From positions 1 through 46,097 of the forward strand of contig NZ_LGHS01000048.1 in assembly GCF_001202025.1 (NCBI RefSeq): a DNA stretch of 46,097 nt, in the 5' to 3' direction. The notes beneath the pieces were generated by a model. That model was not told the origin of the DNA. It was given only the letters and a program-made list of their open reading frames with translations, and did not search any database. This DNA is from Pseudorhodobacter aquimaris (GTDB lineage Bacteria; Pseudomonadota; Alphaproteobacteria; Rhodobacterales; Rhodobacteraceae). Shown in pieces: positions 1 through 46,097 of this stretch. The position numbers and the translations under genes are program-made. Numbering within the stretch: the stretch's first letter is position 1; every line of letters starts with the position of its first letter.

Positions 1-40
1 AGGTAGCGGTGTCGAAACTTGCTACGAGGAGGAAGCGCCC

Positions 41-1066
41 ATGGAAAAGGTTAGCATTGTTGGGCTGGATATTGCCAAGAATTCATTTCACGCACATGGA
101 GCGGCCGAGGACGGATCGAAGGTTTTTAGTAAGGCTTTACCGCGAGGCCGAGTGTTGGAGTTTTTCGGTCGGGTTGAGCCCTGTATCATCGCCCTGGAGG
201 CCTGTGCAGGTGCGCATCACTGGAGCCGGGAGCTTTCCGGACTTGGTCACGATGTCAAGCTGATCGCCCCGCAATACGTCAAACCCTACGTGAAGCGGCA
301 AAAGAACGATGCGAACGACGCTGCGGCCATCGCTGAAGCAGCGTCCCGGCCAACCATGCGTTTTGTGGCGACCAAGACCACCGCACAACAAGGACAGTCG
401 ATGGTACTCAAGACCCGCGATCTGCTGACCGGGCAGCGCACCCAAACAATCAATGCGCTGCGAGGGCATCTGGCAGAACATGGGATTGTTGCTCCGAAGG
501 GCCCTCAACATCTTCCTCGGTTGGAGAGGGATGTGGCTGAGAATGCCGAGCGCTTGCCAGCCGATGTGACGAGCCTCTGCCAAATGTTCTTCGATATGAT
601 TGATGGGCTGAGCGAACGCATTGATGAACTGACCAGGCGGCTCCGCCAAATCGCACGTCAGAACGATGTGGCGCGCAGGTTGATGACCATGCCGGGGATC
701 GGTCCGGTGACGGCTGTATCAATTGCCGTGCTGGCTGCACCACCAGAGGTGTTCAGCAAGGGACGCGACTTTGCGGCTTGGATCGGGCTAGCACCACGCC
801 AGCATTCTACGGGCGGCAAAACAAGGCTGGGCAAGATATCGAAGATGGGGCAACGCGATTTGAGACGCTTGCTGATCATCGGTGCCATGTCGGCGATTCA
901 AGCAACGCAAAAGCGCAGCGGCGCGCCGGAGGGGTCGTGGTTGGCTCGCATGCTTATGCGCAAACCCAAAATGCTGGTAGCGGTCGCATTGGCGAACAAG
1001 ATGGCGCGGATGGCATGGGCGATCATGGCTCATGGCGGCGTCTACAAGAAACCTGCCAACGCCTGA
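41..1066 (+). CDS. IS110-family transposase (DEDD recombinase), 341 aa, intact
   Basis: This is the transposase of an IS110/IS1111-type element, a family that recombines DNA with a RuvC-like DEDD domain plus a C-terminal domain carrying a catalytic serine. The candidate DEDD residues are visible: Asp10 in GLDIAK, Glu53 in ALEACAG, and Asp90 and Asp93 in KNDANDA. The C-terminal Transposase_20 part begins around GIGPVTA (219-225), and the candidate catalytic Ser256 lies in APRQHSTGGK. The length of 341 aa is normal for the family. The start is preceded by GAGGAGGAAG at good spacing. The gene reads convergently toward the BMP gene. Family assignment is firm; activity is inferred from the intact frame and motifs. 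Confidence 0.93.
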   Translation: MEKVSIVGLDIAKNSFHAHGAAEDGSKVFSKALPRGRVLEFFGRVEPCIIALEACAGAHHWSRELSGLGHDVKLIAPQYVKPYVKRQKNDANDAAAIAEAASRPTMRFVATKTTAQQGQSMVLKTRDLLTGQRTQTINALRGHLAEHGIVAPKGPQHLPRLERDVAENAERLPADVTSLCQMFFDMIDGLSERIDELTRRLRQIARQNDVARRLMTMPGIGPVTAVSIAVLAAPPEVFSKGRDFAAWIGLAPRQHSTGGKTRLGKISKMGQRDLRRLLIIGAMSAIQATQKRSGAPEGSWLARMLMRKPKMLVAVALANKMARMAWAIMAHGGVYKKPANA

Positions 1067-1320
1067 GCGCGAAGGCAGGCTGGGGTGCGGCGGTTCTGAA
1101 CGGAGGTCATGGCAAAGCGTCGACGAGATCAGGAATAGGAAAACCAGTAATGTCCCGAGTAGCTTGTACTACGGCCTCTCGTTTTGGACCTGTTCCTCGA
1201 ACTCACCATGAGGGCCCGCGACGTTGAAGGTCGCAACCAGAGGCCGGATACACGAAGGAACTCGACCGCAGTGCTGTTGCCAACGTCAAAAAAGCCGCTT
1301 GCAAACCCGGGGGCGTCCAT
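1067..1320 (+). ncRNA. Candidate bridge-RNA region in the IS110 right end
   Basis: About 254 nt of the element follow the transposase and contain no convincing gene. IS110-family elements encode a structured bridge RNA in one non-coding end: the left end in the IS110 subgroup and the right end in the IS1111 subgroup. The related element at 45.7 kb has a left end of only about 75 nt, so the long right end is the more likely place here. This placement is inference from layout; I could not fold the RNA or identify the target- and donor-binding loops. Confidence 0.35.
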
Positions 1321-1359
1321 ACACGGGATATTGTCAGTCAGGGGTATAAATGACGCTTA

Positions 1360-2451
1360 TTATTTCGGAATATCGGCCGTGATACCTTCGACAAAGAAGC
1401 TCATGCCAAGCAGATCCCCGTCAGGTGCGGTTTCACCCTCGGCCAGCCAGACGGTGCCGTCTTTTTTGTTGATCGGGCCGGTAAAGGGGTGATGTGTGCC
1501 GGCGGCGATATCATCGCGCATTTTCTCGGCGGCAGCTTTGACCTCGGCAGGGACGGCCTCGGTGATTTCACCGATTTCCACTTCGCCATCCTTGATGCCG
1601 GCCCAAGTATCGGCCTGCTCATAGGTGCCATCCAGCAATTGGCCGACCCGCTCTATATAATAGGGCGCCCAGTTGTCGATGATCGAGGAGACACGCGGGC
1701 TTGGCTTATAGGCCGTCATATCCGAAGCCTGACCAAAGCCGATCACACCGGGGGTCTTGGCCGCTTCGGCCAGGGGGGCGGTGGAATCGGTATGGGCGGC
1801 GACGACATCCACGCCTTGCTCGATCATGGCTTTGGCGGCATCGGCCTCTTTGGCGGGATCAAACCATGTATAGGCCCAGACCACCGAAAGCTCGACATCG
1901 GGGTTCACCTCTTTGGCGGCGAGGTAATAGGCGTTGATGCCCATGATAACCTCGGGAATCGGGAAAGAGCCGATATAACCGATCTTGTTTGATTCGGTCA
2001 TCATGCCGGCGATCACGCCCTGCACCGCGCGCCCTTCATAGAAACGGGCGTTGTAGGAGGATACGTTTTCATGGTCACGCTTGAAGCCGGTGGCATGTTC
2101 AAACTTCACATTCGGGAATTTGCCCGCAACCTCATTGGTGGCGTCCATAAAGCCGAAAGAGGTGGTGAAGATGATGTTGCAACCGCCAAGCGCCATCTGT
2201 GTCAACACACGGGCGGCATCCGCACCTTCGGGCACGTTTTCCTGGTAGGTGCTGGCATCCACCTTATCGCCAAATTCAGCTTGCAGGGCCAGGCGGCCTT
2301 GCTCGTGCTGATAGGTCCAACCGCCATCGCCCACAGGGCCGACATAGACGAAACAGGCCTTGACCTTGTCCATCCCCTGAGCGTGGGCCGTGCCGCCAAA
2401 GGCGAGCGTCAGGCCAATTGCGGCACTTGCCATCAAAGTTCTACGATTCAT
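1360..2451 (-). CDS. BMP-family ABC transporter substrate-binding protein (nucleoside/purine type)
   Basis: This is the periplasmic binding protein of a BMP (basic membrane protein/PnrA-like) transporter, a family that binds purine nucleosides. The first 24 residues form a signal peptide (MNRRTLMASAAIG, hydrophobic core, TAHA cleavage). Typical features follow: ACFVYVGPVGDGGWTYQHEQGR near the mature N-terminus, and a C-terminus ending near GMSFFVEGITADIPK. The start at 2451 is chosen over an upstream in-frame methionine because it gives a clean signal peptide and is preceded by GGAGACGACA. The protein has 363 aa, a full family length. It is the last gene of the operon, 58 bp after the second permease, next to the IS110 insertion. 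The substrate is inferred from family and from the xanthine dehydrogenase genes upstream. Confidence 0.9.
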   Translation of the reverse strand: MNRRTLMASAAIGLTLAFGGTAHAQGMDKVKACFVYVGPVGDGGWTYQHEQGRLALQAEFGDKVDASTYQENVPEGADAARVLTQMALGGCNIIFTTSFGFMDATNEVAGKFPNVKFEHATGFKRDHENVSSYNARFYEGRAVQGVIAGMMTESNKIGYIGSFPIPEVIMGINAYYLAAKEVNPDVELSVVWAYTWFDPAKEADAAKAMIEQGVDVVAAHTDSTAPLAEAAKTPGVIGFGQASDMTAYKPSPRVSSIIDNWAPYYIERVGQLLDGTYEQADTWAGIKDGEVEIGEITEAVPAEVKAAAEKMRDDIAAGTHHPFTGPINKKDGTVWLAEGETAPDGDLLGMSFFVEGITADIPK

Positions 2452-2509
2452 TGTCGTCTCCTGGTTGGAAGGGCTTGTTTTCGGCCCGATTAGATATTGG
2501 CCGCACAGC

Positions 2510-3442
2510 TTAACGTGCAGCGTGGAAATTCTGGCCAAGGGCGGCGGGTGCATTTAGCGCGGCACGGCCCCGACCCGATGACATGATCACCAGCACGATG
2601 ATCGTTATCACATAGGGTGACATCGACAAGTATTCCGGCGGGATCGGAACATTGGCAACCTGTAAATTCAGCTGTAGCACCGAGATTCCGCCAAACAGAT
2701 AGGCCCCGATCAGCACGCGCCATGGCCGCCAGCTTGCAAAAACCACAATCGCCAGCGCGATCCAGCCCGCCCCCGCGGTCACACCATCGGTCCATTGCGG
2801 CACGCGGATCAGGCTTAGATATGCGCCGCCAAGGCCCGCCATCGCCCCCCCGAACAGGATCGCCAATACGCGGATGCGGGTGACCTTATAGCCGAGTGCA
2901 TGGGCGGCGTCATGGCTCTCGCCCACGGCGCGGATGATCAACCCCATGCGGGTGAATTTGAGCGTGGCCCAGACCGCTGCAATGATGCCAATGGAGATAT
3001 AGACCATCGGATCATGGCGAAACAGCACCCGCCCCAGCACCGGAATATCGGCCAGCGGCCCGAAGGGCACCATGCCCGTGGCCGGTGGCTTGATCCCGAC
3101 ATAACCTTGGCCCATCAAGCTGGACAATCCCAAACCAAAAAGCGTCAACGCAAGGCCTGTTGCCACCTGATTGGCCTGCAACACTTGGGTCAAAAGGGCA
3201 AATATCAGGCTAAGCACCGCCGCGCCCACGGCCCCGCCGATAAACCCCAAAAACGGGCTTCCGGTTTCAACGGCGGTGATGAACCCGCAAATCGCGCCGA
3301 TGATCATCATCCCCTCGACACCAAGGTTCAACACACCGGATTTTTCCACGACCAATTCCCCAATCGCGGCCAGCATGATCGGCACCGCCGCCACCATAAG
3401 CGATGCGATCAGAACGGCGGGGTTGATACTGCTCAGGTCCAT
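2510..3442 (-). CDS. BMP-type ABC transporter permease (second permease)
   Basis: A 310-aa polytopic membrane protein of the BPD_transp_2 (branched-chain/ribose-type) permease fold found with BMP nucleoside binding proteins. It begins MDLSSINPAVLIAS and has hydrophobic segments throughout. The family-typical ELVVEKSGVLNLGVEGMM occurs in the first 50 residues. The start codon shares one base with the stop of the preceding permease gene (TGATG at 3442), so the two are probably translationally coupled. Its partner permease ends at 3442 and the binding protein follows. Substrate range cannot be read from the permease itself. Confidence 0.88.
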   Translation of the reverse strand: MDLSSINPAVLIASLMVAAVPIMLAAIGELVVEKSGVLNLGVEGMMIIGAICGFITAVETGSPFLGFIGGAVGAAVLSLIFALLTQVLQANQVATGLALTLFGLGLSSLMGQGYVGIKPPATGMVPFGPLADIPVLGRVLFRHDPMVYISIGIIAAVWATLKFTRMGLIIRAVGESHDAAHALGYKVTRIRVLAILFGGAMAGLGGAYLSLIRVPQWTDGVTAGAGWIALAIVVFASWRPWRVLIGAYLFGGISVLQLNLQVANVPIPPEYLSMSPYVITIIVLVIMSSGRGRAALNAPAALGQNFHAAR

Positions 3443-4524
3443 CAGACGGCCCTCCCCTTGAGAAATCGGATACGGTAATTTGACAGCAGGTCCACCGCCA
3501 AGAGGAAAAACAAAAGCATCCCCTGAAACGCCTGTATCGCGGCCGATGGCAGACCAAGGTTGGTCGATGCCATCTCACCGCCGACATAGGTCAGCGCCAT
3601 GACCAGACCGGCCAGCAAGATCCCCAAGGGGTTCAACCGGCCCAGAAAGGCTACGATGATCGCGGTGAACCCGTAGCCAGAGGCGAAATCGATGGTGACC
3701 TGCCCTGCAGGGCCGGTGACCTCGAACATACCGGCAAGCCCTGCCAAAGCGCCCGAAATCCCGAGGCACATAACCACCAGACGGGTCGGGGCGACACCGG
3801 CAAAACGCGCCGCACGGGGCGCTTGCCCCGCCAGCTTGATCTGGAACCCGAGGATATGACGTTGCAACAACACATAGGCCGCGATCACGGTGATAAAGGC
3901 CGCAACCACACCCCAATGCATCCCCGACCCTGCGATCAGATCGGTATTGCGGGCGGCGGGGAAACTAGAAAAATTGCGGCTGCCGGGAAAGCCCATACCT
4001 TCGGGATTGCGCAAGAACCCTGTCGCGGCCTTGGACAGAATGGTTTGCGCCACATAGACCAGCATCAAAGAGACCAAAATCTCATTGGTGTTGAAACGGG
4101 TCTTCAAAATCGCGGGGATCATCGCCCAAAGCCAGCCGCCGAAAGCGCCCGCCACGATCATCACCGGAAAGATCCAGCGGCTCTCGGTCGGGAACATGGC
4201 AAGGCCGACACCGGCGCCAAAGATCGCGCCCATGATATATTGCCCCTCGGCCCCGATATTCCAGATGCCGGCCCGAAATCCGAGGCTAAGACCCACGGCG
4301 ATCAAGATCAGCGGCCCGGCCTTTACCAGCAACTGCCCGCGCAAATAAAAGGCAAACTCGCCAAAGAGCGGGTCCCAAAAGATGGTGCGGATCGCATCGA
4401 CCGGATTTTTCCCCAAAAGCGCAAACAGCCCGCCCCCCGCAAGCATGGTCAGCGCGACCGCGAGAACGGGTGTGGCCCATATCCAGAATTGCGACGGCGA
4501 GGGGCGTTTTTCAAGCGTGAACAT
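3442..4524 (-). CDS. BMP-type ABC transporter permease (first permease)
   Basis: A 360-aa inner-membrane permease and the larger of the pair. The N-terminus has a cytoplasmic stretch followed by a first membrane segment (ATPVLAVALTMLAGGGLFAL). The family motif region FRAGIWNIGAEGQYIMGAIF, around residues 80-105, matches nucleoside-transporter permeases of the NupB/YufP kind. The gene lies 44 bp after the ATPase gene and overlaps the next permease by one base. With that permease and the double ATPase it would form a complete importer. A heterodimeric channel is the normal arrangement in this family. Confidence 0.88.
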   Translation of the reverse strand: MFTLEKRPSPSQFWIWATPVLAVALTMLAGGGLFALLGKNPVDAIRTIFWDPLFGEFAFYLRGQLLVKAGPLILIAVGLSLGFRAGIWNIGAEGQYIMGAIFGAGVGLAMFPTESRWIFPVMIVAGAFGGWLWAMIPAILKTRFNTNEILVSLMLVYVAQTILSKAATGFLRNPEGMGFPGSRNFSSFPAARNTDLIAGSGMHWGVVAAFITVIAAYVLLQRHILGFQIKLAGQAPRAARFAGVAPTRLVVMCLGISGALAGLAGMFEVTGPAGQVTIDFASGYGFTAIIVAFLGRLNPLGILLAGLVMALTYVGGEMASTNLGLPSAAIQAFQGMLLFFLLAVDLLSNYRIRFLKGRAV

Positions 4525-4568
4525 GGTGGCGCCCTTTTTGTGGTTCGGATCGGGTGAGGTGGTTTGAT

Positions 4569-6104
4569 TTAGCCATTGTGGGCCACCTCCATCCCATGTG
4601 CGCCGCCCATCATCAGGCCGATTTCCTCAACCGTCAGCCCTTTGGTCGGGCGTGGCGGGGTCAGCCGACCCTCGTTCAGGGCGGCGAAACGGTCAGAGAC
4701 AACAAGCAAATCATCGAGGTCCTGCGAAATGACAACCACGGCGGCGCCATCGCTTGCGCGGTTCAAAATCTCTTGGCGGATAAAGGCGGCGGCGGCGGCA
4801 TCAACGCCCCAAGTGGGCTGGTTGATGATGACCACCTCGGGGGCTTGGCTCAACTCGCGGCCCATCAGGAATTTCTGCAAATTGCCGCCCGAAAGCGCGC
4901 GGGCCGCGACCCAGGTGCCGGGCGTGCGCACATCATATTGCGCGACGATCTCGGCGGCCCATGCTTTGGTTGCACCCCAGTTGATAAACCCTTTGCGGGT
5001 CAGCCCCTTGCGTATCGTACCCGACAAAAGCGCGTTTTCCACAAGGCTCATATCCGGGGCGGCGGCATGGCCAAGCCGGTCCTCTGGGGCGGCGACAAAA
5101 CCCATGGCGCGGCGCGCGTTGGGGCCCGTGTCACCGATTGGCGCGCCCTTATGTTTCACCATGCCCGCCGCACCGCGCAACTCACCCGAGAGCGCCAAGA
5201 GCAACTCATCTTGTCCGTTGCCCGCAACCCCGGCGATGCCCAGAACCTCGCCACGGTCCACCGAAAAGCTGATATCCTTGAGGGATGTCCCAAAGGGAAT
5301 CGGCGAGGGCGCGCTGAGCCCCGTTACCTCAAGCGCGGGGGTGGCATCGCCCCAGTCGCGGCTTGCGGCACGGGCGGGCGGGGTCAAAACTGCACCCACC
5401 ATCAGCTCTGCCATCTCCTTGGCCGAGACATCGCGCGGAGTGCAGGTGCCCACAACCTTGCCGCGTCGCAAAATCGTTGCCTCATCGCAAAGCGCGCGGA
5501 TTTCCTCCAGCTTGTGGCTGATATAAAGGATCGCCGTGCCCTCAGCCGCCAGTTGCCGCAGGGTCTTGAACAGGATGTCGACCTCTTGCGGGGTCAGGAC
5601 CGAGGTGGGTTCGTCCATGATCAACAGCTTGGGGTCCTGGAGCAGACAGCGCACGATCTCAACCCGTTGACGTTCACCGGCCGAGAGGTCACCGACCATC
5701 CGCGCAGGGTCCAGCGGCAGGCCGTATTCCTCGGACACCGATTTGATGCGGGCGGCGAGTTCGCGCATGGGGGGCGGATTTTCCATGCCAAGGGCCACGT
5801 TTTCTGCCACGTTTAGGGCCTCAAACAGGCTGAAATGCTGGAAAACCATGGCCACGCCGGCGGTTCGGGCCGCACTGGGTTGGGATGGCGCATAGGGTTG
5901 CCCGTGCAGCCGCATGGTGCCGCTGTCAGGCTTGACCAGACCATAGATCATCTTGACCAGCGTTGATTTCCCGGCACCGTTTTCACCCAAGAGCGCGTGT
6001 ACCTCGCCGGTCTGGATGGCAAAAGACACATTGTCATTGGCCACCACGCCTGGATAGGCCTTGGTCACCCCGTCGATACGCAAAAGCTCTGTCCCTGTCG
6101 TCAT
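4569..6104 (-). CDS. Double-domain ABC transporter ATPase (BMP/sugar type)
   Basis: A 511-aa ATPase with two fused nucleotide-binding domains, as in RbsA/MglA and BMP-system ATPases. The first domain is complete: Walker A GENGAGKST (40-48), signature LSAGERQRVEI, Walker B LLIMDEPTSVL. The second is degenerate: the Walker A region reads GVAGNGQDELL without the lysine, and the Walker B region reads VVIINQPTWGVD with Asn-Gln where Asp-Glu is usual. Degeneracy of the second site is normal for this class. The start overlaps the stop of xdhC by four bases, which ties the transporter to the xanthine dehydrogenase genes in one transcript. Confidence 0.92.
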   Translation of the reverse strand: MTTGTELLRIDGVTKAYPGVVANDNVSFAIQTGEVHALLGENGAGKSTLVKMIYGLVKPDSGTMRLHGQPYAPSQPSAARTAGVAMVFQHFSLFEALNVAENVALGMENPPPMRELAARIKSVSEEYGLPLDPARMVGDLSAGERQRVEIVRCLLQDPKLLIMDEPTSVLTPQEVDILFKTLRQLAAEGTAILYISHKLEEIRALCDEATILRRGKVVGTCTPRDVSAKEMAELMVGAVLTPPARAASRDWGDATPALEVTGLSAPSPIPFGTSLKDISFSVDRGEVLGIAGVAGNGQDELLLALSGELRGAAGMVKHKGAPIGDTGPNARRAMGFVAAPEDRLGHAAAPDMSLVENALLSGTIRKGLTRKGFINWGATKAWAAEIVAQYDVRTPGTWVAARALSGGNLQKFLMGRELSQAPEVVIINQPTWGVDAAAAAFIRQEILNRASDGAAVVVISQDLDDLLVVSDRFAALNEGRLTPPRPTKGLTVEEIGLMMGGAHGMEVAHNG

Positions 6105-7063
6105 CCCGCGTTCTCCTGTCGTGACGCGTTTTTCTTTGGTCGTAATATGTCAGAGGCGACCCCGATGGCAATCATCTGCGGGTGCTTTCCAAGGTTCGGG
6201 TCGCCGATGGGGCAATCGATACGGGCGATGGCCGCGGGACTGTGCCCCAGCGCCGCCAGCCGCGCCCGAAAGCGCGCCCATTTGGTTTTGGACCCGATCA
6301 CCCCGCAGCGGGCAAAACCGCGTGTCAGCGTGGCGTGGCAAAGCGCGAGGTCCAGCGCATGCGAATAGGTCAGGATCAGATGCTCGGCCCCTGTTGGGGC
6401 ATGGGCGGCCAGAACGGCGGGCTGGGGGGTGGGGATTGTGGTAACACCCTCGGGGGTATCATCGGGAAAGCGCGCGGCATCCACATCAACCCAGGTGATC
6501 GCCAGATCGGACAGGGGCGCAAGTATGGCCACAATCGCGCGCCCGACATGCCCCGCCCCCCAGATCCAGATCTGACGTGCGGGTTTGGCGACGGGTTCCA
6601 CCATCCAGCCTTGCACCATGCCGGATTTTGGCCGCTGACCCTGACTGCGCGATTGCGCCAGCAGGCGTGACACCGCAAGGGGCATGTCCTTGCCCGAAAC
6701 GGGGCGGGCAAAGATATCATCGGGCAGGGCATTTAGGGCGGTGGTGTCGAATACCTCGGTCAGCAAGGTCACCATCCCGCCGCAGCATTGGCCCAGTTTG
6801 GGGCCAAGCGGCTCAACGTCAAGCCGTCTGGTTTCCTGCCCGTCCAGCATGGCACGGGCACGTTTCATGGCTTGCCATTCCAGCGCGCCGCCCCCGATGC
6901 TGCCCGACTGGCCATCCGCCCAAACCAGCATCGCCGCCCCGGTTTCGCGTGGTGATGATCCGGCAACACTTGCAATCACCACCCGCGCCACCTTGCCATG
7001 GGCCATCACCGCAGAGCGGAGCGCAGCCGTATCAAACCCCGCATCAGACCCCGCATCAGACAT
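6101..7063 (-). CDS. xdhC: XdhC, molybdenum cofactor sulfuration/insertion chaperone for xanthine dehydrogenase
   Basis: XdhC proteins bind molybdenum cofactor, promote its sulfuration and deliver it to XdhB. The 320-aa protein shows the usual two parts: an N-terminal XdhC/CoxI domain (VVIASVAGSSPRETGAAMLV, then GSIGGGALEW), and a C-terminal Rossmann-like domain starting near QIWIWGAGHVGRAIV and including the HALDLALCHATL and GVIGSKTKWARF stretches. The start at 7063 (MSDAGSD) is preferred over an upstream in-frame methionine inside xdhB because it leaves an 8-base overlap with xdhB and matches family N-termini. It overlaps the ATPase gene by four bases downstream. Confidence 0.93.
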   Translation of the reverse strand: MSDAGSDAGFDTAALRSAVMAHGKVARVVIASVAGSSPRETGAAMLVWADGQSGSIGGGALEWQAMKRARAMLDGQETRRLDVEPLGPKLGQCCGGMVTLLTEVFDTTALNALPDDIFARPVSGKDMPLAVSRLLAQSRSQGQRPKSGMVQGWMVEPVAKPARQIWIWGAGHVGRAIVAILAPLSDLAITWVDVDAARFPDDTPEGVTTIPTPQPAVLAAHAPTGAEHLILTYSHALDLALCHATLTRGFARCGVIGSKTKWARFRARLAALGHSPAAIARIDCPIGDPNLGKHPQMIAIGVASDILRPKKNASRQENAG

Positions 7064-9347
7064 TGCGTTGCCGATCGATGGCGGCCAGCACCCGTTCCGG
7101 TGTGGCAGGCGCATCAAGGGCCGGATAGCGCGTGCTATCCCCACAGGCCGCCACCGCATCCGAGAGCGCCATCAGCGCCGAAATCCCCAGCATGAAGGGG
7201 GGTTCCCCCACGGCCTTGGAGCGGCCAACGGTATCCTCATGGTTGGGGCGGTTCCACAGGGCGACGTTGAACGTGGGCGGGCGATCCGAACAGGCGGGGA
7301 TTTTATAGGTGCTGGGGGCATGGGTGCGCAGCGCGCCTTTGGCATCCCAGACCAGCTCCTCCATCGTCAGCCAGCCGGCACCTTGGACATAGGCCCCCTC
7401 GACCTGCCCGATATCGAGCGCGGGGTTCAGGCTGGCCCCCGTATCATGCAGTAGATCGGCGCGCAAAATCCGGTTCTCACCTGTTAGCGTGTCCACGACC
7501 ACCTCGGTCACCGCGGCCCCGTAAGCAAAGTAAAGGAAGGGTCGTCCGCTGCCCTTGGTGCGATCCCATGTGATTTTGGGCGTTGCATAAAACCCGGTAG
7601 AGGACAGCGACACGCGCCCGCCATAGGCCAGTGCCGCCGCCTCGGCAAAGCTGTAGTCAGCCGCACCAATGACCACGCGGCCATCGGTGAACTGCACGTC
7701 TTCGGGTGCGGCCTGATGGCGTTGTGCCAAAAACGCCGCCATCCGGTCGCGGATGGTGATACAGGCCGCCCGTGCCGCCATCCCGTTCAGGTCAGACCCG
7801 GAAGAGGCCGCCGTCGCGCTGGTATTGGGCACCTTGGCGGTATCGGTCGCGGTGATCTTGACCGCATCCATCCCCACGCCAAACACGCCGGCCGCCACCT
7901 GTGCTACCTTTTGGAACAGGCCTTGGCCCATCTCGGTCCCGCCGTGGTTCAGATGGATAGAGCCGTCCTGATAGACATGCACCAAAGCGCCGGCCTGATT
8001 TAGATGCGTCAGCGTAAAGGAAATCCCGAACTTTACCGGCGTCAGGGCAATCCCGCGTTTCAGGATCGGGCTGTTGGCGTTCCATTCGGCAGTCGCGACC
8101 TTGCGCGCGGCGTAGCCTGAGGTTTCCTCCAGCTTGGCCACAATCTGATCACCGATGAAATCCTCAACCGGCATATGATACGGGGTGGTTTGCGGGATTG
8201 CAGGCTGGGGGTCATAAAAATTCGCGCGCCGCACGGCCAGAGGGTCCAGCCCCAGATCAAAGGCGATGTGATCCATCACCCGTTCAATCCCGATCATGCC
8301 TTGCGGCCCGCCAAACCCGCGAAAGGCGGTGGCGCTTTGGGTATTGGTGCGCAGGCGGTGGCTTTCCAGCCGCACATCCGTCAGGTGATAGCAATTGTCC
8401 GAATGCAGCATCGCGCGATCGGCCACAGGGATCGACAGATCAAGCGCCCACCCGCACCGGAACAGATGCGTAAATTCCACCCCCGTCACTCGGCCCGAGG
8501 CATCAAACCCCGCACGGTAACGGATGCGCAGATCATGACGCTTGCCGGTGATCATCATGTCATCATCACGGTCGTAACGCATTTTGCAGGGCCGCCCCAG
8601 CCGGTCCGCCGCAACGGCACAGGCGATGGCCAGCGCGTTGCCCTGGCTTTCCTTGCCGCCAAAGCCGCCACCCATACGGCGCGTTTCCACACGCACGGCA
8701 TGCATGGGGCGGTGCAGGGCGTGGGCAACCTTGTGCTGGATCTCGGTCGGGTGCTGGGTAGAGGAGTGGATCAACATATCCCCGCCCTCTTGCGGGAGCG
8801 CGGCGGCGACCTGCCCCTCAAGATAAAAATGCTCTTGCCCGCCGACCTCCATCTCGCCTTCGACCTGACGGGGGGCGGCGGCGATGGCGGTATTGGCATC
8901 GCCCTTGGACCAGATCACCGGCCCGTCCTCAAAATAGGCATCGGCGGCGAGGGCCTCATCCACCGTCAGGATGGCGGGCAGGGGGGCGTATTCCACCACG
9001 GCCAGCCGCGCGGCCTTGCGCGCCGCCAGATGGCTGGTGGCGACCACCAGAAATACCGGCTGGCCAATGTAATGCACGCACCCCGTGGCCAAAAGCGGCT
9101 CATCATGGGCGGAGGGAGAGCAATCCGGCACCTCGTCGAAATCACAGGCGCTATAGACCGCCACGACCCCATCCGCGGTCCGCACCGCCGACAGATCGAG
9201 CGTTGTAATGTCACCATGCGCGATGGAGGACAGGCCAAAGGCCAGATGCAATGCCCCCGCAGGCAGCGGGATATCATCGACATAGCGCGCGCTGCCCGTC
9301 ACATGCAAAGGGGCCGCGTCATGGGGAAGGGCGGATCCGATGCTCAT
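7056..9347 (-). CDS. xdhB: Xanthine dehydrogenase molybdopterin-binding subunit XdhB
   Basis: This is the large catalytic subunit that binds the molybdenum cofactor and hydroxylates hypoxanthine and xanthine to urate in the cytoplasm. The 763-aa length fits bacterial XdhB. Visible motifs are [10 protein letters not shown] at the N-terminus, [12 protein letters not shown] and [10 protein letters not shown] (cofactor-binding loops), GGTEMGQGL, and VGEPPFML near the C-terminus, which contains the conserved active-site glutamate. The start overlaps the stop of xdhA by four bases (ATGA), and the end overlaps xdhC by eight. The assignment to xanthine dehydrogenase rather than another family member rests on the xdhA/xdhC partners and the nucleoside transporter. 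Confidence 0.94.
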
Positions 9348-10720
9348 GGCGCCACCTCCAGCAGGTTCACGGGCAGGCCCGAAAGGTCGTGGAAATAACG
9401 GATCATCATATTGCCCGCCGCCGCAGACCGGTAAGCCGCCGAGGCGCGCATATCGCTGAGGGGTTCGAAATCATGGGCCAACGCTTTGCGGGCGGATTGT
9501 GCGGTTTCCATGCTCCACGGTTGACCGATCAGGGCGGCCTCGGCCCCCTTGGCGCGTTTGGGGGTGCCTGCCATGCCGCCAAAGGCGATGCGGGCGGCAC
9601 TGACCTTGCCATTTTCAAGGGTGACATTGAAACAGCCGCACACCGCCGAGATATCCTGATCGAACCGTTTCGACAGCTTGTAGCAGCGCAGGTTCGGCGC
9701 ATCGGTGGGGAAGGTCACAGCCTCGACAAATTCCCCCTTTTGGCGATCCTGCTTGCCGTATTCGATAAAGAAATCCTCCAAGGGAATCTCGCGGCGCGTG
9801 TCGCCTTTGCGCAGGTGCAAACCGGCCCCGAGCGCGATCAGCGCCGGCGGCCCGTCCCCGATGGGGGAGCCATTGGCGATATTGCCGCCGATCGTCGCCG
9901 CGTTGCGCACCTGATCGCTGGCATAACGGCGCAGAAGTTCGGCAAAAGAGGGCAGCTTGGCGGCGACGGCCCCCATCAGATCGTTGATTGTGACGCCCGC
10001 GCCCACGCGTAAACTGTGACCCTCGGCGGTGATCTGTTGCAGGTCCTTGATGCCACCCAAAAAGGCCACAGGGGCCAGATCGCGCAATTGTTTGGTGACC
10101 CAAAGGCCGACATCGGTGGCCCCTGCGATCAAGGTGGCATCGGGGTTTTGGACGTACCATTCGGCCAAATCATTGCTGGTTGCGGGCCGCAGGGTAGAGC
10201 CTTCGGCGGTGGCACGGGACGCCACGCCCATCTCGGCGCGAAGCCATTCGGGAACGGGCGCATCCTCAACCGCTTGGGCGGCGCGGATGATCGGGGCGTA
10301 TCCGGTACAACGGCAAAGATTGCCCGCCAGTGCAGTATCGTGATCGCTGCGCCCTTGCGCATGGGCCGTGGCCATGGCGACGACAAAACCGGGGGTGCAA
10401 AAGCCGCATTGTGATCCGTGATGGGCGACCATCGCCTCTTGGGCGGGGTGGGGGGTGCCATCGGGGGCGGTAAGCCCCTCAACCGTGCGGACCGATTTGC
10501 CGTGCAGTTGCGGCAGGAACAAAATGCAGGCGTTCAGCGCCTTGGGGCCATCGGCATCGCTGACCATGACCGTACAGGCACCGCAATCGCCCTCGTTGCA
10601 GCCCTCTTTGGTGCCTGTCAATCCGCGGGTCTCTCGCAGCCATTCCAACAGGGTCAGCGTCGGAGAGCTTGCCGAAATGCGAACCGGCGCTCCGTTCAGA
10701 TGAAACGCGATTTCCGTCAT
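9344..10720 (-). CDS. xdhA: Xanthine dehydrogenase FeS/FAD subunit XdhA
   Basis: The small subunit carries two [2Fe-2S] clusters and FAD and passes electrons from the molybdenum site to NAD. In order, the 458-aa protein shows a plant-type ferredoxin motif ([14 protein letters not shown]), the second cluster domain ([10 protein letters not shown] and [11 protein letters not shown]), and a FAD-binding domain ([29 protein letters not shown]). The start at 10720 ([10 protein letters not shown]) is chosen over an in-frame start 120 bases upstream because only from here does the ferredoxin fold begin as in relatives. It is the first gene of the seven-gene purine operon and is transcribed divergently from dnaE. 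Confidence 0.94.
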
Positions 10721-10939
10721 GTTATTATCCGCCGCGGTCTGTGCGTCTTGGGTCAATGCGTGTCTGCCCGATGCGGGGTAAAGCAGATTACGCGCCCTTG
10801 GGTATTTAGGTATCAAAGCCGCGGTGCGACAAAATAGCAAATTTATTCTGCACCATGCACATGAATTCTAATTTGAATTTTAGTCTGGCCGCGCTTGTTG
10901 CGCTTTCGCCGGGCTGCGGGCTGGGCTAGGCTTGGTCTT
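10721..10939. promoter_or_regulatory. Divergent control region between xdhA and dnaE
   Basis: The 219 bp between the two start codons must hold the promoters of the purine operon and of dnaE. An AT-rich patch at about 10836-10882 contrasts with the GC-rich surroundings. It contains an inverted repeat, AATTC-taattt-GAATT (about 10864-10879), and a nearby TGCA-tgg-TGCA repeat on the minus strand. I could not identify convincing -35/-10 pairs. A purine-responsive operator here is plausible but only inferred. Confidence 0.3.
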
Positions 10940-13900
10940 ATGTCAGCACCCCGATTCATACATCTTCGCACCCATACGGAATATTCCCTTCTCGAAGGGG
11001 CCGTGCCGCTTAAACAGCTTATCAAGCTTTGCGCCGAGCAGCAGATGCCCGCGGTGGCCGTCACCGATACGAACAATATGTTCGCGGCACTGGAGTTTTC
11101 GACGATTGCGGCGGGGGCGGGCTTGCAGCCGATCATCGGCTGTCAGGTCTCGGTGGCCTATGATCCACCACAGCCGGGGGAAAAGCCGCGCAACCCCGCG
11201 CCGGTGGTTTTGCTGGCCCAGAACGAGGTCGGCTATCGCAACCTGATGAAGCTGAACAGCTGCCTTTATGTCGATACGGGTGGGCAGTTGCCGCAGGTCA
11301 CGCTGGAAGATTTAGAGGCGCATTCCGAGGGGCTGATCTGTTTGACGGGCGGTGCCGAGGGGCCGGTGGGCAAGCTGTTGCAAACCGCGCAAAATGCCAA
11401 GGCCAAAGCCCTGATGACGCGTCTGGCGGCGGCCTATCCGGACCGGCTTTATGTGGAGTTGCAACGCCACCCCGGCGCGGGCGGCCAGTTGACCGAAGGT
11501 GAGCGCAGCAGCGAGCGCGGCTTTGTCGAAATGGCCTATGCCATGGGCCTGCCTTTGGTTGCGACCAATGATGTCTATTTCCCCAAAGCGACGATGTATG
11601 AGGCGCATGACGCCTTGCTGTGTATCGCGGATGGGGCCTATGTCGACCAGCAACAACCGCGCCGCCGCCTGACCCCGCAGCATTACCTCAAATCCGAGGC
11701 AGAGATGGCGACGCTTTTTGCCGATCTGCCCGAGGCGCTTGAAAATACGGTTGAAATTGCGCGGCGCTGTGCGTTCAAAGTGGCCAAACATGCGCCGATC
11801 CTGCCCAAGTTCGCCGATGATGAGGTCAACGAGCTGCGCCGTCAGGCCAATGAGGGCCTCAAGGCGCGGCTGGCGGTCATTCCCCATGCGGTCAGCGTTG
11901 AGGAGTATCAGGCACGGCTGGATTTTGAGCTGGATATCATCATCGGGATGCAGTTCCCCGGTTACTTCCTGATCGTGGCGGATTTTATCAAATGGGCCAA
12001 GGATCAGGGCATTCCAGTCGGGCCGGGGCGTGGGTCGGGGGCGGGGTCATTGGTGGCCTATGCCTTGACGATCACCGATCTGGACCCGCTGCGCTATTCC
12101 TTGCTTTTTGAACGTTTTTTGAACCCCGAACGGGTTTCCATGCCCGACTTCGACATCGACTTTTGCATGGATCGCCGTGAGGAGGTGATCCACTACGTGC
12201 AAGAGAAATACGGCCGCGACAAGGTCGGGCAGATCATCACATTCGGTGCGCTTTTGTCCAAGGCGGCGGTGCGCGATGTCGGCCGTGTTTTGCAAATGTC
12301 CTATATGCAGGTGGACCGCCTGTCCAAGATGATCCCCGTCGAGGGGGTGAAACCCGTGTCGATCACCAAGGCGTTGGCGGATGAGCCGCGCCTGCGTGAG
12401 GCCGCCAAGGAAGAGGTGGTCGAGAGGTTGCTCAACTACGGTCAACAGCTTGAAGGGCTGTTGCGCAACGCCTCGACCCACGCGGCGGGGGTGGTGATCG
12501 GTGACCGGCCCTTGGACGAATTGGTACCGCTCTATCAGGATCCGAAATCCGATATGCCCGCGACCCAGTTCAACATGAAATGGGTTGAGGCGGCGGGGCT
12601 GGTCAAATTCGACTTCTTGGGCCTTAAAACACTGACGGTGATCCAGTCGGCGCTGGATTTGCTGCGGCTGCGCGGGATTGATATTGATATCTCGTTGATC
12701 CCTTTGGACGACGAAAAAACCTATCAGCTTTACGCCGCCGCCAAGACGGTCGCGGTGTTTCAGGTGGAAAGTAGCGGGATGATGGATGCGCTGCGGCGTA
12801 TGAAGCCCACCTGTATCGAGGATATCGTGGCGCTGGTGGCGCTCTACCGTCCCGGCCCGATGGAAAATATTCCGGTCTATTGTGAGGTCAAGAACGGGCT
12901 GCGGGAAATCGAATCCGTGCATCCCACCATTGACCATCTTTTGGCCGAGACCCAAGGGATTATCGTTTACCAGGAACAGGTTATGCAGATCGCACAGGTC
13001 ATGGCGGGCTATTCGCTGGGCGGTGCGGACTTGTTGCGTCGGGCGATGGGGAAAAAGATCGCCGAAGAGATGGCCAAGGAACGCCCCAAGTTTATCGAGG
13101 GCGCCAAGGCCACGCATAATATCGACGCGAAAAAGGCCGGTGAGGTTTTCGACCTGCTGGAGAAATTCGCCAACTACGGGTTCAATAAATCCCACGCGGC
13201 GGCCTATGCGGTGGTCAGCTATCAAACCGGCTATCTGAAGGCGAATTACCCGGTTGAATTCATGGCCGGTGTGATGAACTGCGATATGCATCTGACCGAC
13301 AAGCTTGCGGTTTATAAGCGTGAGGTGGACCGGCTGGGGATCAAGACCGTGGCCCCTTGTGTCAACGCCTCGCTTGCCACCTTTACCGTGCGCGACGGGG
13401 CCTTGATCTATGCCTTGGGCGCGTTGAAAAACGTGGGCGTCGAGGCGATGAAGATGATTGTCGCGGGCCGTCAGACCGATGAGGGCGAAAAGCCCTATGC
13501 CTCTTTGTTCGATCTGGCGCGACGTGTCGATCTGAAACGGATCGGCAAGCGGCCCCTCGAAATGCTGGCGCGCGCCGGTGCCTTTGACAATCTCGACCCG
13601 AACCGTGCCCGCGTGTTTGAGGCGCTGGACAGTCTGGCCGCCTATTCCGCCGCGATCCATGAGGCGAAAACCTCTAATCAGGTCAGCCTTTTTGGGGACG
13701 CGGGTGAGGATGTGCCCGAACCGCGTTTAGGCTCGCGCGATGACTGGCTGCCGGTGGAACGGTTGACCGAGGAACATAAGGCGATCGGTTTCTATCTTTC
13801 GGGCCACCCGCTGGATGACTATATGGCGCCGCTGAAACGCAAAGGGGTATCCACCCTGACCGAGATCACCGCCAAGGCGGCAGATGGTGCGATGGTGGCC

Positions 13901-14391
13901 AAGATTGCAGGCTCTGTCAGTGCCAAGCAGGAACGCAAATCCGCGCGGGGCAACCGCTTTGCCTTTGTGCAACTGTCCGATCCGACCGGCCTTTATGAGG
14001 TGACGGTGTTCTCCGACACGCTAGAGGCCGCGCGCGATGTGCTGGAACCGGGGATGAATGTGGTGCTGACGGTAGAGGTGACGCTGGAGGGCGAGACCCT
14101 GAAACTGCTGGCCCGAGGCGCGCAACCAATCGATCAGGTCGCCGCCGAGGCAAGCGGCAGCGCGATCCGCATCCATATCGACAAGGCCGAGGCCGCAAGC
14201 GCCGTCGCCGCCCTGCTGGCCCGTGTGGCAAGGATGGCGGGCGCAACCAAAGTCCGGTCATGATCTGCGTTCCCGATACCGCCACGGGGCAAGAGATCGA
14301 CCTAGAGCTCCCCGCCGAATACCCGATCTCGCCCCAGATCAAAGGCGCGCTCAAGGCGGTTGGCGGCGTGGTGATGGTCGAGGAGATCTAG
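10940..14391 (+). CDS. dnaE: DNA polymerase III alpha subunit, with an apparent -1 frameshift near the 3' end
   Basis: This is the replicative polymerase. In order it shows the N-terminal PHP domain ([13 protein letters not shown]), the catalytic core with [13 protein letters not shown] and the aspartate pair in [14 protein letters not shown], a clamp-binding motif QVSLF near residue 913, and an OB-fold region ([18 protein letters not shown]). The start is MSAPRFIH at 10940. As read, the frame stops at 14263 (1107 aa). The family C-terminus continues in another frame at 14233-14391: KDGGRN, then MICVPDT, then [19 protein letters not shown] and VVMVEEI. One missing A near 14230 (GCAAGG for an expected GCAAAGG) would restore a protein of about 1150 aa. 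The lost tail lies in the region that binds tau in E. coli. Confidence 0.93.
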
Positions 14392-14392
14392 C

Positions 14393-14602
14393 CTACCAAT
14401 GCGGCGGGCGCTGGTCGGTAAAGACGGCGCCGCCCTCATCGGGGGCCTCCATCCGTTCGGCCATCATCGCCATGCGGCGGGTCAGCCGGTCGATCTCATT
14501 GGCCTGTTTGGCCACGATGTCGGAAAGCTCATCCACGGTACGGATCAGATGGGCCATCCGCTCTTCCATAGCGTTTATTCTATCGTCATTCTGTTCTGGC
14601 AT
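14393..14602 (-). CDS. slyX: SlyX family protein, 69 aa
   Basis: A small coiled-coil protein of unknown biochemical role. The sequence starts [16 protein letters not shown], runs through a heptad-rich helix ([20 protein letters not shown]), and ends with the family-typical TDQRPPHW. The start at 14602 is chosen because AAGGG lies six bases upstream, whereas the next in-frame ATG (14608) directly abuts it. It is convergent with dnaE, one base from the restored dnaE stop, and divergent from hisS. It is easily missed because its frame stays open far upstream, opposite hisS. Confidence 0.85.
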
Positions 14603-14674
14603 ATGCATCCCTTGCTTGCCGCGCCTGTCCCCATCCGCTACACCGCCCGACGACAAGCTGCAAAGGGTTTCCCG

Positions 14675-16162
14675 ATGGCCAAAGTTAAACAACCCCGCAA
14701 ACCACGCGCCGAAACGCCAAAAGGCTTTCGCGATTATTTCGGCGCGGATGTGATCGAACGCCGCGATATGCTGGCGAAAATCTCCGAGGTCTATGAGCGT
14801 TACGGCTTTGACCCGCTGGAAACCAGCGCGGTGGAAACGGTAGAGGCTTTGGGCAAGTTCCTGCCCGATGTCGACCGCCCCAACGCAGGTGTTTTCGGCT
14901 GGCAAGAGGAAGAGGGCGACTGGCTGGCGCTGCGTTATGACCTGACCGCGCCTTTGGCCCGCGTTGCCGCGCAGTTTCGCAACGACCTGCCTACCCCTTA
15001 CCGCCGCTATGCCTTTGGCCCGGTTTGGCGCAACGAAAAGCCCGGCCCCGGTCGGTTCCGTCAGTTCTATCAATGCGATGCCGATACTGTGGGCGCGCCC
15101 TCTGTCGCCGCCGATGCCGAGATTTGCGCCATGCTCTCGGACGCGCTGGAGGCCGTGGGGATTGAGCGTGGCGACTACATCGTGCGCGTCAACAACCGCA
15201 AAGTGCTGAACGGCGTGATGGAGGTTGCGGGTGTTCTGGACCCTGCCGACCCCTCCAAGTTCGAAGAGGAACGCGGCATCGTTTTGCGCGCCATCGACAA
15301 GCTGGACCGCCTTGGCCCGGACGGCGTGCGCGCGCTGTTGGGTGAGGGCCGCAAAGACGAGAGCGGCGATTTCACCAAGGGCGCGGGGCTGGCCTCTGAT
15401 CAGGCCGATGCGGTCATGGGCTTTATGGAGGCCAAGGGCGATACGGGTGCGGCCACCGTTGCACGTTTGCGCGAATTGGTCGGGGCATCCGCGCTTGGGC
15501 TGGAAGGCGTGGCAGAGCTGGAAACCATTGCGGATCTTTTGTCGGCCCAAGGTTATGGCCCTGACCGGATCGAGATTGACCCATCCATCGTGCGCGGCCT
15601 TGGCTATTACACCGGCCCTGTGTTCGAGGCAGAGCTGACCTTTGAAATCCATGACGAGAAAGGCCGCAAGCGGCAGTTCGGCTCGGTCGCGGGGGGCGGA
15701 CGCTATGATGATCTGGTCAAGCGCTTTACCGGCCAAGCGGTGCCTGCCACGGGTGTTTCCATTGGGGTGGACCGGCTTTTGGCCGCCCTGCGCGCCAAGG
15801 GACGGCTGGAGGATGCATCCGCGGGGCCGGTGGTCGTGACCGTGATGGACCGCGACCGGTTGGCCGATTACATGGCGATGGTGGGCGATTTGCGCCGCGC
15901 CGGTATCCGCGCGGAAATGTATCTGGGCAATCCGAAGAACTTTGGCAACCAGTTGAAATATGCCGATAAACGCGGCTCCCCCATTGCCGTGATCCAAGGC
16001 GGGGATGAGGCGGCCAAGGGTGTTGTTGTCCTCAAGGACCTGATCCTTGGCGCAAAGATCGCCGAAAACGCCACGCTGGAGGAATGGAAAGACCGCCCTG
16101 CGCAGGTCGAAATTCCGTTGGCCGATCTGGTTTCCGAAGTTCAAAAGATGCTTGCCCAATGA
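14675..16162 (+). CDS. hisS: Histidyl-tRNA synthetase
   Basis: A class II aminoacyl-tRNA synthetase that charges tRNA-His. In 495 aa it shows the N-terminal PKGFRDYFG, motif 2 around [14 protein letters not shown], the histidine-binding GLGYYTG, and motif 3-like GGGRYDDL, followed by an anticodon-binding domain ([17 protein letters not shown], then AVIQGGDE). The start at 14675 is preceded by AAAGGG at seven bases. Its stop overlaps the hisZ start (ATGA), giving a hisS-hisZ-hisG operon that links histidine charging and the first step of histidine synthesis. Confidence 0.95.
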
Positions 16163-17253
16163 CAGATCGCGCCGCCATAAGGGCCGAGGCCGAAACCCTC
16201 TTTGCCTCCTTCAAATCTGCTGGTGCCGTCGCTGTTGAGGCCGATACGCTTCTGCCCGCCGAAACCCTGCTGGACCTTTACGGCGAGGATATCCGCGCCC
16301 GCGCCTATGTCACCTCTGATCCGTTGCGTGGTGAAATGATGCTGCGGCCCGATTTCACGGTGCCGGTGGTTCAGGCCCATATGCAAAACGGGGCAGAGCC
16401 TGCGCGCTATTGCTATATGGGCGAGGTTTTCCGCAAACAGGACCGTCCGGGCACCCGTGCCAATGAGTATCTGCAAGTCGGGTTTGAGTTGTTTGACCGT
16501 TCTGCCCCCGAGGCCGCGGATGCAGAGCTGTTCACGCTGTTTCACGGGTTGCTTGCGCCCTTGGGCCTGCGGCCCGCAACGGGTGATATCGGGATCTTGA
16601 TGGCGGCGGTCAAAGGGCTTTCGACCAGCCCGCGCCGCAAGGCCGCGTTGTTGCGCCACATCTGGCGGCCCGCACGGTTTCGCAAATTGCTGGACCGCTT
16701 TTCGGGCCGCGCGGCCGCGCCCCAAGCGCGCCACGATATGCTGACCCGTCTGCGCAGCGGGGATCTGGCCGCGCTGATCGCGGATGCAGGTCCGATGATC
16801 GGCCTGCGCTCCGAGGCCGAGATTACAGCGCGGGCAAATGCGCTGATCGAGGATGACCAGACCCCGCCGCTTGCCGCGCCTGAGGCGGCCCTGCTTTATG
16901 ACCTTTTGACCTTGCAGGCACCGGCCCGTGCGGCCCTGTCGCATATGCGGGGTATAACCTCGATGCTGCCCGCGATCGAACCGGCGGTGGACCGTTTCGC
17001 CACACGGCTCGATGCGCTGGAACGCCACGGCATCAACCCTTCGGACCTGCCGTTCGAGGCAAGCCACGGGCGCTCGTCGATGGAATATTACGACGGCTTT
17101 GTGTTCAGCTTTGAGGGCAATGGCCTGCCGGTTGCCTCGGGCGGGCGCTATGATGCGCTGACGGCGGTGCTCGGGCAGGGGCGCTCTATTCCGGCGGTGG
17201 GGGGCATGATCCGCCCTGCGATGTTGGCAACCCTGCGGGAGGCATTGGCATGA
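16159..17253 (+). CDS. hisZ: ATP phosphoribosyltransferase regulatory subunit HisZ
   Basis: HisZ is a paralogue of histidyl-tRNA synthetase without charging activity. It forms a hetero-octamer with short HisG and is required for its activity and histidine feedback. The 364-aa protein keeps synthetase-like stretches ([34 protein letters not shown]) but is otherwise divergent and lacks the anticodon-binding domain. The start at 16159 overlaps the hisS stop by four bases, and its own stop overlaps hisG by four. It is next to the short-form hisG, as expected. Confidence 0.93.
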
Positions 17254-17954
17254 GCTTGAAGATCGGGGTGCCGTCCAAGGGGCGGCTGATGGAAAAGACC
17301 TTTGACTGGTTCGGCGCGCGTGGTGTGATCATGGGGCGCTCTGGCTCTGACCGTGAATATGCGGGGGCCGTTGAGGGTGTGGACGGGGTCGAGCTGGTGT
17401 TGCTCTCGGCCGGCGAGATCCCCCGAGAGCTGTCGGCGGGGCGTATCCATCTGGGTGTGACCGGATCGGATCTGGTGCGTGACAAGCTGGCCGATTGGTC
17501 GGCGCAGGTGGTTGAGGTCGCACCTCTGGGCTTTGGCCATGCCGATCTGATTATCGCGGTGCCGACCGCATGGATCGATGTCGATACCGTCGATGATCTG
17601 GATGCGGCGGCGGCGGCTTTTCGGGCCGAACACGGGTTCCGGCTGCGGATTGCGACGAAATATCACCGGCTTGTGCGCGACTATCTGACCGCGCAGGGGG
17701 TTGCCGATTATCAGCTGGTTGACAGTCAGGGTGCGACCGAGGGCACGGTGAAAAACCTGACCGCCGAGGCGATTGCCGATATCACCTCTTCGGGGGAAAC
17801 TTTGCGCGCGAACCATCTGAAGATCCTGTCGGACGGGCCGATCCATGCCTCACAAGCCACGCTTTTTGCGGCGCGCGGGGCCGAATGGGATGCGGGAACA
17901 CGGGCCACATTGGCCGAATTGGCAAAACAGCTGGGCGTAGAGGCCGCGGTTTAG
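17250..17954 (+). CDS. hisG: ATP phosphoribosyltransferase, short form
   Basis: Catalyses the first committed step of histidine synthesis, joining ATP and PRPP. At 234 aa it is the short form without the C-terminal regulatory domain, so it depends on HisZ encoded just upstream. Recognisable stretches are IGVPSKGRLMEKT at the N-terminus, HLGVTGSDLVRDK, and the PRPP-binding loop region DSQGATEGTVKNL. The start overlaps the hisZ stop (ATGA). The stop codon overlaps that of the convergent DUF1489 gene. Confidence 0.95.
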   Translation: MSLKIGVPSKGRLMEKTFDWFGARGVIMGRSGSDREYAGAVEGVDGVELVLLSAGEIPRELSAGRIHLGVTGSDLVRDKLADWSAQVVEVAPLGFGHADLIIAVPTAWIDVDTVDDLDAAAAAFRAEHGFRLRIATKYHRLVRDYLTAQGVADYQLVDSQGATEGTVKNLTAEAIADITSSGETLRANHLKILSDGPIHASQATLFAARGAEWDAGTRATLAELAKQLGVEAAV

Positions 17955-18382
17955 CGCAACCCGATATCGGCCAGCGCGCGGGCGAGATCGGGGGGCAGGG
18001 CCTCTTCGGTTTCGCGGCTTTTGGGCAGGTCGCGCGGGGCATCCTCGACCGAGAGATAACGCCAGCCTTGGAACGGGCGGCGCGGTGCGGGTTCGGTCGG
18101 GATAATCTGCGGATCAAGCACCAAGGCACAGCGGAGGATGCCATCTTCGCCGCGCTGTTCCTCCAGCGCTGTGAGGGTTTGCCGCGCAAGAATCACGCCC
18201 TTGAACACCCAATAGAGCGACCCGCCATTCAAAAGCGCGTCGCCGCGTTTCGGCCACATCCGCGTGACATGACGCGGCAGCCCGTCAGGCCAGCTTTTGC
18301 GGCGCTGGTCCTGCCATGCGGCCAGATCGTCAATGCCAGTGGCACCAACGCAGAGCTTTAACAGATTTACGGTGCCTGCCAC
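17951..18382 (-). CDS. DUF1489 family protein
   Basis: A 143-aa cytoplasmic protein of a family common in alphaproteobacteria and without known function. It begins MAGTVNLLKLCVGA and contains the family-typical TRMWPKRGDALLNGGSLYWVFKG and LVLDPQIIPTEPAPRRPFQGWRYL. Its 3' end overlaps that of hisG in a tail-to-tail arrangement. No signal peptide or membrane segment is visible. Confidence 0.85.
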   Translation of the reverse strand: MAGTVNLLKLCVGATGIDDLAAWQDQRRKSWPDGLPRHVTRMWPKRGDALLNGGSLYWVFKGVILARQTLTALEEQRGEDGILRCALVLDPQIIPTEPAPRRPFQGWRYLSVEDAPRDLPKSRETEEALPPDLARALADIGLR

Positions 18383-18454
18383 GAATCCCCCTTCGGTTAA
18401 CGCGAACTTAGCGCCTTGGGCGGCGGGGGCAAGTCGGGGGGCAAGCAGCCGTGG

Positions 18455-19258
18455 CTAGATGTGGCCGATGTTGTGCAGGAAATCAGAGAGGATGGCGGCG
18501 AAGGTCCGGGGCTGCTCCAGCATCGGCAAATGTCCGGATTTCCGGATTATGGCGAATTCCGCACCGGGGATCAGATCGGCCAGATCCCGCACCATATCGG
18601 CGGGGGTTATGGCATCCTGAGTGCTGGCGATGACAAGGCTTGGCAGGCGCAAGCTGGCGGTGGGGGTGTAAAAATCCGTGCCGGAGATTGCGGCGGCACA
18701 GCCCAGAACACCTTCAAGCCGCGGTGCAATTTGCCGCGCCTGCCATGCCGCAAAGGCAGGGGAATTGCGAAAACCGGCGGTGAAATGTGTTTTGGGGTCC
18801 AGCGGGTTGGCACCTGCCTGTAGGGTTTCCATCTGGCGGGCCCATGTTTCCTTGGTGCCGATCTTGCTGGCGGTATTGGTCAGGATCAGCGCGCGGATCT
18901 GATCCAGCCGCTTTACCGCCAAACCCTGCGCAACCATCCCGCCCAGACCCGTGCCAAGAAACACGCAATCGCGCACCTTAAGATGATCCAGCAAGCTTTC
19001 GGCATCGCGCACCAATGCGCCCATTCCGTAAGGTGGCTGCGGCGTGGCCGAGGCCCCGTGCCCGCGCAGATCAAAACGGATGATCCGTAAGCCCTGTGGT
19101 AGCAAGGGCAGCAGCGCATCCCAAAGCGATTGATCCAGCCCCAGCCCGTGCGCCAGCACAAGTGCAGGGCCGCTGCCCGCCTCGTGATAGGCGATCATCT
19201 GGTCGCCACAGGGGGCAAGCTTTATCGGATCGGGCATAGGGGCGGTCTTACAGGTCAT
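18455..19258 (-). CDS. Alpha/beta hydrolase of the 3-oxoadipate enol-lactonase type, nucleophile serine missing
   Basis: A 267-aa alpha/beta hydrolase resembling PcaD-type enol-lactonases. It shows LAHGLGLDQSLWDAL (oxyanion-hole HG), FDLRGHGAS, a late acid in ASTQDAITPADM and the histidine in SGHLPMLEQP. The nucleophile elbow reads LGTGLGGMVAQG. Relatives have G-x-S-x-G here, so the catalytic serine is replaced by glycine, a change one base (AGT to GGT) could cause. The gene starts inside the end of the dehydratase gene (11-base overlap) or at the in-frame MPDPIK (19237). No other aromatic-degradation gene is nearby, so a true PcaD role is doubtful and the protein may be inactive. Confidence 0.8.
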   Translation of the reverse strand: MTCKTAPMPDPIKLAPCGDQMIAYHEAGSGPALVLAHGLGLDQSLWDALLPLLPQGLRIIRFDLRGHGASATPQPPYGMGALVRDAESLLDHLKVRDCVFLGTGLGGMVAQGLAVKRLDQIRALILTNTASKIGTKETWARQMETLQAGANPLDPKTHFTAGFRNSPAFAAWQARQIAPRLEGVLGCAAAISGTDFYTPTASLRLPSLVIASTQDAITPADMVRDLADLIPGAEFAIIRKSGHLPMLEQPRTFAAILSDFLHNIGHI

Positions 19259-20243
19259 TCAGGGTTGCAAGCGCGCGGGTGAAGACATCCGGATCCACAT
19301 TCCCCCCCGAAGCGACACAAATTATATCCGGGGTCTTTATCTGCTCTGCGTGAAACAGCGCTGCCGCAAGTGCCACGGCGCCGCCCGGTTCCAGTACGAT
19401 CTTTAACCGTGACCACGCAAGGGCCACGGCCCGCATCGCCTCCTCATCCGTGACGATGATACCGGGTCCACAAAGCCGCGCCATGACCGGCAACGTCATC
19501 AGACCGGGGGTTGGCGTCAGAATTGCATCACAGACAGAACCTGCATTGGTCGCATTGCGCTGGCGCGTGCCCGTGGCAAGGCTGCGCGTCACATCGTCAA
19601 AGCCCACAGGTTCAACAGGGCGCGCGCGCAGATGGGTTGACCGCGATTCCAGCGCCAATGCGATACCTGAGGTCAGCCCGCCACCCCCACAGCAGACCAG
19701 AACATCGGCGTCTGTAATCCCGTCCTCGGCGGCCTGCTCGGCGATTTCCAGCCCGGTTGTGCCTTGGCCCGCAATCACCCGCCGGTCGTCAAAGGGTTTG
19801 ATCAGGGTCAGCCCGCGCTCAGCGGCGAGGGTTTCGGTCAGCGCGTCGCGGTCGTTGGTCAAACGGTCATAGAGCACGACCTCGGCCCCCAAAGCGCGGG
19901 TGTTCGCCACTTTCATTTTGGGCGCATCGCTTGGCATGACAATAACGGCAGGTATCCCGTGCTGGCGTGCGGCAAGGGCCACGCCCTGCGCATGGTTGCC
20001 TGAGGAGCAGGCGATAACTCCCTTGGCGCGGACATTATTGTCCAGCCCCGATATAGCCGACCATGCGCCGCGAAACTTGAACGAGCCGGTATGTTGAAGG
20101 CATTCTGCCTTGATGAACACCCGACGGCCGGCAATGTCATCCAAAAAGGGTGAGGTCAGAAGCGGAGTGCGACGGGCGTGGCCCTCAAGGCGGCGCGCGG
20201 CGGCCTCTATTGCGGTGATATCGGGTGCAATTGTGTTGGGCAT
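19248..20243 (-). CDS. Threonine/serine dehydratase, PLP-dependent
   Basis: A fold-type II PLP enzyme that deaminates threonine or serine to the keto acid. The PLP lysine is in TGSFKFRGA, the substrate loop in SSGNHAQGVA, and the phosphate-binding glycine loop in CCGGGGLTSG. At 331 aa it has no C-terminal ACT regulatory domain, so it is a catabolic or specialised form rather than biosynthetic IlvA. The start at 20243 is preceded by GGAAAG; a longer frame upstream lacks support. It is followed by the hydrolase gene with overlap. Exact substrate (threonine, serine or hydroxyaspartate) cannot be decided from sequence. Confidence 0.87.
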   Translation of the reverse strand: MPNTIAPDITAIEAAARRLEGHARRTPLLTSPFLDDIAGRRVFIKAECLQHTGSFKFRGAWSAISGLDNNVRAKGVIACSSGNHAQGVALAARQHGIPAVIVMPSDAPKMKVANTRALGAEVVLYDRLTNDRDALTETLAAERGLTLIKPFDDRRVIAGQGTTGLEIAEQAAEDGITDADVLVCCGGGGLTSGIALALESRSTHLRARPVEPVGFDDVTRSLATGTRQRNATNAGSVCDAILTPTPGLMTLPVMARLCGPGIIVTDEEAMRAVALAWSRLKIVLEPGGAVALAAALFHAEQIKTPDIICVASGGNVDPDVFTRALATLNDL

Positions 20244-20336
20244 GACACTTTCCGGAATGTTTTTGGGCGTCGCGGGCGACTTTCGCGCATCATAGCTGAC
20301 GGGTTTGCAAGAAACAGTCAATGTTTAGTCAATTCT

Positions 20337-20352
20337 TTAACTTTTGATTAAC
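20337..20352. promoter_or_regulatory. Perfect CtrA-type box TTAA-N7-TTAAC
   Basis: TTAA at 20337-20340, seven bases, then TTAAC at 20348-20352 match the full CtrA response-regulator consensus of alphaproteobacteria. The site lies 53 bp upstream of the exported-protein gene at 20405 and 94 bp upstream of the divergent dehydratase gene. Its AT-rich surroundings stand out in GC-rich DNA. CtrA control of the plus-strand gene is inferred from position. Confidence 0.6.
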
Positions 20353-20404
20353 GATTTGACGGTCTTGCTGATCTCTCCCTCGCTTTTTGGGAAAAAAGGG
20401 GCTT

Positions 20405-21076
20405 ATGCGCTGGGTTTTGGTGATCTTGTTTTGGGGCTGGGCGGTTGGCGCGCAGGCGGGTGCCTGGCCGCGTGGCGAAGGTAAGGTTTTTGCAGCCCTG
20501 TCCTTCGACGCGAACCGCAGCCAGCTTTACGCCGAATACGGTATCCGTGGGGATTGGACCCTGGGGATGGAAGTCTCGATGCCCAAGGACCGGCGCCTGC
20601 CCGATTACACGCAGTTCATCCATTACCCGGTCTGGCGCGGCAAGGGCGGCGCGATATTGTCGGCGGGCCTTGCGGTAGAGATGCGAGAGACCACGGCCGC
20701 AGCGGTCATCCCTGCGCTACGCGGCGAATCCGAGATTGCGGGTCGGGCCGGGCTGTTTTGGGGCAAGGGGTTCAATACGCCCATTGGCGGCGGCTGGGCC
20801 ACGGTGGATGCCCAGCTGGAAAAGCTGGTGACAACCGACTGGCTGGAAAATGGCATGACCTACAAGCTGGATGCGGGATTTGGGGTGAAACCGATAGAGC
20901 GGCTGTCGATCATGGCGCAGGCGCAATTTTGGCAACGCGGCGATGATCAAAGCCTGCGGGTTGAGGGAGGGGCTGCGTGGAAGATGGGATTTGCACAGGT
21001 GGTTGTAAGCCCGTCGGTGGGTGTGATCGGGGATAAGGACCCGCTTGTCAAACTTGGCCTGTGGGTGGATTTTTAA
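20405..21076 (+). CDS. Exported protein of unknown function, probably an outer-membrane beta-barrel
   Basis: A 223-aa protein with a signal peptide (MRWVLVILFWGWAVGAQAGA) and no later membrane helix. The mature part alternates short amphipathic strands with glycines and aromatics, such as GEGKVFAALSFDANRS, LGMEVSMPKD and MAQAQFWQRGDD, and ends in LGLWVDF with a terminal phenylalanine, as is common for outer-membrane barrels. The ATG at 20405 is preferred over an upstream TTG because AGGGG precedes it and it gives the signal peptide directly. A perfect CtrA box lies upstream. I do not recognise a named family. The 3' end overlaps the convergent hydrolase by 29 bp. Confidence 0.75.
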   Translation: MRWVLVILFWGWAVGAQAGAWPRGEGKVFAALSFDANRSQLYAEYGIRGDWTLGMEVSMPKDRRLPDYTQFIHYPVWRGKGGAILSAGLAVEMRETTAAAVIPALRGESEIAGRAGLFWGKGFNTPIGGGWATVDAQLEKLVTTDWLENGMTYKLDAGFGVKPIERLSIMAQAQFWQRGDDQSLRVEGGAAWKMGFAQVVVSPSVGVIGDKDPLVKLGLWVDF

Positions 21077-21893
21077 CCCGGTCCAACCATCTGTGCAGTA
21101 CGGTCAGCGACTCCGGCTCATCCAGAAAAGGGATATGGCCGCGGTCGGGGATATTGGCAAATGCCATGTCGGGACGGCGTTTGCGCATCTCATCGGCACA
21201 GCTTTGGGTAAGCAGATCGGAATTCGCCCCACGGATCAGCGCCAGTGGCAAGCCCGCACAGGCGTCAAACAGCGGCCAAAGGTCAACCCCTGGCCCCTCG
21301 AATGCCGCGATAAAGGCCGGGCGCAGCGCAGGGTCATAGGTGATGCGCAGCCCTTGCGCCGTGGCGGTGTAATGCAGGCGGGCTTCCTCCATCCAACGGC
21401 TTGGCGGGACGTTGTCAAAACCGGGCATCGCCTGCGGCAGGGTGGCGGCCAGCTCGTCATAGGATTTGGCGCGCGGGTTGCGGCCGACATAATCCATGAT
21501 CTTGGCCAGACCGGCTTTGTTGATTTCCGGCCCGATGTCATTAAAGCAAATCCCCAGCAGCCGATCTTTGGCCATCGCGGCGAGTAGCATCGCGATCAAT
21601 CCGCCCCGAGAGGTGCCGATCACCGCGGCCTTTTCCACCTTCAGATGGTCCAGCAGCTCAATCGCATCCTTGCCCTCTTGCGGCACGGTATAGCTGTCCG
21701 CGCCGGTGAAATCGCTTTGCCCGCGTCCGCGATAATCCATGCGGATCAGCCGACAGGGTGGCAGATGGGGCAGCATGTAATCAAAGTCATGCATCGTGCG
21801 TGTCAGTCCCGAAAGACAGAGCAATGGCGTGCCTGTGCCTTCATCACGATAGGCAATGCGGGTGCCGTCGGACGTGGTGAAAAACTGGGTCAT
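21048..21893 (-). CDS. Alpha/beta hydrolase
   Basis: A 281-aa soluble alpha/beta-hydrolase-fold protein. The complete triad can be proposed: nucleophile Ser in VIGTSRGGL, acid in ALIRGANSDLLT, and His in IPDRGHIPFL. The oxyanion-hole region is LLCLSGLTRTMHDF. The start at 21893 (MTQFFTTSDG) is chosen because the long frame upstream of it is low-complexity and unlike the family. It is divergent from the ABC exporter gene. Substrate unknown; unlike the hydrolase at 18.5-19.3 kb, its nucleophile is intact. Confidence 0.85.
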   Translation of the reverse strand: MTQFFTTSDGTRIAYRDEGTGTPLLCLSGLTRTMHDFDYMLPHLPPCRLIRMDYRGRGQSDFTGADSYTVPQEGKDAIELLDHLKVEKAAVIGTSRGGLIAMLLAAMAKDRLLGICFNDIGPEINKAGLAKIMDYVGRNPRAKSYDELAATLPQAMPGFDNVPPSRWMEEARLHYTATAQGLRITYDPALRPAFIAAFEGPGVDLWPLFDACAGLPLALIRGANSDLLTQSCADEMRKRRPDMAFANIPDRGHIPFLDEPESLTVLHRWLDRVKNPPTGQV

Positions 21894-22012
21894 TTCATAC
21901 CTGCATTTGGGGTCGGATGGTTGAAACTGGCACAGGCCCGCGCCGAGGGAAAGGGGGGCGCGACAATCGCAATGCTTGCGACCGGACGGTGGAGCGCATA
22001 AAGGGGATGGGC

Positions 22013-23818
22013 ATGACGGGAAGGCACAAAGATATGGCACGCGGCGCACCCTTGTTGGAAGAGCGGGAAAAATCAAAGAAGGTCGGGGCACTGCGGGGCT
22101 TGATGCCCTTTTTGGCCCCATATCGAGGTTTGGTGCTGGGTGCGATCGGCGCCTTGATCGTGACGGCCTGTGTGTCGCTGGCGCTGCCTCTGGCGGTGCG
22201 GCGGGTGGTTGACGGCTTTGCCGCGGATAATTCTGCCCTTTTGGATCAATATTTTGCGGCCGCCCTTGGCGTGGCCATCCTGTTGGCTTTGGGCACGGGC
22301 GCGCGCTATTACCTCGTGACACGGTTGGGCGAACGGGTTGTTGCCGATATTCGCAAATCTTTGTTCGACAAGGTGATGGGGATGAGCCCTGCGTTCTTTG
22401 AACGCATCATGACCGGCGAAGTCCTGAGCCGTCTGACCACGGACACCACCTTGATCCTTTCGGTGGTCGGGTCGTCGGTTTCCATTGCCCTGCGCAATTT
22501 CCTGATCTTTCTGGGCGGGATGGTGGCGCTGCTGCTGACCTCGGCCAAGCTGACGGGGTTGGTGTTGCTGATCGTGCCTGGGGTTGTAATTCCGATCATC
22601 GTGTTGGGCCGCCGTTTGCGCGTGCTAAGCCGCGAAAATCAGGATCTGATTGCCTCCAGTTCCGGCAACGCATCCGAGGCGCTTTTGTCGGTGCAAACCG
22701 TACAGGCCTTTACGCATGAACGCCCGACACGCGCTGCCTTTGCTAAGGTGACAGAGGCGGCCTATGCCTCGGCGCAGCGCCGTATCGGAACGCGCGCCCT
22801 GATGACCGTGATTGTGATTTTCCTGATTTTCGCGGGTGTTGTCGGTGTGCTTTGGATCGGTGCGCGCGATGTGCAGTCAGGCGTGATGACCCCGGGCGAA
22901 CTGGTACAATTCCTGATCTACTCGGTGATGGTGGCCGGTGCTGTCGGCGCGCTATCCGAGATTTGGGGTGAGTTGCAGCGCGCCGCAGGCGCAACGGAAC
23001 GGCTGGTTGAACTGCTTGTGGCCGTTGATACCGTGAATGATCCGGTCAACCCTGTGGCCCTGCCGCGCCCTGTCAAAGGCGCGATCGCCTTTGAGGGCGT
23101 GTCCTTCCGTTACCCCGCGCGGCCCGATACCAGCGCGCTGGACAGTGTGGATATGGTGGTGCAACCCGGCGAGACGGTGGCACTTGTTGGCCCGTCAGGC
23201 GCGGGCAAGACCACGATTTTGCAGCTGTTGCAACGGTTCTATGACCCGCAGGACGGGCGCGTGACGATTGATGGTGTTGCGCTGACCGACCTCAGGCGCG
23301 ATGATTTCCGGCGTGCGATTGCCCTTGTGCCGCAAGATCCGGTGATCTTCGGGGCTTCGGCGCGCGAGAATATCCGCTTTGGCCGCCCCGAGGCAAGCGA
23401 CGCCGAGATCGAGGCGGCCGCCCGTGCCGCTGCGGCCCACGATTTCCTGATGGCCTTGCCGGATGGTTATGACACTTTTGTCGGGGAGCGTGGCGTAATG
23501 CTCTCGGGTGGGCAAAAGCAGCGGATCGCCATTGCCCGCGCCATCCTGCGCGATGCGCCGGTGTTGTTGCTGGATGAGGCGACAAGCGCGCTGGACGCCG
23601 AAAGCGAACGCGCCGTGCAGGCCGCAGTGGACGAGCTGGCGAAAACCCGCACGACCCTGGTTGTGGCGCACCGTCTTGCCACTGTGAAAAAGGCCGACCG
23701 GATTGTGGTGTTCGACCATGGCCGCATTACGGCCGTAGGCACGCATGATGAATTGGTTGCAGCTGACGGGCTCTATGCGCGTCTGGCTCGGTTGCAATTC
23801 ACCGATGGACAAAGCTGA
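22013..23818 (+). CDS. ABC transporter, fused membrane and ATPase domains (ABCB/MsbA-like exporter)
   Basis: A half-transporter of about 600 aa with an N-terminal six-helix membrane domain (first helix near LVLGAIGALIVTACVSLAL) and a C-terminal ATPase domain. The ATPase has Walker A GPSGAGKTT, signature LSGGQKQRIAIARA, Walker B VLLLDEATSALD and a switch histidine in LVVAHRLAT. It would act as a homodimer exporting lipids or drugs; the substrate is not evident. Starts at 22007, 22013 and 22034 are possible; 22013 is chosen for the AAGGGG six bases before it. Confidence 0.9.
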   Translation: MTGRHKDMARGAPLLEEREKSKKVGALRGLMPFLAPYRGLVLGAIGALIVTACVSLALPLAVRRVVDGFAADNSALLDQYFAAALGVAILLALGTGARYYLVTRLGERVVADIRKSLFDKVMGMSPAFFERIMTGEVLSRLTTDTTLILSVVGSSVSIALRNFLIFLGGMVALLLTSAKLTGLVLLIVPGVVIPIIVLGRRLRVLSRENQDLIASSSGNASEALLSVQTVQAFTHERPTRAAFAKVTEAAYASAQRRIGTRALMTVIVIFLIFAGVVGVLWIGARDVQSGVMTPGELVQFLIYSVMVAGAVGALSEIWGELQRAAGATERLVELLVAVDTVNDPVNPVALPRPVKGAIAFEGVSFRYPARPDTSALDSVDMVVQPGETVALVGPSGAGKTTILQLLQRFYDPQDGRVTIDGVALTDLRRDDFRRAIALVPQDPVIFGASARENIRFGRPEASDAEIEAAARAAAAHDFLMALPDGYDTFVGERGVMLSGGQKQRIAIARAILRDAPVLLLDEATSALDAESERAVQAAVDELAKTRTTLVVAHRLATVKKADRIVVFDHGRITAVGTHDELVAADGLYARLARLQFTDGQS

Positions 23819-23903
23819 TCCCCGACTCCACAGCAGAAATTCCCATAACGTTGCGTATTTAAGGCTGTCTTTGCTTGCAGGGTCACCAAAAAGCCAGCAT
23901 CTT

Positions 23904-23912
23904 TGATATAAT
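23904..23912 (+). promoter_or_regulatory. Extended -10 promoter for the acyl-CoA synthetase gene
   Basis: TGATATAAT is an exact extended -10 element (TG-N-TATAAT) in the 139-bp gap before the acyl-CoA synthetase gene, whose start lies 45 bp downstream. No good -35 hexamer is at the usual spacing, which fits the extended -10 class. A housekeeping sigma factor promoter is the natural reading. Confidence 0.6.
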
Positions 23913-23957
23913 AGTGCGCAACACGCCAAGCGCACAGGTTGAGGGGGAGGACAGCAC

Positions 23958-25853
23958 ATGAAGGCTTTTGCATCGGTTGCAGATCGTGATGCCATTGAAA
24001 ACGAAATGCCTTGGCAAGATCGTGATGCCGCCAAATCCATCTATCAGTTCCTGACCCGTACCCGCGATGCGCATGGCGACCAGCCTGCCATCAGCTTTCA
24101 GTTGATGTCGGGGGCCAAGGACAGTGCCCAGACGCTGACATGGGCACAGTATCATGCGCGTGTGACCCAAACGGCCAACCTGTTTCATGCGCTTGGCATC
24201 GGACGCGATGATGTGGTTGCCTTCGTTCTGCCCAACTGTCTTGAGACGGCGGTGACGGTCCTAGCGGGCGCGGTGGCGGGGATTGTCAATCCGGTGAACC
24301 CTTTAATGGATGCTGATCAGATCAGCTCTATCCTGCGCGAGACCGGCGCCAAGATAGTTGTCACGCTCAAGGCCTTTCCGAAAACCGATGTTGCGCAAAA
24401 GGTGGCAGAGGCCGTGCGCCACGCGCCCGATGTAAAGAATGTGCTGGAAATCGACCTTAACCGATACCTATCGCCGCCCAAAAGCTGGATCGTGCCGCTT
24501 ATCCGGCCGAAAAACCCGGTGGAACATCATGCCCGCGTGCGTGATTTCAATGCGGAATCTGCACGTCAGCCTTCGGACCGCCTTATCTTTGAGGATGTGC
24601 TGGAGGACCGCGTCGCCGCCTTTTTCCATACCGGCGGCACCACCGGTATGCCCAAGGTCGCACAGCACAAGGTTTCCGGCATGGTCTATAACGGCTGGCT
24701 GGGGGCTAATCTGATCTTCAAATCATCGGATGTGGTGATCTGCCCGCTGCCGATGTTCCATGTTTTCGCGATCTATCCGATATTGATGTCGATGATTGCC
24801 TCCGGCGGGCATACTGTGTTTCCGACGCCTGCGGGCTATCGTGGTGACGGGGTTTTTGATAATTTCTGGAAGTTGGTCGAACGCTGGAAGGTCAGCTATA
24901 TGATCACCGTGCCGACCGCGCTTTCGGCCTTGATGCAGCGCCCGGTGGACGCCGATGTCAGCAGCCTGCGGGGCGCGTTTTCCGGCTCTGCCCCATTGCC
25001 GTTGGAATTGTTCAAACGGTTCGAGGCGGCCACTGGCGTCGAGATCATCGAGGGGTACGGCCTGACAGAATGCACCTGTCTGGTGTCATGCAACCCACCC
25101 GAGGGTAAAAAGAAAATCGGATCGGTCGGGATTCCACTGCCTTATACGCATGTGCGCATCCTGCATCATGACGACGCTGATAACCCTGTTGATTGCGGTA
25201 TTGATCAGGTGGGAGAGATTTGCGTGGCCAACCCCGGTGTCTTTCCCGGCTCTACCTATACCGAGGTGGACAAGAACCAAAATCTATTTGCCGAGAAGGT
25301 CTATCTTCGTACCGGCGATCTGGGGCGGATCGATTCCGAGGGCTATTTGTTTATAACCGGCCGCGCCAAGGATCTGATCATTCGTGGCGGCCATAACATC
25401 GACCCTGCCGAGATCGAAGAGGCGCTTGCAGGCCATGATGCCGTGGCGATGGTTGGCGCGATTGGCCAGCCGGATGCCCATTCAGGCGAGGTGCCTTGCG
25501 CCTATGTCGAGTTGGTCGCGGGCGCAGAGGTGACGGTCGAGGAATTGATGAAATATGCGCGCAAATACATTAATGAACGCGCGGCCGTGCCAAAAGTCAT
25601 CGAGATTCTGGATGAGCTGCCCAAAACCGCCGTTGGCAAGGTTTTCAAGCCCGACCTGCGCCGTCTTGCAATCACCCGCACCTATAATGAGGCGCTGGCA
25701 GCGGCGGGGCTGGGCCTCAAAGTGGTCGCCGTGATAGAGGATAAAAAGCGCGGGCTTGTCGCCCAGATCGCGCGCGTCGACGGCGTCACGGATGAGGCCG
25801 TAACCGCAGTGCTGGGCGGGTTTGTGCGCCCATGGGATTGGGTTGAAGCCTAG
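23958..25853 (+). CDS. Acyl-CoA synthetase (AMP-forming)
   Basis: A 631-aa adenylate-forming enzyme that activates a carboxylic or fatty acid with ATP and CoA. Motifs run in order: phosphate loop [12 protein letters not shown], adenine-binding GYGLTECT, ribose-binding [11 protein letters not shown], hinge [20 protein letters not shown], and the C-terminal catalytic lysine in LPKTAVGK. A strong GAGGGGGAGG lies upstream of the start. Chain length of the substrate cannot be read directly. Its stop overlaps that of the convergent dtd gene by three bases. Confidence 0.9.
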
Positions 25854-26293
25854 CTGGCGGTATCAAGCCAGATGGTGACCGGTCCGGCATTGGTCAGGCT
25901 GACATCCATATCCGCGCCAAAGGCGCCTTCGGCGGTCGGGATGCCAAGGGCTGCGACCGCCCCGATGAAATGATGGTAAAGCGCGCGACCCTCTTCGGGC
26001 GGGGCTGCGGTTGAAAAGCCGGGGCGGTTCCCGCGCGAGGTATCGGCGGCCAGTGTGAACTGGCTGATAATCAAGGCACTGCCGCCCGTGTTTTTCAGCG
26101 ACAGGTTCATCTTCTCCGCATCATCCTTGAAAATCCGCAGCTTGGCGATTTTGGTGGCCAGATGCTCGGCCTGCGCCTCTGTGTCGCCCTGCATTGCACA
26201 GATCAGGATCAGCAAGCCGGGGCCAATCTCGCCGATGGTTTCACCATCAACCTTGACGGCGGCATTATGGACGCGTTGTAGCAGCGCCCTCAT
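25850..26293 (-). CDS. dtd: D-aminoacyl-tRNA deacylase
   Basis: Hydrolyses D-aminoacyl-tRNAs (and mischarged Gly-tRNA-Ala), a translation quality-control step. The 147-aa length is typical. It shows [17 protein letters not shown] at the N-terminus, the catalytic-site SQFTLAAD, and the cross-subunit NAGPVT motif near the C-terminus. Its start overlaps the stop of the sugar-kinase gene by four bases, so the two are probably coupled. Confidence 0.95.
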
Positions 26294-27207
26294 AGCTCAT
26301 GCCGCCAGGGCGGGTTTGCGCCGGGGCGCGATACGGTCACAGCGGCGGCGCGATTTCCCAGCGAAAGGGCGGCGTCCAGCGTGCTGTCAGGCAGGGCGGC
26401 GATGGCCGTTTTGGACAGGGCGCCCGCGTCGTGCAAGGCGGCCAGTGCGCCGGCGTTAAAGGTATCCCCCGCCCCGACGGTATCGGCGACCTTGGCCGGA
26501 TTGGCGGCAACAAAACGGTTTTGGGTGGCGGTGATCGCGCGCGCCCCTGCGGCCCCTTCGGTCAGAAATACCAGCTTGGCCCCGCGCGCCAACAGATTTT
26601 GCGCAAGAGCCTGCGGATCGCCCGCCCCTTCAAGCCAATGCAGATCCTCGTCGCTGATCTTCACGATATCGGCGCGGGCCAGCATCTTGTTGATACGCTC
26701 ACGGTAGGTGGCCTGATCGGTGATAAAGCTGGGCCGGATATTGGGGTCGATCATGGTGACACGGCCCCCGGCGCGCTGTTGAAATAGGGCAAGACTGCTG
26801 GCCGCAGGATCGTTTACCAATGAAATACCGCCAAAGAACAAAGCCTCGATATTATCCGGCAGAACCGGCAAATCCTCGGGGGTGAGCATCCGCCCCGCCG
26901 TATTCTCATCATAAAAGGCGTAGGTTGCCTGTCCGTTGGTCAGCGTGACAAAGGCCAAAGTCGTCGGCCTGTCCGAGCGCGGCGCGAGCGAGATATCAAC
27001 ATTCGATGCGGCCAGCGCACGGGTCAAAATCTGTCCGAAAAGATCCGTGGACAGGCCCGAGAAATACCCGGTGCTGACGCCCAACCGCCCCAAAGCAATG
27101 GCCGTATTGAAAATCGCCCCGCCTGCATGGGGGGCAAAACCGTCCTCCCCCGCTTTGGTTTCCCGGTGGAGCATGTCGATCAAGGCTTCGCCGCAACATA
27201 AGATCAT
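26290..27207 (-). CDS. PfkB-family carbohydrate kinase (fructokinase-like)
   Basis: A 305-aa ribokinase-fold sugar kinase. The first signature region is [17 protein letters not shown], and the C-terminal [14 protein letters not shown] carries the catalytic aspartate and anion hole. The N-terminus [13 protein letters not shown] resembles fructokinases, but no sugar transporter is adjacent, so the substrate is only suggested. It lies 21 bp downstream of purC and overlaps dtd. Confidence 0.85.
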
Positions 27208-27228
27208 GGTCAGGCTCCTAATTGGCGC

Positions 27229-28185
27229 TCAGGTGAAATAAGGTGCAAGGTTTGTACGAACCCGCTCCAGTGGCGTGTCGCCAGATGTATCGGGGATAAA
27301 TATCTGGCCCGTGATCGCCTCATAGGCATCGATATAGGTTCGCGCGGTGGCGGCGATCATATCGGCAGGGATCTCGGGGATCGCATCGTGATAGGGGTCA
27401 CAGCGCTCGGCTACCCAGGCACGGATGACATCCTTGTCAAAGGATGGCGGCCTGCTGCCGGTCGCCAGCGCCTGCTGATAGCCGTCCGCCAACCAATAGC
27501 GTGAACTGTCAGGGGTGTGGATCTCATCGGCCAGCATGATGTTGCCCTCGGCATCAACGCCGAATTCATATTTCGTATCGACAAGGATCAAGCCGTTTTT
27601 GGCCGACATTTCCTGCCCCCGCGCAAACAGGGCCAGCGAGATCGCGGATATCCGGTCCCATTGCTTTGCGGACAACAGCCCTTGGGACATGATTTCATCC
27701 GCCGTCATCGGCTCGTCGTGGCCACCGTCAAAGGCCTTGGAGGTGGGGGTGATAATCGGTGTCGGCAGGGCCTGATTGTCGCGCAAGCCATCAGGAAGGT
27801 TATGCCCGTACATCTGCCGCGCGCCCTTTTTGTACAGCGTCAGAATAGAGGTCCCTGTGGTCCCGGCAAGATAGCCGCGCACAACAATCTCAACCGGCAG
27901 GATGGTCAAGCGTTTCCCGATCACCACATTGGGGTCGGGATATTCAAGCACATGGTTGGGGCAAATATCGCGGGTCAGGTCGAACCAGTACCGCGCGGTT
28001 TGGGTCAGAACCTGCCCCTTGAACGGGATCGCCGCAAGAATACGGTCAAAGGCTGAAATCCGGTCTGATGAAATCAGGATCCGCCGATCATCTGGCAGAT
28101 CATAACAATCCCTGACCTTGCCGAAATAGGGATTCGGGAGTTCTGGGATACTGGCATCTTCAAGGACGCGGGTCAGATCAAGCAT
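27229..28185 (-). CDS. purC: SAICAR synthase (phosphoribosylaminoimidazole-succinocarboxamide synthase)
   Basis: Joins CAIR and aspartate in purine synthesis. At 318 aa this is the longer form, resembling the yeast-type enzyme rather than the roughly 240-aa form. Motifs are [42 protein letters not shown] and [18 protein letters not shown]-like site (GGAGGCCCCG on the minus strand) precedes the start. The kinase and dtd genes follow in the same direction. Confidence 0.94.
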
Positions 28186-28337
28186 CGGGGCCTCCTGTTG
28201 GTCTGCGTTCTATCGGGCGGGATCGCGTCAAAGTCAATCTTTGCACTGGCATTTGGCTGATTTAGCCTTCGGTTGTGACCTTCCATGGCAATCCGTGCGC
28301 AGGGGGGCTCAATGCCCCGCAAGCGCGGTCTTTGCTA

Positions 28338-29438
28338 TTATTGACCGAGATAGGCAAAGACGCCCAGTAACAGCGCAGCAATCAGAACGGCAAAAGTAAT
28401 CTTCCAGATGGAATAGGGCCGCTCTCCCTGCACTTTCCCGGTTTGCCCGTTCACCACAAAACGGTAGGTCTTGCCATTATATTTATAGGCCGCCATCCAG
28501 ATCGGCAGCAGGATATGCTTGAATGTCTCGGCGCCGTAGTTGGTTTCGACCGCACTTATGCGTTGCTCATCACCGCCAATATCACGTGCCACATCCCGCT
28601 TGATCACCTGTGCCATGATCTCTTTTGCATGGGCGCTACCGTCTGACAGGCTGACGGTATAGCCCTCTGCCATGAAACCCGCCAGATAATCGGCGCGGTA
28701 GGGCACCAGCGCGCCCAGATCCCATGGCTCCAGCCCTTTGGTATAGCTGCGCGGCAGGCTTTGCGCCGCCATCACAAGCACATCGTCAAAGGCGCGGGCC
28801 ACACGGCCTGACACGGATCGCCACCGGGTTTTGCGGACCTGTTCGCGCCGCTGTTGCCGCTTGCCATCCACCACGACGGTGACATTGCGGGTCTCGTAAT
28901 AATAGGTGCCGCGCTGACCGGCATAGCGTGACTGCGTCGCCGCATCAAAGGTCCAATAGGGCATGTAAAGCCCCGAGAGCGTACGCCCTTTGCGCGCATA
29001 TTCCACCAGCCCGCCCGGCGCGAACCAAAGGCTGCCAAGCCATTTGCCCATCGCATCACGCGCTGTGCGCTCATCCAGTTGAAACGGGATCAGCGCTTGG
29101 GGCTTGATCTGGCGGTTGGTGCCGGTGCCGATGACCAGCGGAGTTGCACAAAACGGACATGCAGTGGCATGTTTCGCGCCCTCGAATTCCACCAACGCAC
29201 CGCAATTCGTACATCGGGTGGTTTGCGGCTCTTCCATCGCGGTCTGCGGAAGGTCGTTGCGCAGCCCTTGGGCAAGGGGGTGTTCCACCAAGGCCGTGCG
29301 CCGGTCATGCACTGCCGCCGCCGGGATCTCTTGTACGTTGCCGCAATGATCGCAGCGCATCTGGGTCTGGCCGGGGGCAAAGCGCAGCTCTGCCCCGCAG
29401 CTGTCACAGGGCCAGCGGCGGTCGTGCTCTGCGCTCAC
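28338..29438 (-). CDS. Zinc-ribbon membrane protein (TFIIB-type ribbon, YdjG-like)
   Basis: A 366-aa protein with two zinc ribbons at the N-terminus (CDSCGAE with CDHCGN, then CTNCGAL with CPFC), a central soluble domain (TFDAATQSRYAGQRGTYYYE), and a single C-terminal membrane helix (ITFAVLIAALLLGVFAYLG). It starts with GTG at 29438, one base after the SPFH gene stop, with GGAG seven bases upstream. It is the last gene of the cluster. Proteins with this layout accompany SPFH proteins in other bacteria (B. subtilis ydjFGHI envelope-stress operon). A role in membrane stress is inferred from this parallel. Confidence 0.8.
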   Translation of the reverse strand: MSAEHDRRWPCDSCGAELRFAPGQTQMRCDHCGNVQEIPAAAVHDRRTALVEHPLAQGLRNDLPQTAMEEPQTTRCTNCGALVEFEGAKHATACPFCATPLVIGTGTNRQIKPQALIPFQLDERTARDAMGKWLGSLWFAPGGLVEYARKGRTLSGLYMPYWTFDAATQSRYAGQRGTYYYETRNVTVVVDGKRQQRREQVRKTRWRSVSGRVARAFDDVLVMAAQSLPRSYTKGLEPWDLGALVPYRADYLAGFMAEGYTVSLSDGSAHAKEIMAQVIKRDVARDIGGDEQRISAVETNYGAETFKHILLPIWMAAYKYNGKTYRFVVNGQTGKVQGERPYSIWKITFAVLIAALLLGVFAYLGQ

Positions 29439-29439
29439 G

Positions 29440-30549
29440 TTACGCTCCGGGGGGTGGTGGAGGGGCGACGGTGAATAGCTGTGCCAGTTCTGCTATCTCA
29501 CCGGCGGCGATCCAGCCATCCTGACCCGCCGTCCAGACAAGCGTGTCGCGGGCAAAGCTGCCTTCGGTGATCATGCGGCCAAGGTGGCTGCGTGAAAACG
29601 GCCCTGACGTGGTCCCATCCTTGGCGGTATGCCAGAGCTTTTCCGGCGCAGGTGGCGGCGGTGGTGGCGGCATTTGGTCGGGTCCGGCCTGAACGGGTCT
29701 GGCCCCCCACGGGCCCATGGCCTGTGCCATCCCCATGCCGATACCGGCGCCGACGCCCGCACCCATGGCGGCCCCTGCTGCCGATCCTGATTGTGCCATG
29801 CTCTCGGCCGCGTTGAACTTCATATAGCGGTCCAGATCACCGACAACGCCCATCGAGGTGCGCTTGTCCATCGCGGCCTCTACCGCTTCGGGCAGAGAGA
29901 TATTTTCGATGTAAAGTTCGGGCAGCGACAGGCCGTATTCCGCGATTTGCGGGTTGATCGCGGTGGCGACCAGCTTGCCCAGATCGGCGGTATTGGCGGC
30001 CATATCCAGAACGGGGATCTGGCTTGCAGCCAGTGCGCGGCTCATCTCTTGCAAGATCACGTTGCGGATCTGATAGCTGATCTCATCGGCGGTAAACTCG
30101 CCGTCGGTGCCGACGATTTCGCTCATGAAGCGGGCCGGATCGGTGACGCGCATCGAATAGGTGCCAAAGGCGCGGATGCGCACGGGGCCGAATTCCGGAT
30201 CGCGGGTCATGATCGGGTTTTTAGTACCCCATTTCAGGTCGTTGAAACGGGTGGTGTTGATAAAATAGATCTCGGATTTGAAAGGCGATTGAAACCCGTG
30301 ATCCCAGTGCTGAAGCGCGGTCATCACCGGCATGTTGTTGGTTTCCAACATATAAAGGCCGGGACCAAAGACATCGGCCAGCTGGCCCTCATGGATGAAT
30401 ACGGCGGCCTGACCTTCTCGGACGGTCAGTTTGGCGCCGTATTTGATCTCGTTCCCGTGGCGTTCAAACCGCCAGACCATTGTGTCGCGGGTGTCATCCG
30501 TCCATGAGATGACGTCAATAAACTGGCCTTTGAGAAAGTCGAATACCAT
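29440..30549 (-). CDS. SPFH-domain protein with C-terminal GYF_2 domain (YdjI/virion-core-like)
   Basis: A 369-aa protein of the SPFH class that resembles B. subtilis YdjI and the poxvirus 'virion core' annotation group. The N-terminal two-thirds is SPFH (GQAAVFIHEGQLADVFGPG; VRIRAFGTYSMRV). A glycine-alanine-methionine-rich linker (GAAMGAGVGAGIGMG) and a proline run follow, then a GYF_2/DUF4339 module (WHTAKDGTTSGPFSR to WTAGQDGWIAAGE). There is no obvious membrane helix. The start at 30549 is preceded by GGAAG. It is directly followed by the zinc-ribbon gene and preceded by the DUF2927 gene. Confidence 0.85.
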   Translation of the reverse strand: MVFDFLKGQFIDVISWTDDTRDTMVWRFERHGNEIKYGAKLTVREGQAAVFIHEGQLADVFGPGLYMLETNNMPVMTALQHWDHGFQSPFKSEIYFINTTRFNDLKWGTKNPIMTRDPEFGPVRIRAFGTYSMRVTDPARFMSEIVGTDGEFTADEISYQIRNVILQEMSRALAASQIPVLDMAANTADLGKLVATAINPQIAEYGLSLPELYIENISLPEAVEAAMDKRTSMGVVGDLDRYMKFNAAESMAQSGSAAGAAMGAGVGAGIGMGMAQAMGPWGARPVQAGPDQMPPPPPPPAPEKLWHTAKDGTTSGPFSRSHLGRMITEGSFARDTLVWTAGQDGWIAAGEIAELAQLFTVAPPPPPGA

Positions 30550-30559
30550 TTGTGCTTCC

Positions 30560-31536
30560 TTAACTGTCGCCGCCGACAAGGGATTCGGCGAGTTGGTCGA
30601 TAATGGGGCGGGCCTCGGCCAGGGTCATGCCGGGCGTGAGGCGCTTGTCATAGAGCATTTTCAGCATCATCTCATCCATCGGGGTCAGCAGGGCAAATTC
30701 CTGATCGTCGTTAAAGATGGAGGGACGCGCCTGCGGGCTGTCATTGGGCAGGCCAAGCCCTTGGGTGATTTCCTCATGCAGACAGGACAGGTGCAAAAGA
30801 TCGGGATGTTCGGCGCGTACGACGGCAAAGGCGCGCTCGATCAGGCTGGTGCTGTCATCGATCGAAGTGGTGACCTGACAATAGGTCGACTCCGGCATAT
30901 TGATGATGGAGTCCAGCTCTGCCTCGCCGATGCTGGGATCGGTGCGTCGGACGGTCGGGCCGATGGCCTTGATTTCATCCGTGTTCAGGATGTGCAGGTG
31001 AAAGTTCACACCACTGTTTGCCAGCTGAATGGAATGGCCCGTCAGCCGCGCCAGCGCGCAAGGAAAGAGCGCACCCGCGCCTCTTCAATCGCCCGCTGTT
31101 TTTGAGGCACAGAGGTGCCAAAATTTAACCCGACGCGCACCGGCTTTTGCCAACGGCGTAGCCTTTTTTCCGTGACGCGCGCGATAAGCCTGCCCGAGGA
31201 GCTGTCAAATTCGTCATAAAATGCGATACGGGCAAAGTTATTTGCCAGCATCCGCGCCGAAAATGGGGCATCCTTGGCGCCGGTATCGGTGCGCATCAGG
31301 CCTTGGGACAAAAGCTCGGCCTGCACACCCGCGTAATAGGCGCGCAGGGCCTTGCTCGCGGCTGAGGGGGTGGCTACTTCGGGGGCCAGAACACGGGCGG
31401 GGGGCGGTTGCGTGGCGCGCCCCTCAATCCTCGAAGAGCTTATGCAGCCCGTCAATACCCCGGCAGAAGCGACCATCACGATCGCGCCTTTCAAGGTGTT
31501 CGGGGCCAGTTTCAGCGGCAAAGGCACGCGGGCCAT
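30560..31536 (-). pseudogene. DUF2927 lipoprotein, split by a single-base frameshift
   Basis: Two adjacent reading frames together make one DUF2927 protein of about 325 aa. The upstream frame (31536-31042) has a lipoprotein signal ending in a lipobox (GVLTGC) and the N-terminal part (DAPFSARMLANNFARIAFYD; VGLNFGTSVP). It stops just after RVRSFLARWRG. The downstream frame reads ARLTGHSIQLANSG into NFHLHILNTDE and then LSCLHEEITQGLGLPNDS and RPSIFNDDQEFALLT to 30560. One missing base at about 31051-31056 (CGCTGG for an expected CGCCTGG) explains the break. It is unclear whether this is a sequencing error or a real loss. It lies between the TelA and SPFH genes of the cluster. Confidence 0.85.
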
Positions 31537-31551
31537 CCTGTGTGGTATCCT

Positions 31552-32748
31552 CTATTTCCGGTCTGGCGCACTGGTGCCGACCGTATCGCCCAAGCCGTCC
31601 TTGCGCCCGCTGGCGGCGGCAAGCGTGTCGCGTAGTTCATGCTCCATCTTCACCAGTTCCTCCTCTGCGGCGGCACGTTTGGCCTTGCCCTCATCCGCGA
31701 TGGCGAGGCTTTCATTGATCGTGGCGATCAATGTGGCATTGGCCTTTTTCACCGCTTCGATATCAAACACGCCGCGTTCCATTTCGGTGCGCACTATACG
31801 GTTGGTTTGTTGCAGATTTTCGGCGTTGGAGGTCAGCAGCTCATTTGTCAGGTCATTTGCGGCGCGGATGCTTTGCGCGGCTTCGCGCGACCGCTGGATG
31901 GTGACCGCTTGTGCCAATTGGGTTTCCCACAGCGGCACGGTGTTGACGAGGGTGGAGTTGATCTTGGTGACCAGGCTCTTGTCGTTTTCCTGAACCAGAC
32001 GGATCGAGGGCAGCGACTGCATCGTGACCTGCCGCGTCAGCTTGAGGTCATGCACACGGCGTTCCAGATCATCGCGGGCCGAACGCAGGTCACGCAGCTC
32101 TTGCGCCTTCATCACCTGTTTTTCCTCGGGCGCGGCTTTGACCTCGGCCTCTTTGGCCGGAATGTCCTTGGCGTCAAGCTCTTGGATCTTGGCCTCACCG
32201 GCGGCAATATAAAGCGCCAGCTCGTCATAGAAGCTCAGCGTCTTGTCATAAAGAAGGTCCAGCGATTTGATATCCTTGAGCAGCGTATGCTCATGGCCCA
32301 GCAGGGTTTCTGTGATGTCGTCGATCTGGCCCTGAACGTTTTCGAATTTCGCGACGAAATTGGCAAAGGGCGCGGCGCGGCCCAGAAGTTTTTCCCACCA
32401 CGTCCGGTCACGGCGCACGTCAAGCTCCGAGACCGAGAACCCGCGGATGGTGCCGACCATCTTGCGCAGGCTGTCGCCCGCAGGCCCCACGTCCTTGTTT
32501 TTGACATCGGCCAGCATTTCCTGGGAAATCACCTGCAATTCGGCCTGTGCAGAGGAGCCGAAAGAGATAATGGATTGGGTGTTGTCGATATTGATCTCGG
32601 CCATCCGCTTTTGGATCTCGGCGGCATGGGCGGGGGTTGCGGCCTCCAGCGTGACCAGATCGCGCCCCGGTTCGGGCAGGATCACGGCGGTGACTTGTTC
32701 AACTTCTGCCAGGGCAGCGGCGGCTTTTTGCTGGGTCGATTGGGCCAT
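31552..32748 (-). CDS. TelA/YaaN family protein (toxic anion resistance)
   Basis: A 398-aa, largely helical cytoplasmic protein of the TelA family, annotated for tellurite resistance. Visible family stretches are WWEKLLGRAAPFANFVAKFE, LLKDIKSLDLLYDKTL, and RLVQENDKSLVTKINSTL with the following PLWETQLAQAV. Extended heptad repeats suggest coiled coils. Its neighbour is an XpaC-like gene 34 bp upstream, the same pairing as xpaC-yaaN in Bacillus. The mechanism is unknown; a membrane-associated stress role is inferred from the cluster. Confidence 0.9.
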   Translation of the reverse strand: MAQSTQQKAAAALAEVEQVTAVILPEPGRDLVTLEAATPAHAAEIQKRMAEINIDNTQSIISFGSSAQAELQVISQEMLADVKNKDVGPAGDSLRKMVGTIRGFSVSELDVRRDRTWWEKLLGRAAPFANFVAKFENVQGQIDDITETLLGHEHTLLKDIKSLDLLYDKTLSFYDELALYIAAGEAKIQELDAKDIPAKEAEVKAAPEEKQVMKAQELRDLRSARDDLERRVHDLKLTRQVTMQSLPSIRLVQENDKSLVTKINSTLVNTVPLWETQLAQAVTIQRSREAAQSIRAANDLTNELLTSNAENLQQTNRIVRTEMERGVFDIEAVKKANATLIATINESLAIADEGKAKRAAAEEELVKMEHELRDTLAAASGRKDGLGDTVGTSAPDRK

Positions 32749-32782
32749 CAGATACTCTCACTCTTCAATGCGCGGACGCAGA

Positions 32783-33658
32783 TTAACGGTTCTCAAAGGC
32801 CAGGCGTTCCCGCAGGACTTCGATTTCAACATTCAGGTCGCTGTGATTGTCGGACAAAAGGGCGGTGGTGCGGTTCGCGAAATTAGTTTCCAGATCGGTT
32901 AGCAGGGATTCATATTCCGCGCGGATATTCGGGTCGCGATTGCCGCTGTAGAGGTCGACAAATTTCACCGTCGCATCACGGGCACCCTGCAGATAAACGC
33001 CAAGGTATTTCCGAGCCGCCGTCAGGTCGCGCGGGTCGTTTTCGACGGTGCGAAACAGCTGTCGTGCAATATCGTTGAAGCGGTCAACGCGGCGTTCAAG
33101 CTGATGGTCACGGGCGCGGGCAATGGCGGCCTTCATCGCGGTTAGATGGGCCTCGCCGGTGTCGATCGCCTTTGTCACGCGGTCAGTCTGGAAACTGTCG
33201 ACGCCCTCGATACCCTTATCAGCCATCGGATCAAAGCCGAAGGACCCGATGTGCAAAAACGCCCCCAATGTGGCAATTACCGTGGCGATAACCGAGGACT
33301 GTCCCGCCATAAGCATGCCAACGCCAAGCCCGCCGCCAATCAACAGCGCCCCGATTGCCTTGCGTGGCAGCGCAGGTCTGCGGGCAACGCGGCGCGCATC
33401 ATAGGCTTCTTGTGCAAAAAGCCCTTCGCGCGTCATCCATGCCCCGCCGATCATCATGGCAAAGGCGATCAGCCCGTAGATCAATGTGGTTGGTTCCCCT
33501 TGAAACGCTTTCCAGGCAAAGGGGAGAGGCAAGATAAACAGCAGGTTGGATTTCAACCCTGCCTTGCTGCGCCGCTTGCCCTGAAACGAATTTGGCGCGG
33601 GGGTGTTTTCATTCTGGTTGCCGCCGGGGCTGTATTTTCCACCAAAACGTTGCCCCAT
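32783..33658 (-). CDS. XpaC-like membrane protein (5-bromo-4-chloroindolyl phosphate hydrolysis family)
   Basis: A 291-aa protein with a basic, glycine/asparagine-rich N-terminus, then hydrophobic segments (NLLFILPLPFAWKAF; LIYGLIAFAMMIGGAWM; the long stretch from KAIGALLIGGG to LGAFLHIGSFGFD), and a C-terminal helical domain (DPRDLTAARKYLGVYLQGA). This matches XpaC, named for a phosphatase phenotype but without a proven enzyme activity. The start at 33658 overlaps the stop of the 68-aa gene by one base (TGATG). A longer upstream extension runs through that gene and is rejected. Confidence 0.85.
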   Translation of the reverse strand: MGQRFGGKYSPGGNQNENTPAPNSFQGKRRSKAGLKSNLLFILPLPFAWKAFQGEPTTLIYGLIAFAMMIGGAWMTREGLFAQEAYDARRVARRPALPRKAIGALLIGGGLGVGMLMAGQSSVIATVIATLGAFLHIGSFGFDPMADKGIEGVDSFQTDRVTKAIDTGEAHLTAMKAAIARARDHQLERRVDRFNDIARQLFRTVENDPRDLTAARKYLGVYLQGARDATVKFVDLYSGNRDPNIRAEYESLLTDLETNFANRTTALLSDNHSDLNVEIEVLRERLAFENR

Positions 33659-33864
33659 CAAAGTACCTCCATCGTTGCGACATAAAGGGTCAGCGCCGCC
33701 AGCAGACAAAATGACAAGGTTTGTAACCCGAAAAACGGGCTTGACCGGGTTGGTGCGACGCTGGTTTGGGGCGCCGGTTTCGCCCCCTGTACCTTGGCTA
33801 TGACAAATATGATCAGCGCGAATGGTATCAGGACCATGATCACCCTGAGCAGCATTACAATCAT
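33658..33864 (-). CDS. Small membrane protein, 68 aa, first gene of the XpaC-TelA-SPFH cluster
   Basis: Two hydrophobic segments flank a short polar loop: MIVMLLRVIMVLIPFALIIF at the N-terminus and LSFCLLAALTLYVATMEVL at the C-terminus. I do not recognise a family. It is judged real because it has a strong ribosome-binding site (CGGAGG, eight bases before ATG) and its stop overlaps the XpaC start by one base. It would be a two-helix inner-membrane partner of the cluster. A possible -10 (TATAGT, about 55 bp upstream on the minus strand) lies in the preceding gap. Confidence 0.75.
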   Translation of the reverse strand: MIVMLLRVIMVLIPFALIIFVIAKVQGAKPAPQTSVAPTRSSPFFGLQTLSFCLLAALTLYVATMEVL

Positions 33865-33991
33865 TTGTCAGCCTCCGGGCTTTGACGAATTTGAAGGGGC
33901 ACAGTCGGAAAACTCTGCTATGGTTGACTATAGGCACGCAAAGCCTCGCTTGCCAGTGTGCAAAGCGGGGAAATTTCCGATTTCCGGTGCG

Positions 33992-34891
33992 TCAGGCGCG
34001 CCGCTGGCGGGGTTGTGCCGGTTTTCCCGCACGCTTTGGGCCGGGTTTGCCCGTCGAAGGCTTGGCCCCCGCGTTCGGTTTGGCAATACGCGGGCCTTTG
34101 GGGCGGGGTTTCGGGGCCACGGCATCCTCGGGGGTTTCGCGCTGGCCAAGCTGGTCGCGCAGAACGCGGCCCTTGACCTCTGTCACCATGCCCGGCGTCA
34201 TTTCACCAAGGCGGAACGGGCCATAGCTGATGCGGATCAAGCGGTTCACAGTCAGGTTGATCGCCGCCATGGTGCGGCGAATCTCGCGGTTCTTGCCCTC
34301 ACGCAGGCCCACCGTCAGCCAAGCATTTGCGCCCTGAATACGGTCAAGGATCACGATCATTGGCTGGAATTTTTCCCCGTCGATGGTGATCCCCCGGCGC
34401 AGCGGCTCCAGATCCGGCTCGGTCGGGTTGCCTTTTACGCGGACACGGTATTTGCGCAGCCAGCCGGTTGAGGGCAGCTCCAGCTTGCGCTTGAGGCCGC
34501 CGTCATTGGTCAGCAGCAACAACCCTTCAGAGTTGAGGTCAAGCCTGCCAACCGACATCACGCGGGGCAGATCCTCGGGGAGGTGGTCAAAGATCGTATC
34601 ACGGCCCTTTTCATCATTGTTCGAGGTCACCAACCCGTCGGGCTTATAGTAAAGCCAGAGCCGCGCGGGTTCGGGTTGGCCCACGGGTTGGCCGTCTACG
34701 GTGATACGGTCGCGGTCGGTAACATTCAGCGCGGGGCTGTCGATGACCTTGCCGTTTACCGCAACCTGCCCGATGGCGATCATACGCTCGGCCTCGCGGC
34801 GCGAGGCTATGCCTGCGCGCGACAGGACCTTGGCGATACGGTCACCTGCGGGGGTGGGTTTTGCGGCTGTGGTTTTGGGGGCTGTGGTCAT
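33992..34891 (-). CDS. 23S rRNA pseudouridine synthase, RluB/RsuA type
   Basis: A 299-aa pseudouridine synthase with an N-terminal S4 RNA-binding domain (RIAKVLSRAGIASRREAERMI) and the RsuA-family catalytic motif GRLDLNSEGLLLLTNDG with its aspartate. GLREGKNREIRRTM follows in the second half. The C-terminal 50 residues are a basic, proline/lysine-rich tail, as in many alphaproteobacterial RluB proteins. The start at 34891 (MTTAPKT) is chosen over one 39 bases upstream since the extra residues match nothing typical. It is divergent from tadA. RluB is favoured over RluE/RluF by length and tail. Confidence 0.88.
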   Translation of the reverse strand: MTTAPKTTAAKPTPAGDRIAKVLSRAGIASRREAERMIAIGQVAVNGKVIDSPALNVTDRDRITVDGQPVGQPEPARLWLYYKPDGLVTSNNDEKGRDTIFDHLPEDLPRVMSVGRLDLNSEGLLLLTNDGGLKRKLELPSTGWLRKYRVRVKGNPTEPDLEPLRRGITIDGEKFQPMIVILDRIQGANAWLTVGLREGKNREIRRTMAAINLTVNRLIRISYGPFRLGEMTPGMVTEVKGRVLRDQLGQRETPEDAVAPKPRPKGPRIAKPNAGAKPSTGKPGPKRAGKPAQPRQRRA

Positions 34892-35033
34892 GGGCTGGCC
34901 TTTTCTGGCGACGTCATCGCGACGTGGCAAAGCGCCGGAGGTCTATATACCCCCGAGCCGTCAAAGTATTTCGTCTGGCCGTTCACGGCAAGGGGGGATT
35001 GCGTTTTTCTGCCGGCAGGGGCAAGGCTGTGGC

Positions 35034-35489
35034 ATGACGGGATTCACCTCATATATGGATATCGCGCTGGAAGAGGCGCGCGCGGCGGGCCTGCGCGGGG
35101 AGGTGCCTGTGGGCGCCGTTCTGGTCGGCCCGCAAGGTGTGGTGGCGCGTGCCGGCAACCGTGTACGGGAACTTCACGACCCGACCGCCCATGCCGAGAT
35201 GCTGGTGATCCGCGAGGCCTGCAACCTGCTGCAAAACGAGCGGTTGGGCGGCTATGATCTTTACGTGACGCTGGAGCCTTGCGCGATGTGCGCGGCCGCG
35301 ATTGCGAGCGCACGGGTGGCGCGGCTTTACTATGGGGCCTCGGATCCGAAATCAGGCGGGGTCGAGGTGGGCGCGCGGGTGTTCTCGCACGCCCAATGCC
35401 ACCATGCGCCCGAGGTCTATGACGGCATCGCGGCCGAGGATTCCACCGCGATGCTGAGGGATTTCTTTGCCAAACGGCGTGACGGATAA
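35034..35489 (+). CDS. tadA: tRNA-specific adenosine deaminase TadA
   Basis: Converts adenosine 34 to inosine in tRNA-Arg(ACG). The 151-aa protein has the zinc-deaminase motifs HAEM (His and catalytic Glu) and PCAMC (two cysteines), plus the N-terminal MDIALEEARAAGLRGEVPVG. GCAAGG precedes the ATG. It is divergent from the pseudouridine synthase gene, so two RNA-modification genes share a control region. It is convergent with the metallo-hydrolase gene. Confidence 0.95.
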   Translation: MTGFTSYMDIALEEARAAGLRGEVPVGAVLVGPQGVVARAGNRVRELHDPTAHAEMLVIREACNLLQNERLGGYDLYVTLEPCAMCAAAIASARVARLYYGASDPKSGGVEVGARVFSHAQCHHAPEVYDGIAAEDSTAMLRDFFAKRRDG

Positions 35490-35492
35490 GCC

Positions 35493-36185
35493 CTAGAGTG
35501 TGATGGTCTGCATCACTTCGGGTTCGATTACTTTAACATCGGGCAGGGCGTTGGCCATGACCTGCGCGGATTGGGCCAACAGCGGGAAGGTGCGGTAGTG
35601 ACAGGGGATCACGGTTTTGAAGTTGAAATAGCGTTTGGCCGCATAGGCTGCGCGGGCCATATCCATCGTGTAATGCCCCCCCGCACAGAGGATGCCGATA
35701 TCGGGGGCGTGAAGGTCGCCCATCCATTCCATATCGGCCATGATGTCGGTGTCGCCGGAGACATAGATCGTGTGTCCTTCGCCCGCGATCATAAAGCCGG
35801 CCTCTGATCCGGCGGGGGTGGGCAGGCCCCCTTTGTAGTCGATTGAGGAGGAATGGCAGGCGTTGACCATCGTCACCTTGGCACCGTTCAGATCAACAGT
35901 ACCACCCTTGCCAAAGCCAAGCGTCGTTGCACCGTCCTCGGCGAGGATCTGGGACAGCTCATGGATGCAGGCAACCGTGGCGCCGGTTTCCTTGGCGATT
36001 GCTGCGGCATCGCCAGCATGATCGCCGTGGCCATGGGTCAGCACGATATGGGTTGTACCCGCGATGGCCTTGGCACGCTGATCGGCCGGAAAGACGGGAT
36101 TGCCGGTTAGGAACGGATCGATCAGTATAACCGCGTTTTCGATTTCCAGACGAAAGCCGGAATGGCCAAGCCAAGTGAGTTGCAT
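35493..36185 (-). CDS. Metal-dependent hydrolase, UPF0173 (metallo-beta-lactamase fold)
   Basis: A 230-aa metallo-beta-lactamase-fold protein. It shows MQLTWLGHSGFRLE, the metal-binding THGHGDHAGD, a downstream NACHSSS histidine and SGDTDIM aspartate, and a final PCHYRTFP. The start is preceded by CAGGAGCG. It lies tail-to-tail with tadA (3-bp gap). The reaction is unknown for the family, although the metal ligands are intact. Confidence 0.9.
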   Translation of the reverse strand: MQLTWLGHSGFRLEIENAVILIDPFLTGNPVFPADQRAKAIAGTTHIVLTHGHGDHAGDAAAIAKETGATVACIHELSQILAEDGATTLGFGKGGTVDLNGAKVTMVNACHSSSIDYKGGLPTPAGSEAGFMIAGEGHTIYVSGDTDIMADMEWMGDLHAPDIGILCAGGHYTMDMARAAYAAKRYFNFKTVIPCHYRTFPLLAQSAQVMANALPDVKVIEPEVMQTITL

Positions 36186-36292
36186 GAGACGCTCCTGTAT
36201 TGTTTTGCGCCAGTTTGGCGGGGAGCGGGGGCGTGGTCAATGGCGTGCTGGTGCTTGGGGCGCAACCTGTTATAGCCAGTTAAACAGATAAA

Positions 36293-36784
36293 ATGGATAT
36301 GGCGATGGATGACGACAATATATTGGCGCGGTTGACCCCCTCACTGCCGCGTCGGGTGGCCGGAGTTGTGACTCAAGTCGCATTCGGGGCGTTATTGATA
36401 GGCGTTGCCATGGATATTTCGCGTGACCAGATGGTCTTGCGGATCGCAGTGCTGGGGGCGGGGGTGCTGCTGTTTTACGGGGGGTACCGGATGTGGGTTG
36501 CCACGCGGATCGGGCTTGTCCTGACGCAAACGGCGTTGCGCGACAGTGACGGGCGCTTGCTGGCCGAGGTGGCGAATATCCGCGAGGTTTCCCGTGGGGC
36601 TTTTGCGTTCAAGCCGACGCATGGGTTTTCGCTGATCCTGGTCAAGGGCCGCGGGGGCGCCTGGGCACCGGGTCTTTGGTGGCGTCTGGGTACGCGGCTG
36701 GGGGTTGGCGGGGTTACCCCTGCGCAACCCGCGCGTTATATGGCCGAGGCCATAACCGATCTGATTGCCAGACGGGAAGTGTGA
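36293..36784 (+). CDS. Hypothetical membrane protein, 163 aa
   Basis: Two adjacent membrane segments (VAGVVTQVAFGALLIGVAMD and MVLRIAVLGAGVLLFYGGYR) are followed by a soluble C-terminal half with REVSRGAFAFKPTHGFSLIL and a WAPGLWWRLGTRLG stretch, which looks like a PH-like domain of the kind found after paired helices. I do not recognise a named family. Starts at 36293, 36299 and 36305 are all possible, with no clear ribosome-binding site. It is convergent with the TadE-like gene. Confidence 0.75.
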   Translation: MDMAMDDDNILARLTPSLPRRVAGVVTQVAFGALLIGVAMDISRDQMVLRIAVLGAGVLLFYGGYRMWVATRIGLVLTQTALRDSDGRLLAEVANIREVSRGAFAFKPTHGFSLILVKGRGGAWAPGLWWRLGTRLGVGGVTPAQPARYMAEAITDLIARREV

Positions 36785-36805
36785 TGCGCTTTGGCCCGTA
36801 GCCTC

Positions 36806-37363
36806 TCAGCAATCCTCGGCTTCATGGCACAGCTTGGGCAAAAAGCGGGGGCGGGTGACGATAAACTGGTCAATCACCTCGGGGGCCACACCAAAGGCAA
36901 TCGGCGCGGTATAGGGGACATGTGCCTCTACGAGGACGGCAGCATCCCCATCCGCCAGAACCGGCAGTCGTGCGGTCAGGGCGGCCAGATCCGCATCTGT
37001 CAACTGCGGCATCGCCTCATTGGGAGAGCGTGAAAAAATCACCGAATAGGCGCCGTCGACATCGCTCCAGCGATAGGATGTGACGCGAATTTGCCCTGCC
37101 TCTTCGGACCCGAGCATATAGTTCATGGTGTCGCGTATACCCGCGATATAGGCGTCGTCCACCGACCCTTGGCTGCGAGAGATCAGGTCAGAGATCGTAT
37201 AGGCCGCCTTTTGCACCGTATTGATACTGCGGTAAGCATCCCAATAGCTGAAAAGCCCGGCATAGGCCCACGCCAGCATTGGCACGACCATCACGGCCTC
37301 GACAATGACAGAACCTTTTTCATCTTGTTTAAAGCGACGAACTGCGTTGGATATAAATGACAT
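36806..37363 (-). CDS. TadE-like pilus/pseudopilin protein (third gene of trio)
   Basis: A 185-aa protein with a short basic N-terminus (FKQDEKGSVIVEAVMVVPM) leading into one hydrophobic segment, the layout of TadE-like minor pilins of Flp/Tad pili. The conserved glutamate falls within the hydrophobic start. The start at 37363 is chosen because the region upstream is the end of the preceding gene. It lies 12 bp downstream of the second TadE-like gene. It is exported across the inner membrane, with no catalytic domain. Confidence 0.8.
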   Translation of the reverse strand: MSFISNAVRRFKQDEKGSVIVEAVMVVPMLAWAYAGLFSYWDAYRSINTVQKAAYTISDLISRSQGSVDDAYIAGIRDTMNYMLGSEEAGQIRVTSYRWSDVDGAYSVIFSRSPNEAMPQLTDADLAALTARLPVLADGDAAVLVEAHVPYTAPIAFGVAPEVIDQFIVTRPRFLPKLCHEAEDC

Positions 37364-37374
37364 TCCGGTATTCC

Positions 37375-37941
37375 TTAGGGTTCGTTCACAAAGGCGGACA
37401 CGGCCACAAGCCCGTATCCGCCCTGACTGTCCTTGGGCAGCTTGAGCCCGATGCCTGTGGTCGGAAAGAGCGCATCCTGAGCCACACAAACACGCACCAG
37501 CATGACCTCATGTGCCGCCCCGGGGTCAAAGGTCAGCGCGGGCTGGACGTTGTTTTCGCGGTCGACACAGCCCATGCTGTTGGTGGGCATAGCCCATGAT
37601 GTGGTGCTGATCGGCATCATCTCGATTGAGATGGCCTCTCTGCAGCTGTTCATGATGACGGTGTGTTTGCAAATCTCTTCCTTCAGCAGATCCGAATCGG
37701 GGTTTGGATATTGCCCCAGACGCAGCTTGCGCATGACAACATCCACCGATTGTTCCAGCATGATAAAACGGGTCATCAGGACGCCCGATTCCATTGAGGC
37801 CATGAACACCGCGAGGATGACGGGAATGGCCAAAACGAATTCCAAAGAGGCTACGCCATCCTCGGCCCGTATGGTCCGCAGAATGCGGGCGCGAAACCGT
37901 TGCAGGGCGGATGGTTTGGCGTGTTCGTGTTGATGTATCAT
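37375..37941 (-). CDS. TadE-like pilus assembly protein
   Basis: A 188-aa protein with N-terminal RAEDGVASLEFVLAIPVILA, the typical TadE anchor with its glutamate, then a periplasmic domain containing several cysteines (EEICKHTVIMNSC; MGCVDR; VRVCVAQD) likely to form disulfides. The start overlaps the stop of the TadG-like gene (ATGA). It forms a trio with its neighbours; the secretion ATPase and prepilin peptidase genes of a full tad locus are not in this window. Confidence 0.82.
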   Translation of the reverse strand: MIHQHEHAKPSALQRFRARILRTIRAEDGVASLEFVLAIPVILAVFMASMESGVLMTRFIMLEQSVDVVMRKLRLGQYPNPDSDLLKEEICKHTVIMNSCREAISIEMMPISTTSWAMPTNSMGCVDRENNVQPALTFDPGAAHEVMLVRVCVAQDALFPTTGIGLKLPKDSQGGYGLVAVSAFVNEP

Positions 37942-39512
37942 TGGGTCAACCTCAGCTGGCTGATGTTATTGGCAATCGCCCGGAAGGCGCTGGAGATTTC
38001 CAGGCCGCTGGCGTCGAAATAATGGCTTTCGGTGCTGGCGCAGGCGCGCAGTTGGTTGCGACCATTTGTCGGTGCCTCAAAACCGATCCCATAAACCACA
38101 ATACCGGCTGTCTTGGCGGCGCTGCATATCTGTTGCAATCGGTTGTTCTTGCTGGAGCTTACCCAATTCATAAATGTGTTGCGCCAGGAAGTGGCGTTTT
38201 GATCCAGCGGGGTCGCATAGAAATACTGGGCGACATAGCGAACCGAATACTCTTCCCACACCTCTGGCCACTCCAATTGGCGGGCATCATCGTTGCCGCC
38301 ATCGCGGTAGCTGTTCCATTTTTTAGTGCGCGGCCACCACCAGTCGTTGTCGCCGTAACGATTGAAATAGACCGATACCCTGCCAGTGTCATCATTGCGC
38401 CAGATGTTCGACAAGCCCGAGTTATAGGGGTCGTTTATCTTGTACTCGGTGGTATTTTCGCCGTCCGTCATAACGACCAGAACCTTCAGGGTCTGGGTGG
38501 CATCTGCGTCCAGTGGACGGTTGCTGAACGTTGCGGCGACCTCACCGGCGGTTACCATGTCCGAAATGACGGAATTCGCATTCTGGTTCAGCAAAAGCGC
38601 ACCCCATTTGACACCGACATCAATCGAGGTGTTGCCATCGGCGTAGAGGCTGTTGATGGAATTGTGCAAATCGGTGGTGCTTTGGCTGAGGGTGACAACT
38701 TCATTCCCGCTTTGCGGAGGGCAGTTGTACAGCAGACTAGAGGCCCCCGACCTTGTATAATAAGGGTCGAAATGGGCGTTGTGCTGAAACTTGGTCGTGG
38801 TTGACAGATCAATGGAGCCAAAGACGGAATCGGGCAACTCGATACAGGAGGAATGATTATGTTGTGCATCGACGTTGAAGGAATTCATCATCGGACGGCC
38901 AATATTGACCTGCGCGTTATAGGGGACGACAGAGATGGACACCCGGCCCGGACTGGAACTGGCAAGAACTGCGGTCACAAATTCACGCGCCGCTGGCCGC
39001 AGGTTATCGATCCGCGATCCGCGCATGGAGCCGGAGATATCCAGAACCAGTGACACCTCGATGTTGGAGATACGCTGTTCGGCCCCCGAGGCGGCGGCTG
39101 GTGTCAAACTGTCGACGCCGATCAAATGCATGAAAAACGGCTTGAGCGTGGACTTGGCCGAGGCCGTCACACTCCGGTAGTTCAACCCGGTATCTGATGA
39201 GACATTCTCCAAATATTCGGACAGGCCTGCTTTGTCGAAATAATCCGTCACGACGGCATTTGGTTCAAGCCGCTGGCTGATCGCGGCAGCCGCCAGAACC
39301 GACCGGTCCAGCGTGTGCTGCAACTCTGTCCGGCGTTGTTCGTAGCGCATCAGATCGACGGAAAGGCCGCCCAGCATCGCCATCAGGACAAACAACACAA
39401 TGCCGAAGATAAGCAAAGCGCCGTCCTCTTGTCGCATAAAGCCGCGCAGGCGGTTGCAAGTCCACCCTTTGGGTTTGGTAATCGGCAGCCTGAGCTCAAA
39501 TACGCTTTTCAT
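37938..39512 (-). CDS. TadG-like protein with von Willebrand A domain
   Basis: A 524-aa protein with an N-terminal TadE/G anchor (FMRQEDGALLIFGIVLFVLM) and a periplasmic vWA domain. The metal-site motif DISGSM is present, and the later VMTDGEN provides the third loop. After it comes an unusual aromatic-rich insertion (NRYGDNDWWWPRTKKW region) before the final vWA strand GIVVYGIGFEAP. Tad-type pili use TadG to anchor the machine in the envelope. It is the first gene of the trio; a 9-bp hairpin lies just upstream. Confidence 0.85.
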   Translation of the reverse strand: MKSVFELRLPITKPKGWTCNRLRGFMRQEDGALLIFGIVLFVLMAMLGGLSVDLMRYEQRRTELQHTLDRSVLAAAAISQRLEPNAVVTDYFDKAGLSEYLENVSSDTGLNYRSVTASAKSTLKPFFMHLIGVDSLTPAAASGAEQRISNIEVSLVLDISGSMRGSRIDNLRPAAREFVTAVLASSSPGRVSISVVPYNAQVNIGRPMMNSFNVDAQHNHSSCIELPDSVFGSIDLSTTTKFQHNAHFDPYYTRSGASSLLYNCPPQSGNEVVTLSQSTTDLHNSINSLYADGNTSIDVGVKWGALLLNQNANSVISDMVTAGEVAATFSNRPLDADATQTLKVLVVMTDGENTTEYKINDPYNSGLSNIWRNDDTGRVSVYFNRYGDNDWWWPRTKKWNSYRDGGNDDARQLEWPEVWEEYSVRYVAQYFYATPLDQNATSWRNTFMNWVSSSKNNRLQQICSAAKTAGIVVYGIGFEAPTNGRNQLRACASTESHYFDASGLEISSAFRAIANNISQLRLTQ

Positions 39513-39534
39513 TATAGTTTCCTTGATATGCCAA

Positions 39535-39560
39535 TGCCCGAAAGATGTTAATTTCGGGCA
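39535..39560 (-). promoter_or_regulatory. Hairpin in the tadG-like leader
   Basis: TGCCCGAAA (39535-39543) and TTTCGGGCA (39552-39560) form a perfect 9-bp inverted repeat with an 8-nt loop. It lies 22 bp upstream of the tadG-like start, just before its ribosome-binding site (AAGGAAAC on the minus strand). It could be a leader hairpin or an operator. No U-run follows on the minus strand, so a terminator is less likely. Confidence 0.5.
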
Positions 39561-39825
39561 CAGATACAGCTTTTCCCACCTCTAAATGGCGCGTGACATG
39601 GGGCAAAAATGTGGCGTTTTCGGTCGAAAATATGGACAAATCGATATGGTTGGAAACGCTTAGGGGAATGGCGTGCTATTGTCCGCAGGGGGGGCGACAA
39701 AGGCATGTTTCGGGCGCGGTCAAAATGGTCTTGGGCTTTGCCGCGTGGTTAACGTATTCGGCAAAATACGCGGCGGTCGAATCATCCCAGATAAGGGGGG
39801 CGTGTAGCAGCCGGTGGCGCGCCGT

Positions 39826-39855
39826 CCGCCAAAATTTTGCTGGAATTTTAGGCGG
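39826..39855. repeat. Inverted repeat upstream of glutamate dehydrogenase
   Basis: CCGCC-AAAATT (39826-39836) pairs with AATTTT-a-GGCGG (39844-39855), leaving one bulged base and a 7-nt loop. It sits 66 bp before the gene start and could be a regulator site or leader structure. The function is not known. Confidence 0.45.
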
Positions 39856-39920
39856 TCTGCGCTAGGCTTCGTTTGAAGTGCGCCCGTTTTTTGCACATCG
39901 GGCGGTCAAAGGAGGACGCT

Positions 39921-41351
39921 ATGCAGAATTTTGGTGAGCCGAGCTTTCGCGACTCAGTTGATTTGATGTTCAACCGCGCGACTGCCCTGATGGATCTGAG
40001 CCCCGGTCTGGAACAAAAGATCAAGGTTTGCAATTCCACCTATACCGTGCGCTTTGGTGTGCGGTTGCGCGGCAAGATAGAGACCTTTACCGGCTACCGC
40101 TCTGTCCATTCCGAACATATGGAGCCGGTCAAGGGCGGCATCCGCTATGCGCTTGCGGTGAACCAGAACGAGGTTGAGGCGCTTGCCGCCCTGATGACCT
40201 ATAAATGTGCGCTGGTGGAGACGCCTTTTGGCGGCTCAAAGGGCGGGCTTTGTATCGACCCCCGCGCGTGGGAACCGCATGAGCTGGAATCCATCACCCG
40301 CCGGTTCGCCTATGAGCTGATCAAGCGTGATCTGATCAATCCGGCGCAAAACGTTCCCGCCCCCGATATGGGCACTGGAGAGCGTGAGATGGCATGGATT
40401 GCCGATCAATACGCGCGGATGCACACTGCCGACATCAACGCCAAGGCCTGCGTTACCGGCAAGCCGCCACATGCGGGCGGTATTCAGGGCCGGGTTGAGG
40501 CAACGGGCCGCGGCGTGCAATACGCGCTACAAGAGTTTTTCCGGTACGATGAGGATAAGGCGCTGGCGGGACTTTCGGGTAATCTGGACGGCAAAAGGAT
40601 CATTGTGCAGGGGCTGGGCAACGTCGGCTATCACGCCGCGAAATTCCTGTCCGAGGAAGACGGCGCCAAGATTGTCGCTGTGATCGAATGGGACGGGGCC
40701 ATTGTCGATGATGACGGTGTCGATATTGAGGATCTGCACCAGTGGATCGTCAAACACGGCTCTGTCAAAGGGTATCCGCATGGGACTTTTGTGGCGGAAG
40801 GGGCTGTGGTTCTGGAAAAAGACTGTGACGTGCTGATCCCGGCAGCGCTGGAAGGGGTTATCAACCTAAGTAATGCCGACCGGATCAAGGCCAAGCTGAT
40901 CATCGAGGCCGCGAATGGCCCTGTTACCTTCGGCGCCGATGAGGTTCTGCGCAAGAAGGGCGTGGTGATCATCCCCGATATGTATGCCAATGCGGGCGGC
41001 GTGACGGTCTCTTATTTCGAATGGGTCAAGAACCTGAGCCATATCCGTTTCGGCCGCATGCAACGCCGTGCCGAAGAGGCGCGCCATATCCTGCTGGTGA
41101 ACGAGCTGGAAAGATTGTCGAGCGACAAGGGCCTTGGCTGGACCATGTCGCCGGGGTTCAAGAGCAAATACCTGAAAGGCGCGGGAGAGCTGGAATTGGT
41201 GCGTTCCGGCCTCGATGATACGATGCGCACGGCCTATCAGGCGATGCGAGAGGTCTGGCACGGGCGCGCGGATGTCGAGGATCTGCGGGTTGCGGCCTAT
41301 ATCGTTTCCATCAGCCGGGTCGCCGCGACTTATCAGTCCAAGGGGCTTTGA
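39921..41351 (+). CDS. Glu/Leu/Phe/Val dehydrogenase (glutamate dehydrogenase type)
   Basis: A 476-aa amino acid dehydrogenase, most likely glutamate dehydrogenase, which interconverts glutamate and 2-oxoglutarate plus ammonia. The active-site lysine is in PFGGSKGGLC, an upstream substrate region is EPVKGGIRYAL, and the nucleotide fold is RIIVQGLGNVGYHAAKF. The start at 39921 follows AAAGGAGGACGCT, a near-perfect ribosome-binding site, so an upstream in-frame methionine is rejected. A terminator overlaps its stop codon. Glutamate rather than leucine specificity is inferred from length and overall similarity. Confidence 0.9.
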   Translation: MQNFGEPSFRDSVDLMFNRATALMDLSPGLEQKIKVCNSTYTVRFGVRLRGKIETFTGYRSVHSEHMEPVKGGIRYALAVNQNEVEALAALMTYKCALVETPFGGSKGGLCIDPRAWEPHELESITRRFAYELIKRDLINPAQNVPAPDMGTGEREMAWIADQYARMHTADINAKACVTGKPPHAGGIQGRVEATGRGVQYALQEFFRYDEDKALAGLSGNLDGKRIIVQGLGNVGYHAAKFLSEEDGAKIVAVIEWDGAIVDDDGVDIEDLHQWIVKHGSVKGYPHGTFVAEGAVVLEKDCDVLIPAALEGVINLSNADRIKAKLIIEAANGPVTFGADEVLRKKGVVIIPDMYANAGGVTVSYFEWVKNLSHIRFGRMQRRAEEARHILLVNELERLSSDKGLGWTMSPGFKSKYLKGAGELELVRSGLDDTMRTAYQAMREVWHGRADVEDLRVAAYIVSISRVAATYQSKGL

Positions 41352-41370
41352 GAGTCAAAGCCCCTTTCTC
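41342..41370 (+). terminator. Rho-independent terminator overlapping the glutamate dehydrogenase stop
   Basis: GGGGCTTTGA (41342-41351) and TCAAAGCCCC (41355-41364) form a 10-bp perfect stem with a 3-nt loop, followed by TTTCTC. The stop codon TGA is part of the stem. The U-tract is short, so termination may be partial. Confidence 0.8.
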
Positions 41371-41380
41371 GATGAAAGGT

Positions 41381-41866
41381 TCAGGTCGGGGCGAAAGTCA
41401 TCGCCAGGCCGTTGATACAGTGGCGTTTCCCCGTGGGCTCTGGCCCGTCGTCAAAGATATGACCCAGATGCCCGCCACAGCGGCGGCAATGTACCTCGGT
41501 TCGGCGACCAAAGAGGCTGAAGTCGTCTTTGGTCCCAACAGCCCCGTCGATAGCGGCGTAAAAGCTGGGCCAGCCGGTGCCGCTGTCATATTTGGTGGCG
41601 GAGGCATAGACGGGCAGATCACAACCCGCACACAGGTAGGTGCCCTCACGCGCCTCTTTCAAAAGCGGTGAGGTTTCACCTTTCAAGCTGTTGGAGAATG
41701 CGCGTTCTGTCGCTTCCTCGCGCAGTACCGCATATTGGGCGGGTGTCAATTTGGCTTTCCACTCGGCAGATGTCAGTGTGATCTCAAAATCCTCGGCCCG
41801 GGCAGGCAAGGCACCAAACCCTGCGGCGGCAAGCGAGGTGGTCAATAGGCTGCGGCGTGAAAGCAT
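41381..41866 (-). CDS. msrB: Exported peptide-methionine (R)-S-oxide reductase MsrB
   Basis: Reduces methionine-R-sulfoxide in proteins. The 161-aa protein has a twin-arginine-like signal (LSRRSLLTTSLAAAGFG, cleavage near PARA), so it acts in the periplasm. The MsrB domain shows GTGWPSF, zinc-binding CAGC and CRRC pairs, and the catalytic cysteine in RHCINGLAMTF. AAGGAGACA precedes the start. It is convergent with glutamate dehydrogenase, separated by the terminator. Confidence 0.92.
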   Translation of the reverse strand: MLSRRSLLTTSLAAAGFGALPARAEDFEITLTSAEWKAKLTPAQYAVLREEATERAFSNSLKGETSPLLKEAREGTYLCAGCDLPVYASATKYDSGTGWPSFYAAIDGAVGTKDDFSLFGRRTEVHCRRCGGHLGHIFDDGPEPTGKRHCINGLAMTFAPT

Positions 41867-42033
41867 GCTTGTCTCCTTATACTTTTACCGATCATAGAGC
41901 AGATCTGGTGCAAAGGGTGCATCACATCAAGGCACAAGCCTGTGACCGTTCTATGAGCATGCCGTGTCCGGTGTCACGCCCAAGGCGCCGATGCCAGAAT
42001 GACATGGGTCAGGGCTGCATCAAGGACGTGGAA

Positions 42034-42451
42034 TCACGAATGCAGCGCATAGGCCCATCGAAACCCGTGATGCGCTTGCAGATAGAGATAGGGCAGCAGA
42101 GCCCCGAAAAGGGTCGCGGCACAGGTAAAGCGGATAACATAGGTCGGCGTAAATCCGTCAAAAGCCAGTGCCATCCCGATCATAATCTGACGCAACCGGT
42201 ACCCCGCATTCGCCGCGGTGAGAATCAGCCGCGCCGCCAAAGTTTGCTGAAACAGGATATCGGCGGATTTCGGCAGATAATACCATGCGGATGCGAACAT
42301 GAACTCGGGCGGATCGAACGGCGCGCGCAGGATTGAAACCTTGGGCAAAAGGGGTAGTCCAAAGATTATAAGCAGCGCAAAACCTGCCAGAAAAGGCAGC
42401 AACATGAGCGCCTCGCGGGCAAGCGTGTTCTGGCCCATCCGGGCAAAGATC
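42034..42451 (-). pseudogene. Membrane-protein gene fragment (possibly CPBP-like) cut by an IS3 element
   Basis: The frame stays open up to the IS3 end at 42452 (VAQIFARMGQNTLARE at the junction), so the N-terminal part of a larger protein appears lost. A start at 42438 would leave 134 aa. The rest has several hydrophobic segments (LLPFLAGFALLIIFGLPLL; IRFTCAATLFGALLPYLYLQ) and ends GFRWAYALHS. The last segment recalls CPBP-type membrane proteins, but this is uncertain. Confidence 0.6.
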
Positions 42452-42985
42452 TGAGCTACTCCCCATCGGCTGGACAGGATATGGCGTAAATTAAGCTACT
42501 CTCTGCTCCTGCTGATCGTGTTGTGTTCTGTCATTTCTCAGCCAATAGACCACGGCTGGTGGCCTGCCGCCAAGGGCTGAGTGTGGGCGTTGGTTGTTGT
42601 AAAAGGTCATCCATTTCCGGATGCCTGCCTTCGCTTCTGATCCGGTCTCCCAGGCATGCAGTAGACGCACTCGTATTTCAGGGTTCGCCAGAGCCTCTCA
42701 ATGAAGATGTTGTCTAGGTAGCGGCCCTTCCCATCCATTGAGATGCGCACGCCGGATCGGCGTAGCCGGTCAGTCCAGGCAAAGGACGTGAACTGAGATC
42801 CTTGATCGGTATTCATGATCTCGGGCGGGCCGAACTTGTGGATGGCCTCGTTCAGTGCCGCAACACAGAAGTCCGCCTCCAGCGTATTCGAGATGCGCCA
42901 AGCCAGCACCTTACGGGTGTGCCAATCCATAATGGCGGCCAGATACGAGGAACCCTCGGCGCATGGGCAGATAGGTAATATCCGA
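42452..42985 (-). mobile_element. IS3-family (IS407-like) remnant, orfB integrase core with two frameshifts
   Basis: The minus strand encodes the 3' half of an IS3 orfB: SDITYLPMRRGF, AAIMDWHTRKVLAWRISNT, MNTDQGSQFTSF (second DDE aspartate), IERLWRTLKYECVY (glutamate), then AWETGSEAKAG and RPHSALGGRPP to a stop at 42491. An extra base near 42946-42948 and a missing base near 42661 break the frame. The element end is placed at 42452, where TGAGCTACTCCCC starts with the TG typical of IS3 termini. The 5' half and orfA are missing: the sequence switches to a tyrosine recombinase near 42983. Confidence 0.8.
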
Positions 42986-43474
42986 GATCTGGCCATCTTG
43001 ACCTTGCTGGTTCGGCTCGGCCTGCGGCCCGGCGAGGTCGCCGGGCTCGGGTTGGACGATATCGACTGACGCGCGGGAACAATCAGCGTGCGCGGCAAGG
43101 GCAACTGTCACGAACGGCTACCCCTTCCGCCTGATGTCGGTCGCCGATTGGCCGAATACCTGCGCCACGCCCGGCCGACGGGCGCTCGAGGCAGGACCGT
43201 ATTCGTCCGACACTTCGCGCCCCATCACGCGCTCGACGCAAGCCGCGTGAGCGGCATCGTGGCGGACGCTGCCCGACGCGCTGGCCTCGGGCGCGTCCAT
43301 GCACATCGGCTGCGCCATACCGCAGCAACGAAGCTTTTGCGCGCAGGCGCTTCCTTGCCCGAGATTGGCCAGCTATTGCGTCATAGCCGCGCCGAGACGA
43401 CGGCGATCTACGCCAAGGTCGACCGGGACAGCCTGCGCCTGATCGCGCGCCCCTGGCCGGAGGGCGACCTATGA
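42983..43474 (+). pseudogene. ritA-like tyrosine recombinase, 5' truncated and with a nonsense codon
   Basis: The first recombinase of a RIT (recombinase in trio) set. It begins in mid-gene at the IS3 junction with RDLAILTLLVRLGLRPGEV (catalytic Arg), then GLDDID followed by TGA at 43067-43069 where relatives have Trp (TGG). The same frame continues after the stop: GTISVRGKGNCHERLPLP, HAHRLRHTAATKLL (His/Arg pair) and LRHSRAETTAIYAKVD (His and tyrosine nucleophile). A GTG at 43088 could restart a 128-aa piece that lacks the first arginine. Its stop overlaps the ritB start (ATGA). Confidence 0.8.
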
Positions 43475-44324
43475 GCAATCTACGTCAATCCGTTGCCGAT
43501 TATCTGACCATGCGGCGCGCTCTCGGCTACAAGCTGGACAAGACCGAGCGGCTTCTCGGCCAGTTTACAGCCGCAGGTGCTGCCGCGATCTGGACCTCCA
43601 GACGTCTGGCCGAGGTCCGCCTCTTCGCTCGGCACCTGCGCGCACTGACGGGGTGAGCGAGGTGCCGCACGACGATCTTCTGCCGGCGCGAGGGCGCCGC
43701 GCAACGCCGTATCTCTACACGCCGCAGGAGACATCGGACCTGATGCGGGCCACGGTGATCCTGCGCGGATCGCATGTGCAGACGACCTACCGGACCTTGA
43801 TCAGCCTCTTGGCGGCGACCGGCATGCGGATCGGAGAGGCGATTGGCCTCGACCGAGACGACTACGACGCGGGCAGCGGCATGGTGACAATCCGGCACGG
43901 CAAGTTCGACGAGGCGCGCGACTTGCCGCTGCATCCGAGTACCGTCGCGGCGCTGGAAGACTACCTGCGCCGCGATGACCGTCCCCGTGAGCGGAACACG
44001 TCGACCCTGTTGATCAGTTCGACCGGCAAACGCCTGCGCTACACGGTCGTGCAGCCGATCTTCAAGAAGCTGCTGCATCATTGTGGCATAGTTCCGCGTT
44101 CGGCGACATGCCGTCCCAAGATTCATGATCGTCGGCACAGCTTCGCCGTCAGCACCATCGTCGACGACTACCGAACGGGCGACCCCGATTCCCGCGTTGC
44201 GATCCTGTCCACCTACCTTGGTCATGCCGATCCCGGCAGTACCTACTGGTACCTCTCGGCCGCGCCGGAATTGCTGGCACTGGCCGGCGATAGGCTCGAG
44301 CGCCACCCCGGAGGTCACGCATGA
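43471..44324 (+). pseudogene. ritB-like tyrosine recombinase, frameshifted and internally shortened
   Basis: The frame starts MSNLRQSVADYLTMRRALGY, a SAM-like core-binding N-terminus, but jumps from LLGQFTAAGAAAI to WTSRRLAEVRLFARHL, which looks 20-30 residues short of relatives as I remember them. It stops at 43656 (RALTG). The catalytic domain continues in another frame from 43653 (SEVPHDDLLPARGRR) to 44324. One missing G in the GGGG run near 43647-43652 accounts for the shift. Catalytic residues are present: Arg in TGMRIGEA, HDRRHSFA, and LGHADPGSTYWYLS. The stop overlaps the ritC start. Confidence 0.8.
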
Positions 44325-45310
44325 GTGCGCTGGCCACGACCCTGCAGGCGTTCTTCACCGATCGCCTCATCCGCCAGCGTCGGGTCAGCCCGAACACGGT
44401 TCGGGCCTATCGCGATACGCTGCGGCTGCTCCTGGTCTTAGCGTCGAAGCCGAGCGGCATGCCGCCGGGCAAGCTCGACATTGACGATCTCGATGCGCCC
44501 CTGATCGGCACCTTCCTCGACCATCTGGAGCATGAAAGGAAAAACAGCGTACGCACCCGCAACGCCCGACTGGCCGCGATCCGGTCCCTGTTCCGCTATG
44601 CGGCCCTGCGCCACCCCGACCATGCCGCCACCATCGAACGGGTCCTCGCCATTCCACCGAAGCGCTTCGAGCGGCGGCTCGTGACCTTCCTGACCGAGGC
44701 GGAAATTGACGCCCTGCTGGCCGCGCCAGACCGGGTAATCTGGACTGGGCGGCGCTACACGGCGCTGTTCGGTCTCGACGTCCAGACAGGCCTTCGGGCC
44801 TCTGAACTGACTGGCCTCGTCTACGCCGACGTCCATCTGGGGGCCTGCGCGCATGTCAGCTGTAACGGCAAGGGGCGACAGCAGCGGATTACGCCACTCA
44901 CATCCAACACCGTCGCGCTTCTGCGGGCTTGGCTCGCCGAGCGCGCCGGCCCGCCTTCGGATCCGCTGTTCTCGACAAGAACCGGGCGCGCCCTCAGCCG
45001 AGATGCGCTCGAACGTCGGCTGGCCAAATACGTGGCAGACGCACAAGTCGCGTGCCCGACAATGTCAACAAAGCGCGTTACCATGCATGTCTTGCGCCAT
45101 TCCGCAACCATGCGCCTTCTGCGCGCCGACATCGACACCTCGGTGATCGCGCTCTGGCTCGGCCACGATCAGATCGAAACGACCCAGATTTACCTGCACG
45201 CGGACCTGCAGATCAAGGAACATGCCCTCGAAAGGACAGCCCCAATCACGACAAAACCCGGCCGATTCCGACCGACCGACAAACTCCTCGCCTTCCTCGA
45301 AGCCCTCTGA
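44321..45310 (+). CDS. ritC-like tyrosine recombinase, intact
   Basis: A 329-aa tyrosine recombinase, the third of the trio. The N-terminal core-binding domain includes RQRRVSPNTVRAYRDTLRLL. The catalytic residues are all present: Arg in TGLRASELTG, His-x-x-Arg in HVLRHSATMRLL, and His and Tyr in LGHDQIETTQIYLHAD. The start overlaps ritB by four bases (ATGA), so all three genes are chained, as in RIT elements. RIT elements are thought to need all three proteins, so this one is probably stranded. A 9-bp inverted repeat follows the stop. Confidence 0.88.
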   Translation: MSALATTLQAFFTDRLIRQRRVSPNTVRAYRDTLRLLLVLASKPSGMPPGKLDIDDLDAPLIGTFLDHLEHERKNSVRTRNARLAAIRSLFRYAALRHPDHAATIERVLAIPPKRFERRLVTFLTEAEIDALLAAPDRVIWTGRRYTALFGLDVQTGLRASELTGLVYADVHLGACAHVSCNGKGRQQRITPLTSNTVALLRAWLAERAGPPSDPLFSTRTGRALSRDALERRLAKYVADAQVACPTMSTKRVTMHVLRHSATMRLLRADIDTSVIALWLGHDQIETTQIYLHADLQIKEHALERTAPITTKPGRFRPTDKLLAFLEAL

Positions 45311-45373
45311 TTATGCCGACCCCTTCACAGCGCCCCCCCGGAAACAATGGGTTACGGGCCTACATCGGCATAA
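45311..45373. repeat. Inverted repeat at the 3' side of the RIT element
   Basis: TTATGCCGA directly follows the ritC stop codon (45311-45319) and TCGGCATAA lies at 45365-45373, a perfect 9-bp inverted repeat. It abuts the second IS3 remnant, so it marks the likely right boundary of the RIT. RIT elements carry terminal inverted repeats; the left copy would have been lost with the truncation of ritA. The role as terminus is inferred. Confidence 0.5.
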
Positions 45374-45630
45374 GTCACACACGGATCGCGGGTCACAATA
45401 TTGTTCACACAACCACCAGAAGATACCGCGCCAACACAGGTTCAAAGTATCGATGTCAGGCAAGGGCAATTGCTACGATAATGCAGCCCCCTCCCGGCAG
45501 ATTTGCGTTGCAAATCACCTGCCAGGCAATGGTTGAGACGTTCTTCGAAACCATCAAAGCCGAACTGATCTGGCGGCATCCTTGGAAGACGCGGCGCAAG
45601 GCCGAGATGGCGATCTTCCACTACATCAAT
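45374..45630 (+). mobile_element. IS3-family remnant (second, different type) with a 43-bp hairpin insertion
   Basis: The plus strand encodes an internal piece of an IS3 orfB: HTDRGSQYCSHNHQKIPRQH, FKVSMSGKGNCYDNAA, then VETFFETIKAELIWR and RRKAEMAIFHYIN. The DDE aspartate (TDRG) and glutamate (VETFF) are visible. The reading frame is broken by 43 extra bases (about 45488-45530) between NCYDNAA and VETFF. Both ends of the IS are missing. It runs opposite to, and differs from, the IS3 remnant at 42.5 kb. Confidence 0.8.
45496..45523. repeat. Small palindromic insert in the IS3 remnant
   Basis: GGCAG-ATTTGC (45496-45506) and GCAAAT-cac-CTGCC (45510-45523) form a hairpin with a 3-nt loop and a 3-nt bulge. 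It makes up most of the 43 bp that interrupt the IS3 coding sequence, so it looks like a short mobile palindrome. No second copy was noticed in the window. Confidence 0.5.
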
Positions 45631-45634
45631 GATG

Positions 45635-45713
45635 GGGTGGATGCCCCACCCGGCGGCATCGCAATGTGCCAGAATGATAGCAGTTTAAACTGTCATACAA
45701 AGGAAGAGCATCC
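45635..45713 (+). other. Left end of a second IS110-family element
   Basis: Between the end of IS3 homology (about 45630) and the IS110 coding region lie about 80 bp. TGGATGCCCC at 45638-45647 mirrors the right end of the first IS110. GGGTGG-atgcc-CCACCC (45635-45651) can form a 6-bp hairpin, and CAGTTTAAACTG (45681-45692) is a perfect 12-bp palindrome. AAAGGAAGAG precedes the former start codon. Confidence 0.5.
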
Positions 45714-46097
45714 ATAGAGAATGTTAGCATAGTAGGAATTGATTTAGCAAAACGGGGCTTCCAACTGCACGGGGCTTCCAACTGCACGGGGCTGCCACCG
45801 ATGGTTCCGTTGTGTTCCGCAAGAAATTGTCGCGGCCTCAGCTTATTGCGTTCCGGAGTAAGCGTCCAAGGTGCGGTGTTGCTATGGAGGCTTGCGCTAC
45901 GTCCCATTATTGGGGGCGTGAGATTGGCAAGCTCGGTCACGAGGCGCGTCTAATCCCACCTGTTTACGTTAAGCCGTTTGTGAAGCGTCAAAAGAACGAT
46001 GCAAATGACGCAGAAGCGATCGCGGAGGCGGCATCGCGCCCGACCATGCGCTACGTCTCGGTTAAAAGCGCAGAACAACAGGCGCAGGGCATGGTCT
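45714..46097 (+). pseudogene. IS110-family transposase, start codon lost and 17-bp frameshifting duplication; runs off the window
   Basis: The sequence aligns with the transposase at 41-1066. The first codon reads ATA where ATG is expected (45714-45716), followed by ENVSIVGIDLAKRGFQLHGA. A direct 17-bp duplication (45754-45770 and 45771-45787) shifts the frame. Removing one copy restores TDGSVVFRKKLSRPQ, VAMEACATSHYWGREIGK, KRQKNDANDAEAIAEAA and so on to the window end. The DEDD residues would be present in the restored frame. The protein is related to, but clearly different from, the first IS110 copy. Confidence 0.85.

Follow-up and report, generated by a model that had tools for sequence, protein, structure and literature searches.

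SPFH proteins are known from pairs of the SPFH-protease type, such as HflKC-FtsH and QmcA-NfeD, and from the Bacillus subtilis operon pspA(ydjF)-ydjG-ydjH-ydjI, in which YdjG is a zinc-ribbon protein. The xpaC-yaaN/telA pair is found elsewhere without genes for SPFH, the zinc-ribbon membrane protein (ZnR) or DUF2927. TelA and XpaC occur widely and were named long ago, but to our knowledge no mechanism has been agreed for them. In B. subtilis, YdjI together with YdjG/H is known to recruit PspA (PMC8581546, available part), while the Listeria xpaC-telA pair lmo1966-1967 is described as a two-gene operon (PMC12791056, available part). Both gene pairs are already known. For the combined set of TelA, XpaC, SPFH and ZnR, no description was found in the open-licence literature (covered partly as titles and abstract starts), in agreement with the initial annotation, and no paper on DUF2927 was found there either.

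Gene content and layout of the locus

Within the window, the whole 46,097-nucleotide stretch of Pseudorhodobacter aquimaris DNA that was analysed (contig 48), the PF10112 and PF05816 genes are adjacent and the SPFH (PF13421) gene adjoins the ZnR gene. The following features were assigned:

33658..33864, minus strand: microprotein-type ORF of 68 aa, two hydrophobic helices; a ~27-aa one-helix microprotein, paired with XpaC across the family, corresponds to the C-terminal half
32783..33658, minus strand: xpaC (PF10112, Pfam E 2.3e-28), with at least two hydrophobic segments followed by a C-terminal domain
31552..32748, minus strand: telA (PF05816, Pfam E 8.6e-106), no hydrophobic segment, predicted all-helical
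31042..31536, minus strand: DUF2927 lipoprotein, N piece, with lipobox (PF11150 positions 2-57, E 4.4e-9)
30560..31051, minus strand: DUF2927 lipoprotein, C piece, in another frame (PF11150 positions 59-205, E 7e-46), with the rewritten metzincin site
30740..30775, minus strand: EEITQGLGLPND, EExxQxxGxxND replacing HExxHxxG..H (position checked)
29440..30549, minus strand: SPFH (Band_7_1) and GYF_2 gene (PF13421 E 3.7e-103, PF14237 E 4.9e-18)
28338..29438, minus strand: ZnR gene with two CxxC..CxxC zinc ribbons, a conserved core and a C-terminal hydrophobic segment

The 68-aa ORF and xpaC overlap by 1 nt, and gaps of 34, 15, 10 and 1 nt separate xpaC from telA, telA from DUF2927, DUF2927 from SPFH (with the SPFH start at the ATG at 30549) and SPFH from ZnR, respectively. 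The initial annotation of six same-strand genes with tiny gaps was correct in strand, spacing and families, but DUF2927 consists of two overlapping pieces in different frames. By hydropathy, the hydrophobic segments of XpaC lie at residues 101-119 and 123-141 and the single one of ZnR at 347-365; the SPFH-GYF protein itself contains no membrane segment. All eight ribbon cysteines of ZnR were invariant in 22 sequences. The structure model of TelA, a weak one that was compared with the PspA/ESCRT-III fold, is all helix. None of the seven locus proteins matched a PADLOC anti-phage model at E<=0.1.

Co-occurrence of the genes across Rhodobacteraceae

A survey of 149 Rhodobacteraceae genomes, one per genus, found TelA and XpaC in the same 133 genomes and neither of them in the remaining 16, and the SPFH and ZnR genes track their presence almost perfectly. 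Based on these co-occurrence counts the cluster is real and not due to chance, being kept or lost nearly as a set, so the proposed co-conservation was borne out. The suggestion that the locus fuses two modules also holds, since each is found apart elsewhere. Plasmids of Vibrio, Comamonas, Tsukamurella and Enterococcus carry an SPFH gene next to a ZnR homologue with no accompanying TelA gene. In other alphaproteobacteria, XpaC stands close to TelA with neither SPFH nor ZnR (as judged by HMMs made for this analysis).

The two modules could also be independent and merely co-transcribed in a slowly rearranging neighbourhood. Synteny at the locus is indeed slow, since 48 of 60 loci also retain the flanking rluB (45 without two matches on the opposite strand and one spurious partial match), and the set splits several ways, often at module borders. 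Six genomes with scattered genes (G004, G018, G023, G062, G083 and G104) nevertheless retain both modules, and all four genes are missing together in 13 genomes, a count of genomes and not of independent losses, which makes mere co-transcription quite improbable. We favour, with a probability of roughly 0.55, the view that the genes act as a single functional unit, a complex at the inner membrane for envelope surveillance and repair that would be mostly PspA-independent in Rhodobacteraceae.

With respect to PspA (PF04012), no match was obtained at E<=0.001 in the P. aquimaris genome, and only 25 of the 149 genomes exceeded the cut-off. For this reason the parallel with the B. subtilis envelope-stress operon drawn in the initial annotation is only half valid: the SPFH gene does stand beside a zinc-ribbon gene, but the protein recruited in B. 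subtilis is undetected here.

The DUF2927 lipoprotein and the microprotein upstream of xpaC

The DUF2927 gene, counted as one gene in the initial annotation, is broken by a frameshift in this assembly, with the lipobox on the N piece and the conserved motif on the C piece. When the two halves were searched separately, they fell in a single ORF in 54 of 60 relatives' loci. Among the other six, three have no DUF2927 at the locus, one runs off its contig and two (L039, and L079 with its two tandem copies) carry unbroken ORFs overlooked by this half-by-half test, so that 56 of 56 complete copies at sibling loci are unbroken. Unbroken operon-type DUF2927 genes also occur in seven of eight same-genus genomes, the eighth (87% complete) showing just the other paralogue. 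Pseudorhodobacter turbinis, at 88.7% DNA identity the nearest named relative detected, has an unbroken copy as well. Compared with P. turbinis, dN/dS of the C piece is 0.04.

Structure prediction suggests a matrix-metalloproteinase (metzincin) fold for the lipoprotein. The zinc motif HExxHxxGxxH/D is absent from its orthologues, which read EExxQxxGxxND with the motif histidines replaced; E, E, Q, G and D occupy these columns in 67 of 67 orthologues and N in 66. This stretch aligns with the HExxHxxG of four divergent DUF2927 members (L252, L253, L254 and L256), the only ones among 33 aligned stretches with that motif plus a later His. The predicted fold, together with the replacement of histidines still present in the four divergent members, makes the lipoprotein a probable pseudoprotease. 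It could instead be an active metalloenzyme holding another metal by its E/E/Q/N/D residues, as the near-invariance of these residues is unlike a decaying site. The motif histidines are absent, however, and we know of no peptidase of metzincin fold with a site of this type, so that activity appears unlikely.

The 68-aa protein has the length and the two hydrophobic helices originally described, but it is an extended version of the one-helix microprotein of ~27 aa that is located directly upstream of xpaC throughout the family. A microprotein profile built without the P. aquimaris sequence matched contig 48 at 33670-33729 (E 1.3e-5). The dN/dS of 0.09 against P. turbinis shows that the ORF is coding. 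No convincing match to the ~27-aa microprotein was obtained in curated family libraries.

Proposed function and comparison with known systems

In the proposed complex, which might sense or repair membrane damage across both membranes, ZnR and XpaC with its paired microprotein would form the membrane platform, ZnR spanning the membrane once with its zinc ribbons presumably in the cytoplasm. ZnR may be the assembly site for the SPFH-GYF protein, as YdjG/YdjH is for YdjI, and SPFH and XpaC could draw TelA, a helical and presumably cytosolic protein, to the membrane to act as effector, the counterpart of PspA's role in Bacillus. The lipoprotein would bind a periplasmic peptide or protein without cleaving it and report envelope damage. 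In its most specific form this reading is tentative: an envelope-repair machine that would work largely without PspA in nearly all Rhodobacteraceae, with a pseudo-metzincin lipoprotein of invariantly rewritten site as periplasmic damage sensor, the 27-aa microprotein as obligate XpaC subunit, and an SPFH-zinc-ribbon scaffold coupled to TelA as PspA-like membrane effector.

The locus might instead serve primarily in resistance to tellurite or toxic oxyanions (metal stress). The available part of PMC6955997 lists Rhodobacter sphaeroides telA among chromosomal determinants of tellurite resistance and attributes this to O'Gara 1997. That gene is probably the orthologue of the TelA studied here, because TelA is single-copy in nearly every Rhodobacteraceae genome, extra matches being gene fragments or below cut-off; in 12 of 60 loci, terC is also found immediately upstream. 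None of the seven locus proteins, on the other hand, has a Pfam match to a tellurite-handling enzyme or transporter, and the Listeria telA disruption mutant was affected more by nisin (4-fold) than by tellurite (2-fold), as reported in the available part of PMC12791056. Tellurite sensitivity could moreover be secondary to envelope damage, and a primary role in resistance is considered improbable.

The shared retention or absence of TelA/XpaC and the SPFH-zinc-ribbon pair assigns to TelA and XpaC a role in membrane care that can be tested. The Rhodobacteraceae, a large and mostly aquatic family, represent a large natural experiment in envelope care mostly without PspA. They also provide concrete new parts to test: the likely pseudoprotease, whose rewritten site is conserved, and the membrane protein of ~27 residues, likewise conserved and unnamed in curated libraries.

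Like the B. subtilis ydj operon, where PF13421 also matches, the locus has an SPFH gene beside a membrane protein gene; it differs by the addition of TelA/XpaC, the DUF2927 lipoprotein and the microprotein, by undetected PspA, and by the lack of a Pfam match to TPM among its seven proteins. An SPFH-ZnR-TPM trio in Enterococcus bridges the two arrangements. With the xpaC-yaaN/telA pair of B. subtilis and Listeria it shares a PF10112-type gene beside a telA gene, although PF10112 itself gave no match in the B. subtilis control. As in HflKC-FtsH and QmcA-NfeD, an SPFH protein is accompanied by a partner of (predicted) peptidase fold, but here that partner lacks the motif histidines and is a lipoprotein. 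Compared with the metzincins and matrixins (MMPs, karilysin), DUF2927 carries Glu, Gln and Asn/Asp in place of the motif histidines, and is a lipoprotein with an invariant Cys pair.

Organization of the cluster and its DUF2927 gene

Annotation of the cluster and its flanks, with gene names for the flanks taken from translation, gave the following features and Pfam matches:

28338-33864, minus strand: the cluster, flanked by rluB and purC
33992-34930: rluB, flank of the cluster
27229-28185: purC, flank of the cluster
XpaC: PF10112, E 2.3e-28
TelA: PF05816, E 8.6e-106
DUF2927 lipoprotein: PF11150, in two pieces
SPFH protein: PF13421, E 3.7e-103
GYF_2 domain of the SPFH protein: PF14237, E 4.9e-18

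Pfam matches of the zinc-ribbon protein (ZnR) were all sub-threshold and mostly to zinc ribbons; its eight ribbon cysteines are unchanged across 22 sequences. Pseudorhodobacter turbinis (the genus is placed in Paracoccaceae by NCBI taxonomy; the family is called Rhodobacteraceae here after its named matches) has an identical gene order and 88.7% DNA identity to the window over 5.6 kb. The P. turbinis operon, rluB and purC included, is located on a 1.58-Mb record labelled plasmid (NZ_CP039965.1, L257).

The initial annotation described a same-strand gene set with XpaC, TelA, SPFH and ZnR, which was recovered, and a single DUF2927 lipoprotein gene, which is frame-split in the window. Pfam positions 2-57 lie in one frame and 59-205 in another, and alignment with three relatives revealed a one-base gap at the break. 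Both halves lie within a single ORF in 54 of the 60 fetched relatives; the ORFs of loci L039 and L079 are also unbroken (L079 carries two tandem copies), the gene is absent from the locus in L035, L045 and L048, and the L087 locus is cut by a contig end. Seven of eight same-genus genomes carry an intact copy, as does P. turbinis. Since the C-terminal piece is under strong constraint (dN/dS 0.04 against P. turbinis), the break is either an assembly error or recent. Beyond the initial annotation, the EExxQxxGxxND motif of this protein can be read as a rewritten metalloprotease-type motif.

Co-conservation and gene order in Rhodobacteraceae

Co-occurrence was assessed in 149 family genomes, one per genus, the window's genome counted. 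TelA was found in 133, and XpaC exceeded the cut-off in the same 133 and in none of the other 16 (a match in genome G090 was sub-cut-off). Strong SPFH matches (E below 1e-80) occurred in 132 genomes, 131 of them TelA-positive, and ZnR in 133, of which 130 were TelA-positive. TelA was found without strong SPFH in G098 and G122 and without ZnR in G021, G068 and G078, all five genomes being only 76-84% complete. ZnR without TelA was seen in G022 and G095, where the contig breaks off within the SPFH frame immediately ahead of ZnR, and in the 78% complete G119, where SPFH starts 110 nt into the contig; because SPFH lies at contig edges in all three, these exceptions look like assembly gaps. Thirteen genomes remain that have none of TelA, XpaC, strong SPFH and ZnR. 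Fisher p-values for co-occurrence were 8e-22, 1e-17 and 2e-13, with phylogeny ignored. DUF2927, present in 142 genomes including seven of these 13, tracks the TelA set less closely because a second, unlinked copy of about 470 aa is common.

This second copy (about 460-510 aa) has the same EE..Q..G..ND site and is common in both genus and family (sequences L219, L221-L225). An HExxH motif occurs in the divergent DUF2927 proteins L252, L253, L254 and L256, and genome G593 has seven DUF2927 matches within one region.

Gene order was compared at 60 TelA loci, fetched from 60 of the 132 non-window genomes in handle order with G068 skipped. XpaC was present in 59, the DUF2927 C-terminal half in 57, SPFH in 56 and ZnR in 53, several of the missing neighbours being contig ends; rluB flanked 48 (three doubtful) and purC two. 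Ascertainment by ZnR gave 588 named loci, and in the top 80 SPFH was found in 79, TelA in 70, DUF2927 in 69, XpaC in 67 and the microprotein in 58, contig ends again being among the missing neighbours. Genomes in which the set is split retain the pieces at other positions: SPFH–ZnR (G004, G083), DUF2927–SPFH–ZnR (G018), XpaC–TelA–DUF2927 (G083, and G062 with SPFH and ZnR on another contig) and microprotein–XpaC apart from TelA (G104, G023).

Two other genes were seen at these loci. In 12 of the 60, XpaC is preceded by a same-strand gene for a TerC-family membrane protein (PF03741 by a scan of L091, tblastn in the other 11), which ends 145-331 nt upstream of the XpaC match (e.g. L091:2535-3353). 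A cytochrome b561 protein gene (PF01292, E 1.8e-21, scanned in L037) sits between SPFH and ZnR in nine loci (L037, L058, L059, L064, L075, L078, L080, L088 and L089).

The microprotein upstream of xpaC

The 68-aa protein of the window gave no match in Pfam, NCBIfam or PADLOC; the analysis adds a family of ~27-aa microproteins behind it. Directly 5' of xpaC, an ORF with a hydrophobic helix was found in 54 of the 60 loci, a count that leaves out unlike candidates (L035, L045, L079), loci with a non-alignable XpaC start (L039, L047) and one lacking XpaC (L052). In 25 loci it shares 1 nt with xpaC, in 20 a gap of 2-3 nt separates the two, and its consensus is MSxxGLQKxAFxLLxxLxLxVxxxGG. Based on analyst-chosen starts (L059, L075 and L088 allow both), 48 ORFs encode 25-33 aa and six encode 67-81 aa with an added N-terminal helix, as in the window. 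Codon-position entropies of 0.95/0.72/1.53 (21 27-mers) and 0.85/0.47/1.28 (15 29-mers) indicate that the ORF is coding.

A profile built from 46 of the 54 ORFs and searched genome-wide matched at E<=1e-3 in 58 of 79 held-out genomes (G070-G148), in 57 of them just upstream of XpaC; in the remaining one, G119, XpaC was not found on the contig of the match. No other XpaC-lacking genome gave a match, and 14 of the 71 held-out XpaC genomes had none at this threshold. In the two genomes with xpaC separated from telA, the microprotein stays beside xpaC. Among the 46 microproteins, two single members weakly matched other one-helix proteins in Pfam (PsbT, 0.0021; PetL, 0.0052); NCBIfam gave no match for any of the 46 at 0.01.

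Distribution outside the family and putative function

A sample of 142 alphaproteobacterial genomes, with close to one genome for each family, yielded TelA in 13, of which 11 belong to families other than that of the window. Ten of these 11 loci were fetched, and four (G279, G205, G265 and G212) carry xpaC-telA-SPFH-znR at loci where neither DUF2927 nor the microprotein was matched; in G205 an unlike small hydrophobic ORF precedes xpaC, and G212 has DUF2927 elsewhere in its genome. Family HMMs, which diverged copies can escape, detected no ZnR and one weak SPFH match (G478) at 18 further TelA loci, taken from 36 hits outside the family in a phylum draw. SPFH adjoins ZnR on plasmids of Vibrio, Comamonas, Tsukamurella and Enterococcus (ZnR tblastn, 26-38% identity). 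Judging from these surveys, few genomes outside the family carry the four-gene core, and the lipoprotein and the microprotein were acquired within or close to the family, unless other lineages have lost them.

The initial interpretation was partly supported: the parts are co-conserved, and its B. subtilis parallel applies only in part. One report (PMC8581546) describes PspA localisation in that species as dependent on YdjI, itself likely soluble and requiring YdjG/YdjH for membrane association; PspA was undetected in the window's genome and exceeded the cut-off in 25 of the 149 family genomes. For Listeria, another study (PMC12791056) gives a modest rise of lmo1966-1967 (XpaC-TelA) under garvicin KS (log2FC 0.63 and 0.61) and reports greater nisin and tellurite susceptibility upon telA disruption; R. 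sphaeroides telA is listed among tellurite-resistance genes in a third (PMC6955997). A search of open-licence papers found no description of the combined gene set or of DUF2927. Based on these reports and the scarcity of PspA, we propose that the cluster products may form a PspA-independent envelope surveillance complex. The cluster as a whole is a variant of known envelope-stress modules, with a putative function.
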